From Sphingomonas sp. (GTDB taxonomy: Bacteria > Pseudomonadota > Alphaproteobacteria > Sphingomonadales > Sphingomonadaceae): a DNA stretch of 56,610 bases. Position numbers and translations under genes: made by a program. Of the stretch, positions 1-56,610 are shown piece by piece. Every line of letters starts with the position of its first letter. The stretch's first letter is position 1. The notes under the pieces were generated by a model. It saw only the letters and a program-made list of their open reading frames with translations. It ran no database searches and was not told where the DNA came from. The stretch is from the NCBI GenBank assembly GCA_025980335.1, contig JAICXO010000002.1, positions 1 to 56,610 on the forward strand. The letters run 5' to 3'.

Positions 1-1359
1 CTCAAGGTCGTGCTGAGGAAGACCGACAATTTCCTGCCCGGCGACGGCGATTACCTCCTCTCCGGCCGCAACGGGCTGACCCGCAAGGAGATCGCGCGGC
101 ACCACAAGGGAGATGCCGAGGCCTACGACCGGTACGTCGCCGAGCTCGAGACTGTCGTTAGACTACTCAAGAAATGGCTGTTGCGGGCGCCCCCGAACGT
201 CGGCCGTAAGATCAGCGCGATCCCGAAACTGCTGAGCCTCGGCCGCGACATGGCCGGCCTCAGTCTCGCCGAGACGCGGATCGTTCACGACTTCGCGGTG
301 CGCAGCGCCTCGGAAATCCTCGACCGGCATTTCGCGGGCGATCTCACCAAGGCGTTGTTCGGGTTCGACGGGGTGGTCGGCAACTTCGCCTCGCCGCAAT
401 CGCCCGGCACCGCTTACGTGTTGCTTCACCATCTGTTCGGCGAAGCCGCGGGCGTGCCCGGCGCGTGGGGGCATGCGATCGACGGCATGGGCTCGATCAC
501 GCAGGCGATGGCGCGCGCCTGCCGCGAAGCCGGCGTGGACATCATCCTCAACACGCCCGTCGAGGAGCTGATCGTCGCCAACGGCCGCGCAGCTGGCGTG
601 GTTGCGGGAGGCAAAGCTTACCAAGCGCAAACCATTGTCGCGGGCGTCAATCCGAAATTGCTGTTCGACCGCCTGGTGCCGCGCGGTGCGGTCGACGCGG
701 ACGTCGCGGCGCGGATGCACGGCTGGAAATGCGAAAGCGCGACCTTCCGGATGAACGTCGCGCTGTCCGAGCTTCCGAAATTCACCGTGCTTCCGAAGAA
801 GGGCAACCACCTGACGGCCGGCATCATCATGGCGCCGAGCCTCGATTACATGCACCGCGCCTGGCTCGATGCGGCGGTGAACGGCTGGGCGAAGCAGCCG
901 ATTATCGAGATGCTGATTCCGTCCACTCTCGACCCGAGCCTCGCGCCGAAGGGCAAGCATGTCGCGAGCCTGTTCTGTCAGCATTTCCGCTACGACCTCG
1001 GCCCCGGACGGAGCTGGGACGACGAGCGCGAGGAGGCCGCCGACCAGATCATCGCCACCGTTGATGGCCATGCGCCGGGGTTCGCCAAATCGGTGCTCGG
1101 GCGGCAGATCCATTCGCCGCTCGACCTCGAGCGCCGCTTCGGCCTGATCGGCGGCGACATCTTCCACGGCAAGATGGGTCTCGACCAGCTGTTCAGCGCC
1201 CGGCCGATGATCGGCGCGGCGGATTACCGGATGCCGCTCAAGGGGCTGTACCTGTGCGGTTCCGGGGCCCATCCCGGCGGCGGCGTGACGGGGGCTCCGG
1301 GGCATAATGCGGCGCAGGCGGTGCTGGCCGATTGCAAGCCGTGGAGACGCCGGCATTGA
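1..1359 (+). CDS. FAD-dependent phytoene-desaturase-like oxidoreductase, C-terminal part
   Basis: The frame is open from the first base, so the true start and the N-terminal dinucleotide-binding fold lie outside the window; about 452 codons are visible. The last 40 residues carry the GLYLCGSGAHPGGGVTGAPG segment, the C-terminal FAD-contacting signature of the carotenoid desaturase/isomerase-like NAD(P)/FAD oxidoreductases. Family members desaturate or isomerise polyenes or oxidise unknown hydrophobic substrates. No other carotenoid gene is visible, so a carotenoid role is unproven. The end overlaps the next CDS, an acyl-CoA transferase, which suggests co-transcription and perhaps lipid or isoprenoid metabolism. 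Family call firm; substrate unknown. Confidence 0.85.
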   Translation, partial: LKVVLRKTDNFLPGDGDYLLSGRNGLTRKEIARHHKGDAEAYDRYVAELETVVRLLKKWLLRAPPNVGRKISAIPKLLSLGRDMAGLSLAETRIVHDFAVRSASEILDRHFAGDLTKALFGFDGVVGNFASPQSPGTAYVLLHHLFGEAAGVPGAWGHAIDGMGSITQAMARACREAGVDIILNTPVEELIVANGRAAGVVAGGKAYQAQTIVAGVNPKLLFDRLVPRGAVDADVAARMHGWKCESATFRMNVALSELPKFTVLPKKGNHLTAGIIMAPSLDYMHRAWLDAAVNGWAKQPIIEMLIPSTLDPSLAPKGKHVASLFCQHFRYDLGPGRSWDDEREEAADQIIATVDGHAPGFAKSVLGRQIHSPLDLERRFGLIGGDIFHGKMGLDQLFSARPMIGAADYRMPLKGLYLCGSGAHPGGGVTGAPGHNAAQAVLADCKPWRRRH

Positions 1360-2555
1360 AGCCGCTCGAAGGAATCAAAGTCCTCGACCTCAGTCGCGTG
1401 CTTGCGGGGCCGTGGTGCACGCAACTGCTCGCGGATCTGGGCGCCGACGTGACCAAGATCGAGCGTCCAGGCGCCGGCGACGACACGCGCCATTGGGGGC
1501 CGCCGTGGCACGGCAAAGGGGACAGCCAAGTCGCCGCCTATTTCCTCAGCTGCAACCGGGGCAAGAAATCGGCGGCGATCGACTTCGCGCGGGCTGAAGG
1601 GGCCGCGCTGGTGCGCAAGCTCGCGGAGCAGGCGGACGTCGTCGTCGAGAATTTCAAGGTCGGCGGCCTCGAGAAGTTCGGGCTCGACGGGAAGTCCTTG
1701 CGCGCGGCGAACCCCCGGCTCGTCTATGCCTCGATCACCGGGTTCGGGCAGGACGGCCCTTATGCCGACCGCGCCGGCTACGATTACATCATCCAGGGCA
1801 TGGGCGGGCTGATGAGCATCACCGGCCTGCCGGACGGGGTGCCGGGCGGCGGCCCGATGCGCGTCGGGGTCGCGGTCGTCGACCTGTTCACGGGCCTTTA
1901 TACCTGCGTGGCCATCCTTGCGGCGCTGTTCCGGCGCGAGAAGACGGGCGAGGGCGCGACCATCGACATGGCGCTGTTCGACACGCAGCTCGCGATGCTG
2001 GCGAACCAGGCCTCGAACGCGCTGGTCTCGGGCAAGGACCCGCCGCGGCAAGGCAACACGCATCCCAATATCGTGCCGTATCAGACGTTCGACGCGGCCG
2101 ATCAGCCGATCATCATCGCCGTGGGCAACGATCGGCAGTTCGCGCGTCTGGCGCAAATCTGCGGCAATCCGGAGTGGACCGCCGATGAGCGGTTCGCGTC
2201 CAACGCGGCCCGGGTCGCCAACCGCGAGGCCATCGTCCGGCTCGTCAGCGAAGCGATCGCCAGGAAGCCTGCCGCCGAATGGCTGGAGCAGCTCGAACAG
2301 GCAGGCATTCCCGCAGGGCCGATCAACTCGATCAGCCAGGCGTTGGGCGACGTCCAGGCGCAGCACAGGCAGATGGTCCGCTCCATCGCCGGCGCGCCGG
2401 TCGTCGGCTCACCGGTTCGGCTCGACGGTGAGCGTGCGGATTCCGACGTGCCGCCGCCCGGACTCGGAGAGCATACGCGCGAAATCCTCGAAGCATTGGG
2501 ATTGGCGGAGGTCGAAATTGCCGACCTAAAGGGCGCGTGCGTGATCGGCGGTTGA
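1332..2555 (+). CDS. CaiB/BaiF family (class III) CoA-transferase
   Basis: A 407-residue protein, the usual family length, opening with LEGIKVLDLSRVLAGPWCTQ and carrying GADVTKIERP, the hallmark N-terminal block of class III CoA-transferases and alpha-methylacyl-CoA racemases. Asp151 in GYDYIIQG sits where the family has its catalytic aspartate (forms the acyl anhydride in transferases, the proton relay in racemases). The start used is TTG at 1332; GTG at 1341 is an alternative, and both overlap the upstream oxidoreductase, so translation is probably coupled. The acyl donor and acceptor cannot be told from sequence. Confidence 0.9.
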   Translation: MQAVETPALKPLEGIKVLDLSRVLAGPWCTQLLADLGADVTKIERPGAGDDTRHWGPPWHGKGDSQVAAYFLSCNRGKKSAAIDFARAEGAALVRKLAEQADVVVENFKVGGLEKFGLDGKSLRAANPRLVYASITGFGQDGPYADRAGYDYIIQGMGGLMSITGLPDGVPGGGPMRVGVAVVDLFTGLYTCVAILAALFRREKTGEGATIDMALFDTQLAMLANQASNALVSGKDPPRQGNTHPNIVPYQTFDAADQPIIIAVGNDRQFARLAQICGNPEWTADERFASNAARVANREAIVRLVSEAIARKPAAEWLEQLEQAGIPAGPINSISQALGDVQAQHRQMVRSIAGAPVVGSPVRLDGERADSDVPPPGLGEHTREILEALGLAEVEIADLKGACVIGG

Positions 2556-2622
2556 ATTCCCGCTAAATCGTTCATCTTGAAGCGACGCAAGGTTCGGCGC
2601 ACACAGGCGCGCAGGAGGGTCC

Positions 2623-4371
2623 TTGGCTCGCGTATTTCTAAGCTACGCACGCGAAGACAGCGACGCGGCCAAGGAGCTCGCCGATGCGGTCGGCCGCGCC
2701 GGGCACGAGGTCTGGTGGGACCAGCACATCCAGGGAGGATCGCGGTTCAGCCGGGCAATCGACCAGGCGCTCAAGGACGCCGAGGCCGTCGTGGTGCTGT
2801 GGTCGGATACTTCGGTGGAATCGGCCTGGGTTCAGGACGAAGCGGCGGAGGGCCGGGACAGCGGGCGCCTCGTGCCGGTGCTTCTCGATCGCTGCAAGGC
2901 GCCGCTCGGATTCAGGCAATTCCAGTCGGTTGACATGTCACGCTGGAGAGGCGGGGAGGGCGCGGAGCTCACGGCTTTGCTCGAAGCCATCGCCAACACT
3001 GCCACACCGGCGCAGGCGGAGCAGAAGAGCACTTCAACGGCAAAGGCGGCGACTTCAACGCAGTTCTCGATCTGCGTGCTGCCGTTCGTGAACATGAGCG
3101 GCGATCCGGAGCAGGAATATTTCAGCGACGGCATCACCGAGGACATCATCACCGATCTGTCGAAAGTGTCGGCGCTGCTGGTGATCGCGCGCAACACCGC
3201 CTTCACCTTCAAGGGCAAGGTGATGGACGTGAAGGAAGTCGCGCGAGCGCTCGACGTCACCCACGTGATGGAAGGGAGCGTGCGCAAGGCCGGCGACCGG
3301 GTGCGAATCACCGCACAGCTGATCGACGCGGCAACGGGCGGGCACGTGTGGGCCGACCGCTACGATCGCGATTTGACCGACATCTTCGAGATTCAGGACG
3401 AGATTTCGAAGGCGATCGTCGCGGCGCTGAGGCTGAAGCTCCTTCCTGAAGAAAAGAAGGCAATTGAGGCTCGCGGCACCTCCAACATCGAGGCTTACAA
3501 TCTTTACCTGATGGCGCGCCAGCAGTGGATCAGCGGCGACTACACAGACGTCCGCCGCGACGAAGCGATTGTGAGGATTTGCAAACAGGCGCTGTCCTTC
3601 GACGCGAACTACGCTCAGGCCTCGGCGTTGATGGCGTTGGCGCAGTCGCAGCTGCGGTTGAGGCACGGAAGAGATGTGGATGCACTTCCTGCTGCCGAGC
3701 GCGCCCTATCCATCAATCCCGATCTCGCGGAAGCGCATTGCGTGAAAGCGCAATTTCTCGAAGAACAGGGAAAACAGGAGGAGGCGAACGAGGAGATCGA
3801 GATCGCGCTTCGGCTCGATCCGGAATCGTGGGAAGTGAACCGGGAGGCAGCGAGGCTGATGTTCCGCCAGCGCCGGATCAAGGCTGCGGCTAGTTATTTC
3901 GAGAAGGCCGCGGAGCTCATGGAAAGCGACTGGCACAGTCCTACCATGCTAGTGACCTGCTACCAAAGCCTGGCCGATGAGAGCGCGATGATGAACGCTG
4001 CGAGGGTTACCATCGAACGGGCCGAAAGGATCATTGCGCGAGACCCGGCGAACGCGAACGCGCTGGCCACGGGCGCCAATGCTTTTGCTCTTGTGGGGGA
4101 GGACCAGAGGGCGCGAGCCTGGATTGATCGCGCGCTACTGCTTGATCCTGACAACACCAGGATGCGCTACAATCTGGCGTGCGCGCTCGTTGCGCGCTTG
4201 AACGATCCTGAGGCGGGCCTTGCCATGCTTGGCCCTTACTTCGAACAAGAGACCAGTCCAACGCAGATCAGGCATGTTGATGCCGATCCGGACATGGATG
4301 CGGTACGCGAAGACGCGAAATACCAACAGATGCTCACTGGTGCCAAGCAGCGGCTCGGGATTTCGGAATAG
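2623..4371 (+). CDS. TIR domain / TolB-like / TPR protein, copy 1
   Basis: 582 residues. Residues 1-120 are a bacterial TIR-type domain (VFLSYAREDSDAA at the start, WWDQHIQGGS, then SAWVQDEAAEG with Glu73 where NAD-cleaving TIR domains carry their glutamate). Residues 148-285 match the TolB-like domain often seen behind bacterial adenylate cyclase domains (VLPFVNMSGDPEQEYFSDGI, GGHVWADRYDRDLTDIFEIQDEI). Residues 290-582 are TPR-like helical pairs. No cyclase domain, signal peptide or TM segment is seen, so it is probably cytoplasmic. The TTG start follows AGGAGG at 2613. Four bases separate it from a close paralogue. A signalling scaffold or NADase-type sensor is an inference. Confidence 0.85.
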   Translation: MARVFLSYAREDSDAAKELADAVGRAGHEVWWDQHIQGGSRFSRAIDQALKDAEAVVVLWSDTSVESAWVQDEAAEGRDSGRLVPVLLDRCKAPLGFRQFQSVDMSRWRGGEGAELTALLEAIANTATPAQAEQKSTSTAKAATSTQFSICVLPFVNMSGDPEQEYFSDGITEDIITDLSKVSALLVIARNTAFTFKGKVMDVKEVARALDVTHVMEGSVRKAGDRVRITAQLIDAATGGHVWADRYDRDLTDIFEIQDEISKAIVAALRLKLLPEEKKAIEARGTSNIEAYNLYLMARQQWISGDYTDVRRDEAIVRICKQALSFDANYAQASALMALAQSQLRLRHGRDVDALPAAERALSINPDLAEAHCVKAQFLEEQGKQEEANEEIEIALRLDPESWEVNREAARLMFRQRRIKAAASYFEKAAELMESDWHSPTMLVTCYQSLADESAMMNAARVTIERAERIIARDPANANALATGANAFALVGEDQRARAWIDRALLLDPDNTRMRYNLACALVARLNDPEAGLAMLGPYFEQETSPTQIRHVDADPDMDAVREDAKYQQMLTGAKQRLGISE

Positions 4372-4375
4372 GCCG

Positions 4376-6130
4376 ATGGCGCGCATCTTCCTCAGCTACG
4401 CCCGCGAGGACGCCGATGCGGCGAAGCAGCTCGCGCAGTTGCTAGAGCGGAGCGGCCACGAAGTCTGGTGGGACCGGCACCTCCACGGCGGATCGCAGTT
4501 CGTCACCGAGATCGACAAGGCGCTCAAGAATGCGGAAGCGGTCGTCGTGCTGTGGACCGACGCATCCGCCAGCTCCGCCTGGGTGCAGGACGAAGCCGCG
4601 GAAGGGCGCGATACCGGCAGGCTCATCCCGGTCAGCCTCAACGGCTGCCGGCCGCCGCTCGGCTTCCGGCAGTTCCACACGATCGAGCTGGGCAAGTGGA
4701 GCGGGCAGGGGGAACCGGACAACCTCGACGACTTGCTCGAGGCGATCGGCAAGACGGCGGGGGCCGCGCCGGCGGCAACCGCGGCCGTGAAGCCGGAAGC
4801 GCAAGCCGCGCCGACGCTGTCCATCTGTGTGCTTCCGTTCGTCAACATGAGCGGCGATCCCGAGCAGGAATATTTCAGCGACGGGATCAGCGAGGACATC
4901 ATCACGGATTTGTCCAACGTCTCCGCTCTGTCGGTCGTCGCGCGCAACACCTCCTTCACGTTGAAGGGCCAGACGATCGACGTGAAGGAGGTCGCAGAAA
5001 GGCTCGGCGTCACCCACGTACTCGAAGGGAGCGTGCGCAAAGCGGGTGATCGGGTGCGGATCACCGGCCAGCTGATCGACGGGACCAAGGGCGACCACGT
5101 CTGGGCTGCGCGCTACGACCGGGACCTCACCGACATTTTCGCGATCCAGGACGAGATTTCCAAAGCGATCGTGGCCGCGCTTCGAGTGAAGCTGCTTCCG
5201 AACGAGAAGAAGGCGATCGAGACCCGGGGCACCTCGAGCGTGGAGGCCTACAATCTATACCTGATGGCGCGGCAGCAGTGGGTCAGTGGCAATTACGGCG
5301 ACATCCGGCGAGACCAGACAATCGTAAGGATTTGCCAGCAGGCGCTCTCTTTCGACCCCAGCTACGCCCAGGCATGGGCATTGATGGCGCTAGCACAAGC
5401 CCAGCTTCGTCAATGGCATGGCAAGAACGAGAATCCGTTGCCGGCAGCCGAGCGCGCGCTCGCGATCAATCCCGACATTGCCGAAGCTCATTGCGTAAAG
5501 GCGCATCTGCTCGAGGAACAAGGACAGATGGCGGAAGCGGATCGGGAGATCGACGAAGCACTCCGTCTCGATCCGGACTCGTGGGAAGTGAATCGAGAAG
5601 CCGCTCGCCTCATTTTCCGGCAAGGCCGGGTCCAGGATGCAATTCCCTACTTCGAAAAGGCCGCGGCGCTCATGGACACCGATTGGCACAATCAATCGAT
5701 GGTCATGAGCTGCTACCAAGCCATGGGCGATAAGGCGGCCATGGTGCGGGCTGGCAAATTGGCCGTCGAACGTGTCGAGAAGGCGATCTCACGGGATCCC
5801 GCGAATGCGCAAGCAATCGCTTCCGGTGCGAACGCCTTGGCCGCAGTCGGCGACGCGCAAAGAGCGAGAGACTGGATCGACCGCGCCTTGCTGCTCGATC
5901 CCGAGAATCTCCTCATGCGCTACAATCTGGCTTGCGCCTTGTCGGTGCACCTCAACGACAAGGACCGAGCGCTCGACGTTCTGCAGCCATACTTCGAGCA
6001 GACGGAGAGCCCGACCCACATCAAGCATCTCGGAGTCGATCCGGACCTCGACCCGATCCGTGACGACCCCCGGTTCAACACAATGCTGGCGGCTGCGAAG
6101 CAGAGACTCGGGATTTCCGAACCAGCCTAG
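4376..6130 (+). CDS. TIR domain / TolB-like / TPR protein, copy 2
   Basis: 584 residues with the same order as the preceding gene: TIR (1-120, Glu73 in SAWVQDEAAEG), a proline/alanine linker, TolB-like (VLPFVNMSGDPEQEYFSDGI through DRDLTDIFAIQDEI), then TPR-type repeats ending KQRLGISEPA. The frame stays open upstream into copy 1, but ATG 4376 is chosen because MARIFLSYARED aligns exactly with the start of copy 1. The pair is clearly a tandem duplication, strongest in the TolB-like and TPR parts. Its TAG stop shares CTAG with the stop of the convergent gene. Function unproven; a TIR-gated stress or signalling role is plausible. Confidence 0.85.
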   Translation: MARIFLSYAREDADAAKQLAQLLERSGHEVWWDRHLHGGSQFVTEIDKALKNAEAVVVLWTDASASSAWVQDEAAEGRDTGRLIPVSLNGCRPPLGFRQFHTIELGKWSGQGEPDNLDDLLEAIGKTAGAAPAATAAVKPEAQAAPTLSICVLPFVNMSGDPEQEYFSDGISEDIITDLSNVSALSVVARNTSFTLKGQTIDVKEVAERLGVTHVLEGSVRKAGDRVRITGQLIDGTKGDHVWAARYDRDLTDIFAIQDEISKAIVAALRVKLLPNEKKAIETRGTSSVEAYNLYLMARQQWVSGNYGDIRRDQTIVRICQQALSFDPSYAQAWALMALAQAQLRQWHGKNENPLPAAERALAINPDIAEAHCVKAHLLEEQGQMAEADREIDEALRLDPDSWEVNREAARLIFRQGRVQDAIPYFEKAAALMDTDWHNQSMVMSCYQAMGDKAAMVRAGKLAVERVEKAISRDPANAQAIASGANALAAVGDAQRARDWIDRALLLDPENLLMRYNLACALSVHLNDKDRALDVLQPYFEQTESPTHIKHLGVDPDLDPIRDDPRFNTMLAAAKQRLGISEPA

Positions 6131-6807
6131 TGGCCGGCCTTGCTCGCGCTCGACACCAGCAGGTCGAGCTGGTTCTGGCAGCCGTTGTCGATCAGCACCT
6201 TGGCCGTCCCGGGGAGGTCCGCCGGGACCGAGGCGACAGTGACCACGTCGAGGCTGCTCTTGTCGCCAGTCTCCGACCACTGGATCTGATATTGCGTGCC
6301 GGTCTTCACCGGGAGCGCGCTCGGCCAGGCGGCAGTCGCCTTGCCCGCGGCCCAGCTCAGTTTTTGGCTCTTGCCGTCGGGCGACTGGATTTCGACGCTT
6401 GCTGCGCCGCTGCTGTCGGGCCGCCATAGCTGAAGCTTGTTCGCGTCGGCGACGCAGACCTTGCCGCTCTGGCTGACGTCGATGTCCCAGATGCTCGGAT
6501 TGTGCGCGATCTCGGCCGAGCGGAGCGCGCTGAAGCGACCGCGCTGGCTCGCGGCGGATGCGAGGCTGACCGAGCTTGCGTCGAAATTGCCGGGCCCGCG
6601 CAGCGTCTGCGCCGAGTTGGGACCAAGGACCGTCACGACATCGCCGCCCTGCAGCGTGATCTTGGCGTTTGCCGGAAGCGTCTTGCCCGGCGGGTAGGCC
6701 TTGGCCGAGGGGCCGAGCGACTTCACCACGACGACATTGGCCAGGGCCGCGGTCGAACTCAGGGCTATTGCAACGGCTGCGGCCCACAGCATCGGCTTCG
6801 CACGCAT
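6127..6807 (-). CDS. Exported FecR-like domain protein
   Basis: 226 residues from ATG 6807, which has GGGAG about eight bases upstream. Residues 1-23 are a Sec signal peptide ending ALA. The mature part opens with VVVVKSLGPSAKAYPPGKTL, then LQGGDVVTVLGPNSAQTLRGPG, a beta-rich pattern like FecR-type periplasmic domains, though no membrane anchor or anti-sigma part is present. Later two cysteines (in VCVADAN and NGCQNQL) could form a disulphide. It is the last of three exported proteins in one minus-strand run. FecR-like is a fold-level guess; specific function unknown. Confidence 0.6.
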   Translation of the reverse strand: MRAKPMLWAAAVAIALSSTAALANVVVVKSLGPSAKAYPPGKTLPANAKITLQGGDVVTVLGPNSAQTLRGPGNFDASSVSLASAASQRGRFSALRSAEIAHNPSIWDIDVSQSGKVCVADANKLQLWRPDSSGAASVEIQSPDGKSQKLSWAAGKATAAWPSALPVKTGTQYQIQWSETGDKSSLDVVTVASVPADLPGTAKVLIDNGCQNQLDLLVSSASKAGH

Positions 6808-6827
6808 GATTCCAGCTCCCTCTTCGA

Positions 6828-7529
6828 TCAGTTCAGGATCTTGGTCGCGACATTGTATTGATAATCCTCGTCCCGGGTCAGGCACCGGCGCGTGGATTTG
6901 TCGGCGCCTTCGGCGACCGCCTTCTGCTTATACATGACGTCCGTCAGAAGCTTGCGCGACACGCCCATCCGGATCAGGAAATCATTGTCCTCGCTCGCGA
7001 GCATGGCCGAGTCCTGCTCGACATCGCCGATCAGTCCGATCGCATCACCCTTCTTGATCTCCGAGCGCACCGCTTCCTTGTCGCCGAGGTGAGTGAACAT
7101 GTGCACCGCGAAAATGCCGCCCTGGTCGACGTACCGGATCACGCCGCCCATGAACATGAAGTTGCACGCAGAGAAGCATGCCCAGCCGTCTGGAATGCGG
7201 GTCGGGATCATGGCTTCGCGAATGATCTTGCCGGCGGCATTGCCGGCGCGGGCATCGCCTCCGGGCGAGCGAAGCCAGATTTCCTGCACCGGATCGTTCG
7301 CCTTGAGAGCGTCCTGAAGCTTCGCCGGGACATCCTGATCGATCTGACCTTCGGCCTTGAGCACGCGTACCCCGTTGATCGTCTCGAGCGTAAACTTCAT
7401 CTCGGGATAGGTCGACCAGTTCATGAACTTGGGGCAGCTCGGGTTGTCGGGGTCCATCGGCTCCGCAGCCGCGAGGTTCACGAGTAGAAGACAGGCCGCG
7501 GCGGCCGTTTTGATGCGCCCCGAGATCAT
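6828..7529 (-). CDS. Predicted periplasmic ClpP-fold protein (COG3904-like)
   Basis: 233 residues from ATG 7529; the frame is open further upstream, but this ATG gives a signal peptide (TAAAACLLLVNLAAA) and lies one base after the upstream gene's stop. The core reads IWLRSPGGDARAGNAAGKII, then GWACFSACNFMFMGG and GGIFAVHMF: the oxyanion glycines, candidate nucleophile Ser and His order of the ClpP/crotonase superfamily as found in COG3904 periplasmic homologues. Cysteines around the Ser suggest disulphides. It may be a periplasmic serine protease; whether the catalytic triad is complete cannot be settled by eye. Confidence 0.75.
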   Translation of the reverse strand: MISGRIKTAAAACLLLVNLAAAEPMDPDNPSCPKFMNWSTYPEMKFTLETINGVRVLKAEGQIDQDVPAKLQDALKANDPVQEIWLRSPGGDARAGNAAGKIIREAMIPTRIPDGWACFSACNFMFMGGVIRYVDQGGIFAVHMFTHLGDKEAVRSEIKKGDAIGLIGDVEQDSAMLASEDNDFLIRMGVSRKLLTDVMYKQKAVAEGADKSTRRCLTRDEDYQYNVATKILN

Positions 7530-7530
7530 G

Positions 7531-8061
7531 TCAGACCCGGGCGTAGCCGCTCGCGCCCTTGGCCCTGCACATCTTCTTCGGCACGGTCGTCTCCTCGCCG
7601 TCGACGATGACCACATCCGTCACCGTCAGGCAGTCGCCACCGTCGGCGAGCTGCTCCTTGCCGGTGACCTTGGAGGTCCCCGAAACGTTGGCGCGGCTGT
7701 CGCTCTTCCAGCTGACTTCGGTGCCCACGCCACCGCGAATCGCCTCATCGGTGGCTTTGGCCGCCTGCTGCTGCTCCTTGCAGTCGAGCATCTTCAACAG
7801 TTCGTCGGTGAGGTATGAGGTAGCGGGGAGCGCCGCGGCCACCACGGAGCCGGCTGCGCCAGCATGGCCGAGGATTCCGCCGCCGATGCTTCCAATGATG
7901 CTTCCGAACATCGAGCGGCGCGCCTGCTTCTGGGGAGTATCCTGGCATTTCGCAGGGCTTGCAGCCTGCTCGTTCGCGGCTTGTCCCCTCGCCGCGCTGG
8001 AGCTCAGGATGGCGACCGGCGCGACCGCCAGCAGCCCGGTCAAAACCAAGGCACGCAACAT
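7531..8061 (-). CDS. Exported glycine-zipper protein, surface-antigen-like
   Basis: 176 residues with an N-terminal signal peptide (MLRALVLTGLLAVAPVAIL). Residues 50-75 (SMFGSIIGSIGGGILGHAGAAGS) form a glycine zipper, a membrane-inserting motif common in outer-membrane lipoproteins, but no lipobox is evident. The C-terminus, GGDCLTVTDVVIVDGEETTV followed by KKMCRAKGASGYARV, resembles the beta-domain ending of 17-kDa surface antigens, with two cysteines that could pair. It is first in a tight three-gene run of exported proteins. Envelope location likely; function unknown. Confidence 0.65.
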   Translation of the reverse strand: MLRALVLTGLLAVAPVAILSSSAARGQAANEQAASPAKCQDTPQKQARRSMFGSIIGSIGGGILGHAGAAGSVVAAALPATSYLTDELLKMLDCKEQQQAAKATDEAIRGGVGTEVSWKSDSRANVSGTSKVTGKEQLADGGDCLTVTDVVIVDGEETTVPKKMCRAKGASGYARV

Positions 8062-8143
8062 AAAACACCCCCGTGTCGCTTTACGCGTGGATTATCCTTT
8101 GATTCTAATGGGGTCAATGAACCGCCAACGAATTTGAGAGTCC

Positions 8144-10069
8144 TCAAGCGGTTCCGCTCGACCTTCTTCCGGCGGTGCGTCCAGCGCCGAGCAGGGCTTC
8201 CAGCGCTCCAATCCGGCGCGCGTTTTCGGCGATGAGATCGGCGATCTCCGTCTCCCGAGCCTCGCGTTTGATGACGGTGCGGATCGCGCGCGCGATGTCC
8301 TCCGATACCTCTTTGATCGCGGTCTGCTCGGCATGGCTCGGGATCGACCCGTCCGGGCGCGGCCCGACGAGCAAATAGCCGATCGGCTCTTCTTCGTCGG
8401 AGCTCGGGACGAGCGGGACGCGGATCGGGAACAGCCGGTCTGAGGCCTCGCAAATGTCATGTTTGTAGTCTTGCGCGAACACCGATGCGCGCCACGCCTC
8501 GACTTCATCCGTGCCGAGTCCGCGCGCGGTGAGCACAGAGCCGTTGACGATGATCGCCGCCCTGACCGCACGGACGCCGCGATCGATCTGCGCCAGGATT
8601 TCCTCGAGCATTTCTGCGAGCGTAGCGGTCTCGCGCATGTCGCGGACACTCTGGGGCAAATCGTTTCGAAGCAGGAAGAGGTTCTTCTGGAATCTCTTCT
8701 CGGACCAGCGCTCGACCCGCTCCTGGATGGGGTTGACCATGATCGTCGCAAGCGCGGCCGCGAAGATGATCGGGCCTTCGTTGTTGCTGTTGCCGGAATA
8801 ATTGTAGACGATCTGCTTCAGCGCATCGCCGGCCGCCGCGAAGACCGCCGCAACCCCGAGCGTGATCACCGCGAAATTGACCGAACGGCCGATGACGATC
8901 TCGGCGTCGTACAATCGATAGCGGAGCAGTGCGACGAGAAGCCCGAGCTGGAGGAACAGCACGGCGAGCGCAAAACTGATGCCGGCAGCCATCTCGACCA
9001 GCAGCTGGTGACCAAAGCTGTCGGTCGACCATTTGAAATAGTCGCACGCGATGTAGATGCAGCGGAATGCAGCATAGGTGCTGATCCCGAACAGCGCCCA
9101 GCGGATCTGCTGGCGCTGCTCGCTCGACTCGGTCTGGCGTAGCCGGCGGATCATCGCGAGCACGCCAATGATCATGAAACAGACGAAATAGGCCTGGTAC
9201 ACCTGCCCGTGGAGGAACATCAGCAGCGGCAGAAGGGCGATCAGCGCGACTACCCGCCACGACAAATTGCCGTGCGGGAACAAGAGGATCCCGGTGAGGA
9301 GAAGGATGTTGCCGACGTCGTACATCGCGACGTTGACCGGCCGCGGGATGCCAATGCCGGCCAGGAACACCGAAGAGGGCTGCTCGGCCGCGATGCTCAC
9401 CAGCACTGCGAGCGACAGAAGCGAACTGACGATGTCGCGCGAATTGCGGCGGTGGAGCAGCCACGCTGCCCACAGCAGGAACGGATAGAAGATCACCTGC
9501 AGCAGGTCGATGAAGCTCAACAGCTTGGGCGAGATTCCGAGCGCCTTCGCTCCGGCATCGATGTGCTGCTCGCCGGTGGTGACCGTCACGTCGCGGATGT
9601 GCCCGTCCGGATCGCGGACGGTGATCGGCACGTCGGACTCGCCGCTCGCGTAGAGCAAATTGCCCATCGTGATATACGCGGGATCGCTCGCGTGCGCGGC
9701 GAGCGCCTCCTCGTTCATCGGCATGGAGCGCGGCATCGCGATGCCGTAGATTGCGACGATGCGGTCGCCTGGCCGGACCCCGGCGGCGTCAGCCTGCGGT
9801 CCGACCGTGAACCGGACCAGCGTCGCGTCGCGGGGTGAAACGGCGAAGCCCGCGCGGCTGCCGAGCAGCAGCTGCGAATTGTTCGCCGGCTCGGTGTAGC
9901 GCTGATAGAATCCGATCAGCGGCCCGGCGATGGCGAGCAGGAAAACCAGACCCCATACGGCCGTGAACAGCCGGTAGGTTAGGGCGTTGAACTCCGGAAC
10001 GACCGGCGGCAGCCGAAGCCCGCGCGTCGGCGGTCGCTCGGTTGTCGACAAGGCAAGCTGCATCCCCAT
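8144..10069 (-). CDS. PDZ / multi-TM / GAF-like membrane sensor without kinase domain
   Basis: 641 residues from ATG 10069 (TTG 10084 and ATG 10063 also possible). One TM near residue 35, an outward PDZ-like domain (AAGVRPGDRIVAIYGIAMP), then about eight TM helices containing RQQIRWALFG and LLRYRLYDAEIVIGRSVNF, signatures I know from multi-TM bacterial sensor kinases. After the last TM come IQERVERWSEKRFQKNL and a GAF-like region, then a helical tail. No HisKA, HATPase or GGDEF motif follows, so it is a sensor with no built-in output. No adjacent partner kinase is visible. Confidence 0.75.
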   Translation of the reverse strand: MGMQLALSTTERPPTRGLRLPPVVPEFNALTYRLFTAVWGLVFLLAIAGPLIGFYQRYTEPANNSQLLLGSRAGFAVSPRDATLVRFTVGPQADAAGVRPGDRIVAIYGIAMPRSMPMNEEALAAHASDPAYITMGNLLYASGESDVPITVRDPDGHIRDVTVTTGEQHIDAGAKALGISPKLLSFIDLLQVIFYPFLLWAAWLLHRRNSRDIVSSLLSLAVLVSIAAEQPSSVFLAGIGIPRPVNVAMYDVGNILLLTGILLFPHGNLSWRVVALIALLPLLMFLHGQVYQAYFVCFMIIGVLAMIRRLRQTESSEQRQQIRWALFGISTYAAFRCIYIACDYFKWSTDSFGHQLLVEMAAGISFALAVLFLQLGLLVALLRYRLYDAEIVIGRSVNFAVITLGVAAVFAAAGDALKQIVYNYSGNSNNEGPIIFAAALATIMVNPIQERVERWSEKRFQKNLFLLRNDLPQSVRDMRETATLAEMLEEILAQIDRGVRAVRAAIIVNGSVLTARGLGTDEVEAWRASVFAQDYKHDICEASDRLFPIRVPLVPSSDEEEPIGYLLVGPRPDGSIPSHAEQTAIKEVSEDIARAIRTVIKREARETEIADLIAENARRIGALEALLGAGRTAGRRSSGTA

Positions 10070-10129
10070 CAGCTCCGGCCGCAATTGGCGTCACAACATC
10101 ATGAGCGGCGCGAACCGTGCGCGCAATCG

Positions 10130-10882
10130 CTAACTGGTCGAGGCGCCCTCGCTCTCGATCCCCTGCTCGCCGTAGCGCGACTTGATGAAGCGCCCCTGCG
10201 TCTCGAACGCGGCCATGTCCTTGCGCGCGAGCTGCTCCGAAACCTCCGCCAGTGCGGTGCGCGCGGCGGCGAGGCTCTCGACCAATCGCTCGTCGACGGT
10301 CTTGCCTTCGCCGTCCTGCTCCTTGCGATAGGCGACCGGCACATTCGCGTAGTGGTCGATCAGGCCGGGAAGATGGATCGACATCAGGCGCCGGGCATCC
10401 TGCGCGCTTGGGTCGAGCGTATCGACCCGCTCGAGCGTTTGCTTGAGCGCCGGCAGGACTGCGCTGATCGCGTCGACTTGCGCCTGCGCCGCCGCCGGAA
10501 GGGCGCGGCGGACGCGGACGAGATAGGAATCGAACCGGTCGACCATCGCCCCATTGGGGAGATCGGCCGACGGCGCAGGGGCGGAGACAACCTGCCGGCC
10601 GCCGCTCGCGATCAGGACTGCGGCAACGACGACGGTGGCAATCAGCGCGAGGAGGAATCCGAAGATGCCGATCGGCTTTAGGAATCCGACGATTCCGGCT
10701 GCAAGCCAGACGAGCACGACAGCGATCGCGATCTTCGCTGCGGTGCGGCCGAGCCCTGCGTTGAGCCGCGTCCGCTCCCGCTGCGCTGCGGCTCGCGCCG
10801 GTCCGTCGCGCTGGTCGAGCTGGTGGGTGACTCGATCGAAGCGCGCGATCGCCCGTTCGACCTTGTCCGTGACCTCGCTCAT
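10130..10882 (-). CDS. XpaC-like membrane protein, TelA partner
   Basis: 250 residues from ATG 10882, whose ATGA overlaps the stop of the telA-like gene, so the two are translationally coupled. It begins with a charged helical stretch, then two adjacent TM helices (IAIAVVLVWLAAGIVGFL and FGFLLALIATVVVAAVLIA), then a long cytoplasmic alpha-helical domain with repeated VESLAAARTALAEVSEQ-type heptads. This layout and the TelA adjacency match the XpaC family (named for 5-bromo-4-chloroindolyl phosphate hydrolysis), which I recall next to telA homologues in Bacillus and Proteobacteria. Biochemical function of the family remains unclear. Confidence 0.7.
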   Translation of the reverse strand: MSEVTDKVERAIARFDRVTHQLDQRDGPARAAAQRERTRLNAGLGRTAAKIAIAVVLVWLAAGIVGFLKPIGIFGFLLALIATVVVAAVLIASGGRQVVSAPAPSADLPNGAMVDRFDSYLVRVRRALPAAAQAQVDAISAVLPALKQTLERVDTLDPSAQDARRLMSIHLPGLIDHYANVPVAYRKEQDGEGKTVDERLVESLAAARTALAEVSEQLARKDMAAFETQGRFIKSRYGEQGIESEGASTS

Positions 10883-12105
10883 TTTGCCTCGATCGGCGTC
10901 AGCGGAGATGTGGCGCTGCCCTCGAGCTTCGCCTGGTTCACCCCTTCGGCGCGTGCGATGTAGCCCTTCGACTTCTCGACTTCCTTGCCCAGCGTATCGA
11001 CGGTCTGCTTCATGTTGCCGAGCGCCTGAAGCTTGAACTGATCGATCTGGTCCATCGTGTCGTAGATGTTCTGGAACGCACGCTGCAGGGTTTCGAGCGG
11101 AATGGTCGAGCTCGCCGCCTGCTCGTGGATTGCGCCGGTCTGCGTGCGCAGCATCTCGCCGGTGGAATCGATCATGCTCGCAGTCGTGGTGTTGAGCGCG
11201 CCGATCTGCTCGAGCACGAGCTTCTGGTTGGTCATCGCCTGCGCGACGGTGACGGCGGTGCGCAGGGCCGAGACCGTCGTTGTGGACGCGCGGTCGACGC
11301 CCTTCACCAGCTCGACATTGTTCTTCTTGACAAGATCGAGCGCGAGATAGCCCTGCACCGTCACCGCCATCTGGGTCAGCAGGTCGGTTGTGCGCTGGCG
11401 CGTATAGAAGAGCGCGGTATCGCGGATCGCCTTGGCCTTCGCGGGCTCGGTCGCGTCGAGCTCGTTGGCCTTGTCCTCGAGCTGCTGATCCAGGGTCTTC
11501 GAGATGTGGATCATCTGCTCGAGCTTGTGCATCGTCTTCCACAGGTTCGCGCGCTCCGTGTCGATGGCGGCATTGTCCATCAACAGCTCGTCCTTGCCGT
11601 CAGCGAGGCTGCCGAGGATTTTCTGGATGTGCGTCTGCGAGCTGCGGTACTTGTCGAAGTAGCGATTGACCCGATTCCCGAACGGTATGATGCCGAGGAG
11701 CTTCTTGGTCTTCGTGGCTTCCTTCGGATCGAGGGATTCGACCGTCCTGCGGAGCTCGACCAGGTCGGCGCCGATGCCCGTGTCCTTGTCGATCGCCTTC
11801 ACCGGCCGGTCGAGAAAGCGGTTCGACGCGCCGGCGGCCTCGGCGATCTCCTTGCGGCCCATCGCGGTCAGTTGGTCGACCTTCTTGCCGAACTCGGGGC
11901 TGTTGGAATCGAGCTTCGCCAGATCGTCGACGAATTGCGCGACGCGCTTGTCGAGCTCGCTCGTTTCCTCGGCCTTGAGCGGAACGAGACCCGCCGCCTC
12001 GGTGGGCTCGACCGGCTGAAGCGCCTCGGGCGGATTCAGATTCAATTTGGGCTTGGTCGCGGTGTCGGTAGCGGTCCCTGACTCCGGCGCCGGTTCGGTG
12101 GCCAT
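10879..12105 (-). CDS. TelA/KlaA family protein (toxic anion resistance)
   Basis: 408 residues, the normal family size, soluble and almost entirely helical. The TelA core runs from about residue 50 to 395: KTKKLLGIIPFGNRVNRYFDKYRS, then ILGSLADGKDELLMDNAAID, and the C-terminal AFQNIYDTMDQIDQFKLQALGNMKQTVDTL. Homologues were named after tellurite resistance but are widely distributed and may act in envelope stress or ion homeostasis. The ATG at 12105 has AAAGGA upstream. It is the first gene of the telA-xpaC pair and divergent from the Tad genes. Family call strong, physiological role not. Confidence 0.88.
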   Translation of the reverse strand: MATEPAPESGTATDTATKPKLNLNPPEALQPVEPTEAAGLVPLKAEETSELDKRVAQFVDDLAKLDSNSPEFGKKVDQLTAMGRKEIAEAAGASNRFLDRPVKAIDKDTGIGADLVELRRTVESLDPKEATKTKKLLGIIPFGNRVNRYFDKYRSSQTHIQKILGSLADGKDELLMDNAAIDTERANLWKTMHKLEQMIHISKTLDQQLEDKANELDATEPAKAKAIRDTALFYTRQRTTDLLTQMAVTVQGYLALDLVKKNNVELVKGVDRASTTTVSALRTAVTVAQAMTNQKLVLEQIGALNTTTASMIDSTGEMLRTQTGAIHEQAASSTIPLETLQRAFQNIYDTMDQIDQFKLQALGNMKQTVDTLGKEVEKSKGYIARAEGVNQAKLEGSATSPLTPIEAK

Positions 12106-12321
12106 GGCTCAAATCCTTTCTCACGCCCTCCATGCGGCGCGGCGCAAAGCCGGTCAACGCCGCAAGGCTTCGAAGTGTATTATAGTTCTAAGACACAGCG
12201 AAACAAGCATTTGGCGGCCGAACATGGTCAACGCCGGTTAACCACGGCGCTGAACGGTTCGCTTACCCTGACGGCGCTAGAGCCCTCCGATGCGCATTCA
12301 CCGGCTGGGGTTGATTCGACC
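12106..12321. promoter_or_regulatory. Divergent intergenic region, telA-like / tadG-like
   Basis: This 216-base spacer lies between two divergent transcription units, so it must hold at least two promoters. On the plus strand TATTATAG near 12178-12185 resembles a -10 element; no convincing -35 was found 17 bases upstream. No clear terminator or long repeat was seen. Confidence 0.4.
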
Positions 12322-13683
12322 ATGTTCGGCTTCCTGAAGAAACTGTGGCGCGACCGGCGGGGCAACGCCCTGATCATCGCCGGCGCAGCGCTTCCGCTGA
12401 TCGTCGGCTCGGCCGGCCTTGCGAGCGACACCATCCAATGGGCGCTGTGGAAGCGCCAGCTTCAGCGCGTCGCCGACTCGGCTGCGATGGCGGGAACTTA
12501 CGCGATCGTGCGCGGCAACACGGTGGATGACTGCAGCAATGTCGCGACCGCGACTTACACGAGTCCGATCGGCTACGATGTCAAGAAGAACAATCATTTG
12601 CCGCAGACGCCGGTCTGCTCGGCCGTCAACCCGCCGGCGACAGGAACCTACGCGACCGACAGCAACGCGGTGAAGGTCACGGTGTCCATGCAGCGGCCGC
12701 TGAGCTTCTCCGGCATGTTCCTGAGTGCGACTCCGACCATCACCGCGAGCGCGACCGCGACCATCGTCCCGGGCGGCAAATATTGCGTCGTCAGCCTGGA
12801 AAATACCTCGACGACCGGAATCACGGCGACCGGCAATGCCAACGTCGACCTCGGCTGCGGCATGATCACCAACTCGACCTCGATGACTGCAGCGGTCGCG
12901 ACCGGCTCGTCCGAAGTGAACGCGAGCCCGATCGCTGCGGTGGGCGGAATTGCCGCAAGCAACAACTGGGCGAGCGGCACCGTGCTTCAGCCGTTCACGA
13001 TCGCGCAGCCGGACCCGTTCGCGAGCGTGAACCCGCCCGTGAACGCGGATTACCCGAGCGGAAACTGCCCGAGCCTTCGGGAGAACAACACGAGCGACAC
13101 GATCGTGGCGAGTTCGTTCAATTCGGCCAATTACACGGCCCTGATCGGCGGCTCGACGGGTGCGATGTGCTTCAGCGACATCAATATCGCCGGAACGGTC
13201 GCGTTCCCGGATAACAGCGTCATCGTGATCGATGGCGGCTCACTCACTGTCGGCGCGCAGGCCCACGTCAGCTGCACCGGATGCACGTTCGTTCTGACCA
13301 ACCGCAGCGCGAACGGATCAATCGGCAACGTCAACATCACTGCGGGCGCGCAGTTGAACCTCAGCGCACCGGGGACCGACGCGACGGGAGTGGCGGCGAC
13401 GTACGAAGGAATCCTTATTTATCAGGATCGCCGCGCAACGGATGGGAATAGTGCGAACAACCAGAGCACGATCAACGGCAACGCCAGCTCGACGCTGCAG
13501 GGCGCATTCTACTTCCCGAGCCAGCAGATGACCTTCAACGGTACCGCGGGCATGTCCACTTCGTGCCTGCAGCTCGTCGCGCGCCGGGTCTATTACTCCG
13601 GCAATCTCAACATCTCCAACGTCTGCCCGTCCGATTCCGGGGCGGGCGCCTTCACCGGAAGGAAAGTGAGGCTGGTCGCATGA
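12322..13683 (+). CDS. TadG-like Flp pilus assembly protein
   Basis: 453 residues from ATG 12322; the frame is open further upstream but homology starts at MFGFLKKLWRDRRGNALIIAGAALPL, the TadE/TadG N-terminal leader and TM helix (RxGN followed by a hydrophobic stretch). Residues 45-60 (KRQLQRVADSAAMAGTYAI) are typical of TadG minor pilins. The rest is Thr/Ser/Asn-rich with beta repeats, as expected for an extracellular domain, with several cysteines. It usually sits in the inner membrane and enters the Tad pilus. Its stop overlaps the next ATG (ATGA). Confidence 0.85.
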   Translation: MFGFLKKLWRDRRGNALIIAGAALPLIVGSAGLASDTIQWALWKRQLQRVADSAAMAGTYAIVRGNTVDDCSNVATATYTSPIGYDVKKNNHLPQTPVCSAVNPPATGTYATDSNAVKVTVSMQRPLSFSGMFLSATPTITASATATIVPGGKYCVVSLENTSTTGITATGNANVDLGCGMITNSTSMTAAVATGSSEVNASPIAAVGGIAASNNWASGTVLQPFTIAQPDPFASVNPPVNADYPSGNCPSLRENNTSDTIVASSFNSANYTALIGGSTGAMCFSDINIAGTVAFPDNSVIVIDGGSLTVGAQAHVSCTGCTFVLTNRSANGSIGNVNITAGAQLNLSAPGTDATGVAATYEGILIYQDRRATDGNSANNQSTINGNASSTLQGAFYFPSQQMTFNGTAGMSTSCLQLVARRVYYSGNLNISNVCPSDSGAGAFTGRKVRLVA

Positions 13684-14159
13684 TCCGGCCGTTCCGCAAG
13701 CTCCGTGGCGATGAGAGCGGCGCCGCCATCATCGAAATGGCACTGCTGCTACCGGTGCTGGCGACGGTGGTGATCGGCGTTGCCGACATCAGCCGCGCCT
13801 ATTCGCAGAAGCTGCTGCTGGAGCAAGCCGCCTATCGCGCCATTGAAAAGGTGCAGCAATACCAGGCAGCAGAAAGCACCTACGACACGCTGAAGGATGA
13901 AGTCGTGAGCGCGGCCACCGCCGCCGGCTTTTCCGACGTGACGGCAAGCAACGTCACCGTCGATTATTGGCTCGAATGCAACGGCGTACGTCAGTCGACG
14001 TACGATACGAATTGCTCGAGCACTCAGGTGCAGGCGCGCTGGATTTCGGTCGACGTGACGCACAATTTCACGCCGATGTTCGCATCGAGCAAATGGCCCG
14101 GTTCGAACTCCGACGGCTCGTTCACGCTCCACGGCCGCGCCGGTCTGAGGACTCAATGA
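13680..14159 (+). CDS. TadE family pseudopilin, copy 1
   Basis: 159 residues from the ATG that overlaps the tadG-like stop. The N-terminus MIRPFRKLRGDESGAAIIEMALLLPVLATVVIGVAD is a classic TadE-like motif: basic leader, Gly, hydrophobic helix with Glu five residues in, as in type IV pilin-like substrates of the TadV/CpaA prepilin peptidase. The remainder is a short periplasmic domain with two cysteines. No prepilin peptidase, secretin or TadA ATPase gene is in this window. Overlaps the next TadE gene by ATGA. Confidence 0.85.
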   Translation: MIRPFRKLRGDESGAAIIEMALLLPVLATVVIGVADISRAYSQKLLLEQAAYRAIEKVQQYQAAESTYDTLKDEVVSAATAAGFSDVTASNVTVDYWLECNGVRQSTYDTNCSSTQVQARWISVDVTHNFTPMFASSKWPGSNSDGSFTLHGRAGLRTQ

Positions 14160-14572
14160 TGCTGCTCAAACGGCTCCTCCGAAACCAACAAGGTGCGGCG
14201 GTCGTCGAGCTGGCGATCTCGCTCCCGGTGCTTGTCACCATGATTTACGGCATCTTCGAGTGCAGCCAGCTCTACGAAGCGAACTCCGGCATGCAGCACG
14301 CGCTCGGCGAGGGAGCGCGCTACGCCACGCTGTGCATCCCCGACACGAATGCCAGCACCGGCTGCGACAATCCGAGCGATACGGACATCGTGGCGCAGGA
14401 AAATGCCAAGCTCTTCGGACCAGCCGGCGGTACGTTCGACGTGCAGACGCCGACCACGAGCACCGGGTACAAGACGCTGACGATCACCTACACCCGAAGC
14501 ATGAACTTCCTGCTCTTCAGCGGTCCGACGATCACGCTAACCCGAAGCAAGAAGGTGTACACCGTCACCTGA
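14156..14572 (+). CDS. TadE family pseudopilin, copy 2
   Basis: 138 residues. The start region is ATGATG; the first ATG at 14156 overlaps the previous stop. The leader MMLLKRLLRNQQGAAVVELAISLPVLVTMIYGIFE again shows the TadE pattern of Gly, hydrophobic helix and conserved Glu. The 90-residue outer domain has a cysteine pair (LCIPD and GCDNP) and ends in beta strands. The arrangement TadG-TadE-TadE with 4-bp overlaps indicates a single operon making minor pilins. The end lies three bases from the convergent enoyl-CoA hydratase gene. Confidence 0.85.
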   Translation: MMLLKRLLRNQQGAAVVELAISLPVLVTMIYGIFECSQLYEANSGMQHALGEGARYATLCIPDTNASTGCDNPSDTDIVAQENAKLFGPAGGTFDVQTPTTSTGYKTLTITYTRSMNFLLFSGPTITLTRSKKVYTVT

Positions 14573-14575
14573 GCT

Positions 14576-15346
14576 TCAGCTCGTGCCGGAAAAATCCGGT
14601 GTCCGCTTTTCGAAAAAGGCGGTGATCGCCTCCTTCACTTCCGGAGACTTGAGCCGCTCGGCGAAGACGGAGCCTTCGAGCTGCATCCGTTCGAGGATTT
14701 CATCGCGTGCGCCGTGCCGCAGCAGACGTTGAGTCTGGCGAAGAGCTTCGGGCGGCTTGGCGAGCAGCTGTTCGACGATCGCCCGCAGCGCGGCGTCTAG
14801 CTCGCCGCTGGCGCGATGACTGACGAGACCGATCGCGAGCGCCTCGTCGACTCCGAACGGCTCGCCCAGCAGCAGGTAGCGCGCTGCGAGGCGCCGGCCG
14901 GCAATGCGCGGGAGGAGCAACGAGCTGGCCGCTTCGGGCACCAGGCCGAGATCGACGAAGGGCAGTGAGAAGCGAGCGCCTTCCTCAGCGACGACCAGGT
15001 CACAGTGGAGCAGCATGGTGGTGCCGATCCCGACGCAATTGCCGTGGACTGCGGCGACAAGTGGGGTCTCGCATGCGGCGAGTGCGCGCAGGAATCGCCA
15101 GACCGCGATTTCGTCGCCGTTGCGGGTGGAGGCGTCGAGGAAGTCGGCGAGGTCATTGCCGGCGGCGAAGTCCTGCCCTTCGCCCCGAAAAGCTACGACG
15201 CGGATCGACGGGTCAGCCGAAGCCTTCTCGACTGCATCCGCGAGTGCCGCGTACATTGCCACCGTGATGGCGTTCCGCCGCTCCGGCCGCGCGAGCGTGA
15301 TCGAGAGAAGCGCGCCATCTCGCTCGACCCGCACATGCTCGCTCAT
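14576..15346 (-). CDS. Enoyl-CoA hydratase/isomerase family protein
   Basis: 256 residues from ATG 15346, the standard size for a crotonase-fold enzyme. It shows [19 protein letters not shown], the oxyanion-hole segment [15 protein letters not shown], and [20 protein letters not shown], all in conserved order. The position that is Glu in true enoyl-CoA hydratases reads [23 protein letters not shown], with Glu after Pro, so hydratase or isomerase activity is plausible. The substrate is unknown. It is convergent with the Tad genes and divergent from the aldolase. Confidence 0.85.
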
Positions 15347-15445
15347 TGGCCGCTCTCCCCGAATCTGGCCGAATCTGGTGACGCGCAGGGCCTCACCGGC
15401 TATGGCCCCGTGCATCCAACAAAGCCGGGACAAGCGCAAACCATC

Positions 15446-16099
15446 ATGAAATTCTTCGCCGACACCGCAGAAATCTCCGAAATCCGCGAGCTAGCAGCAA
15501 CCGGCCTGCTCGACGGAGTCACGACCAACCCTTCGCTGATCCACAAGTCCGGGCGCAACTTCCTCGACGTGGTCAAGGAGATCGCATCGGTCGTCAGCGG
15601 GCCTGTATCGGCGGAGGTCGTCGCGCTCGATTACGACGGGATGATGCGCGAAGCGGCGGTGCTTCGGAAGATCGCCGATCATATCGCGATCAAGGTCCCG
15701 CTGACGCCTGCCGGACTGAAAGCGTGCAAGGCGCTCAGCGGCGACGGGACGATGGTCAACGTGACCCTGTGCTTCTCGTCCGCGCAGGCGCTGCTCGCGG
15801 CGAAGGCCGGCGCGACCTTCATTTCGCCGTTCATCGGACGGCTCGACGACATCAGCAGCGACGGCATGCAGCTGATCGCCGACATCCGGCTGATCTACGA
15901 CAATTACGATTACGGCACGCAGATCCTGGCGGCCAGCATCCGTCATCCGATGCATATCGTGGACTCGGCCAAGCTCGGCGCCGATGTGGTGACCGCGCCG
16001 CCGAAGATCATCTGGCAGCTGTTCAAGCACCCGCTCACCGACTTGGGAATCGCGAGCTTCCTTAAGGACTGGGAAGCCACCGGTCAGAAAATTGTCTGA
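15446..16099 (+). CDS. fsa: Fructose-6-phosphate aldolase / transaldolase-like protein
   Basis: 217 residues, matching the short (about 214-220 residue) class of transaldolase-like enzymes. It begins [32 protein letters not shown], and has the Schiff-base lysine in [12 protein letters not shown], followed by [31 protein letters not shown]. Members are either fructose-6-phosphate aldolase or true transaldolase of the pentose phosphate pathway; the sequence alone does not separate these. ATG 15446 is used; the frame is open upstream but homology begins here. Cytoplasmic. Confidence 0.88.
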
Positions 16100-16253
16100 C
16101 ATCAATAGCTTGACAGCTCAGCGTTAACCTTTGCGCAACCCTCCGAAGTAAGAATTTCTCAAGGGTCCGGCGGTAGGTTCCATCCATCCTGCGAAGTGGA
16201 CCTGCAGGTTGGGGCGACAACGCCTCTGCACTTGGAACCGAGGAGCGAAGACC

Positions 16254-16415
16254 ATGAGCAAGTTTCTGAAGCTGATCAAGAACACCAAGGGCGCGACCGC
16301 CATCGAGTACGGCCTCATTGCCGCTCTCATCGCCGTTGCGGCGATTGGCGCGATGCAGGGCATCGGCAACAAGCTGAACACCACGTTCAACAACGTGTCG
16401 AACCACCTGAACTAA
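16254..16415 (+). CDS. flp: Flp/Fap type IVb pilin
   Basis: 53 residues, the usual length of Flp pilin precursors. The leader MSKFLKLIKNTKGATAIEYGLIAALIAVAAIGAM has the class IVb cleavage site: Gly before ATAIEYGLI, with Glu at position 5 and Tyr at 6 of the mature protein. After cleavage and polymerisation it forms the Tad pilus shaft. GAGGAG precedes the ATG at a good distance and a strong terminator follows, so it is probably its own transcript, made at higher level than the minor pilins 1.7 kb upstream. Confidence 0.93.
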   Translation: MSKFLKLIKNTKGATAIEYGLIAALIAVAAIGAMQGIGNKLNTTFNNVSNHLN

Positions 16416-16443
16416 GACTTCGCGTCTGGTTCTTGAAGCGTTC

Positions 16444-16480
16444 GGGCGGCGGTGCCGAAAGGCGCCGCCGCCCTTGTATT
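16444..16480 (+). terminator. Intrinsic terminator after flp
   Basis: A 13-bp stem (16444-16456 with 16461-16473, one T-G wobble) closed by a GAAA tetraloop and followed by TTGTATT. It begins 28 bases after the flp stop and isolates it from the DUF484 gene downstream. Confidence 0.85.
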
Positions 16481-16561
16481 ACGCGGCGCATTATCCGCCG
16501 CGCGTGAACGCAGCCGCAGCGTTGTAGGAAATTAACCGGCTCCGGGGTATCCTCGCGCGCA

Positions 16562-17131
16562 ATGGCTACGGTGATCCCCTTCGAAGAGCGGGCGGTGGCG
16601 CATCTGCGCGAGCGGCTCGGCGAAGCGCGCGAGGCGAACGAGGACCTGATCGCGTTCGCGCGGGGCCATTCGGGCGCGGTCGCCTCCATTCACGAAGCGG
16701 TGCTCGCGGCAATCGACTCCGAGGGTGTCGACGGCCTGCTGCACATCGTCACCCAGGAATGGCCGCTGATTCTCGGAATCGATGCGGTGGCGCTGTCGCT
16801 GATCATCGGCGACAAGGGCTTTCGCGCAGACGGAAGCGGAATCCAGCTGGTCGAACCGACAATCCTCAGGCGCGCCATCGATGCGGTCGAGGCCGTGGAG
16901 ATGCGCAAGGTCGACCGCGGGCACCCGCTGTTCGGCCCGGCTTGCGACCTGATCCGGGCCGAAGCGCTGATCCGAGTCGATTGCGATGCGCCGTTTCCGA
17001 GCGGGCTGCTGGCGCTCGGCCAGCGCGCGGAGATGAACCTCGATGCGCGGCACGGCTCCGAATTGCTGATGTTCCTCGGGCGGACTCTTGCGGTTATGAT
17101 CCGCAAGTGGCTGACGCACCCGGACCAATAA
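16562..17131 (+). CDS. DUF484 family protein (GAF-like)
   Basis: 189 residues, close to the family norm of about 200-230. After a short helix (RERLGEAREANEDLIAFARG) comes a GAF-type domain: LLHIVTQEWPLILGIDAVALSLI, ending with FLGRTLAVMIRKWL. DUF484 genes often lie directly before xerC in Proteobacteria, and here the end overlaps the likely xerC start by 25 bases, so the two are co-translated. The ligand and function of DUF484 are not established. Confidence 0.85.
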   Translation: MATVIPFEERAVAHLRERLGEAREANEDLIAFARGHSGAVASIHEAVLAAIDSEGVDGLLHIVTQEWPLILGIDAVALSLIIGDKGFRADGSGIQLVEPTILRRAIDAVEAVEMRKVDRGHPLFGPACDLIRAEALIRVDCDAPFPSGLLALGQRAEMNLDARHGSELLMFLGRTLAVMIRKWLTHPDQ

Positions 17132-18036
17132 TTCATCCCGCAGCCGCCCTCGCGGCGCAGTGGGGCTCGCATCTCCAGCACGATCGCCGGCGGTCGCCGC
17201 ACACGGTCCGTGCCTACGTCGCGACGGCGCGGCGCTTGATCGATTTCCTCGGCCAGTACCGCGGTGAAGAAGTCGTGGCAGCGGGCCTGCTCGACCTTGG
17301 CGCAGCGGACCTGCGCGCATTCCTGGCGCAGCGGCGAGGGCAGGGCCTCGGCGCCTCTTCGGCCGCGCGCGAGCTGTCGGGAGTGCGCGCCTTCCTCACC
17401 TACGCCGCCGAGCAGCAGGGCAGCCATGCGCGGCTGCCGCGCACCCGCGCTCCGAAACGGCCGCGAACGCTTCCGCGGCCCGTCGCGCCGGATGAGGCGA
17501 TGGGGCTTGCCGAGGACGCAGCCGACGCGGCGAGCGCTCCGTGGATCGGCGCACGCGACCTTGCGATCCTGCTGCTGCTGTATGGGGCTGGCCTGCGCGT
17601 CGCCGAGGCGCTTTCGCTGACTGCTGCTGTCCTGCCGATCGGCCAGACGCTTCGAGTGACCGGCAAAAGGTCGAAGACCCGCGTCGTTCCGGTTGTGGCG
17701 GCCGTTCGCGAGGCGATCGACGAATATGTCCGGCAATGTCCCTATCCGCTGGATCGCGGGGAGCCGCTGTTCCTCGGCGCTCGCGGAGGACCGCTGAACC
17801 CCGACCTGGTGCGACGCGCGGTCGCGGCGGCGCGGCGCAGGCTCGGCTTGCCCGACACGCTGACTCCCCACGCGCTGAGGCACAGCTTTGCGACGCATCT
17901 GCTCGCGCGTGGGGCCGACTTGAGGGCGCTTCAGGAGCTGCTCGGTCATGCGAGCCTGTCGTCGACCCAGATCTACACGGCAGTGGACGCGGCGCGCCTG
18001 CTCGACGTTTATCGCCACGCCCACCCCCGCGCCTGA
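17107..18036 (+). CDS. xerC: Tyrosine recombinase XerC
   Basis: 309 residues from GTG 17107; the frame is open further upstream, but this start gives the usual XerC length and keeps the SAM-like core-binding domain (SPHTVRAYVATARRLIDFL). All catalytic residues are visible: Arg164 (GAGLRVAEAL), Lys187 (TGKRSKTR), His255-x-x-Arg258 (HALRHSF), His281 (LLGHASLSST) and nucleophile Tyr290. With XerD and FtsK it resolves chromosome dimers at dif. No dif-like site was recognised here. The 25-base overlap with DUF484 supports a two-gene operon. Confidence 0.92.
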   Translation: MADAPGPIIHPAAALAAQWGSHLQHDRRRSPHTVRAYVATARRLIDFLGQYRGEEVVAAGLLDLGAADLRAFLAQRRGQGLGASSAARELSGVRAFLTYAAEQQGSHARLPRTRAPKRPRTLPRPVAPDEAMGLAEDAADAASAPWIGARDLAILLLLYGAGLRVAEALSLTAAVLPIGQTLRVTGKRSKTRVVPVVAAVREAIDEYVRQCPYPLDRGEPLFLGARGGPLNPDLVRRAVAAARRRLGLPDTLTPHALRHSFATHLLARGADLRALQELLGHASLSSTQIYTAVDAARLLDVYRHAHPRA

Positions 18037-18067
18037 GCAGAGGCCGAGAAAAATCCCTGAACAATTA

Positions 18068-18106
18068 TCGCGGCGCACCGGCTAGTGGGGTTACCGGCGG
18101 CCGCGA
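18068..18106. other. Inverted repeat between convergent xerC and gshB
   Basis: A perfect 7-bp inverted repeat (TCGCGGC at 18068-18074, GCCGCGA at 18100-18106) in the 151-base spacer between xerC and gshB. There is no T tract on either side, so it is only a weak candidate for a bidirectional terminator. Confidence 0.3.
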
Positions 18107-18187
18107 CACGAGAGTCTCTACAAGCCTGAGGTAAACCGAACGTCAGTTAAATAACCGCTTTGGATGAATGACTTGCGCCAAATGGAT

Positions 18188-19135
18188 TCAATCCAGGCGC
18201 CGGCCGATCGCTTCCCAGATGAGCGCAGGCGTGTCGGTACCGTTGAATGCATCGATCGCGACCATCCCGGTGGGTGAGGTGACGTTGATCTCGGTCAGCC
18301 AGCGGCCGCCGATTACGTCGATTCCGACGAAGATCAGGCCGCGCTTCCGGCACTCGGGCCCGAGCACGGCGCAAATTTCCTCCTCGCGCACGGTCAGCTC
18401 GGTCTTCGCAGCGGTGCCGCCGACGGCCAGGTTCGAGCGGATTTCTCCCGCACCCGGAATGCGGTTGATCGCCCCCGCGACCTGGCCGTCCACAAGCACG
18501 ATCCGCTTGTCGCCTTCGGCGATCTCCGGAAGAAATTTCTGAAGCACGTGCGGCTCGCGGTAGGTGCGGTTGAACACCTCGATGAGCGAGGCAAGGTTGC
18601 GCCCGTCGGGCCCGATCCGGAATACCGAGCCTCCGGCGAAGCCGTGCAGCGGCTTCAGGACGATGTCGCCCTGCTCGGCGAGGAACTTCCGCGCGAGGCC
18701 GAGCGAGCGGGTGATCGCGGTCGGCGGCATGAACTGTGGGAAATTTAGCACCCACAGCTTCTCCGGCGCGTTGCGGACCGCCGCTGGGTCGTTGACCACC
18801 AGCGTCTCGCTCGCGATCCGCTCGAGCAGGTAGGTCGCGGTGATGTAGCCGAGGTCGAACGGAGGGTCCTGGCGCATCAGCACCACGTCGACGTCCTTGC
18901 CGAGATCGAGGATCCGCGGCTCGCCGGTGCGGAAATGATCTCCGTCGACGCGCTGCACCGTCACCGGATAGCCCATGGTCCACAGCCGCCCCTCGGCCCA
19001 GCTCAGATCCTCGACCGCGTAATGGAACAACTCGTGCCCCAGCTCCTGCGCTTTCAGCATGAGCGCGAACGTCGAATCGCCGGCGATCTTGATCCGCTCG
19101 ATCGGGTCCATCTGCACGGCGACGCGGAGGCTCAT
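18188..19135 (-). CDS. gshB: Glutathione synthetase
   Basis: 315 residues, the normal GshB length. It starts MSLRVAVQMDPIERIKIAGDS, with DVVLMRQDPPFDLGYITATYLLE in the N-terminal domain and the ATP-grasp elements DIVLKPLHGFAGGSVFRI, INRIPGAGEIRSNLAVGGTA and LIFVGIDVIGGRWLTEINVTSPTG. It ligates gamma-glutamylcysteine with glycine using ATP, in the cytosol. Here it is downstream of yraN (12 bases) and rsmI, on the same strand, so all three are probably one transcript. Confidence 0.96.
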   Translation of the reverse strand: MSLRVAVQMDPIERIKIAGDSTFALMLKAQELGHELFHYAVEDLSWAEGRLWTMGYPVTVQRVDGDHFRTGEPRILDLGKDVDVVLMRQDPPFDLGYITATYLLERIASETLVVNDPAAVRNAPEKLWVLNFPQFMPPTAITRSLGLARKFLAEQGDIVLKPLHGFAGGSVFRIGPDGRNLASLIEVFNRTYREPHVLQKFLPEIAEGDKRIVLVDGQVAGAINRIPGAGEIRSNLAVGGTAAKTELTVREEEICAVLGPECRKRGLIFVGIDVIGGRWLTEINVTSPTGMVAIDAFNGTDTPALIWEAIGRRLD

Positions 19136-19147
19136 GGCAACGAGCCT

Positions 19148-19519
19148 CTAGTAACCGCGCCGGTGGCTGTCACCTTGCCAGACATTGGCCAGGTGCCTCG
19201 GCCAGCGGCCGGGAACGATGAAAAGGGCGTCGATGCGAATATCGTCGGCAGCGCGCATGTAGCGCGGCGCGAGGCGCTCGGCGGCGACGGCAACCCGGCG
19301 CAGGCGCCACTCGTCGAGAGCGAACGCCGCTGCTTCCTCGGTTGCGCGTGCCTTCACCTCGACGAAGGCGAGCGTTTTCCCGCGCCGCGCCACGATATCC
19401 ACTTCGCCCCCGGGGACTCGTGCCCGCCGCGCGAGGATGTGCCAGCCTTTCAGGCGCAGGTACCAGCAGGCGAGGGTCTCGGCGCCGCGGCCGCGCTTCT
19501 CCGCCGCCTGCCGGTTCAT
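19148..19519 (-). CDS. yraN: YraN family (UPF0102) putative nuclease
   Basis: 123 residues, the usual length. The core shows RGRGAETLACWYLRLKGWHIL then GGEVDIVARRGKTLAFVEVKAR: the Glu, Asp and ExK residues of a PD-(D/E)XK-type nuclease fold, as in the Holliday-junction-resolvase-related UPF0102 family. Its start overlaps the rsmI stop by four bases (19516-19519), as is usual for this pair in many Proteobacteria. The true substrate is unknown. Confidence 0.92.
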   Translation of the reverse strand: MNRQAAEKRGRGAETLACWYLRLKGWHILARRARVPGGEVDIVARRGKTLAFVEVKARATEEAAAFALDEWRLRRVAVAAERLAPRYMRAADDIRIDALFIVPGRWPRHLANVWQGDSHRRGY

Positions 19520-20349
19520 TTGGCGAGCTCGAGCGCGCGGGCGTAGGCGCGCTTGCGCGGCAGGCTCAGGCGCTGCGCGACGTCGGCAGCGGCGCGGGAG
19601 GGCGACAGCGTCAGGAGCGCCTCCCGGAGCGCGGCATCCAGCGCTTCATCCGTTGCCGCTTCGACTTCGGCCGGTGGCCCGACGACCACCACGATCTCGC
19701 CTTTCGGCGCGGCATCGGCATAGCGGATCGCCAGTTCCGCGAGCGTGCCGGTGACGCACTCCTCATGCATCTTGCTGATCTCGCGAACCACGGCTGCATC
19801 GCGCGACCCGAGCTCTTCCGCCAGCGCCGCAAGCGTCCCACCGAGCCGCGGGCCGCTTTCGTACAGCACCAACGTCGCCCGAACGCCTGCGACTTCCGCA
19901 ATCGCGTCGGACCGCGCCTTCGCTTTCGCGGGAAGGAAGCCGAGGAACAGGAATCGGTCGGTCGGCAATCCTGCGAGCGTTAGCGCCGCAACCGCTGCAG
20001 ACGGCCCGGGAAGCGTGTGGACGGCATGTCCCGCCGCGCGCGCGGCGCGGACCAGCTTGTAGCCGGGATCGGAGATCAGCGGCGTGCCCGCATCGCTGAC
20101 CAGCGCGATCACTCGATCGCCGAGCTCCGCGACGATGCGCTCGCGCTCACCGGCGCTCGAGTGATCGTCGTAACGCGTCATCGGCACCTTCGCGCCGACG
20201 TGCTGGAGGAGCTTCGCCGTGACGCGGGTGTCTTCCACGAGGATACGGTCCGCGAAACGCAGCGTGTCGGCGGCGCGTGGCGAGAGATCGCCGAGATTTC
20301 CGATCGGCGTCGCGACGATATGAAGCCCGGGTGGCAACCGCTCGCTCAT
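19516..20349 (-). CDS. rsmI: 16S rRNA (cytidine1402-2'-O)-methyltransferase
   Basis: 277 residues, a typical RsmI. It opens LPPGLHIVATPIGNLGDLSPRAADTLRFADRILVEDTR, then SDAGTPLISDPGYKLVRAA and LPGPSAAVAALTLAGLPTDRF, the tetrapyrrole-methylase fold motifs of the YraL/RsmI family. It 2'-O-methylates C1402 in the ribosomal P site, pairing with RsmH. First gene of the rsmI-yraN-gshB run; a divergent exported-protein gene lies upstream. Confidence 0.95.
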   Translation of the reverse strand: MSERLPPGLHIVATPIGNLGDLSPRAADTLRFADRILVEDTRVTAKLLQHVGAKVPMTRYDDHSSAGERERIVAELGDRVIALVSDAGTPLISDPGYKLVRAARAAGHAVHTLPGPSAAVAALTLAGLPTDRFLFLGFLPAKAKARSDAIAEVAGVRATLVLYESGPRLGGTLAALAEELGSRDAAVVREISKMHEECVTGTLAELAIRYADAAPKGEIVVVVGPPAEVEAATDEALDAALREALLTLSPSRAAADVAQRLSLPRKRAYARALELAK

Positions 20350-20427
20350 CGGCTCCGATTAACCTCTTTCAATTCAATCGGAAAAGAGTCATCGTCACGC
20401 CGTCTCATCTACCCGGGGAGAGGTTGG

Positions 20428-20835
20428 ATGATTGCATTACTGGGCGCCTCGGCGCTCACCATGGCCGCGCTGCAGGCATCGATCGCTGCGCCGACGAGCG
20501 CATTCCGCACCTGTCTTCATGATGCGGCGTCCAAGGCGACAAGCGAGAAAGTCAGCGTCGACACGATCGAAACCTACCTGCGCGGTGCCTGCACCGTCCA
20601 GATGGGCACGCTCAAGGAAGCCTTGGTCGAGTTCCGGCTCAAGAACGGGATGAGCAAGAAAGCGGCGGCCGACGATGCCGAAATGACCATCGACGATTAT
20701 GTCTCGACGCCGGTCGACAATTACACGTTCGAGGCGAAGCAGAACGCGCCCAAAGCCGCGCCCGTCGCGACTCCCGCGCCGACTCCAGCCTCGGCGCCCA
20801 AGCCGCAGCCTAGCTCGCAACCGCAACGGCAATAG
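20428..20835 (+). CDS. Small exported protein with Pro/Ala-rich tail
   Basis: 135 residues from ATG 20428, behind GGGGAGAGG. An N-terminal hydrophobic stretch (ALLGASALTMAALQASIAA) is a likely signal peptide. The middle (FRTCLHDAASKATSEKVS to RGACTVQMGTLKEALVEFRL) is helical with two cysteines that may pair, followed by KKAAADDAEMTIDDYV, and the last 40 residues are low-complexity Pro/Ala/Gln. I recall similar short proteins in sphingomonads but no function. Its end overlaps the convergent hemW end by 26 bases. Confidence 0.65.
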   Translation: MIALLGASALTMAALQASIAAPTSAFRTCLHDAASKATSEKVSVDTIETYLRGACTVQMGTLKEALVEFRLKNGMSKKAAADDAEMTIDDYVSTPVDNYTFEAKQNAPKAAPVATPAPTPASAPKPQPSSQPQRQ

Positions 20836-22090
20836 GCTGCACGGCGGCGATTTCGCCGAGGATGTGATCGAGCAGCAGCCGCCCTGCGGCCGTCAGCACT
20901 ATGCGCGTTCCGTCGCGTTGGAGGTGACCTGAGGCAGCGAGCCGGTCGGCGCGTGTCCAGTCGACCACCGATTGAAAGCCGAACCGCTCGGCGATGGCGC
21001 CGGCGTCCACGCCCTCGCGGAGGCGCAAGCCCATGACGAGCGCTTCGTCGGCCGCTTCCGTCGGCGACAGAGGCATCTCCTCGCTGATCCCATGGCCGCT
21101 GCGGGCAATGCCGGAGAGGAAATTCTCCGGTTTGCGGTGCCGGACCGTACGCATTCCGAGCCGTCGTCCGTGAGCCCCCGGACCGATCCCCGCGTAATCG
21201 CCGTATCGCCAATAGGTGAGGTTGTGGCGGCTCTCCTGCCGCGAACGCGCGTAGTTGCTGATTTCATAGGAAGGCACCCGCGCGGCCGAGGTCATCGCGT
21301 CGGTCAGTTCGTACAGCGCTGCTGCAGCATCGGTGTCGAGCGGTTCGAAGTCGTGCCGTGCAACCATCGTAGCAAAGCGCGTGCCCGGCTCGATGGTGAG
21401 CTGGTAGAGCGAGAGATGGCTGGTGCCGAGCGACAGCGCCTGGCCGAGCATCGCCGACCAGCTCGCTTCGGTGTCGCCCGGCAGCGCGTAGATAAGGTCG
21501 AAGCTGACCCGCCGGAAGCTGCGCTGCGAAGTTTCGAGGGCGCGGAAGCCCTCGCTCGCCGAGTGCGCCCGGCCGAGGAAACGAAGCGCCTTGTCGTCGA
21601 AGCTCTGGAGGCCGAGCGACAGGCGGTTGACGCCGGCCGATGCGAGATCGGCGAAGCGCGCCGCCTCGACCGAGTTCGGGTTCGCTTCGAGCGTGATCTC
21701 GAGATCCGCCGCGGTTGCCCAGTGCGTGGAAGCTGCTCCGATGATCGACTCGACGATCACTGGATCCATCAGGGACGGCGTTCCGCCGCCGAAGAAGATC
21801 GACGTCAGCTTGCGGCCCGGAAGCCGCCGCGCCTCGTGCGCGAGATCGGCGAGCAGCGCATCGCGCCAGGCCTGCTGATCGAAGCCGGCGCGCACATGGC
21901 TGTTGAAGTCGCAATATGGGCATTTGCTGACGCAGAACGGCCAATGGACGTAGAGGGCGAGCTCTCCCCCTCCCGCTTGCGGGAGGGGGCGGCCGGGTGG
22001 GTCGGTTGTGCCAGGTTCGCGCTCGGACAGGCCCGCCCCTTCGCGGCTTAGCCGCTCTTCCCCTCCCGCAAGCGGTAGGGGAGCGATCAT
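20810..22090 (-). CDS. hemW: Heme chaperone HemW (radical SAM, coproporphyrinogen oxidase-like)
   Basis: 426 residues. The catalytic block is [22 protein letters not shown], with Cys53, Cys57 and Cys60 ligating the 4Fe-4S cluster; Phe follows where HemN has a fourth Cys, which marks HemW. Further motifs are [32 protein letters not shown] and [10 protein letters not shown]. The start ATG overlaps the rdgB stop (ATGA). Residues 2-44 are not HemW-like: they are encoded by a GC-rich palindromic repeat, and no ATG, GTG or TTG lies in frame between this start and the domain. HemW delivers haem to membrane acceptors. Confidence 0.92.
21961..22083. repeat. GC-rich palindromic repeat inside the 5' end of hemW
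   Basis: Three hairpins in 123 bases: a perfect 11-bp stem (21966-21976 with 21979-21989, loop TT), GCGGC-TTA-GCCGC (22043-22055), and a 10-bp stem with one mismatch (22060-22069 with 22072-22081, loop AA). The outer two are related in sequence (CCCCTCCCGC cores). It resembles the dispersed intergenic palindromes of alphaproteobacterial genomes, but here it lies within an ORF and stays in frame. Confidence 0.8.
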
Positions 22091-22698
22091 TGCTGAAGCG
22101 CTTCGAGCAATTTGCGGAATGCGTCCGCCCGGTGGCTGATCGAATGTTTGAGCTGTGGATCGAGCTCGCCGAAGGTGCGGTCGAAGCCGACGGGCACGAA
22201 CATCGGGTCATAGCCGAAGCCGCGCTCTCCACGCGGCGGCCAGACGAGGACTCCGTCGACACGGCCGTCGAACGTCTCCGCCTGCCCGTCGTTCGGCCAG
22301 GCGATCGCGAGCGAGCAGGCGAAATGGGCGGCAGCCGGCGCATCGGGCTCCGTCGCCTCGACCGCGAGCCACACCTTTTCCATTGCCCGCATCCAGTCGC
22401 GGTTCCCGTCGGCATCCTCGGCCCATCGCGCCGAGAAAATGCCCGGTTGTCCGTGCAGCGCATCGACGCACAGGCCGCTGTCGTCCGCGAGGGCGGGGAA
22501 GCCGGACAAGTCCGCCGCCTCACGGGCTTTCAGATCGGCATTGTCGGCGAACGTCACGCCAATTTCCTCCGGCTCGGGCAGGCCGAGCTCGTCGGCGCTG
22601 ACGCACGCGATCCCGAGCGGCTCCATCAACGCAGCCATCTCGCGCAGCTTGCCCTTGTTATGCGTGGCGATGACGAGCCGGTCGCCGATCGGCCTCAT
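22087..22698 (-). CDS. rdgB: XTP/dITP diphosphatase (non-canonical purine NTP pyrophosphatase)
   Basis: 203 residues from ATG 22698, which overlaps the rph stop by four bases. It has the family start [18 protein letters not shown], then [41 protein letters not shown] and [16 protein letters not shown]. RdgB hydrolyses XTP, dITP and ITP to monophosphates, keeping deaminated purines out of DNA and RNA. It is between rph and hemW in a 4-bp-overlap operon, a usual alphaproteobacterial order. Confidence 0.96.
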
Positions 22699-23411
22699 GC
22701 CGCGGCCGCTTTCAGCTGTGCGGCGAAGATTTCCGAGCAGCCGATGCGGGCGAGCCGAAGCAGCCGCAGAAGACCTTCCTCGTCGTAGCATTCGCCCTCG
22801 GCAGTGACCTGCGCCTCGACCACCATGCCGTCGGCGGTGAGCACGAAATTGCCGTCGCAACCGGCCTTGCTGTCCTCGTCATAGTCGAGGTCGAGCACCG
22901 CGGTGCCCTGATAAAAGCCGCAGCTGACTGCCGCGACTTGCGTACGGATCGGATCGGCGGCGATCGATTTCGCTTGCAGCAGCTTGTCGATCGCGATGCG
23001 CAAAGCGACCCAGCCGCCGGAGATCGACGCCGTGCGCGTGCCGCCGTCGGCCTGGATGACGTCGCAGTCGACGATCACCTGCCGTTCGCCAAGCTTCGGC
23101 AAATCGACGATGGCGCGGAGCGATCGGCCGATCAGCCGCTGAATCTCCTGCGTTCGGCCCGACTGCTTGCCCTTCGCCGCCTCGCGATTGCCGCGCGTGT
23201 GCGTGGCGCGGGGAAGCATTCCGTATTCCGCAGTCACCCAGCCTTGGCCCTTGCCGCGCAGGAACGGCGGCACCTTCTCCTCGACGCTGGCCGTGCACAG
23301 CACACGCGTGTCGCCGAAGCTGACGAGGCAAGAGCCTTCGGCATGGCGGGTGAAGCCGGGCTCGAACCTCAGTTCGCGCATCTGGTCGGGGGCGCGTCCG
23401 GACGGCCGCAT
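22695..23411 (-). CDS. rph: Ribonuclease PH
   Basis: 238 residues from ATG 23411 (AGGAG upstream), the standard size. [20 protein letters not shown] at the N-terminus, then [38 protein letters not shown], and [35 protein letters not shown] are all conserved. It is a phosphorolytic 3'-5' exoribonuclease that trims tRNA 3' ends. It leads the rph-rdgB-hemW operon. In many related genomes rph is directly divergent from hrcA; here a metallopeptidase gene lies between them. Confidence 0.97.
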
Positions 23412-23425
23412 GGGTTTCTCCTGCT

Positions 23426-24364
23426 TCACTCGAGGTTGATTCCTGGATACCAGCCGCTCCTCGCGAGGAACGCTTTCGGGTCCTTCATTTCGATGATCTC
23501 GCGCAAGGCGCGACGCTTGTCGGCGGAATGCTCGTAATAAGATTTGACGATTCGATAACCCACCCAATAGCCAAGATCATTGGGTTCCGTCAGCGTTCCG
23601 TTGTCGATCCACTGGCTCAAGTCGGTCATGTCTTCGTCATCAGCGAAACGGGACTCGACCTTCTTGTAAGTTGCCGCGTCGGGCGGAGCGTAGGGAGAAT
23701 GGAAGTGGGTCTCCCCGGCGATGATCGTGGCCACGAAATCGGCCGCTCCTTCGATCAACGATGCATCCAGCACCGTCGGCTCAGGAATGTTGAATAGCGC
23801 CGGCGACTGCAGGGCCTGCTGGGCATGCGTATATTCATGCGCCACCGTGTGAACGAAGCGTTCTTCGATATTCGGGTCCAGATACTTGACTGCGCAGAGT
23901 GCCTCCAGATCGACGATGACTCCACTGGAATCGCCGACGGCAACCGGCTTCGCGCGGCTGATGGCGATCGTCACCGGCGGAAATTGCGCCTTCGGATAAA
24001 GCCGGCCGAGCGTATGCAATGCAGCCGCGATCCGCCGATGAACGCGGGGCAGCACGGCCATGCAGCGTCTGGCATCGGAGAAAATCTCCGGATGTGCTGC
24101 GATCGCCTTCGCAATGGTTGCTCCGCTGACGTTGCGGATTTGGGCAAGGTGGTGGAGACCTGGTGAGCCCTTGTCGATATAGTCGCGCTGGAGCGCGTCG
24201 GCTGTCGGATGCCCGTGCGCCGCCTGATAGACTTTGTAGAACCGCGCTACATCATCGGTGCGGATGACCGGACCGGCGGTCGGTGGAGAAGCATTGGCCG
24301 CAGCCGACGGGGTGCCGATCACGCTGCACGCGATTATCGCCGTCACGATACTGGCGCGCTTCAT
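23426..24364 (-). CDS. Exported HEYTH zinc metallopeptidase-like protein (DUF2268-like)
   Basis: 312 residues with an N-terminal signal peptide ([20 protein letters not shown]). The gluzincin signature [15 protein letters not shown] gives two zinc-binding His and the catalytic Glu, and the downstream [12 protein letters not shown] supplies the likely third ligand Glu. The pattern fits the putative Zn-dependent protease class of DUF2268. It lies 14 bases upstream of rph, inside an otherwise conserved gene neighbourhood, and its composition looks slightly AT-richer than its neighbours, so it may have been inserted. Periplasmic action is inferred; the substrate is unknown. Confidence 0.78.
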
Positions 24365-24395
24365 CCCCGGGCATTCTTCCTGGCTGTTGGTCCGC

Positions 24396-24413
24396 GCCGG
24401 TCCCTAGACCGGC
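24396..24413. promoter_or_regulatory. Perfect inverted repeat upstream of hrcA
   Basis: GCCGGTC-CCTA-GACCGGC, a perfect 7-bp inverted repeat with a 4-base loop, in the 76-base spacer between the divergent metallopeptidase gene and hrcA. It could be an operator or a short hairpin. It is not a CIRCE element, which would read TTAGCACTC-N9-GAGTGCTAA. Confidence 0.35.
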
Positions 24414-24440
24414 GACCGCGGCAATCCTAGATGCACCGTC

Positions 24441-25475
24441 ATGCCCCAGCCGATCGGCGAACTCACGGACCGCATGCGGGACATTTTCGGACTCGTGGTC
24501 GAATCCTACCTCGAGCGCGGCGTGCCGGTGGGATCGAAGGCGCTCGCGGGCGCGATCAGTCTGTCGCCCGCGTCGATTCGCGGAGTCATGCAGGAGCTGG
24601 AGGAGCGGGGGCTTCTCACCCATCCGCACACTTCGGCGGGACGAATCCCGACGGACAGCGGCCTGCGCCTGTTCGTCGACGGGATCATGCAGGCCGCTGC
24701 GCCCGACCCGCGCGAGAAGCGCGAGATCGAGCGGCAGATCGTGCGCGACCAGCCGATCGAAGATGCGCTTGCGGCCGCATCGGCTGCGCTGTCGGGGCTC
24801 AGTCAGGCGGCGGGCGTGGTGCTCGCGCCGAAGCGGGAGCTGGTGCTGAAGCAGCTGAGCTTCGTCCCGCTGAACGAGCGCCGCGCGCTTGCGGTGCTGG
24901 TCGGCGCCGACGGGAGCGTCGAAAACCGCATCGTTTCGCTCGACGGGGTGACCAGCGCTCATGCGCTGACGGAGGTCAGCAATTTCATCAACGCGCGCCT
25001 GTCGGGCCTCACGCTTGCCGAAGCGGAGGCGCGGCTGCGTGCCGAAATCCGCGAGCGCAAGGAGCTGGTCGACGCCGCTGCCGCTGAGCTGGTCGCGACC
25101 GGTCTCGCGGCGTGGAGCCAGGATCATGCGCGCCGGCCGGTGCTGATCGTCCGCGGCCACGCGAACCTGCTCGACGACAGTGCCGCGGAAGACCTGGAGC
25201 GGGTGCGCAGCCTGCTCGACGAGCTCGAGGAAGCGCAGGAAATCGCACGGCTGCTGGAGAGCGCGCACGATGCGCCCGGCTGCCGAATCTTCATCGGATC
25301 GGAGAACCGGATGTTCGCGCTTTCGGGCTCCTCCGTGATCGCCGCACCGTATCGCGGGAGCCAGGGCGAGGTCGTGGGCGTTGTCGGGGTGATCGGGCCC
25401 ACGCGGTTGAACTATGCACGGGTGGTCCCCATGGTGGATTTCACTGCGAAAGCACTCACGAGATTGATGGCATGA
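24441..25475 (+). CDS. hrcA: Heat-inducible transcription repressor HrcA
   Basis: 344 residues, the normal length. The N-terminal winged helix (LTDRMRDIFGLVVESYLERGVPVGSKAL, then LSPASIRGVMQELEERGLLTHPHTSAGRIPTDSGLR) is diagnostic, followed by a GAF-like middle and the conserved C-terminal GPTRLNYARVVPMVDFTAKAL. It represses chaperone genes at CIRCE operators. No CIRCE is visible upstream of this hrcA-grpE unit, so the targets, such as groESL, are probably elsewhere. Its stop overlaps the grpE ATG (ATGA). Confidence 0.96.
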   Translation: MPQPIGELTDRMRDIFGLVVESYLERGVPVGSKALAGAISLSPASIRGVMQELEERGLLTHPHTSAGRIPTDSGLRLFVDGIMQAAAPDPREKREIERQIVRDQPIEDALAAASAALSGLSQAAGVVLAPKRELVLKQLSFVPLNERRALAVLVGADGSVENRIVSLDGVTSAHALTEVSNFINARLSGLTLAEAEARLRAEIRERKELVDAAAAELVATGLAAWSQDHARRPVLIVRGHANLLDDSAAEDLERVRSLLDELEEAQEIARLLESAHDAPGCRIFIGSENRMFALSGSSVIAAPYRGSQGEVVGVVGVIGPTRLNYARVVPMVDFTAKALTRLMA

Positions 25476-26035
25476 CCGACGCGACGAACGATCAAGAGCA
25501 GCTGCACGAGGAAGCCGACGAGCTTCGGAAGGAAACTTCCGACGGCGCGCCCGAGGTCGCCGAACATGACCGGATCGCAGAGCTCGAGGGCCAGCTCGAG
25601 GACGCGCGGTCCAAGGCGCTCTATGCGGCAGCGGAAACCCAGAACGTGCGCCGGCGGCTGGAGCAGGAGCTTCAGCAGGCGACCAGCTACGCAGCTGCAG
25701 GGTTCGCGCGCGACATGCTCGCGATCAAGGACCATCTCGACCGTGCGCTCGCCGCAGTCAGCGACGATCTTCGCGCGGACAAGACCGCGACCCAGTTCCT
25801 CGCGGGCATCGAAGCGACTGCGCGCGAGCTCGACGCGGTGTTCGCGCGGCACGGCATCACTCGCGTGAAGTCGGTCGGGGAAACGCTCGACCCCAATCGC
25901 CACCAGGCGATGCTCGAAATGCCGAGCGACGAGGCCGAGCCCGGCACCGTCGTCCAGGAAATGCAGCCGGGCTACGTCATGAAGGACCGGCTGCTCCGGC
26001 CCGCGCTCGTCGGCGTCGCCAAGAAGCCGGACTAG
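25472..26035 (+). CDS. grpE: Nucleotide exchange factor GrpE
   Basis: 187 residues. A Glu-rich N-terminus leads into the long dimerising coiled coil (ELEGQLEDARSKALYAAAETQNVRRRLEQEL), then the four-helix bundle and beta domain ending LDPNRHQAMLEMPSDEAEPGTVVQEMQPGYVMKDRLLRPALVGVA. It releases ADP from DnaK. The start is the ATG overlapping the hrcA stop, so repressor and chaperone partner are co-translated. The TAG stop shares CTAG with the stop of the convergent permease. Confidence 0.96.
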   Translation: MTDATNDQEQLHEEADELRKETSDGAPEVAEHDRIAELEGQLEDARSKALYAAAETQNVRRRLEQELQQATSYAAAGFARDMLAIKDHLDRALAAVSDDLRADKTATQFLAGIEATARELDAVFARHGITRVKSVGETLDPNRHQAMLEMPSDEAEPGTVVQEMQPGYVMKDRLLRPALVGVAKKPD

Positions 26036-27351
26036 AAGGGGAAATAGACCTGGATCATCGCCACCGCGGTGGCCCAGGTGATCAGGTTGAGCGGCAGGCC
26101 GACCTTCAGGAAATCGCCGTAGGAATAGCGGCCCATCTGATAGACCAGCACGTTGGTCTGGTAGCCGAACGGCGTCGCGAAGGCGGCGCTTGCGGCGATC
26201 ATCACGGCGACGAGGAACGGACGCGAGCTGACGTTGAACGCGTCGGCCATCGACACCGCCACCGGCGTGAACAGGACGGCGACGGTCGCATTCGACAGGA
26301 TCTCGGTCGCGAACAGGGTGACGCCATAGAGGATGATCAGCGCGAGCGTCGGGCTCATCGACTTCATCGTCCCGATCAGCGCTGCAGTCGCTGCGGACGC
26401 GAGGCCGGTTTCGTCGAGCGCGATCCCGAGCACGACCATTCCCGCGATCAGCATCAGCACTTCGGGCCTGAGCCCGTGATAGGCTTCGTCGGCGGTGATC
26501 ACGCGCATCAGGATGAGGAGCACGGCACCGGCGAACGCACAGGCTGCGATCGGCGCGACGTCCAATGCGGCAAGCACGATCACGAGGACGAAGACGATCA
26601 GCGACACGGCTGCCCGCAGCGGCTGGAACTCGACCTGCTTCGAAAACGCCTCGGCCGATCCGACAAGGCCGCCGACGAGGCCGGGTTCATGGAAGTCGGC
26701 GGAAGCGTCGGCGGTCGCGCGCTTCGTCTTCGGCTCATCGTCGGTCTTCATCAGGCGGCCGCTGAAGACGAACAGGTAGAGACCTCCGGCGAGCGCGACC
26801 GCGATTCCGACCGGCGTGATCTCGAACATGCCGAAGCGCGGCTGCCCGGCGACCGAAGCCATGTCGTTGACCAGCAAGTTCGTCGACGTGCCGATCAACG
26901 TGCAGCAGCCGCCGAGCACCGCGGCATAGGACAAGGGGATCAAATAGCGCTTGGGCGATCGGCCGAGCGACTTGGCGGCATCGCGCAGCACTGGGGCGGA
27001 AAGGACCACGATCGGCGTATTGTTGAGGAAGGCCGATGCCGCGCCTGCGAGGCCGATCAGGATCCACAATCCGGCGCTGCCGATGCGCCGGCACAGGCGG
27101 ACGGTCTTCTCGATCGCCGCGTCGAGCAGGCCCGATAGCTCCATCGCGTACGCGATGACGAACAGCGACGCGAGCGCGATGATGGCAGGGCTTGCGAAGG
27201 CCTTTTCGACCTCCACCGGCCGAACGATCCCGGTCATCAACAGGAACGCGGCGCCGGCAAGCGCCACGACATCCGCCCGGAGCCGGTCCCGGATCAGCGC
27301 AGCGACGACCGCGGCGAGCACCAGCAGCGTCGTCAGCTGGTCGAAGGTCAT
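26032..27351 (-). CDS. SLC13/DASS-type permease without TrkA-C domains
   Basis: 439 residues and about eleven TM helices. The two pseudo-repeats carry AFLNNTPIVVLSAPVL then GTSTNLLVND, and ILSNATVAVLFTPVAVSMA then PFGYQTNVLVYQMG: the SNT/NNT plus TN pairs that bind Na+ and carboxylate in SLC13 transporters. The middle loop (DEPKTKRATADASADF) is short, whereas many bacterial homologues have two TrkA-C domains there. Likely a Na+-coupled anion or dicarboxylate symporter; sulphate is possible. Convergent with grpE. Confidence 0.88.
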   Translation of the reverse strand: MTFDQLTTLLVLAAVVAALIRDRLRADVVALAGAAFLLMTGIVRPVEVEKAFASPAIIALASLFVIAYAMELSGLLDAAIEKTVRLCRRIGSAGLWILIGLAGAASAFLNNTPIVVLSAPVLRDAAKSLGRSPKRYLIPLSYAAVLGGCCTLIGTSTNLLVNDMASVAGQPRFGMFEITPVGIAVALAGGLYLFVFSGRLMKTDDEPKTKRATADASADFHEPGLVGGLVGSAEAFSKQVEFQPLRAAVSLIVFVLVIVLAALDVAPIAACAFAGAVLLILMRVITADEAYHGLRPEVLMLIAGMVVLGIALDETGLASAATAALIGTMKSMSPTLALIILYGVTLFATEILSNATVAVLFTPVAVSMADAFNVSSRPFLVAVMIAASAAFATPFGYQTNVLVYQMGRYSYGDFLKVGLPLNLITWATAVAMIQVYFPF

Positions 27352-27430
27352 GAACGTTTCGATAGCGGGCTTGCGCTAACGTGGGCCACCGCGCCCTGCA
27401 ATGGCAGGTCCGCTGTGTTATGGGCCGGAC

Positions 27431-28327
27431 ATGCCCGCGCCGATGACGTTTCGCCGACCAGCTTGCATGACGATGTTTTGCGCAACCCTGCTGGTTCTTT
27501 CCGGCTGCAAGGCGAGCGAGCAGGCAAACAACGAGGCGGCGCCGCAGAACGCTGCCGCTTCGGCCGAGAACATTGCCGCATCCGTCCCGCTCCCTCAGCC
27601 GCCGATGGACCGCGCCGCGCTGCTCGAAGCGGTTGCCAATGCGCGCAGCGCCGCGGCGGCGGGCGCCGACGACCGCCAGGCCCAGCAGCAACTCGACGGC
27701 AAGGAGTTCGAGCTGCGAATTCGGTTCGGGTGCGGTGGACCGGCGAGCGGCAGCACGAAAGCGCTCCCGCTCGGCTGGTCGCTGGACCAGAAGGGCAGCG
27801 TACTCCGGGTCCATGCGACCCCGAACCTCTCGAAGGACGACCCGGCGATTGGAGCCATGGGCCTCCAGGACATCGAGGCCGTCGAGGGATTTTGGCTCGA
27901 GCGGCCATGGATGTTCCAGGCGACCTGCCCCGCCAAACCGGCGGCGCTTGCAGTCGGACAAGCTCAAGGCAATTCGGCCGCGGCTGCCGCTGCGCCGAAA
28001 GAGCCCGCAGATCAGCAACCGATTCCCACGGCGCCGAAGGTCGGCATCGCGCAATTCTTCACAGCTTCCGATCCACGAACGGCGAGGCGCGACGATCGCC
28101 CTTACGAGGCGGTCAAGAAGCTCGATTCGGGAGCTGTCATCGGCCAGCAGGGCTTCGACCTCGTGCTCTCGGGCAGGCTTCGCATGCTCGCCGGCGGACG
28201 CGTGATTCGCTGCGTTTCGAGCAGTCCCGACACGGCGCCGGCCTGCGTCGTCGCAGCGACATTCGACCATGTCTGGATCGAGGATGCGGCGAGCAAGGAG
28301 CGAATCGCCGACTGGAGCAGCAGCTAG
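27431..28327 (+). CDS. Lipoprotein of unknown function
   Basis: About 298 residues from ATG 27431; ATGs at 27401, 27443 and 27467 are also in frame, and no start has a strong RBS. A lipobox follows a hydrophobic stretch (MFCATLLVLSGCKAS), so it should be lipidated. An Ala/Gln/Pro-rich linker precedes the folded part, which has ELRIRFGCGG, WMFQATCPAK, VIRCVSSSP and APACVVAATFDHVWIED, that is, two likely disulphides. I recall similar proteins in sphingomonads with no assigned function. The stop shares CTAG with the convergent DUF202 gene. Confidence 0.7.
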   Translation: MPAPMTFRRPACMTMFCATLLVLSGCKASEQANNEAAPQNAAASAENIAASVPLPQPPMDRAALLEAVANARSAAAAGADDRQAQQQLDGKEFELRIRFGCGGPASGSTKALPLGWSLDQKGSVLRVHATPNLSKDDPAIGAMGLQDIEAVEGFWLERPWMFQATCPAKPAALAVGQAQGNSAAAAAAPKEPADQQPIPTAPKVGIAQFFTASDPRTARRDDRPYEAVKKLDSGAVIGQQGFDLVLSGRLRMLAGGRVIRCVSSSPDTAPACVVAATFDHVWIEDAASKERIADWSSS

Positions 28328-28692
28328 ATCGGCAGGAGCCACATGGCTCCGGCGAGCGCCAGCGTCGCAAGCACGGCGATCAGGGTGATCAACCGGATTC
28401 GCGTGATCCTGATCGTCTGCACCCGATGCGCGTGGAGCCGCTCGTGCACCGTGCACGCGCGCCGCTCGGCCGCGATGAACACCAAAATGGCGATGAGCAG
28501 GAACGCCGTGCCGACGACGCGCGGCAACCACAGCGGGTGGATTCGCCCGAACAGCGCGTGGAAGCCCAGCGCGATTCCGATTGCGCCGAAGCCCGTGCGA
28601 AGCCAGCTGCCGAACGTCCGCTCATTGGCGAGTACCGTCCGATCCTCGGCATAATCCGTGCGCAGGCGCGCGAGGTCGGCCTCGTCCTCCAT
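28324..28692 (-). CDS. DUF202 (YidH-type) membrane protein
   Basis: 122 residues from ATG 28692. The N-terminus DYAEDRTVLANERTFGSWLRTGFGAIGIALGF is the DUF202 signature (ANERTF then a WLRTG turn into the first TM), followed by two more TM helices, as in E. coli YidH/YidG. A TTG at 28728 would overlap the upstream stop and could give a longer product by coupling, but the signature fits the ATG. Function of the family is unknown. Confidence 0.85.
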   Translation of the reverse strand: MEDEADLARLRTDYAEDRTVLANERTFGSWLRTGFGAIGIALGFHALFGRIHPLWLPRVVGTAFLLIAILVFIAAERRACTVHERLHAHRVQTIRITRIRLITLIAVLATLALAGAMWLLPI

Positions 28693-28724
28693 GCGCCTCC
28701 GAACGCATGCGGCGCGCGTACCGT

Positions 28725-29171
28725 TCAACGCGTGAACGGCAGCATCGAACGGGGCGGCACCTGCGGTGGATGTCCGCCGCGGTCGGCGAGAAAGCGGTGC
28801 CTGACGATCTCCGCCTGCTGCTCGATTCCGTAGCGACGGAACGGCTTGCCGGTCTTCAGCTCATATTGGTACCGGCAGAAGGGGTGGCGCATGAGCGGCA
28901 GATAGAGCCGACCCCCGTTCTGCGCCTGCCACACGTGAGTCATCTCATGGATGAAGAAACCCTGCCGGAACAGCGGCTCATCCGCGAAATCGTCCGACCA
29001 GCCGCCGGCGGCCGGGTGGAAGTAGATGTTGCCGTTGGGCGCCATGGCGGCGTTGCGCGGCTGGAATGGCCACCATTTGCCGCGGATCAGCCGAACTTTC
29101 GAATAGTCGATGGAATTGCCGAAAATCGATCGGGCGAGTGCGATCTCGCCGTCGCTCAGCGAACGGGTCAT
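28725..29171 (-). CDS. HEMTH zincin-like protein ('vgr-related' family)
   Basis: About 148 residues from ATG 29171 (GGAACGG just upstream); ATG 29183 is also in frame but sits inside a repeat arm. The core reads [24 protein letters not shown], then [31 protein letters not shown], with an HExxH zinc motif, and [13 protein letters not shown], whose Glu may be a third ligand. I recall this family in sphingomonads under the misleading name vgr-related protein; no VgrG or type VI genes are nearby. Activity untested as far as I know. No signal peptide. Confidence 0.75.
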
Positions 29172-29178
29172 CCGTTCC

Positions 29179-29251
29179 GTCATTGCGAGAAGCCGAAGGT
29201 GACGAAGCAATCCACTGCTCGGCTGGATTGCTTCGCTGCGCTCGCAATGAC
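29179..29251. repeat. Dispersed palindromic repeat (GTCATTGCGAG family)
   Basis: A 73-base inverted repeat. Outer arms GTCATTGCGAG (29179-29189) and CTCGCAATGAC (29241-29251) are perfect; inner arms CGAAGCAATCCA and TGGATTGCTTCG are also perfect, around a short loop. This matches a family I know as common between genes in alphaproteobacteria. One arm abuts the start of the HEMTH gene, whose frame stays open through the repeat. Confidence 0.85.
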
Positions 29252-29362
29252 AAGCGGGTGGGAAGTGTCCTGCTCCCCTGTGCCCGCTCACGCCGCGGAC
29301 ACTTGCCGCCTGCCGGTCGCATCGCTAGGGCACCGGCAAAAGCAACACGGAGGAAGCGTTCC

Positions 29363-29599
29363 ATGAGCGAGACTGCCGATCGGGTGAAGAAGATCGTCGT
29401 CGAACATCTCGGCGTCGAGCCGGACAAGGTCACCGAAGACGCGAGCTTCATCGACGATCTCGGCGCCGACAGCCTCGACATCGTCGAGCTGGTGATGGCC
29501 TTCGAGGAGGAGTTCGGGGTCGAAATCCCGGACGACGCCGCGGAGAAGATCACGACCGTGCGCGACGCGATCGACTATATCGACCAGAACAAGGGCTGA
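29363..29599 (+). CDS. acpP: Acyl carrier protein
   Basis: 78 residues, very acidic, the standard ACP size. Ser37 in [24 protein letters not shown] is the 4'-phosphopantetheine attachment site. The ATG at 29363 follows CGGAGGAAG. It carries growing acyl chains in type II fatty acid synthesis and works with the FabF encoded next. The two are separated by 185 bases that hold a palindromic repeat and a terminator-like hairpin, so their expression levels can differ. Confidence 0.97.
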
Positions 29600-29616
29600 G
29601 GATTATCGCCGGAGTG

Positions 29617-29725
29617 CTTCGATACGGCATTTCGGCTTCGCTCAATGCCTACTCAGCATGAGCGGATAGGGAATATCCCGCTCATCCTGAGTAGCCGCTG
29701 AGCTTGCCGAAGCGGCGTATCGAAG
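29617..29725. repeat. Palindromic repeat between acpP and fabF
   Basis: About 109 bases able to fold into one long imperfect hairpin: outer arms CTTCGATACG (29617-29626) and CGTATCGAAG (29716-29725) are perfect, and CTACTCAG / ATGAGCGG near the centre pair with CCGCTCAT / CTGAGTAG around a small loop. It looks like another dispersed repeat family of this genome type. Confidence 0.85.
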
Positions 29726-29731
29726 GACACA

Positions 29732-29769
29732 CAGGCTCGGCCCCTCAAGGGTTTGAGCCTGTTGTTTTT
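29732..29769 (+). terminator. Terminator-like hairpin directly before fabF
   Basis: CAGGCTC (29732-29738) pairs with GAGCCTG (29755-29761), with CCCT/AGGG pairing inside, followed by TTGTTTTT. The T run ends next to the fabF Shine-Dalgarno (GGAGGTG at 29770). It can end the acpP transcript and could also work as an attenuator for fabF-mltG. Confidence 0.75.
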
Positions 29770-29784
29770 GGAGGTGACTGCAAA

Positions 29785-31044
29785 ATGCGCCGTGTCGTGG
29801 TGACAGGTCTCGGGCTCGTGACGCCGCTCGGCGCCGACGTGGAGACCAGCTGGAACAACATCCTGGCAGCGAAGAGCGGCGCCGGACCGATCACTCATTT
29901 CGATGCCAGCGACCAGAAATGCCGCATCGCGTGCGAGGTGAAGCCGGCGGACCACGAGTACGGATTCGATCCGAACAAGCGGGTCGACTTCAAGACCCAG
30001 CGGCAGGTCGATCCGTTCATCATCTACGGCATCGACGCCGCCGGCCAGGCGGTGGAGGACGCGGGGCTCACCGACATGGACGAGCAGACGCGGCTTCGCG
30101 CGGGCGTGTCGATCGGCTCGGGCATCGGCGGCCTTCCGGGGATCGAGAGCGAGAGCCTGGTGCTCCACGAGAAAGGGCCGAGCCGCGTCAGCCCGCACTT
30201 CGTTCACGGCCGCCTGATCAACCTCATCTCCGGCCAGGTCTCGATCAAATACGGGCTGATGGGTCCCAATCATGCGGTCGTCACGGCGTGCTCGACCGGC
30301 GCGCACTCGATCGGCGATGCGGCGCGGATGATCCGCGACGACGATGCCGACATCATGCTTGCCGGCGGCGCCGAAGCCACCATCTGCCCGATCGGGATCG
30401 CGGGATTCGCGCAAGCGCGCGCGCTCAGCACCAACTTCAACGATCAGCCGGAGAAGGCGAGCCGACCCTACGACAAAGCGCGTGACGGCTTCGTCATGGG
30501 CGAGGGCGCCGGCGTGGTCGTGCTCGAGGAATATGAGCACGCCAAGGCACGCGGAGCGAAAATCTACGCCGAGGTGGTCGGCTACGGCCTTTCGGGCGAC
30601 GCGTACCACGTGACCGCGCCGCATCCGGAAGGGTCCGGCGGCTTCCGGGCGATGCAGATGGCGCTCAGGAAGTCGGGCCTGCAACCGTCCGACATCGACT
30701 ATATCAACGCTCATGGCACCTCGACTCCGCTCGGCGACGAGCTGGAGCTGGGCGCGGTCAAGCGGCTGTTCGGCGAGGCGGTAAGCGGCCTCTCGATGAG
30801 CTCGACCAAGTCTGCGATCGGCCATCTGCTCGGCGGAGCGGGGGCGGTCGAGAGCATCTTCTGCATCCTGGCGCTGCGCGACCAGATCGTCCCGCCGACG
30901 CTCAACCTCGACAACCCCGAGGAGAGCTGCGCCGGCGTCGACCTTGTGCCGCACAAGGCGAAGAAGCGGGAGGTCCGCGCCGTGCTCAACAACAGCTTCG
31001 GCTTCGGCGGCACAAACGCCTCGCTGATCATGAAGGCGGTGTGA
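29785..31044 (+). CDS. fabF: Beta-ketoacyl-ACP synthase II
   Basis: 419 residues from ATG 29785, with GGAGGTG nine bases before. The catalytic triad is clear: Cys169 (TACSTGAHS), His310 (NAHGTSTPLGD) and His347 (TKSAIGHLLGGAG); GFGGTN near the C-terminus closes the site. FabF condenses malonyl-ACP with acyl-ACP in fatty acid elongation and controls the 16-to-18 carbon step. It follows acpP as in most bacteria and its stop overlaps the mltG GTG start (GTGA), tying fatty-acid elongation to a cell-wall enzyme. Confidence 0.97.
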   Translation: MRRVVVTGLGLVTPLGADVETSWNNILAAKSGAGPITHFDASDQKCRIACEVKPADHEYGFDPNKRVDFKTQRQVDPFIIYGIDAAGQAVEDAGLTDMDEQTRLRAGVSIGSGIGGLPGIESESLVLHEKGPSRVSPHFVHGRLINLISGQVSIKYGLMGPNHAVVTACSTGAHSIGDAARMIRDDDADIMLAGGAEATICPIGIAGFAQARALSTNFNDQPEKASRPYDKARDGFVMGEGAGVVVLEEYEHAKARGAKIYAEVVGYGLSGDAYHVTAPHPEGSGGFRAMQMALRKSGLQPSDIDYINAHGTSTPLGDELELGAVKRLFGEAVSGLSMSSTKSAIGHLLGGAGAVESIFCILALRDQIVPPTLNLDNPEESCAGVDLVPHKAKKREVRAVLNNSFGFGGTNASLIMKAV

Positions 31045-32006
31045 AGCGTCCGCTGCTGATCGGCGCGGCGGCGCTGGTCCTCGCCGCGCTCGTCGTCATT
31101 TACACCTTCTGGTGGGCGCCCGGCCCGAAACGCGGTCCGCACGACATCATCGTCAAGGAAGGCACGACCCTTCACTCGGTTGCCCGCCAGCTGGTGAGCG
31201 AGGGTGCCGTCCCCGGCACCGCACGGACCTATTATGTGATGGCGCGGCTGTTCGGCTCGACCGACCCGATCCAGGCCGGGGAGTTCGAGATTCCGAGAGG
31301 AATGGGCGGCGCCAGCGTGCTCGACCTGCTGCAGCACGGCAAGCCGCTGCTCCGCCTGATCACCGTCGCCGAAGGCATGCCCTCGATCATCGTCGAGGAG
31401 AAGCTCGCGGCCAATCCGTATCTGACCGGACCGACGCCCGATATTCCCGAGGGATCGGTGCTTCCCGACAGCTACAGCTTCCAGCGGGGCGACGCGCGCG
31501 CGGCAGTGGTCAAGCGGATGCAGCAGGCGATGACGAAAGCGCTTGCCCAGCTGTGGCCGAAACGGAGCAACGATTGCCCGCTGGCGAGCCCAGAGCAGGC
31601 GGTGATCCTTGCCTCGATCGTCGAGAAGGAAACCGCAAAGCCTGCCGAGCGACCGCTGATTGGGGGCGTCTATTGCAACCGGCTCAAGATCGGCATGCCG
31701 CTGCAGGCCGACCCGACCTTCATTTATCCGATCACCAAAGGGAAACCGTTGGGGCGGCGTCCACGTTTGTCGGAGGTGCACGCGAAGAACGATTACAACA
31801 CCTACGAGATCAACGGCCTGCCCGCCGGTCCGATCACGAACCCCGGCAAGGCGAGCATCGAGGCGGTGCTTCACCCGGCGCAGACCAAGGCGCTCTATTT
31901 CGTCGCCGACGGCACCGGCGGGCACGTGTTCGCCGAAACGCTGGCGGAGCAGAACGCCAACGTCGCCAAGTGGTACGCGATCCGCCGCCAGCGGGGCCAG
32001 ATGTGA
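31041..32006 (+). CDS. mltG: Endolytic murein transglycosylase MltG
   Basis: 321 residues from a GTG that overlaps the fabF stop. One N-terminal TM helix (LIGAAALVLAALVVIYTFWW), then a LysM-like part (VKEGTTLHSVARQLVSEGAV) and the YceG catalytic domain: EGSVLPDSYSF, ILASIVEKET with the catalytic Glu, then LQADPTFIYPI and YNTYEINGLPAGPITNPGKASIEAVLHP. It cuts nascent glycan strands at the inner membrane, setting their length. Some alphaproteobacterial versions are similarly short. Placement after fabF is common. Confidence 0.95.
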   Translation: MKRPLLIGAAALVLAALVVIYTFWWAPGPKRGPHDIIVKEGTTLHSVARQLVSEGAVPGTARTYYVMARLFGSTDPIQAGEFEIPRGMGGASVLDLLQHGKPLLRLITVAEGMPSIIVEEKLAANPYLTGPTPDIPEGSVLPDSYSFQRGDARAAVVKRMQQAMTKALAQLWPKRSNDCPLASPEQAVILASIVEKETAKPAERPLIGGVYCNRLKIGMPLQADPTFIYPITKGKPLGRRPRLSEVHAKNDYNTYEINGLPAGPITNPGKASIEAVLHPAQTKALYFVADGTGGHVFAETLAEQNANVAKWYAIRRQRGQM

Positions 32007-32335
32007 GGAACCGCGGAATCGGCCGCGGGCGCATGTTCATGGGCGGCCTTCTCCTGCTCGCGGCAATCCTGACGTGGGGAATCGGACTGATGATGAGCCC
32101 GCACGGTGCGACGGTCGCCAAGGGCACCCAGCACGTGCGCTCCGTCATTGTCACCTACATGCTCAAGGATGCGGTCGGAACGCTCATCCTGTGCGCGATC
32201 TCGGCCTGGCTGCTGTTCCCGTCGCGGCGGCCGAAATGGCCGGCGCGTGACTGGACCCTGATTGCGGTCCTCGTCTTCCTCGCCGGAAGCAGCGTCTACA
32301 CGCTAATCTGGCTTCAGACGTCAGTTCTTGGTTAG
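32003..32335 (+). CDS. Small membrane protein with three TM helices
   Basis: 110 residues if translation starts at the GTG overlapping the mltG stop (GTGA); ATG 32033 would give 100 residues. Three hydrophobic segments are seen (MFMGGLLLLAAILTWGIGLMM, AVGTLILCAISAWLLF, TLIAVLVFLAGSSVYTLIWL) with basic residues between the second and third. No conserved motif was recognised. Coupling to mltG suggests an envelope role. Its 3' end overlaps the convergent SH3 gene by 15 bases. Confidence 0.7.
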   Translation: MRNRGIGRGRMFMGGLLLLAAILTWGIGLMMSPHGATVAKGTQHVRSVIVTYMLKDAVGTLILCAISAWLLFPSRRPKWPARDWTLIAVLVFLAGSSVYTLIWLQTSVLG

Positions 32336-32725
32336 CGCCTCGGCCGGCACATAGCCGACGCGCCGGTCCTCGCCGGCATAGCCCCACGCCCAGCCCGCAG
32401 TGTCGTCGAGCAACAGGAATGGCTCGCCGGGTCCGAGTTCCCGCACCGCCTCGGCATTGACGGAAGGAGCGAGGCGAAGCGCCGCCGCGCTGCCGAGCCG
32501 CCGTTCGACCGGCTGGGCATAATGCGACGCGATCACGCGTCCGGCGAGCGCGACGTCGGCGAGGTCCTTGCGGTACGCGTTGAACGCGGGATCCGGGAGG
32601 TCGGACGGGCCGGTGAGCGCGAACCCGTCAGCGCTGGTGGGCGTATGCGGGGGCCTGGCCGATGATCGGCCGGTGTGCCGCGGAGCTTCCGTCGCTCTCG
32701 CGGAGGTTGCGCTTGAACCCTTCAA
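32321..32725 (-). CDS. SH3-like fragment related to NlpC/P60 hydrolases, probably a remnant
   Basis: Recognisable homology starts near FALTGPSDLPDPAFNAYRKDL and continues ALAGRVIASHYAQPVERRL, LRLAPSVNAEAVRELGPGEPF and GWAWGYAGEDRRVGYVPAEAL, which resembles the N-terminal SH3 segment of sphingomonad C40 (NlpC/P60) peptidases. It stops after the SH3 part; the catalytic Cys/His domain is missing. The first start in frame before the homology is TTG 32725, about 98 bases inside the MarR-type gene. Both ends therefore look damaged: either a reduced, still-translated SH3 protein or a pseudogene. Confidence 0.55.
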   Translation of the reverse strand: MKGSSATSARATEAPRHTGRSSARPPHTPTSADGFALTGPSDLPDPAFNAYRKDLADVALAGRVIASHYAQPVERRLGSAAALRLAPSVNAEAVRELGPGEPFLLLDDTAGWAWGYAGEDRRVGYVPAEALTKN

Positions 32726-33008
32726 GAAAATCAGCCCCGCTGCTCGTTCGGACGACGAACACGTTGCGCCGGTCGTCCTGGTCCCTCTCGCGGCGCAGAT
32801 AGCCGAGCGCGCCGAGCGTATTCAAGGCGCGAGTGACGACGGGCTTGGAAACCCCGAGGATGCGCGCGAGGCCGCGAACGGTGTGCGGCCCGGGCGTCAG
32901 ATAGACCAGCATCAGCAAGGCCATTTGGCGGTTGGTGAGGTCCGGTTCGCCCGAGCGGACATAGGCGATGAGGGCCTTCATCCACCCGGTAAGCGAAACT
33001 TCGCTCAT
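32628..33008 (-). CDS. MarR-type winged-helix regulator
   Basis: 126 residues from ATG 33008 (GGAGAGT upstream), slightly short for MarR. It has LTNRQMALLMLVYLTPGPHTVRGLARIL, the recognition helix SKPVVTRALNTLGALGYL, and the wing RRERDQDDRRNVFVVRTSSG, the DDRR wing being a MarR hallmark. The C-terminal dimer helices are brief. It lies between an M17 peptidase and an SH3 remnant on the same strand, so it might regulate this unit; no operator was identified. The ligand is unknown. Confidence 0.85.
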   Translation of the reverse strand: MSEVSLTGWMKALIAYVRSGEPDLTNRQMALLMLVYLTPGPHTVRGLARILGVSKPVVTRALNTLGALGYLRRERDQDDRRNVFVVRTSSGADFLEGFKRNLRESDGSSAAHRPIIGQAPAYAHQR

Positions 33009-33117
33009 TACTGCCACTCTCCGTACTCGTGCCGTGTAGCAGCCGAATAAACCGGTAAGGACGCGAAATGTTGCAGGGCAATCGCCCGAAATTGCGGGAA
33101 TTTCCCGAATTGCAGGA

Positions 33118-34515
33118 TCAACTTTGTAGGTAACGGCGCTCCAGCATTGCGAATACCGCGCGCAATCCGAGCGCGTCGCCACCCTTCGGGCGGCCGGGCT
33201 TCCCGGGGTCGCGCCAAGCCCAGGTGTCGAGGTGGGCCCACGGAATTTGCGAAGGGACGAAGCGGCGGAGGAACAGGGCCGCATAGATGGCGCCGGCCAT
33301 CGCATTGCCCGACGTGTTCGCAAGGTCGGCGATGCTGCTCTTCAGATCGTCATCGTAAGAGTCCCACAAGGGCAGGCGCCAGAGCGGATCGTCGACTTCG
33401 CGCGCGGCGGCTTCGAGATCGGCAGCGAGATCGTCGCGGTTCATGAACGTCGCCGGAAGGTCGGGACCGAGCGCGGTCCGGGCAGCGCCCGTGAGGGTCG
33501 CGAAGTCGACGATCAGCTCGGGGTTGGCTTCCGCGGCTTTCGCCAGCGCGTCGGCGAGAATGAGCCGGCCTTCGGCGTCGGTATTGTCGACCTCGACGAA
33601 CAGGCCCTTGCGCGACTTGACGATATCGCCGGGCCGGTAGGAGGCGCCCGAGACCGCATTCTCGACCGCCGGGATGAGCAGGTGGAGGCGGATCGGCAGG
33701 CGGTTCTCGACTACGAGGTGGGCGAGCGCGAGCGCATGCGCGGCGCCGCCCATGTCCTTCTTCATCCACCGCATCCACGCGGGTTGCTTCAGGTCGAGGC
33801 CGCCCGTGTCGAAGACGACGCCTTTGCCGACGATCGCCACGCGCGGGTGGTCGGGCTTGCCCCATTCGAGCTCGATCAGGCGCGGGCCCCGCTGCGGCGT
33901 GGCGCCCCCGCCGACGGCCGCGATCAGCGGATACCCCTCCGAGAGCTCGGCGCCGCTGGTGACCGTGAGTTGCGCCGCGGAACGCTTGGCAAGGTCCGAG
34001 ACGGCCTGCTCGATCTCGGCCGGGCCGAGGTCCGCGGCGGGCGTGTTCACGAGATCGCGGACGAGCGCAGTGGCCTGCGCGAGCCTTACGACCGCGTCGA
34101 TTTTTGCTGCGTCGCCGGTGACGAGCACCCGCGGCCCCTGCTCGGCATCGTCCTTCTTCGAGCGGTACGCATCGAAGCGGTGCTGCGCGAGCAGCCAGCC
34201 CAGTGCGGCTCGTCCGGGTTCGGCGTCGACAAGCTTGTAGGTTCCCTCCGGCAGCTTCTCGGCGAGCGCGGCGAGGCACCAGGGCGAGAGCGCGCCGGCG
34301 TCCTTGACCGCGGCAACCAGCTCGAAATCGCCGCCGCGAGGCAGGATGACGAACGATCCCGCAGCCTTTTCGTCGAACCGCTGCGCTTCGATGAGCACAC
34401 GATCCTCGGGCGGACGCTTGGTGATCCAGCTGCCGAAACTCTCCTTGTCGACGAAGTGGATCGGCCGGGCGGCCTGGCCGCGGTCGGCGGTGAGTAGCGA
34501 AGCGAAGTCGGTCAT
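33118..34515 (-). CDS. Leucyl aminopeptidase (M17 family)
   Basis: 465 residues. The C-terminal catalytic domain shows VAIVGKGVVFDTGGLDLKQPAWM, DMGGAAHALALAHLV and the M17 signature NTDAEGRLILADAL, so the two-metal centre and catalytic Lys/Arg are in place. The N-terminal domain is poorly conserved, as usual. It removes N-terminal residues from peptides in the cytosol. In other sphingomonads I recall a C40 peptidase next to this gene; here only an SH3 remnant is found, beyond an intervening MarR gene. Confidence 0.93.
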   Translation of the reverse strand: MTDFASLLTADRGQAARPIHFVDKESFGSWITKRPPEDRVLIEAQRFDEKAAGSFVILPRGGDFELVAAVKDAGALSPWCLAALAEKLPEGTYKLVDAEPGRAALGWLLAQHRFDAYRSKKDDAEQGPRVLVTGDAAKIDAVVRLAQATALVRDLVNTPAADLGPAEIEQAVSDLAKRSAAQLTVTSGAELSEGYPLIAAVGGGATPQRGPRLIELEWGKPDHPRVAIVGKGVVFDTGGLDLKQPAWMRWMKKDMGGAAHALALAHLVVENRLPIRLHLLIPAVENAVSGASYRPGDIVKSRKGLFVEVDNTDAEGRLILADALAKAAEANPELIVDFATLTGAARTALGPDLPATFMNRDDLAADLEAAAREVDDPLWRLPLWDSYDDDLKSSIADLANTSGNAMAGAIYAALFLRRFVPSQIPWAHLDTWAWRDPGKPGRPKGGDALGLRAVFAMLERRYLQS

Positions 34516-34638
34516 TGGCGGCTCTCTAGCGGCGAATCCGGCTCAGGCGAAGGGTGCGGGCCCATTGCGGACTTCAGGTTCGTGCGACACAACAGCTGTG
34601 ACGCGGCGGTGCCGGCGCATTGGGGAGGGGAGAAGACG

Positions 34639-36804
34639 ATGGTCGAACGCGGCATCAACGCGAGCAATTCCATAACGATGCGTCGCTGGTGCGGAGCGCT
34701 GCTGGCCTGCAGCGCGCTGTGCGTTTCGCCTGCATCTGCGCAAGCGCCCGCGAGCAGCGGCACGTTCACGATGGAACAGGTGCTCGCTTATCCGTTCGTG
34801 CCGGAGATCGATGCTGCGGAAAAAGGCAATGCGATCGCGTTCGTGCGCGTGCTCAAGGGCGTGCGCAACGTGTGGGTCGCCGATGGACCCGCATTCGAGC
34901 CGCGGCAGGTGACGCGCTACACGGCGGACGACGGGCAGGAGATCACCCAGCTCACCTTCTCGCCCGACGGCAAGCACCTCGTCTATGTCCGCGGCGGCGA
35001 CCATGACGCGAACTGGGAGGCGAAGCTTCCTCCGGACCCCGATTCTTCGACCACCGAACCGGTGGTCACCATCTGGGCCGTGCAGCTTTCGGGCGGTGCG
35101 CCGATCAAGGTGGCCGAGGGCGATGCGCCGGCAATCTCTTCGCGCGGCGAACTCGCCTATGTGAACGACAAGCAGGTGTGGACGGCGTCGCTCACAGGCA
35201 AGGGCAAGCCCAAGCGGCTGTTCTTCGATCGCGGCGACGACGGCACGCTGAAATGGTCGCCCGATGGCGCGAAGCTCGCCTTCGTTTCCGATCGCGACGG
35301 CGATCACAGCTTCATCGGCGTGTACGATCTAAAGACCAAGGCGCTGACCTATCTCGCGCCCTCGACCGACCTCGACGGATATCCGACCTGGTCGCCGGAC
35401 GGAATGCGCATCGCCTTTGCGCGAGTGCCCGGAAAGGGCGGCGCGCCGAAGCCGCTCCTCAAGCAAACTCCCGAACCCTTTTCCTTGTGGGTGGCCGATG
35501 TCGCGAGCGGACGAGCGAGCCGCGTGTGGCAGAGCCCGGACACGCTTCGCGGCTCATTCCCCGAAACCGCGGGAGAGGTGAACCTCAACTGGGCCGACGG
35601 CGATCGCCTGGTGTTTCTCGCCGATCTCGACAATTGGCCGCACCTTTACTCAGTGCCCGCGACGGGCGGAGCGCCGCTGCTGCTGACGCCCGGCGATTAC
35701 ATGGTCGAGCATGTGGCGATGAGCCGCGATCGCAAATCGGTGCTCTACGACGCGAACACCGGGACGACGGCGGACGACAATGATCGTCGCCACCTGTTCC
35801 GGGTGCCGGTCGATGCAGCGGCGCCGGTCGCGCTGACCAGCGGAACCAGCCTCGAATGGTCTCCGGTTGCGGCGAGCCCGACGGAGGTTGCCTTCATCGA
35901 TGCGGGCCCGAAGGCGCCGCCCTCGGTTTCCGAGGTCGGCATGGACGGAAGCGGGGTTCGCGATCTCGGCGCGGGCGCCGTCCCGAAGGAATTCCCGGAA
36001 AACCAGCTCATCGTTCCACGCGCCGTCAGCTTCAAGGCGGCGGACGGCTGGACCATCCAGGGCCAGTTGTTCGACAATGGCGACGGCACCCGCAAGCCGG
36101 GGATCATCTTCGTCCATGGGGGTCCGCCGCGGCAGATGCTGCTCGGCTGGCACTACATGGATTATTACAGCAACAGCTATGCGGTGAACCAATATCTCGC
36201 CAATCACGGTTATGCCGTGCTCTCGGTGAACTACCGGCTCGGCATCGGCTACGGCCACGACTTCCATCATCCGGATCATGCCGGCGCCGCGGGAGCGGCC
36301 GAATATCAGGACGTCGTCGCGGGCGCGAAATATCTGCAGGCGCTGCCGGACGTCGATCCCGCCAAGATCGGCATCTGGGGCGGTTCCTACGGCGGCTATC
36401 TCACCGCAATGGGCCTCGCCCGCAACTCCGACATCTTCAAGGCCGGAGTCGACATGCACGGCGTGCACGACTGGTCGAGCTTCCTCGAGGTCTGGGTCGG
36501 AAAGCAGCCCAAGCGCTACGAGAAGGGCGACCTCGACGAAGCGATGAAAGTGGCGTTCGAGTCCTCGCCCATCGCCAGCATGGACGGGTGGAGGTCGCCG
36601 GTGCTGTTGATCCAGGGCGACGACGACCGCAATGTCCCGTTCGCGCAGACGATCGACCTGGCGCGCCGACTAGAGAAGCGCCACCTACCGTTCGAGCAAT
36701 TCGTGATCCCGAACGAGATCCACGGGTTCCTCAGGTCGCACTCGTGGCTCGCGGCGGATACTGCGACGGCGGACTTCTTCGCTCGGACGCTACCCGCGCA
36801 ATAG
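34639..36804 (+). CDS. Exported S9 family (prolyl-oligopeptidase-type) peptidase
   Basis: 721 residues from ATG 34639, behind GGGGAGGGGAG. A signal peptide (MRRWCGALLACSALCVSPASAQA) starts after a 13-residue extension. The beta-propeller has WD-like TolB blades (QLTFSPDGKHLVYVRGG, LKWSPDGAKLAFVSDRDGD, YPTWSPDGMRIAF); the alpha/beta hydrolase has Ser583 (WGGSYGGYL), Asp663 (QGDDDRNV) and His695 (NEIHGF). It should cleave peptides in the periplasm, perhaps as a dipeptidyl-peptidase IV-like enzyme. Its stop is 17 bases from the convergent GH92 gene, with a 7-bp hairpin at 36813-36834 spanning the ends. Confidence 0.92.
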   Translation: MVERGINASNSITMRRWCGALLACSALCVSPASAQAPASSGTFTMEQVLAYPFVPEIDAAEKGNAIAFVRVLKGVRNVWVADGPAFEPRQVTRYTADDGQEITQLTFSPDGKHLVYVRGGDHDANWEAKLPPDPDSSTTEPVVTIWAVQLSGGAPIKVAEGDAPAISSRGELAYVNDKQVWTASLTGKGKPKRLFFDRGDDGTLKWSPDGAKLAFVSDRDGDHSFIGVYDLKTKALTYLAPSTDLDGYPTWSPDGMRIAFARVPGKGGAPKPLLKQTPEPFSLWVADVASGRASRVWQSPDTLRGSFPETAGEVNLNWADGDRLVFLADLDNWPHLYSVPATGGAPLLLTPGDYMVEHVAMSRDRKSVLYDANTGTTADDNDRRHLFRVPVDAAAPVALTSGTSLEWSPVAASPTEVAFIDAGPKAPPSVSEVGMDGSGVRDLGAGAVPKEFPENQLIVPRAVSFKAADGWTIQGQLFDNGDGTRKPGIIFVHGGPPRQMLLGWHYMDYYSNSYAVNQYLANHGYAVLSVNYRLGIGYGHDFHHPDHAGAAGAAEYQDVVAGAKYLQALPDVDPAKIGIWGGSYGGYLTAMGLARNSDIFKAGVDMHGVHDWSSFLEVWVGKQPKRYEKGDLDEAMKVAFESSPIASMDGWRSPVLLIQGDDDRNVPFAQTIDLARRLEKRHLPFEQFVIPNEIHGFLRSHSWLAADTATADFFARTLPAQ

Positions 36805-36821
36805 GATTGTCTCGGGCCGCG

Positions 36822-39200
36822 CTACTTCGGCCCGTAGGATGGCGGAGCGTCGCCGGGCCCTGATCCCCACTTGTCATCCGGCGCTGACGAAAGAGTGAAG
36901 CGCAGCTCGCCGCCATGGCGGACGAAATCGTCGCTGAGCCAGGGGCGGGTGGTCGTGCGGCCGTTCACGACCAGTGAGTGGACGTACGGCGCGTCGGAGG
37001 CGGCGCCTGCCGCGACGATGTGGATCGGCGCTCCGGGCCGGTCGATGCGGATGTCGGGGAACAATGGGCTTCCGACGACCAGGTCCGCTCGGCCCGGATA
37101 TAGCGGGTAGACGCCCATGGCGGCCCAGACATACCAGGAGGACATCTCGCCGAGATCGTCGTTGCCGGAAATTCCGTTCGGGCTGTTGGTCCAGATTCGC
37201 CGCATCGCTTCGCGCACGACTGCCTGAGTCTTCCACGGCGCCGCGGCGAAATCGTACAGCCAGGGCGAGGCGACGGACGGTTCGTTGTCGAGCTCGGCGT
37301 GGAGCGGTCCGGCCTTGGTCACCGCCCAGTGCCCGTCGGAATCGCGAAAGAAGCTGTCGAGAGCGGCGAGCGCCCTGTCGCGACCGCCGAGCGCGTCGAA
37401 CAGGCCGGCAGGATCGAACGGCACCATCCAGCGATATACGGCGCCGCTGCCTTCGACGAACTCGTCGTCGGATTCCGGGTCGAACGCGGGCCAGCTGCCG
37501 TCGGCGTTGCGCGGCTGGATGTAGCCGGACCCGCGGTTGAACAGGTTGCGCCACCAGCCGGAGCGATCGAGGAAGCGCCGCTCATTCGCTTTGTCGCCGG
37601 CGAAGCGCGCGAGCTGCGCAACCGCGAAATCCGCGGCGGCGAGCTCGAGCGTATCGGCGGCCGAGCCCCAGCCCGGCGCGCCGACAGGCATGTAATGGAG
37701 CTTCAGCCACTGATCGAGCCCGGGCCGCTCCCCGACGCACAGTACCGGGCAGCCGGCGCGGCTGAGGTCGTTGGCGGTCGGGATCGTCGCGGCCCTAAGC
37801 AGTGATGCGTACGCGGCATGCAGATCGAAATCGCGGCCGCCGAACGCGTAGATCGCGGCGACCGCCGGCGCGGCAGGGTCGCCGTTCATGACGCCGGTCG
37901 CGCCGGTCAGATGAGTCCAGCGGTCCCACTGACCGCCGTACTGGTCGGCCTGGTTGAGCAGCGACTGGGCGAAGTCCGAGCCGACCTTCGGGTCGAGCAA
38001 GGTAACCAGCTGAACCTGGGAGCGGTAGACGTCCCAGCCGGAGAAATTCGCATATTGGACCGTCTGCTTGGGGCCGACGCGGTGGACCTGCCCGTCCATG
38101 CCGCGATAGCGGCCGTCGACGTCGCTGGTGACGCTCGGATCGATCAGCGCGTGGTAGAGCGCGGTGGTGAAGACGGTGCGCTCGTCCGGCGTGCCCCCGG
38201 TGATCGCGATGCGGCCGAGCTGTTCGTTCCATGCGGCGCGCGCGGCGGCGCGGCTTGCGTCGAGGGTCGTGCCTTCGGGGCTCTCCTTGTCGAGGTTCGC
38301 GCGGGCGCCGGCCTCGTCGACATAGGAGATGCCGATTCGCATCGTGACGGTCGGCGACTTGGCGGGATCGAAGCTGATCCATCCGCCCGAGCCCTTGCCG
38401 GCGACCGGGAAGCCGTCCTCGCCATAGCCGGTGCCGCCGTGCGCCTCGGTGCCGCCGGGGCTCACTGCCGCATCGGTCCAGGTGCCGCCAGTCGTGAAAT
38501 CCCGATCGAAGACGGCGACGAAGTGGAGCGTGTAATAACTGTGGTGCCGGTCGGGCGAGAGATAGCCGCAGAAATTCCCGCTGGTGACGCTGCCCGTCAC
38601 CATTCGATGCGCAGGATCGATACGGATGCTCGCGCCGCTCGATCCCACCTCCGTGTCCGACGTGCGGAAGAGCAAGTTTGCGGGCTTGTCCGCGGGAAAA
38701 GTGAAGCGCGCGATGCCCGTGCGAAGCGTCGCCGACAGGTCGACATCGACCCCGTTGCCGAGCTCGACCGAGTAAGCGCCGGGACTAGCCTGTTCCTTCG
38801 CGTGATCGAGGTAGGCGGCGTAGAGATTGGGCGCGAGCGACGGCGAGGCCTTGATCTCGCGCGTGACCGGCATGACCGGGATATCGCCGCCGGCGCCCGC
38901 GCAGCCGCTGCCCGAAACATGCGCGAGGCCGAAGCCGCGCACGCCGTTGGACCGATATTCGTATCCGCCAGGCGCAGCGACGACCAGGCCGCTTCCGGGG
39001 AGCGGAGTTTCCTCGGGGCTGAACGACACCATTCCGAAGGGCAGGGTCGCGCCCGGGAAGACGTTGCCGCCGTTGGTCGTGCCGATGAACGGATTGACCA
39101 GCGCCGCCGGATCGTCCGCCTGCTGCGCCGCGGTTGCGGAAGCGGCGAAGATCAGCACGGCGCCGGCGATCATGCGATTGAGGGCGACCCAGGTCTTCAT
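36822..39200 (-). CDS. GH92 family alpha-mannosidase-like glycoside hydrolase
   Basis: 792 residues from ATG 39200, with a signal peptide (MIAGAVLIFAASATAAQQA). The mature start VNPFIGTTNGGNVFPGATLPFGMVSFSPEE and ANFSGWDVYRSQVQLVTLLDPKVGSDFAQSLLNQADQYGG are characteristic of GH92. The C-terminal GNDDLGEMSSWYVWAAMGVYPLYPGRADLVVGSPLF carries the conserved acid/base region. GH92 enzymes are Ca2+-dependent exo-alpha-mannosidases acting on alpha-1,2, 1,3 or 1,4 mannose. No PUL, TonB receptor or transporter is adjacent, so it looks like a stand-alone secreted enzyme. Confidence 0.93.
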   Translation of the reverse strand: MKTWVALNRMIAGAVLIFAASATAAQQADDPAALVNPFIGTTNGGNVFPGATLPFGMVSFSPEETPLPGSGLVVAAPGGYEYRSNGVRGFGLAHVSGSGCAGAGGDIPVMPVTREIKASPSLAPNLYAAYLDHAKEQASPGAYSVELGNGVDVDLSATLRTGIARFTFPADKPANLLFRTSDTEVGSSGASIRIDPAHRMVTGSVTSGNFCGYLSPDRHHSYYTLHFVAVFDRDFTTGGTWTDAAVSPGGTEAHGGTGYGEDGFPVAGKGSGGWISFDPAKSPTVTMRIGISYVDEAGARANLDKESPEGTTLDASRAAARAAWNEQLGRIAITGGTPDERTVFTTALYHALIDPSVTSDVDGRYRGMDGQVHRVGPKQTVQYANFSGWDVYRSQVQLVTLLDPKVGSDFAQSLLNQADQYGGQWDRWTHLTGATGVMNGDPAAPAVAAIYAFGGRDFDLHAAYASLLRAATIPTANDLSRAGCPVLCVGERPGLDQWLKLHYMPVGAPGWGSAADTLELAAADFAVAQLARFAGDKANERRFLDRSGWWRNLFNRGSGYIQPRNADGSWPAFDPESDDEFVEGSGAVYRWMVPFDPAGLFDALGGRDRALAALDSFFRDSDGHWAVTKAGPLHAELDNEPSVASPWLYDFAAAPWKTQAVVREAMRRIWTNSPNGISGNDDLGEMSSWYVWAAMGVYPLYPGRADLVVGSPLFPDIRIDRPGAPIHIVAAGAASDAPYVHSLVVNGRTTTRPWLSDDFVRHGGELRFTLSSAPDDKWGSGPGDAPPSYGPK

Positions 39201-39272
39201 AGGGTCGCTGCCGTAACAGATCGCCGGACCCTGTGAACAGGTGCGCCGCTCTGCGCGGCGCAACGCGTCGGA

Positions 39273-39461
39273 TCAGCTCTCGAGCTCGCCTGTCCGCATT
39301 GGTGCCCGGACGAAGGTCACGCGTCCGGCGGTCGCATCCTCGATCAGCCGTTCGTATTCGTCCGCGAGCTGCTCATGGATGTTGCGCGCGATGTGGGATG
39401 TCGCCGCCTTTGCGCGGCTCCTTTCCGTTTGCTGCCGGAGGAACAGGTAATTGATGTCCAC
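39273..39461 (-). CDS. Small conserved protein (MDINYL family)
   Basis: 62 residues from GTG 39461, with GGAG nine bases upstream. It starts MDINYLFLRQQTERSRAKAA and continues as a single amphipathic helix, SHIARNIHEQLADEYERLIEDA. I recall proteins with the same MDINYL-RQQ start in many sphingomonad genomes, which supports it being real. No function is known. It sits alone between GH92 and a serine hydrolase. Confidence 0.7.
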   Translation of the reverse strand: MDINYLFLRQQTERSRAKAATSHIARNIHEQLADEYERLIEDATAGRVTFVRAPMRTGELES

Positions 39462-39615
39462 GCGTGGTTCTCCGTCTTGTGCCTGGCCCTGTCGCGCACA
39501 GCCAATGCCGAAGGCGCGTGAACGGCAGATGACGGAAGAGTCGGCTGGACGACTGACGGTTGTTGGTCGTCGCTGAATCGTTTTTCGCCGGTCGTGACCT
39601 CGACGGCGGCTCAGC

Positions 39616-41010
39616 TCATTTGAGCATGATCATGAACTGTTCCCAGCGGCCGTTCGCGCCCGGCTCTGCGTAGGTCACCAGCGAGAGTTCCTTCCCGCCC
39701 GCGTAGTGGATCGTGTAGTTGCGATTGACGAAGCCGCCGCGCAGGAGCGGGTCGCGGTCGATCGTGATCGACGTGGGCTCGCCCAGCGGCGCGAGGCTGC
39801 TCCGGTAATCGCCGAGCGTGGTCGGGTTGAAATAGTAGTTGAGGTTCGGCGTGAACTTCGAGCGGTCGGGCGTGCCGGTGATCAGCGCATCGTAGGTCGC
39901 GCGCACGTCTTCGAGGCGGTTTCCCTCCGAGGTCAACGCCGGCTCCGGATTGTCGAGGACGATCTTCTCGATCCCCGAGGTCAGCGTGTCCGCCGCGCCG
40001 GAGAAATCTGCGTTGGTGAAGACGATGATCGCGTCGCGGGTGTCGGGATAGACGGTGTTCTGGGTGAGGAAGCCGACCGCCTCGCCGCCGTGGTCGATCA
40101 CGTGCCGTTCGCGCTCGTAGCGGTTGTAGACTCCGAGCCCGTAGCCGTTGGTGCGGCCGTCGGTGCGCAGCACGGGCGTCTCCTGCTCGACCCAGTCGCG
40201 CTCCGGGATGAATGCCCGGTCCATGCGTGCGATGTCCCACTTGGCGAGATCGGCGGCAGTCATCGACAGCTCGCCGGCGGCATAGAGCCAGCCGCGGCCG
40301 GGCTGCTGCGCGACCCGCACCGGCCCGAGCGCGAAGCGGTGATATCCGGCCGGAAAGGCGGGCGTGTTGGTGTCGTCCTGATCGCGGACGCTTGCCATTC
40401 CGAGCGGGTCGAAGATCTTGCGGTGGAGATAGGTGAGGAGCGGCTGTCCGCTGACCTTCTCGGCGATCATCCCGGCGACGACGTAACCGGTGTTGCTGTA
40501 CTGCCAGCGCGTGCCCGGCTGGAAATCGAGCGGCTTCTTTGCCCATTTGTCGACGATGTGCTGCGGAGTGGTCGGCTTCTCCATGTCGATGAAAGAATAA
40601 TCCTGGGGCCAGAAGTCCTCGAGGCCGGACTCGTGGCTGAGGAGCTCGCGGATGGTGATCTTGTCGCCCTCGGTGATGCCGGGGATGAACTTCGCCACAT
40701 GATCGTCGAGGCTGAGCTTGCCCTCGTCGCGCAGGAGAAGCAGCGCCATCGCCGTGAACTGCTTCGAGTTGGACGCGATCTGGTACGGCTGGTCCGGCCG
40801 GGCGGCGAGACCCTCGTTCGCTTTCCCATAGGCCTTGTTGAAGACGAGCTTGCCGTCGCGGACAATCGCGACCTCCGCTGCGGGCACGCCGGTATCCGCG
40901 AGCGTGCTCGTGACCAGCTGGTCGATCTGGGAGACCTCGGCCGGGGTGACCGGCTGTGCGGCGGCGGGGACAGCGATGAGCGTCAGGAGCGCGGCTGATG
41001 TACGGAGCAT
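39616..41010 (-). CDS. Exported serine hydrolase, beta-lactamase/class C-like
   Basis: 464 residues with a signal peptide (MLRTSAALLTLIAVPAAAQ). Active-site motifs are Ser80-x-x-Lys83 (QIASNSKQFTAMALLLLRDEGKL), the Tyr-x-Asn triad in RWQYSNTGYVVAGMIAEKVSG, and HGGEAVGF near residue 330 in the place of the KTG box. This is the esterase/DD-peptidase/beta-lactamase class C fold; such proteins are more often peptidases or esterases than resistance enzymes. A C-terminal beta domain follows. Divergent from the PQQ dehydrogenase gene, across 147 bases. Confidence 0.9.
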   Translation of the reverse strand: MLRTSAALLTLIAVPAAAQPVTPAEVSQIDQLVTSTLADTGVPAAEVAIVRDGKLVFNKAYGKANEGLAARPDQPYQIASNSKQFTAMALLLLRDEGKLSLDDHVAKFIPGITEGDKITIRELLSHESGLEDFWPQDYSFIDMEKPTTPQHIVDKWAKKPLDFQPGTRWQYSNTGYVVAGMIAEKVSGQPLLTYLHRKIFDPLGMASVRDQDDTNTPAFPAGYHRFALGPVRVAQQPGRGWLYAAGELSMTAADLAKWDIARMDRAFIPERDWVEQETPVLRTDGRTNGYGLGVYNRYERERHVIDHGGEAVGFLTQNTVYPDTRDAIIVFTNADFSGAADTLTSGIEKIVLDNPEPALTSEGNRLEDVRATYDALITGTPDRSKFTPNLNYYFNPTTLGDYRSSLAPLGEPTSITIDRDPLLRGGFVNRNYTIHYAGGKELSLVTYAEPGANGRWEQFMIMLK

Positions 41011-41157
41011 GGCGCCAGCTAGGTCGGCGGCTGTCGGCCGTAAAGGCGCGGGCTGGTCAAAAGCGGTAATCTTCCGCGCTTTTGACGGACGATGATCGAT
41101 GGAACGTTGCGGGTAAGTAGCCCGTTACCCTGCCGCGACGCGACAGGGAGACAGGGC

Positions 41158-43530
41158 ATGAGAGGCAGCTGGGCTGCGATCGTCCTCGCAATCGTGATGG
41201 CGATCATCGGGATCGTGCTGACGATCGGCGGGATCTGGCTCGTCGTCCTTGGCGGGTCGGTTTACTACCTCATCGCGGGAATCGCGATGCTCGCCTCCGC
41301 CTGGTTCCTGTTCCGCGGACGGCTGCTCGGCGGGTGGATCTACGTCGCCTTGTTCATCCTCTCGGCCGTGTGGGGATTTGCCGAATCCGGAAGCGACGCC
41401 TGGGCGATGGTGCCGTGGCTGATCGCGCCGCTGGTGATCCTCGTCTGGACGTTGCTCGTGATGCCGACCCTCACCGCCGCGCCGAGGCGCTGGCACTGGG
41501 CGTGGGTCGGGGTCGTCGTCGGAGTCCTGTTCGTGGCAATCAGCTTCGCGGTGCTCGGCACCAGCGGCGGCACCGCCGTAGCCGCGCTTCCGGCGCAAGC
41601 CTCGCCCGGGATGAACGACCCGTCGGTGACGCCAACCGGCGCGCAATGGACCGCTTATGGCGGGACGAACGCGGCGTGGCGCTTCTCGCCGCTGACACAG
41701 ATCGCTCCCGGCAACGTCGGCAAGCTCCGGAAGGCGTGGGAGGTCCATCTCGGCGGACAACCGAGCAACGCCGATTACGCGAAACTCTACGGGACCGAGA
41801 ACACGCCGCTGAAGGTCGGCAATCTCCTCTACACCTGCAACGCGACCAACCAGATCATCGCGCTCGACGCGGCGAGCGGAAAGCCGGTGTGGCGGGTCGA
41901 TCCGCATGTGGCGAACGTGTGGATTCCATACACCACGGCATGCCGCGGCGTGTCCTACTACCAAGTTCCCGGGGCCGCGCCGAACAGCATGTGCGCCGGA
42001 CGGATCATCGAAGGAACGATGGACTCGCGATTGATCGAGGTCGACGCGCTGACCGGCAAGCCGTGCACCGAATTCAACGGCACGGGGCAGCAGGACACCA
42101 AGATCGGCATGGGCTGGGCGCCCCCGGGCTCGGTCGGGATCAACTCGCCGCCGCCGGTCATCCGCGGAATCATCGTCGTCGGGCACCAGGTGCTCGACGG
42201 ACAATGCCGTTGCGCTCCCTCGGGCGTGATCCAGGGCTTCGATGCGAAGACGGGCAAGCTCGCCTGGGCGTGGGACATGCAGCATCCGGACTGGACCGGC
42301 TATCCGCCCAAGGGGCAGACCTGGGCGCGCGGTACGCCGAACAGCTGGTCGATCAGCGCCGGAGACGAGAAGCTCGGCCTCGTCTATGTGCCGACCGGCA
42401 ACGTCGCGGACGATTATATTTCGGCTGGCCGAACGCCGCTCGAAAACGCCTACAACAGCTCGATCGTCGCGATCGACGTCACCACCGGAAAGCCGAGGTG
42501 GAGCTTCCAGACCGTCAAGATGGACGTGTGGGACTATGACATCGGCAGTCAGCCGAGCCTGATCGACTATCACGGAACGCCGGCGCTGCTGGTCGCGTCG
42601 AAGCAGGGCGACCTTTATGTCCTCGACCGGGCGACCGGCAAACCGCTCGCGCCGGTTGGCACGATCAAGGCCCCCCAGAGCGGGGTCGAGCCGAACCTCC
42701 GTTCGCCGACGCAGATCGTGTCGCTGTGGAACACGCTGAGGAAGCCCGAACTCAGGGAATCGGACATGTGGGGGATGTCGCCGATCGACCAGATGATCTG
42801 CCGAATTCAGTATCGCACCGCCGATTACCGCGGCTTCTACACGCCGCCGCGCGTCGACAAATACACGGTCGAATATCCCGGCTACAACGGCGGCAGCGAC
42901 TGGGGCAGCCTGTCGATCGATCCGATCCGCGGCGTCGCCATCGCCAATTACAACGACATGCCGAACTACGTGAAGCTGGTCCCGCGCGCCAAGGCGAATG
43001 CCAAGGGCATCGTCCCGCGCTTCGCGACCAGCACCCCACCGAGCAAGCCGCACCAGATCGACCCGCAATGGGGCGTCAAATATGCAGTCAACGTCAATGC
43101 CGGCTGGCGGATGCCGTTCACCAAGCTGATGTGCAAGCGCCCGCCCTACGGCGGAATCCGCGCGATCGACATCGCGACCGGGAAGACCCTGTGGGACCGC
43201 CCGCTCGGCACCGCCCGCCGCAACGGGCCGTTCACCCTGCCGACGCTGCTGCCGTTCACGATCGGGACCCCGAACAACGGCGGCGCAGTCACGACGGCGA
43301 GCGGGCTGATCTTCATCGCCGCCGCCACCGACGATTTGCTGCGGGCGATCGACGAGCGCACCGGCAAAGTGGTGTGGTCGGTGCCGCTGCCGGCCGGCGG
43401 ACAGGCGACGCCGATGATCTACCAGCAGAACGGGCGCGAATATCTGGTGATCTTCGCCGGCGGCCACCACTTCATGGAAACGCCGATGGGCGACAGCCTG
43501 ATTGCCTACGCGCTTCCGAACGGCGGCTGA
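41158..43530 (+). CDS. Membrane-bound PQQ-dependent dehydrogenase (glucose/quinate/shikimate family)
   Basis: 790 residues from ATG 41158 (GGGAGACAGG before). The frame is open upstream but this start gives the expected five N-terminal TM helices (residues 5-145), followed by a periplasmic eight-bladed propeller with WTAYGGTNAAWRFSPLTQI, CRGVSYY, WDYDIGSQPSLIDY and GGAVTTASGLIFIAAATDD. The family oxidises D-glucose, quinate or shikimate in the periplasm and passes electrons to ubiquinone. The specific sugar or acid cannot be decided by eye. PQQ synthesis genes are not in the window. Confidence 0.92.
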   Translation: MRGSWAAIVLAIVMAIIGIVLTIGGIWLVVLGGSVYYLIAGIAMLASAWFLFRGRLLGGWIYVALFILSAVWGFAESGSDAWAMVPWLIAPLVILVWTLLVMPTLTAAPRRWHWAWVGVVVGVLFVAISFAVLGTSGGTAVAALPAQASPGMNDPSVTPTGAQWTAYGGTNAAWRFSPLTQIAPGNVGKLRKAWEVHLGGQPSNADYAKLYGTENTPLKVGNLLYTCNATNQIIALDAASGKPVWRVDPHVANVWIPYTTACRGVSYYQVPGAAPNSMCAGRIIEGTMDSRLIEVDALTGKPCTEFNGTGQQDTKIGMGWAPPGSVGINSPPPVIRGIIVVGHQVLDGQCRCAPSGVIQGFDAKTGKLAWAWDMQHPDWTGYPPKGQTWARGTPNSWSISAGDEKLGLVYVPTGNVADDYISAGRTPLENAYNSSIVAIDVTTGKPRWSFQTVKMDVWDYDIGSQPSLIDYHGTPALLVASKQGDLYVLDRATGKPLAPVGTIKAPQSGVEPNLRSPTQIVSLWNTLRKPELRESDMWGMSPIDQMICRIQYRTADYRGFYTPPRVDKYTVEYPGYNGGSDWGSLSIDPIRGVAIANYNDMPNYVKLVPRAKANAKGIVPRFATSTPPSKPHQIDPQWGVKYAVNVNAGWRMPFTKLMCKRPPYGGIRAIDIATGKTLWDRPLGTARRNGPFTLPTLLPFTIGTPNNGGAVTTASGLIFIAAATDDLLRAIDERTGKVVWSVPLPAGGQATPMIYQQNGREYLVIFAGGHHFMETPMGDSLIAYALPNGG

Positions 43531-43587
43531 CGCTCGGCTGCGATTGGCGATAAGCTTGCCGGAATATCGGAAACGGGGGAGTGGCCG

Positions 43588-44652
43588 ATGATGCCGGGGA
43601 GTCGAACGATCGCAACGGCGCAGATCATCACCGGCGTCGCGGCGGCCGTCGCGCTGCTGCATTTTCTCGCTTCGATCCTGATCCCGTTCGTCATCGCCTT
43701 CGTTCTTGCGGTGCTGGTCAACGCGCTCGTCCGGTTCATTCACAAGGGGTGGGCGGGGGCGCCCGGTTGGGCGGTTTCATTGCTCGCCGGGCTGATCGTG
43801 ATCGTGCTCGCGTCCGCGGGCATTTTCGTGATGGCGCAGGGCGCGGCGCAAATGGTCGCGCAGGGGCCGGCGCTGATCGGCCGTCTGGATGGGCTCGCCC
43901 TCGGCTTTGGCCGGTCGCTGCACTTGAGGCAGCCGCTGCACCTGAGCGCCATGGTCGGGCAGGTGAGTGTCGCGGAAATTGCCGGGTTCGTGCTGTCGGG
44001 GATGCAGGGGCTGTTCTCGGGCCTGCTGCTGATGGTCGTCTATTTCGGTTTCATGCTCGCGGGACGGCGGCGGATGGGCAGGAAGATCGATGTCGCCGCG
44101 GGCTCATCGTCGCGCGCAAGTGCGATCAGGGAGACCTTCACCAGGATCGCGACGGACATCGAGACGTACGTCTGGGTCCAGTCGATCACCGGGACGATCC
44201 TCACGCTTTCGGCGACCATCGTGATGCTCGCGGTCGGCCTCAACAACATCCTGTTCTGGGCCGTCGTGTTCTTCCTGCTGACGTTCATCCCGAACATCGG
44301 CGTGACCGTCGGCTCCATCGTCCCGAGCCTGTTCGCGTTGATTCAGTTCCCAACAATCTGGCAGGCGATCACGATCTTCGTCGTCATCCAGGTCGTCGCG
44401 ACGGTCGTCGGCAATTTCATCTATCCCCGGCTCCAGGCGCAGACGCAGAACATCGATCCGGTCGCAACCTTGCTGTCGCTCGCGTTCTGGAGCTGGCTGT
44501 GGGGACTTCCTGGCGCGTTCCTGGCCGTCCCCATGACGCTGATGTCGATGATGGTCTTCGCCCAATTCCCGAGCACCGCCTGGGTCGCGGCGCTTCTGTC
44601 GAACGACGGTCGGCCGATCTTCCGGCGAAAAACCGGCAAGGCGCCCGGCTAG
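43588..44652 (+). CDS. AI-2E (TqsA/YdiK) family permease
   Basis: 354 residues, about eight TM helices. It has the family layout: a hydrophobic N-terminal pair ([36 protein letters not shown]), a cytoplasmic/periplasmic middle, then [48 protein letters not shown] and [38 protein letters not shown]. Members export small molecules or ions, including Na+(Li+)/H+ antiporters; an AI-2 role is not implied. Start ATG 43588; a second ATG follows at once. The stop shares CTAG with rimO. Confidence 0.9.
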
Positions 44653-45998
44653 GCGGGCACTCCGTATAGGTCGTGCTCGTCGGAATCCTCGACGTGCGCG
44701 GAGATGATGTCGCCGGGGTTCAGCCCGCCCGCGTCGCGCAGGTGAACTTCCCCGTCGATTTCGGGCGCGTCGGCTTTCGAGCGACCCGTCGCGCCGCCGG
44801 TCTCCGCGTCCACCGCGTCGATCAGAACGTCGATTGTCGAGCCGACCTTCGCGGCGAGTTTTTCGGCGGAGATGCGCGCGGAGAGCGCCATTATGGTTTC
44901 GTACCGCTCCTGCTTGAGCTCTTCCGGCACCTGGCCCTCCATCGAGGTCGCGGGCGCACCTTCGACAGCCTCGAACTTGAACGCGCCGACGCGGTCGAGC
45001 TGCGCTTCCTCGAGCCAGGCGAGCAGATAGGCGAAATCTTCGTCCGTCTCGCCGGGGAAGCCGACGACGAAGGTCGAGCGGATGGTGAGGTCGGGCACCT
45101 GAGCGCGCCAGTTGCGGATGCGCTCGAGCACCTTGGCGTCGTTCGCCGGACGCTTCATCGCGCGCAGCACCTTCGGGGTCGCGTGCTGGAACGGGATGTC
45201 GAGGTAGGGGAGGACCAGTCCCTCCGCCATCAGCGGGACCACGTCGTTCACGTGCGGATAGGGATAGACGTAGTGGAGCCGGACCCAAACATTTCCTGAA
45301 GCGCCGCCGAGCTTGCCCAGCTCGCGCGAGAGGTCGGTCATGTGGGCGCGAACTTCTTCGCCTTTCCAGGCGCGCGGCTGGTGGCGAATGTCGACGCCGT
45401 AGGCGCTGGTGTCCTGGCTGATGACCAGCAGCTCCCTGGTGCCGGCAGCTACGAGTTTCTCCGCCTCGCGCAGGATCGCATCCGGGCGTCGGCTGACGAG
45501 GTCGCCTCGAAGGTGCGGGATGATGCAGAAGGCGCAGCGGTGATTGCAGCCCTCGGAAATCTTCAGATAGCTGTAGTGGCGCGGCGTGAGCTTGAGGCCC
45601 GCTTCGGGCACCAGGTCGATGAACGGAGAGGGCACCGGCGGCGCGGCGTCGTGAACTGCCGCGACGACTTCCTCATACTGCTGCGGCCCGGTGACGGCGA
45701 GCACGTCGGGGAAGCGGGTGCGGATGACCTCGGCTTCCTTGCCCATGCACCCGGTGACGACCACGCGGCCGTTTTCGGCGATTGCTTCGCCGATCGCTTC
45801 GAGGCTCTCCTCCTTGGCGGAATCGAGAAAGCCGCAGGTGTTGACCAGCACGACGTCTGCGCCCGCGTAATCGGGCGACATGTCGTAACCGTCAGCGCGG
45901 AGCTTGGTCATGATCCGCTCGCTGTCGACCAGGGCCTTGGGACAGCCGAGCGATACCAGCCCGACGCGCGGGGGCTTGGGGAGTGTCGTGACGTTCAT
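44649..45998 (-). CDS. rimO: Ribosomal protein S12 methylthiotransferase RimO
   Basis: 449 residues from ATG 45998 (ATG 46016 would add six). It has the MTTase N-terminal domain ([60 protein letters not shown]), the radical SAM cysteines CNHRCAFC, and a C-terminal TRAM domain. The [10 protein letters not shown] motif separates RimO from MiaB. It adds a methylthio group to Asp88 of ribosomal protein S12. The frame is open far upstream, but that stretch is only a shadow of ugd. Confidence 0.96.
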
Positions 45999-46030
45999 CG
46001 GAAGGGCCGCGCCCATATAGGAAAGAATCC

Positions 46031-46104
46031 TTTCACGCAAAGGCGCTAAGGCGCGAAGAGATCGAGCAGAATCCTTCTTCGCGCCTTCGCGCCTTCGCGT
46101 GAAA
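46031..46104. repeat. TTTCACGC-AAGGCGCGAAG palindromic repeat, copy 1
   Basis: Two arms of about 30 bases (46031-46059 and 46075-46104) in inverted orientation around a loop of about 15 bases. Each arm reads TTTCACGC followed by repeats of AAGGCGCGAAG; they differ at roughly two positions. The element lies between divergent rimO and ugd. A related element is at 54173-54241. Confidence 0.85.
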
Positions 46105-46184
46105 TCTCTTGCTCTTCTTGCCAGCTTGGCCGCTGCAATTGCGGTCGCTATGGCGCGGCGTTCCTGCAGAATGATGGAGTCAGC

Positions 46185-47501
46185 ATGCGTATTGCGATGA
46201 TCGGCACGGGTTATGTGGGCCTGGTTTCGGGGGCCTGCTTTGCCGATTTCGGCCACCAGGTCTGCTGCATCGACAAGGACGGCAGCAAGATCGACGGACT
46301 CAACGCGGGCGTGATGCCGATCTGGGAACCGGGGCTGGAGGCGCTGGTCAAGTCGAACGCGGAGCGCGGGCGACTGACGTTCACGACCAGCCTGCCCGAC
46401 GGGGTCAAGGACGCCGATGCCGTGTTCATTGCGGTCGGCACGCCGGCGCGGCGGGGCGACGGCCATGCCGATCTCACCTTCGTGTTCGAGGCCGTGCGCG
46501 AGCTCGCGAAGTTCATCAAGCCCGGGACGGTGGTCGTCACCAAGTCCACCGTGCCGGTCGGGACCGGCGACCGGATCGAGGAAATCCTCGGCGAGGAGGG
46601 CGTCACCGGCGTTTCCGTCGCGTCCAACCCGGAGTTCCTGCGCGAAGGCGCCGCCATTGCCGACTTCAAGCACCCCGACCGGATCGTCGTCGGGGCCGAG
46701 GACGAGCAGGCGCAGGATGCGCTGAAGGAAATCTACCGGCCTTTGTTCCTCAACCGCGCGCCGATCCTGTTCACCGGCCGCCGCACCGCCGAGCTGACCA
46801 AATATGCGGCCAATGCGTTTCTCGCGGTCAAGATCAGCTTCATCAACGAGATCGCCGATTTGTGCGAAGCGGTCGACGCCGACGTCCAGGACGTTGCGCG
46901 CGGGATCGGGCTCGACAACCGGATCGGGCCGAAGTTCCTGCATGCCGGCCCCGGCTACGGCGGCAGCTGCTTTCCGAAGGACACGCTCGCGCTGCTTCAG
47001 ACTGCCGACAAGTTCGGGGTCGGGCAGCGGATCGTGCGCACGACCGTCGAGGTCAATGACGAGCGCAAGGCGGGCATGGTCGAGCGGGTTGCGAATGCGC
47101 TCGGCGGCGAGTTGAAGGGCAAGCGGGTCGCGGTGCTCGGGCTCGCGTTCAAGCCGAACACCGACGACATGCGCGATGCGCCGTCGATCCCGATCGTCAA
47201 CGCGCTGATCGAGCGCGGGGCCGAGGTCAGCGCCTTCGACCCGGTCGCGCACGAGCAGGCGGCGAAGATCTTCTCCGGCATCGAGTTCGCCGCCGACGCC
47301 TACGCCGCCGCCGCCAATGCCGACGCGCTGGTCATCGTCACCGAATGGGACGAGTTCCGCGCACTCGACCTCGACAAGGTTGCCGGCTCCCTTCGCGGCA
47401 AGGTGCTGGTCGACCTGCGCAACGTCTACGATCGCGCCGAAGCGGAGCAAGCGGGGCTGACATATTACGGCGTCGGCCGAGGCAGGCTGGAGCGCAACTG
47501 A
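46185..47501 (+). CDS. ugd: UDP-glucose 6-dehydrogenase
   Basis: 438 residues. The N-terminal NAD site is [24 protein letters not shown]; the catalytic Cys262 is in [16 protein letters not shown], with Lys206 ([22 protein letters not shown]) also present, and [20 protein letters not shown] is the third family block. It oxidises UDP-glucose to UDP-glucuronate, a precursor for exopolysaccharide, sphingans and uronate-containing glycosphingolipids, which fits a sphingomonad. No glycosyltransferase cluster adjoins it here. Confidence 0.95.
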
Positions 47502-47573
47502 GGAGGCTGCCGCCGGCGCCATTGCCGTACTGACGGATGTTGGTAACCTCCGCTCAGCCGGGGGGCCGAGTCC

Positions 47574-48293
47574 ATGCACTTTCACCTGCCGAAGCCGCTG
47601 CACGGCTGGCGCGAGTTCGCGGGCGAGGTCGCGATCATCGTGCTCGGCGTGCTGATCGCGCTAGGGGCCGAGCAGGTGGTCGAGACGATCCACTGGCGCG
47701 ACGAGGTCGCGGCCGAGCGGAAGTCGCTTCTCGCCGAGGCGAACGACGGACTTGCAGCCGTCGCCGCGCGGGAAGCCCAGCAGCCATGCGTCGACCGCCG
47801 CCTGCGCGAGATCAGGGTGGTGCTGGAAAGGCACCATCGCCACGAGCCCTTGGGACTAGTGCGCGAGATCGGCCGTCCCTCAACGGAGGTCGCGGCGCGC
47901 GGCACGTGGCAAATCGCGCTCACAGGTCAGGCGCTGTCGCACATGAGCGACAAGGAGAAGCTGTCGTTCAGCGACACCTTCGCAAACCTGGAGCTGTGGG
48001 AACGCATCAGCATAGAGGAGAAGGCCATCTGGCTCCGTCTGGCGCCACTGAACCTGTCCGATCTCCTTTCCGAAGAGGATTGGAGCGGGATCAGGTCCGC
48101 CTATGCACAGGCGCTCATCTACAACGACCACATCCGCATACTCGCGCCGTGGGAGGAGCGGCAGGTGCACGACGACCTGCCGCAGGTCGAGAAGCCTCGC
48201 GCTGCTGACAACCTGGCTGCTTTCAATGGAATCGTGAGTCAAATCTGCAAACCAGTCCTCGCACCTTCGGTGCGGCTCACGAAAGCGCGCTGA
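47574..48293 (+). CDS. Single-TM protein of the [15 protein letters not shown] family, copy 1
   Basis: 239 residues. The N-terminus [20 protein letters not shown] runs into one TM helix ([17 protein letters not shown]); the rest (residues 45-239) is a helical domain with [33 protein letters not shown] and no known motif. His, Pro and Trp in the leader are strongly conserved between the two copies here. I recall many paralogues in sphingomonad genomes, all uncharacterised. It is one base from its paralogue, 72 bases after ugd. Confidence 0.8.
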
Positions 48294-48294
48294 A

Positions 48295-48972
48295 ATGCAC
48301 TTTCACCTCCCCAAGCCGCTGCACGGCTGGCGCGAGTTCGCCGGCGAAGTCGGCATCATCGTTCTTGGCGTGCTCATCGCGCTCGGCGCGGAGCAGGTGA
48401 TCGAGGACTGGCACTGGAAGCAGCGGGTGCGCGAGGCCGAGGCATCGATGACGAAGGAACTCGGAGAGGACGATGGAGCGCAGGCCGAGGCGCGCCTCGC
48501 GATCTCCCCATGCGTCGCGCGGCGCCTCGACGCCGCCGAGCAGGCCCTCATCGCGGAACGGGATCGCGGCGTTCCGTTCGTCGCGCCCACTCTGCCGACG
48601 CCGCCGTTCCGGACCTGGGACAGCGACGCGTGGCGCGCAGCCGTTTCTTCCGATGCCACCTCGCACATGGCGACGGACCGGATGTATGCCTGGTCCGCGC
48701 CCTACAACATGACGGCGGACATGGATCAGGCCGCTGTGCGCGAATTCAACGACTGGGCGGAACTCACGAGGATCGACAGCCTCCCGCCGCATCCGTCCGA
48801 AGCGGAGCGCGAGCGGATGCTGTCCGCGATTGCGCATGCACGGCAGGACAATGCGTTCCTGAGCTGGATATCGGGAGTTTTCCTGAGATATGCGAAATCA
48901 GCGGGCGTTCAGGTGTCCGAAACCGCGAGAGTCGAGGAAATCCGCAGCGAGCGGGCGCAGATCGGCTGCTGA
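48295..48972 (+). CDS. Single-TM protein of the [15 protein letters not shown] family, copy 2
   Basis: 225 residues. The first 37 residues repeat those of copy 1 almost unchanged ([20 protein letters not shown], then [18 protein letters not shown]), while the soluble domain is only distantly similar: a conserved Cys with positive residues (ISPCVARRLDAAEQAL), then WDSDAWRAAVSSDATSHM where copy 1 has [16 protein letters not shown]. So the leader and TM helix are under strong constraint and the rest has diverged. Function unknown. Confidence 0.8.
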   Translation: MHFHLPKPLHGWREFAGEVGIIVLGVLIALGAEQVIEDWHWKQRVREAEASMTKELGEDDGAQAEARLAISPCVARRLDAAEQALIAERDRGVPFVAPTLPTPPFRTWDSDAWRAAVSSDATSHMATDRMYAWSAPYNMTADMDQAAVREFNDWAELTRIDSLPPHPSEAERERMLSAIAHARQDNAFLSWISGVFLRYAKSAGVQVSETARVEEIRSERAQIGC

Positions 48973-48973
48973 C

Positions 48974-49654
48974 CTAGTCCCGCGCCCTCGGCGCCAGCTC
49001 GTCGAGGTGGTCGAGCATGTCGGCGGGGTCGTCGAACACGCGCATCGCGTCGGCGCGCTCGAGCTCGTCCTCTCCGTAGCCGCCCGACAGGAAGCCGATC
49101 CCGAGCGCTCCGCAGCGCAGCGCCGCGTACATGTCCCAGATGCTATCGCCGATGACGTAGGAGAGCTCGGTGCCGGTGCCGAGCCGGCGCGCCGCCTCGA
49201 CGAACAGGTCGGGATCGGGCTTCGCATAGCGGACCATGTCGCGGGTGACGACCACTGACTTGTTGGGGTCGACCTGGAGGCTGCGGAGGTTCGTTTCCGC
49301 GGTGCGCATCCGGCCGCTGGTGGCGATCGCCCAGGGGAGCTTCTGCTTCGTCAGCTCCTTGAGCAAATCGACCGCGCCCGGGAGCGGCGGCACGTCCTTC
49401 GACAGCTTGCGGAACAGCTCGGCGTGGCGATCGCGGAGCCGCTGAAGGGTCGCTTCGTCGATCGGGTGCCCGAGCTCGCGCTGGAGCTGCGCAGTGAACA
49501 GGCCGCCGCTCATCCCGATCTTGCGGTGGATCCGCCAGACGGAGAGGTGAAGCCCTTCTTCCTCGAGCGCGAGGTGCCAGGCGCGGACATGGTTGTAGAC
49601 GCTGTCGACGAGCGTTCCGTCGAGATCGAACAGGAAGGCGACGGGCCCGCTCAT
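48974..49654 (-). CDS. HAD superfamily phosphatase (phosphoglycolate phosphatase-like)
   Basis: 226 residues from ATG 49654 (TTG 49666 also possible). HAD motifs are all present: Asp10/Asp12 in FLFDLDGTLVDS, Ser in AIATSGRMRTAE, the Lys in YAKPDPDLFVEAARRLG and the acidic pair GDSIWDMYAA. The cap (HVRAWHLALEEEGLHLSVWRIHRKIGMSGG) is the helical C1 type of the Gph/PGMB group. Substrate uncertain: a sugar phosphate or phosphoglycolate. One base separates its stop from the stop of the convergent gene. Confidence 0.9.
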   Translation of the reverse strand: MSGPVAFLFDLDGTLVDSVYNHVRAWHLALEEEGLHLSVWRIHRKIGMSGGLFTAQLQRELGHPIDEATLQRLRDRHAELFRKLSKDVPPLPGAVDLLKELTKQKLPWAIATSGRMRTAETNLRSLQVDPNKSVVVTRDMVRYAKPDPDLFVEAARRLGTGTELSYVIGDSIWDMYAALRCGALGIGFLSGGYGEDELERADAMRVFDDPADMLDHLDELAPRARD

Positions 49655-49772
49655 CACTACTCGCAAATGGCGGAGAGCGTGATCGGTTCCGGCTGCAGCT
49701 CTCAGCGGGCGTTTACGTTATTTTGACTCGGCCGCGCAAAAGTGATTCCCTGCATTGCGGGCAGGTGGAGCG

Positions 49773-49943
49773 ATGAAATTCGCATTCGGCATTGCGGTGT
49801 TCCTGTGGGTGCTGTGCGGCGGCATCGGCGCCTGGATGCTCGACGATTTCAGCATGCATGACTGGAAGGAAATCGCGCGCGGACCGATCACGCTGCACGA
49901 GGCGCTGAGCGAGCACCCAGTGACCTATCCCGGTCCGACCTGA
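49773..49943 (+). CDS. Small single-TM protein
   Basis: 56 residues from ATG 49773 with GGTGGAG upstream. An N-terminal TM helix (MKFAFGIAVFLWVLCGGIGAW) is followed by MHDWKEIARGPITLHEALSE. The WKEIARGPITL stretch is like small proteins I remember from other sphingomonads, so it is likely genuine. Function unknown. Confidence 0.75.
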   Translation: MKFAFGIAVFLWVLCGGIGAWMLDDFSMHDWKEIARGPITLHEALSEHPVTYPGPT

Positions 49944-50006
49944 GCCGCGTCGCAAGCGGCAGATCGTCCTTCTTCTAGTTCAAAATCTGAATTCGACGCT
50001 TTGCGC

Positions 50007-50243
50007 CTACTGAAGGTCGGAGGCTGGGCGGTCGTACAGTGCCGACAGCGCACGTGCCGGGACCGGCGTGTTGCGCTTGATGAAGGCTTCCGCCTCGCGC
50101 ATCGTCGCGAACGCATGCTCGGTGCACTCGCTGCCGTGGTGCGACAGAATGGCGACGAAGGGGAGGCCGGCGCCGGGACGCTGAATGACACGGCCGAAGG
50201 TCGAGCTCATGTGGCCGCCTTCGGGGTTGCTGGTATCCTGCAT
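50007..50243 (-). CDS. Small hypothetical protein
   Basis: 78 residues from ATG 50243, behind GAGGAGAG. The sequence has MSSTFGRVIQRPGAGLPFVAIL then CTEHAFATMREAEAFIKRNTPVP, a short alpha/beta pattern with no signal or TM helix. A second ATG (Met12) is available. No family was recognised; it belongs to a run of four short minus-strand genes that includes a cold-shock protein. Confidence 0.6.
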   Translation of the reverse strand: MQDTSNPEGGHMSSTFGRVIQRPGAGLPFVAILSHHGSECTEHAFATMREAEAFIKRNTPVPARALSALYDRPASDLQ

Positions 50244-50274
50244 GATCTCTCTCCTCGCAATCGGAGCGGGTCGA

Positions 50275-50421
50275 TCAGGCTCCATGATATTTGATGCTTC
50301 GCCTGATCGCCGCATCGATCTCTCTGTCCTCGGCCGCGGCCTGGTCGGCGCTGTCCCGAGCTTGCCGCTCGATCCGTGCGCTCCGATCGGCATCAGATTC
50401 GGTCTCGCGTTTCTTTCGCAT
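50275..50421 (-). CDS. Very small charged protein
   Basis: 48 residues from ATG 50421, with GGAGG five bases upstream. It is almost entirely charged and helical (RKKRETESDADRSARIERQARDSADQAAAEDREIDAAIRR). The frame is open further upstream but only this ATG has a good ribosome site. Function unknown; its composition resembles short stress or nucleic-acid-binding peptides, which is a weak hint only. Confidence 0.5.
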   Translation of the reverse strand: MRKKRETESDADRSARIERQARDSADQAAAEDREIDAAIRRSIKYHGA

Positions 50422-50494
50422 GCAGCCTCCAATCCATTCGAACGCTAGCGTCTCGGCGCTCGACCAGAGCGGCTGCGCGGCGCGGCGCTGCTCA

Positions 50495-50692
50495 TCAGCT
50501 GGTCCGCCCTTCGGCGGCTTTGCGCGCAGCATCCTCGACGCGGTAGGTTTCGCTTGTGCGCACCCGCTCCGCCATGCTGTCCCATGCAGCGGCGGCGCTC
50601 AGGCACCGCTCGCGCACGTTCGCAAGGCTGGCGAGCCTGGCTTCGGCACGGCACTGCTCGGCGCGTTCGGTGTAGAACTTCAGTGTCGACAT
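50495..50692 (-). CDS. Small helical hypothetical protein
   Basis: 65 residues from ATG 50692. It reads STLKFYTERAEQCRAEARLASLANVRERCLSAAAAWDSMAERVRT, one helical hairpin with two cysteines, a pattern I remember from short conserved alphaproteobacterial proteins (YxxRAxQCRxEA, WxxMAER). It lies downstream of the cold-shock gene, after a strong hairpin. Function unknown. Confidence 0.65.
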   Translation of the reverse strand: MSTLKFYTERAEQCRAEARLASLANVRERCLSAAAAWDSMAERVRTSETYRVEDAARKAAEGRTS

Positions 50693-50714
50693 TCGGAGAT
50701 CCTCAAGCGTGGTC

Positions 50715-50741
50715 CCGCTCCGCGACGCTCGCGGAGCGGGG
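50715..50741. terminator. Strong hairpin after the cold-shock gene
   Basis: A perfect 12-bp stem (CCCGCTCCGCGA at 50715-50726, TCGCGGAGCGGG at 50730-50741) with a 3-base loop, ten bases past the minus-strand cold-shock stop. There is no T tract on the minus side, so it may be a processing or stability hairpin and not a classical terminator. Confidence 0.5.
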
Positions 50742-50750
50742 TACCGACGA

Positions 50751-50957
50751 TTAGGCGCTCTGCAGGTTCACCGCGCTGGCGCGGCCCCGCTTGTCGTTCT
50801 CGAGCTCGTAGGTGACGCGCTGCTCGCGGTCGAGCGTGCGCATGCCCGAAGCTTCGACGGCGCTGATGTGCACGAAGGCATCGCTGCTTCCGTCCTCAGG
50901 CTGAATGAAGCCGTAGCCCTTGTCGGCGTTGAAGAATTTTACGGTTCCGGTGATCAT
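50751..50957 (-). CDS. Cold-shock protein (CspA family)
   Basis: 68 residues, the usual Csp length, from ATG 50957 (GAAGGAAATACCC before). The RNA-binding motifs are RNP1 in KGYGFIQPED and RNP2 in DAFVHISAVE. It is a single OB-fold nucleic-acid chaperone that melts RNA structure. About 190 bases upstream are free of genes, leaving space for the long structured 5' leader common in csp mRNAs. The frame is open upstream but has no homology. Confidence 0.95.
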   Translation of the reverse strand: MITGTVKFFNADKGYGFIQPEDGSSDAFVHISAVEASGMRTLDREQRVTYELENDKRGRASAVNLQSA

Positions 50958-51151
50958 TTTGGGTATTTCCTTCTGTGGCGGACCGCCAATCGGCCCACCT
51001 TTTTGCTGTGAGAGGCGAGAGAAGGAAAAGGAGCCGCAAAGCACCGCAGACCGACCGATGCGACTGATAGCCGTTTCTACATAGGCGTTCGGGGCGGAAT
51101 ATCAATCGGTTGCGTCCGAAAGAGGGCGGCGGCCGGCTAGCGCAATGTGGG

Positions 51152-51826
51152 TCAGTCGCCCACCATCACGTCGGCGAGGCTGTAGCAGTGGCTCGCCTGG
51201 TAGGCGTTGCGGCCCCGGTTCATATGGGTGAGGTTGAATCGGCGGATGGCGCGGAGCGCGCGCGGGTTGGCGAGGAAGGCGCGGATCGAGGCGGCGGTGC
51301 GGATCTTCGCGCCGAAGGTGTCGGCCTTCCAGAAGAAGTGGGTGAGGTTGTCGGGGTCGTCCACGCAGCTTTCGAGGAGCGCGCGGTCGAGATGGTCCGG
51401 CTCGGGCGAGCCGTCGTGCGTGAAGTCGGAGAGGTGGAGGATGGTCCGGGCCCGGAGGCCGTCGCTTCCGTCCGGGAGAAGCGAGAACAGCTCCATCCAG
51501 CTGGCATTGACGCGGGCGAGCGGCTTGTCGGGGCTTCCGGGCAGGCAGGACACCGACCAGTAGTGACGCTCGGTCCGGCGGGCGATCGGGATGGAGGTCG
51601 CGCCATAGACGGCGAGGAGGTCGAGTACGTCCCCGGCCTGCGGCCGCTGAAGCAGCTTCTCGAAGCGCGCGGCGTATTTGAAGCGAAGTTCGAGCGATTC
51701 CGAGCGCTCGTCGACGTCGGGCAGCTCCTCTTTCCCTTCGAGCCAGGCGTGCTGCTGCTCGGGCGTCAGAAACTGCCGGAGGCCTTTCGCCGGCGTCGCC
51801 GAAATCCCCCTGTCGATCCACGTCAT
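51152..51826 (-). CDS. Hypothetical protein, about 224 residues
   Basis: From ATG 51826 (GTG 51838 also in frame). No signal peptide or TM helix. Visible blocks are LRQFLTPEQQHAWLEGKEELPDVDE, LLAVYGATSIPIARRTERHYWSVSCLPG, ARTILHLSDFTHDGSPEPDHLDRALLES and ALRAIRRFNLTHMNRGRNAYQASHCYSLADVMVGD, the last rich in Asn/His/Arg. I do not recognise the family. Isolated gene divergent from the MreB-like gene. Confidence 0.7.
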   Translation of the reverse strand: MTWIDRGISATPAKGLRQFLTPEQQHAWLEGKEELPDVDERSESLELRFKYAARFEKLLQRPQAGDVLDLLAVYGATSIPIARRTERHYWSVSCLPGSPDKPLARVNASWMELFSLLPDGSDGLRARTILHLSDFTHDGSPEPDHLDRALLESCVDDPDNLTHFFWKADTFGAKIRTAASIRAFLANPRALRAIRRFNLTHMNRGRNAYQASHCYSLADVMVGD

Positions 51827-51947
51827 TCCATGCCTCACCTGCCGTAGGAACTGCTATTCAGGCGTTTCGTTTACACCCGACAAGTCGCCGGTTCCGGCAA
51901 CAGCGTAGTGAGGATATCGCTCTATTGGAGCGGCTCGATGATCGTTG

Positions 51948-53003
51948 ATGGATTTTAATCTCTTCAACTCGTTGGGCGCTCGCCAGATGGCGATCGACGT
52001 CGGAACCGCGAACACCGTGGTGTACGTGCCGGGCGAAGGAATCGTCCTCAACGAACCGTCCGTCGTCGCGCTCGAGGTCGTCAATGGAGTCGAGCGCGTT
52101 CGAGCGGTCGGCAGCGACGCCAAGATCCTGATGGGCAAGACGGCGGACAACATCCGCACATACCGGCCGCTGATCGACGGGGTGATCAACGACCTCGACC
52201 TCACCGAGCAGATGATCAAGCATTTCATCGCCAAGGCGACTGGAGGCCCGAACCTTCTGTCGCGAGGGCCGGAGATCGTCGTCGGCGTGCCGTCGGCTTC
52301 GACCGAAGTCGAACGGCGCGCGATCCACGCGGCAGCGATCAACGCAGGGGGACGCGACGTCTGGCTGATCGAGGAGCCGCTGGCCGCGGCAATCGGCGCC
52401 GGGCTGCCGATCGAGCAGCCGATCGGGTCGATGGTGGTGGATATCGGCGGCGGCACCACGGAGGTCGCGATCATCGCGCTCAAGCAGCCCACCTACAGCA
52501 CCTCCGAACGCGTCGGCGGCGACAAGATGGACGAGGCGATCGCGTCGTACGTGCGGATGAAGCACAATGTCGAAATCGGGCCGGTTTCGGCCGAGCGGAT
52601 CAAGAAGGAGATCGGATCCGCCTCCTCGACACCCGAGGGGATGAACATCGTCGGGCACGTGGGCGGACGCGACGTCACGGTTGGCAATTTATGCGAGATC
52701 GAGCTGAGCCAGGCGGAGATGGCCGAGGCGCTGCACGACGTGGTGCAGCAGATCGTCGAAACCGTCTCCCGCGCACTCGGGCACGCCGGAGCGGAAATCG
52801 CGTCCGACATCATCAACCAGGGCCTGGTCATCACCGGTGGAGGAGCGCTGCTGACGAACATCGACACGGTGCTTCGCGATCAGACCGGGCTTCCGGTCCG
52901 GGTGGCCGACGAGCCGTTGACCTGCGTCGCATTGGGTGCAGCGCGCGCGCTCCAGGATGCGGAATTCAGAACCGAGCTGCACGCCGCCTCACGCGTGATG
53001 TGA
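51948..53003 (+). CDS. MreB-like actin-fold protein, orphan paralogue
   Basis: 351 residues from ATG 51948 (TTG at 51945 adjoins it). The actin-fold nucleotide site is complete: MAIDVGTANTVVYVPGEGIVLNEPSVVA (phosphate 1), VVDIGGGTTEVAIIALK (phosphate 2) and GLVITGGGALLTNIDTVL (adenosine). It lacks a clear N-terminal amphipathic membrane helix. No mreC, mreD or pbp2 follows, so this is not the canonical rod operon and is most likely a second, divergent MreB copy. Role in shape or filament assembly is inferred. Confidence 0.9.
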   Translation: MDFNLFNSLGARQMAIDVGTANTVVYVPGEGIVLNEPSVVALEVVNGVERVRAVGSDAKILMGKTADNIRTYRPLIDGVINDLDLTEQMIKHFIAKATGGPNLLSRGPEIVVGVPSASTEVERRAIHAAAINAGGRDVWLIEEPLAAAIGAGLPIEQPIGSMVVDIGGGTTEVAIIALKQPTYSTSERVGGDKMDEAIASYVRMKHNVEIGPVSAERIKKEIGSASSTPEGMNIVGHVGGRDVTVGNLCEIELSQAEMAEALHDVVQQIVETVSRALGHAGAEIASDIINQGLVITGGGALLTNIDTVLRDQTGLPVRVADEPLTCVALGAARALQDAEFRTELHAASRVM

Positions 53004-53041
53004 GGGCGCCGGCCAGGCCCGGGCGAGCGGCTTGTGCAGGT

Positions 53042-53950
53042 CTAAGTATAGCAGCCGTTGCCGCTGCCTTGGGCCGGGTCGTGCGAGTCGCCGCAAACTA
53101 GTTTCCGGGCTGCCCCTGCGCCGGGGGAACCGTCACTCGGATCACGGCTGCCATCGAGCTCGGCCTCGAGCTCGGCGAAGAAGGTGATGCGCTCGGCTTC
53201 TTCGGCGGCTTTCATGTCCGACAGCTCGGCTTCGCGAGCGGCATCGAGGAGCGCGCTTTCGTCCCCGCTGCATTCGCGGGCATAATCTTCGTCGCTCCAG
53301 TGGCCCCGCTCGTATCCGGTGAACCCTTCGGGCGGCGGGAAATTGGTCCACCAGCCGCCGTCCTCCTCTTCTTCCTGCCACACACGGTCGGTGCCGAAGG
53401 TCGAATCCGACAGGTCTTCGTCGTCAAACGAGGGGTTGTCGGAAGTGTCGGAAGTGTCGGAATCCAGCGTCGCGAGGGCGGCGCAGAGATCCTCTTCCGA
53501 GCCGGTGCGCAAGGCCTTGAGCGCAAGCTTCGCATCGAAAGTGCGGCGCGGCCCGGGGCTGCGCGGCTCCTCGGCGAGCTTGTCGAGGCGGCGCAGCATG
53601 GCAAAAGCGAGCCGGTTGTCGGTGTAGCGCCGCTCCCCGACCAGCACGCCGTCGCGGTAGAGACGGTCGACCGAGCCCGCGATCGAATCTTCCATCAGCC
53701 GGTCGGCGAGGCGGTGGCGGGCGTGATGGCGCGCGGAGTCGCAGGCGGCGGCGAAGAGGGGATCGGTCCTCAAATGCTCGTAGATTGTGTCGCGGTGCTT
53801 GCCGACCGCGCGGCAGGCGGCGGTGACGGTGCCGGTTTCCGCCAGCGCGTCGCAGAAGCGGGCCTTGAGCTCGGGTGTGAACGGGCCGTAATCGCCGGGG
53901 GTTGGATTGACGGGGGCTATCTCTGTTGGTGATGTCGAGTCATGTTCCAT
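53042..53950 (-). CDS. HTH-containing protein of a sphingomonad-type family
   Basis: 302 residues from ATG 53950; the frame is open upstream. The N-terminal half has a helix-turn-helix like terminase small subunits (FCDALAETGTVTAACRAVGKHRDTIYEHL), then AACDSARHHARHRLADRLMEDSIAGSVDRLYRDGVLVGERRYTDNRLAFAMLRRLDKLAEE, which I recall in many sphingomonad proteins of unknown function. The C-terminal half is unusually acidic (SDTSDTSDNPSFDDEDLSD, EEEEDGGWW). Probably a DNA-binding protein; a phage origin is possible but no other phage gene is near. Confidence 0.75.
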   Translation of the reverse strand: MEHDSTSPTEIAPVNPTPGDYGPFTPELKARFCDALAETGTVTAACRAVGKHRDTIYEHLRTDPLFAAACDSARHHARHRLADRLMEDSIAGSVDRLYRDGVLVGERRYTDNRLAFAMLRRLDKLAEEPRSPGPRRTFDAKLALKALRTGSEEDLCAALATLDSDTSDTSDNPSFDDEDLSDSTFGTDRVWQEEEEDGGWWTNFPPPEGFTGYERGHWSDEDYARECSGDESALLDAAREAELSDMKAAEEAERITFFAELEAELDGSRDPSDGSPGAGAARKLVCGDSHDPAQGSGNGCYT

Positions 53951-54144
53951 GAACCATATTGGAACATGGAAGAGGGGCTGTAGGAAAGACTTTTGTTCTT
54001 CGGCCATCTTCGATTGCGAGCCGCCGAGCAGAACTGAAGGAAAGGGGAGCAGCCCTTGCACCCCGGCATGGCGGCATGCGGCTGCTTCTGTCGAAGAGAC
54101 GGCGAGAACCGGCCGGACCCGAGCGGGGCGGGTGGCCTGGGGGT

Positions 54145-54175
54145 GTCACGGGATTCACTCCCGTGACGGTTTTTT
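54145..54175 (+). terminator. Intrinsic terminator with no obvious upstream gene
   Basis: A perfect 8-bp stem GTCACGGG (54145-54152) / CCCGTGAC (54160-54167), 7-base loop, two G and six T. It points in the plus direction; on the minus strand there is no T tract. The nearest upstream plus-strand CDS is the MreB-like gene, ending at 53003. Confidence 0.75.
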
Positions 54176-54241
54176 CACACGAAGGCACGAAGGAGACGAA
54201 GGACACGAGGGGTTTCATGCGAAGGCGCGAAGGCGCGAAGG
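54173..54241. repeat. TTTCAC(G)C-GAAGGCGCGAAGG repeat, copy 2 (two direct units)
   Basis: Two direct units starting at 54173 and 54213, each opening TTTCA-xxC-GAAGG and built of AAGGCGCGAAGG-like subrepeats. The second unit is nearly identical to the arms of the palindrome at 46031-46104; the first has diverged. It overlaps the T tract of the terminator before it. Confidence 0.8.
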
Positions 54242-54332
54242 TGACGGTACACGGGGACGAACATCGGCGGGGCTGGGTGGCGCGCTCGAGCGTTTGGATG
54301 CCGCCCTACGGACGCCGAAGCGGAGGTGAGCG

Positions 54333-54635
54333 ATGCATTTGTCCAATCAGAGCCTGCTGGTCATCATCATTGTCGGGATCGTCGCGGGCTGGCTCGCCGG
54401 CAGGGTGGTGCGCGGCGCGGGGTTCGGGATCCTCGGCGACCTGCTGGTCGGGATCATCGGCGCGTTCATCGGCAACTGGCTGCTGCCGCGGATCGGCGCG
54501 CACCTGGGCACCGGAATCGTCAGCGCCTTCGTCAACGCGGCGATCGGCGCAATCGTGCTGCTGCTGGTGATCCGGCTGCTGACGGGAGGATTGTGGGGAG
54601 GCGGCTGGCGCGGAGGGTGGCGGAGAAGGTGGTGA
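54333..54635 (+). CDS. GlsB/YeaQ/YmgE family membrane protein
   Basis: 100 residues. Three TM helices with the glycine-rich signature LVIIIVGIVAGWLAGRVVRGAGFGILGDLLVGIIGAFIGNWLLP, as in the transglycosylase-associated/YeaQ family, and a Trp/Arg/Gly-rich cytoplasmic tail (WGGGWRGGWRRRW). The family is stress-induced in several bacteria but has no defined activity. ATG 54333 follows GGAGGTGAGCG. Confidence 0.9.
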   Translation: MHLSNQSLLVIIIVGIVAGWLAGRVVRGAGFGILGDLLVGIIGAFIGNWLLPRIGAHLGTGIVSAFVNAAIGAIVLLLVIRLLTGGLWGGGWRGGWRRRW

Positions 54636-54676
54636 GGGGAATTCCTTTACCGCCAGCGCAGTCGCACCTTCGGACC

Positions 54677-56152
54677 TCACGAAAGCAGTTCAGAGAAGCG
54701 GGTTTCGATTAACCTGCTTACATTCGATCGGCGATGCGCAGCAATTTCACCAAGCATATAAATGATGTCGTCATCATCGACGGCGACTACGAACCCCTTT
54801 CCTGCCTGCGCGATGTCTTTGCATCGCGCCAAGATGGCCTGCCGGTCTTTTGAACTACGATGAAGTAACAATCCGAATTGTCCCCTTAGGTTACTAAACC
54901 GCATAGCGAGCTGATCAAATTCCGGATTCTTGGGGTCGTCAAAGTAGTTCTTGCACTCCACCATGACCCAACGGGCCTTGATATCGCTGTCGTCACGCAA
55001 TCGTCGAAAAAACCCGACGTCGGCTGCGTTTACATAGGTAATATCAATGAGCTTTCTTCGCTCATTGATGGGAGTTTCGATCCGCGGTGCCGTCAATGCG
55101 GGATAAAAGAGGAATTGCAGTATGCCGACAATCAGGCGGTGATAGTCCGAGGCGTGTCTTTTGCCGGCGGGTACCGCTTTGAGCGCGCCGATCAAACCCT
55201 CTGCAAATTCGGGGTCAAAGAACTCCTCATCCCGCTCCTCAAAGATTGCGGCATCCGCAACGGGATTGTGTTTGATAACCGTCTTTTTGAATTTCTCGTA
55301 TTCATTCGGATGTTTGCTTGAAAACTCTACCAAAAACTTTTTCGTTCCAGGGTACTTCTTCTCGATATCTCCGAGAAGAACAACCTTCTCCTCGCGCTTG
55401 CCGCGTTTAATTACACTGACTAGTGGACCGTTAGTGCGGAGCTGTTCTTCTTTGATGAAATTTCTGACGAAAGACTTGTAGTACGATCTTGTACGCTTGC
55501 TGACCGCACCCTGCCATTTCACATAGCGCTTCGGAACGAGCAAAATTGGCGCGTCATCGTAGTAGGGCCGATCCACGTACTTTTGCTTCCATTTCCGATT
55601 CTTTCTGTCCCAGACGAGACCAGACGGCAGACTAGGATGAAGTTGTACGCCGTTCAAATCACATTGCTCAATTGTATAGGTAAGCAGCCTCTCACGAATA
55701 ATGTTCGTCGTGATATCCGAGATTTTGTCAGGTCCTATTCCGTCGATGAACATCGCATAGTCGCTTAGGTCCGTTATCAGACTCGTGCCGATAGCCTTGC
55801 TGCCAGCTAAGCTCCGATAGACCTTCGCGGCTTGACCCGGCCCGAGCCCTCTTCCGGCGGGTTTGCCTTTGGAAACACCTAAGTGAGTGTCATTGGGTTC
55901 CCGCAGAGCAGCAAGCAATTCGACACCACGATGGCGATCGCCTTGACGAATTGCTTCCATCACTGCGTCGAAAAAATCGTAAATATCGTCAGCGCAGTCT
56001 TTGCTGAACTCATCGTCGCCGTCCAGGAAGGTTGAAGGATCAAAATAGAGCGGAAAATCTAGATCGACATCGATATCGACGAAGTCGAGCTCCGGTTGAG
56101 ATTTTCCGATATTGAATGCTTGAGAAAACAGCACCGCTCTGCCTCCCGACAT
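54677..56152 (-). CDS. Orphan PD-(D/E)XK-like nuclease candidate, possibly horizontally acquired
   Basis: 491 residues from ATG 56152 (TTG 56167 also in frame). No signal or TM helix. The N-terminal half has FVDIDVDLDFPLYFDPSTFL, LLAALREPNDTHLGVSKGKPAGRGLGPGQ and FIDGIGPDKISDITTNIIRERLLTYT, resembling an uncharacterised family I recall from mobile islands. The C-terminal half has Asp370 (RRKLIDITYVN), then ARWVMVECKNY with Glu399-x-Lys401 and DQLAMRF after it: the spacing of a restriction-endonuclease-type PD-(D/E)XK site. The gene is clearly AT-richer and more Lys/Asn/Ile-rich than its neighbours, which suggests transfer. Defence role inferred, not shown. Confidence 0.65.
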   Translation of the reverse strand: MSGGRAVLFSQAFNIGKSQPELDFVDIDVDLDFPLYFDPSTFLDGDDEFSKDCADDIYDFFDAVMEAIRQGDRHRGVELLAALREPNDTHLGVSKGKPAGRGLGPGQAAKVYRSLAGSKAIGTSLITDLSDYAMFIDGIGPDKISDITTNIIRERLLTYTIEQCDLNGVQLHPSLPSGLVWDRKNRKWKQKYVDRPYYDDAPILLVPKRYVKWQGAVSKRTRSYYKSFVRNFIKEEQLRTNGPLVSVIKRGKREEKVVLLGDIEKKYPGTKKFLVEFSSKHPNEYEKFKKTVIKHNPVADAAIFEERDEEFFDPEFAEGLIGALKAVPAGKRHASDYHRLIVGILQFLFYPALTAPRIETPINERRKLIDITYVNAADVGFFRRLRDDSDIKARWVMVECKNYFDDPKNPEFDQLAMRFSNLRGQFGLLLHRSSKDRQAILARCKDIAQAGKGFVVAVDDDDIIYMLGEIAAHRRSNVSRLIETRFSELLS

Positions 56153-56209
56153 GGGTGACCCGAGCAATTTTCGTTACTGCTGATCGCGTCAATTCACAAT
56201 CTGCGGCTT

Positions 56210-56610
56210 CTAAGCATCGATCTCTTCCTCATCCACGGCTGACGCCCGGCTCTGAATGAACTCAAATCTTTGCGCCGGATCGCGCCCCATGAGCCGCTCG
56301 ACCAAATCCTTGATCGGCTGGCGGTCTTCGTAGGCGCTGGGGAGGGTTACCTTGAGCATGGACCGCGTGGCCGGGTCCATCGTGGTTTCCTTGAGCTGGT
56401 TCGGGTTCATCTCGCCGAGGCCCTTGAACCGCGAGACCTCGACCTTCTTGCCCTTGAACTCGGTGGCTTCGAGCTCGGCGCGGTGGGCGTCGTCGCGGGC
56501 GTACAGGGTCTTCGCGCCGCTGGTCAGGCGGTAGAGCGGGGGCTGGGCGAGGAACAGGTGGCCGCGGCGGACGAGCTCGGGCATTTCCTGGAAGAAGAAG
56601 GTCATCAGCA
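56210..56610 (-). CDS. parE: DNA topoisomerase IV subunit B, C-terminal part
   Basis: The last about 133 codons; the frame is open through the window end, so the 5' part lies outside. It shows LMTFFFQEMPELVRRGHLFLAQPPLYRL, then EVSRFKGLGEMNPNQLKETTMDP, the type IIA TOPRIM tail. KETTMDP after the KGLGEM motif and the ending QSRASAVDEEEIDA fit ParE better than GyrB. With ParC it decatenates daughter chromosomes. It is followed after 57 bases by the orphan nuclease-like gene. Confidence 0.88.
   Translation of the reverse strand, partial: LMTFFFQEMPELVRRGHLFLAQPPLYRLTSGAKTLYARDDAHRAELEATEFKGKKVEVSRFKGLGEMNPNQLKETTMDPATRSMLKVTLPSAYEDRQPIKDLVERLMGRDPAQRFEFIQSRASAVDEEEIDA

Follow-up and report, generated by a model that had tools for sequence, protein, structure and literature searches.

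A PD-(D/E)XK-type nuclease gene with a conserved N-terminal module, apparently acquired beside parE in Sphingomonas sp.

The gene and its surroundings

The window analysed here, by which we mean the whole stretch of 56,610 nucleotides, is a complete contig (JAICXO010000002.1) of a Sphingomonas sp. assembly, and it ends inside a gene that the initial annotation named parE. The 3' part of this upstream neighbour (56210-56608, minus strand), cut by the window end, serves as a landmark only. Its stop codon lies 57 bp before the ATG of the gene considered here, which is on the same strand and can be read as 491 codons from that ATG (54677-56152, minus strand, ATG at 56152). The longest frame runs a little further (54677-56167, minus strand, 496 residues from a TTG), and the true start is probably neither of these, and is instead the GTG that forms codon 7 of the 491-residue reading (56132-56134, minus strand), which would give a product of 485 residues. 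The GTG at 56134 is favoured over the ATG at 56152 because codon 7 is aligned with methionine in 55 of the 88 rows of the family alignment, and because a Shine-Dalgarno-like GGGAGG, read from the sequence (56142-56147, minus strand), precedes it by 7 nt. Residue numbers throughout are those of the 491-residue reading.

Within the window the nuclease gene sits among ordinary genes, and the sharp contrast in composition with these neighbours, on which the initial annotation had laid weight, is confirmed. Its GC content is 0.498 (over 54677-56167) versus 0.599-0.694 in 39 other open reading frames of the window, mechanically chosen as non-overlapping frames of at least 140 residues, some of which are probably not genes. 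The lowest-GC stretch of 1473 bp in the entire window begins at position 54658, with a z of about -8.7 against overlapping windows, a value that is not a p-value. A search of positions 54200-56610 for flanking repeats of the kind expected from transposon carriage gave none that was convincing, no tRNA was found in the window, and a consensus scan for a promoter or terminator belonging to the gene did no better than shuffles.

The same locus recurs in a second assembly. Contig JAICIT010000284.1 (locus L049), binned with a Bradyrhizobium MAG, agrees with window positions 52007-56608 at 99.76% identity across 4603 bp; the locus and its junction thus occur in two assemblies and cannot be a chimera peculiar to the assembly of this genome. 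L049 is probably mis-binned, or its Bradyrhizobium bin contaminated: L004, from a genome in the same family as the window, agrees in length and locus with L052, from a Sphingomonas echinoides contig that duplicates it. Secondary BLAST matches of L049 also mark short near-identical repeats shared by the window around 54240 and at 46031-46110.

Is this gene a resident or an arrival? A relative is present in three of the 100 genomes searched, the window's own included, and the nuclease gene is absent from all 60 sampled genus mates, some of whose genomes are incomplete. A wider draw at the level of the order gave matches in 15 of 396 genomes, again counting its own; one of these (G208) is probably due to chance, with an E of 7.7e-4 over 49 residues inside an unrelated-looking frame, and another (G294) consists of just two pieces on two contigs. 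At the parE loci of 29 relatives, with flanks of up to 1.5 kb, the DNA of the nuclease gene was not matched, and the gene was not found at tblastn E 1e-6 in the 3.4-10.5 kb behind parE in 16 relatives, across which the site after parE is variable. Homologues that were ordinary core genes beside parE had been named in advance as the observation that would tell against an insertion, and no parE match was obtained in any of 93 family loci (L050-L142). The proposal of a single-gene insertion has therefore held up, with absence from genus mates and from the parE loci of relatives joined by the lack of a recurring partner (see below), and the gene is apparently a horizontally acquired, single-gene accessory insertion.

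An ordinary core or DNA-repair nuclease that belongs with parE was also considered, since the gene lies directly downstream of parE on the same strand. We rejected this reading and give it next to no credence: the gene is missing from the genus mates and from the stretch behind parE in the relatives, the family loci contain no parE, and the composition is foreign. No functional tie between the nuclease gene and parE was found.

The C-terminal nuclease domain

The C-terminal part of the protein (residues ~313-491; 54680-55216, minus strand) is assigned as a PD-(D/E)XK nuclease domain from its conserved residues and its predicted model, with weak support from fold searches. The residues that the initial annotation had picked out are indeed there: D370, predicted to be catalytic (codon 55043-55045, strand 367-375), the ExK motif E399-C400-K401 (54950-54958, strand 395-401), and a glutamine behind it, Q414 (54911-54913, helix 409-416), all encoded on the minus strand. 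All 88 rows taken from two overlapping alignments keep D370, E399, K401 and Q414 without change, which is beyond chance. The string ECKNY formed part of one of the two search seeds; the aspartate, glutamate, lysine and glutamine are kept in all 12 rows that lack a full match to the ExK seed, and in five relatives from an unseeded profile search (L173-L177) the aspartate and the ExK motif are retained, as judged by eye. The aspartate and glutamate are separated by 26-29 residues, and the lysine and glutamine always by 12.

An AlphaFold2 model of the whole protein is of high confidence (pLDDT 93.2, pTM 0.91), with the blocks of the nuclease core at pLDDT 85-98. The predicted core opens with helix 331-349, which is followed by two strands (353-362 and 367-375); next come an additional helix (380-387), a strand (395-401), a helix (409-416) and another strand (426-431). 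An alpha-beta-beta-beta-alpha-beta core with the motif on its central strands is present in this predicted model, and the catalytic residues are located where a PD-(D/E)XK enzyme needs them. A fold without an alpha/beta core around D370, E399 and K401 would have spoken against a nuclease; instead the core is predicted, with a pLDDT of 93.

Comparisons with solved folds and with family models give the assignment weak support. In a Foldseek search of the full model against the PDB, restriction or nicking endonucleases ranked best, led by N.BspD6I and FokI and with EcoT38I and MspJI further down the list; the best E was 4.7e-3, at a TM of about 0.24, no match reached E 0.001 or better, and the list also includes chains that are not nucleases (an RNA polymerase subunit, deaminases and a chaperonin). 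Against viral models, the best match was annotated 'Restriction endonuclease' (probability 1.00, E 8.1e-3). The Pfam model PDDEXK_3, with its cut-off of 22, is just passed by one relative (L007, 22.4) and missed by two others (L009, 17.3; L170, 18.2). On its residues and predicted topology, the window protein falls within the PD-(D/E)XK superfamily, as the initial annotation had supposed, and we infer that the C-terminal domain cuts DNA.

Relatives, carriers and neighbours of the family

The gene is no orphan, despite having been called one: a single scan of GTDB genomes gave 188 stretches that encode relatives, spread over many bacterial phyla. The best 80 loci of the 188 were retained, and their record titles name Proteobacteria, Bacillota, Bacteroidota, Actinomycetota, Chloroflexota, candidate phyla and others. 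IMG/VR contributed 14 loci with relatives, and 41 plasmid records contain them, three of which cover at least 80% of the query. No relative was found in annotated phage records at E 1e-3, and no credible sequence relative in the PDB, either with the single sequence or with the 88-row profile as query. The GTDB and IMG/VR scans together supplied 94 loci, nine of which were left out of alignment A2: L049 (the same locus), L052 (a duplicate of L004), L142 (a fragment), L132 and L141 (near copies), and L063, L078, L113 and L134, whose frames were broken in simple extraction. L004 is likewise absent from A2.

Named families offer few footholds. Pfam has no family for the window protein at E up to 10, at a setting where the HMMER filters drop most matches above about 0.1, and NCBIfam gives a sub-threshold match only. 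Models of the PADLOC candidate PDC-M36A match it by hmmscan on separate stretches (E 1e-37 and 1.8e-18; 128 and 65 bits), and phrog_27295 matches over residues 9-470 (E 3e-79). L007 and L009, genuine PDC-M36A proteins by their scores, reach 787 and 763 bits end to end, versus about 128-133 bits for the window protein, L002 and L128, and the window protein thus belongs to a sister branch of PDC-M36A and is not a member in the narrow sense. A full-text search of an open-access library found no paper that names PDC-M36 and no assay of the family. The PDCs as a class derive from a guilt-by-embedding approach, and validation is pending for most of them (PMC12988326).

A family tree with 15 phylum groups requires 21 label changes, against a minimum of 14 and a mean of 36.6 after shuffling. 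This clustering is far beyond that of shuffled labels, which argues that transfer between phyla is not frequent. The tree does contain some departures from vertical descent, among bins that may be contaminated, yet the clustering by phylum is clear.

Which genes keep company with the family? There is no recurring partner gene, for no neighbour family appears in more than 5 of 87 loci within the flanks, as read from the upper part of a list ranked by how many loci share a family, and no methylase or restriction model is among the 5 PADLOC families matched by the 39 other open reading frames of the window; on both counts the initial annotation had been right. The nearest-neighbour open reading frames match 381 PADLOC families versus 5 for the 39 window controls, a tally of families and not of proteins that shows a direction, not a rate. 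It covers 150 of the 154 neighbour frames, the four longest having been dropped for size. Among the 25 PADLOC models listed are those for restriction of types I, II and IV, Drt2, a CBASS cyclase, HerA, Nhi, AbiO and MADS. Pfam matches of the neighbours range from ResIII, SLFN helicase, Mrr_cat, resolvase, integrase and phage portal to housekeeping families such as tRNA synthetase and ribonucleotide reductase.

Phage genes adjoin the family gene in at least three IMG/VR loci, as a portal gene in L138 and L139 and an anti-repressor-like gene in L140. Ten neighbour proteins from IMG/VR were scanned; three matched a named phage function, two matched PHROGs without an assigned function and five had no match. 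On the L139 contig, a nearby open reading frame of 907 residues (L139:11073-13796) has an NPPF motif, by which it presumably resembles a DNA methylase or type IIG enzyme. Two distinct prophage contigs, L138 and L139, have the start of the family gene 175-182 bp past a P2-type portal gene (phrog_68) that is immediately upstream (L138:3657-4664; L139:6803-7813); L141 is nearly identical to L139. A defence hotspot of P2 is reported to be located between gpA and the portal gene gpQ (PMC9122126). The gpA family PF05840 was found in none of the three prophage records, and for this reason placement in the P2 hotspot is only suggestive.

An accessory gene, mobile carriage and defence genes among the neighbours were all three found for the family. 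The earlier view of the gene as a stand-alone defence protein is borne out as to its standing alone, and as to defence it is supported indirectly, by its position as sister to a PADLOC candidate, by the defence genes among its neighbours and by some prophage and plasmid carriage. The 41 plasmid records and the IMG/VR contigs, at least three with adjoining phage genes, together with the low and scattered frequency, would also suit a nuclease by which mobile elements serve their own ends or their own maintenance, through addiction or the exclusion of competing elements, rather than host defence against phage. We consider this quite improbable, given the restriction and other defence families among the neighbours, the lack of any recurring antitoxin-like partner and the lack of a match to a homing-type Pfam endonuclease family.

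The N-terminal module and its proposed role

As judged from sequence comparison, the N-terminal ~300 residues are a separate and separable conserved module, a point that goes beyond the initial annotation. The module (residues ~7-300; 55253-56134, minus strand) has no Pfam family. Residues 1-300 modelled alone give a confident prediction (pLDDT 91.5) that matches nothing convincingly in the PDB (best E 0.58). An alignment of 112 rows, made up of 88 of the window type, 4 of the PDC-M36A type, 11 of a third type and 9 solo modules, contains six invariant positions (D32, E85, G92, G100, D142 and D146), and D38 is kept in 106 of the 112 rows and is also invariant in two smaller alignments. The codons concerned, all on the minus strand, lie at 56039-56059 (codons 32-38), 55898-55900 (E85) and 55715-55729 (codons 142-146, DKISD). 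Four carboxylates (D32, E85, D142 and D146) are the module's invariant charged residues.

The module travels with more than one nuclease. HHalign relates the N-terminal modules across all types, solo included, at 99.7-100%, with the window-type module at 99.9-100% against each of the other three, and relates the window-type nuclease to that of PDC-M36A at 98.8%. A third subfamily (L179-L185, L187, L191-L193 and L198-L200) has the same N-terminal module with a C-terminus of the form GPVDFK...IExKL...Q, which by motif reading appears PD-(D/E)XK-like and whose last residues are in many cases SASK or something similar. HHalign links neither the window-type nuclease (0.4%) nor the PDC-M36A-type nuclease to this third C-terminal type, so that there is no detectable relation. 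In the frames read, the module is fused to one of these nuclease types, with L196 and L197 lacking one. It occurs in 16 of 398 genomes on the Pseudomonadota side, in 6 of 346 from the phylum of a Streptomyces and in 6 of 348 from the phylum of a Paenibacillus, counts that include the central genome and a few partial or interrupted matches (an interrupted 91-residue frame in G122 of the Pseudomonadota-side draw, a partial match in G955 and an internal stop in G1074).

The module also exists alone. In nine of 12 plasmid records opened (of the 41) it is a complete protein of 283-345 residues; in the other three the protein is longer. The nine hosts are Bacillus, Acinetobacter, Rhodococcus (two), Curtobacterium, Listeria, Lacticaseibacillus, Leuconostoc and Micrococcus, and one of the plasmids is 6.8 kb in size. 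The 4.6-6.8 kb around the nine solo genes encode neither a window-type nor a PDC-M36A-type nuclease half, and a match to the third nuclease type in L169 (E 0.01) is within chance.

The surroundings of the solo genes have features of their own. On three actinobacterial plasmids a conserved protein of 132-138 residues, 60-91% identical between plasmids, precedes the module (L161:2340-2756, L169:2303-2719 and L167:2218-2616) and is perhaps a partner or regulator of it. Restriction-modification or DNA methyltransferase genes lie near three of the nine solo modules (L162:4650-6750, L167:1-1858 and L169:4124-6729). Among the plasmid records in general, one of 15.2 kb (NZ_CP029467.1, L159) matches the search in two places.

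By what means a nuclease that has no methylase distinguishes phage from self is open for most stand-alone PD-(D/E)XK defence nucleases. We lean towards the view that the window gene is an acquired single-gene anti-phage nuclease gated by its N-terminal module, with both the defence role and the gating inferred. The C-terminal domain would cut DNA by means of D370, E399 and K401, and phage infection would be the trigger. The module would restrain the nuclease and then release or direct it once a phage-specific cue occupies a putative site formed by D32, E85, D142 and D146 with the nearly invariant D38. Self-protection would come from this gating and not from a methylase, the same logic that has been described for Shedu in a different protein. 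Gating is proposed because the module is conserved while the nuclease behind it is exchanged; the solo form, which can exist without the window nuclease, speaks against it. The sensor-type role that the initial annotation gave to this half is likewise putative, as the module lacks a recognised fold and also occurs free on plasmids.

A different division of labour would make the module the reader of a modified phage base and the C-terminal domain the nuclease that cuts nearby, as in Type IV-like, modification-dependent restriction. The order of an N-terminal part and a C-terminal PD-(D/E)XK domain, the weak Foldseek matches to MspJI and FokI and the lack of a methylase model among the window frames scanned all suit such an enzyme. 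We nevertheless think it unlikely, considering that no SRA, EVE or YTH base-reader fold is named among the best 50 of 72 PDB matches of the N-terminal model, that the invariant charged residues of the module are carboxylates, and that it is difficult to see an obvious use for a base reader alone on plasmids.

Those same carboxylates, four of them present in every one of the 112 rows and a fifth in 106, would be at home in an enzyme, perhaps a metal-dependent hydrolase or transferase, for which the nuclease is a second, accessory activity. Existence as a solo protein on plasmids, one of them of 6.8 kb, and the exchangeability of the C-terminal nuclease agree with this, whereas the module matches no enzyme fold and no reaction can be named for it; here too we would put the chances low.

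A bolder reading we offer tentatively, as possible though short of probable: the module may have a previously unseen fold and a carboxylate site of its own for catalysis or ligand binding, and may be a portable trigger mounted on at least two nuclease types with no detectable relation to each other, and on plasmids, alone, a self-sufficient effector or a decoy that silences nuclease-bearing versions. If true, this would be the mirror image of Shedu, with one trigger and several nucleases where Shedu has one nuclease and several triggers. A single strongly conserved module that is found on two nuclease types and free on plasmids has a role that can be tested by swapping or separating the parts. 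The defence repertoire would gain with it a domain not yet classified, and it is the part worth pursuing.

How does the window protein compare with known systems? The nearest named family is PDC-M36A, a candidate phage-defence protein of which it represents a sister branch. The two share common ancestry in both parts (HHalign 99.9% for the N-terminal and 98.8% for the C-terminal part), and they differ in that the window protein lacks an end-to-end model match (128 and 65 bits versus 763-787). The 'M' of the label, which we take to mean multi-gene, does not fit the window gene because no partner recurs. Similarity to phrog_27295, a protein family of viruses of prokaryotes, extends over residues 9-470, and that family carries no functional annotation. 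Classical restriction-modification differs in its cognate methyltransferase, which is missing alongside the window gene on the side seen, the contig ending in parE on the other. Type IIS and Type IV enzymes (FokI, Nt.BspD6I, MspJI, Mrr) belong to the same superfamily by motif, and FokI, N.BspD6I and MspJI are among the weak Foldseek matches; however, no solved DNA-recognition domain gives a convincing match to the N-terminal model, and with respect to Mrr the window protein has no Mrr_cat match, its relative L002 reaching only E 0.22.

Shedu (SduA, DUF4263) is described in two reports as a protein that stands alone and combines a PD-(D/E)XK nuclease with a regulatory part at its N-terminus (PMC12904381, PMC12137116). 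According to the first, an N-terminal clamp of Shedu binds DNA ends and thereby lifts the autoinhibition of the nuclease domain (PMC12904381); according to the second, the nuclease is shared and the N-termini are diverse (PMC12137116). The window family does the reverse, sharing its N-terminal module and varying its nuclease, and the window protein has no DUF4263 match in Pfam at E up to 10. The best reading is of a protein that would be Shedu-like in logic without being a Shedu. Stand-alone PD-(D/E)XK nucleases that act in defence have been known before, and to their number the window protein would add one with an unnamed N-terminal module.
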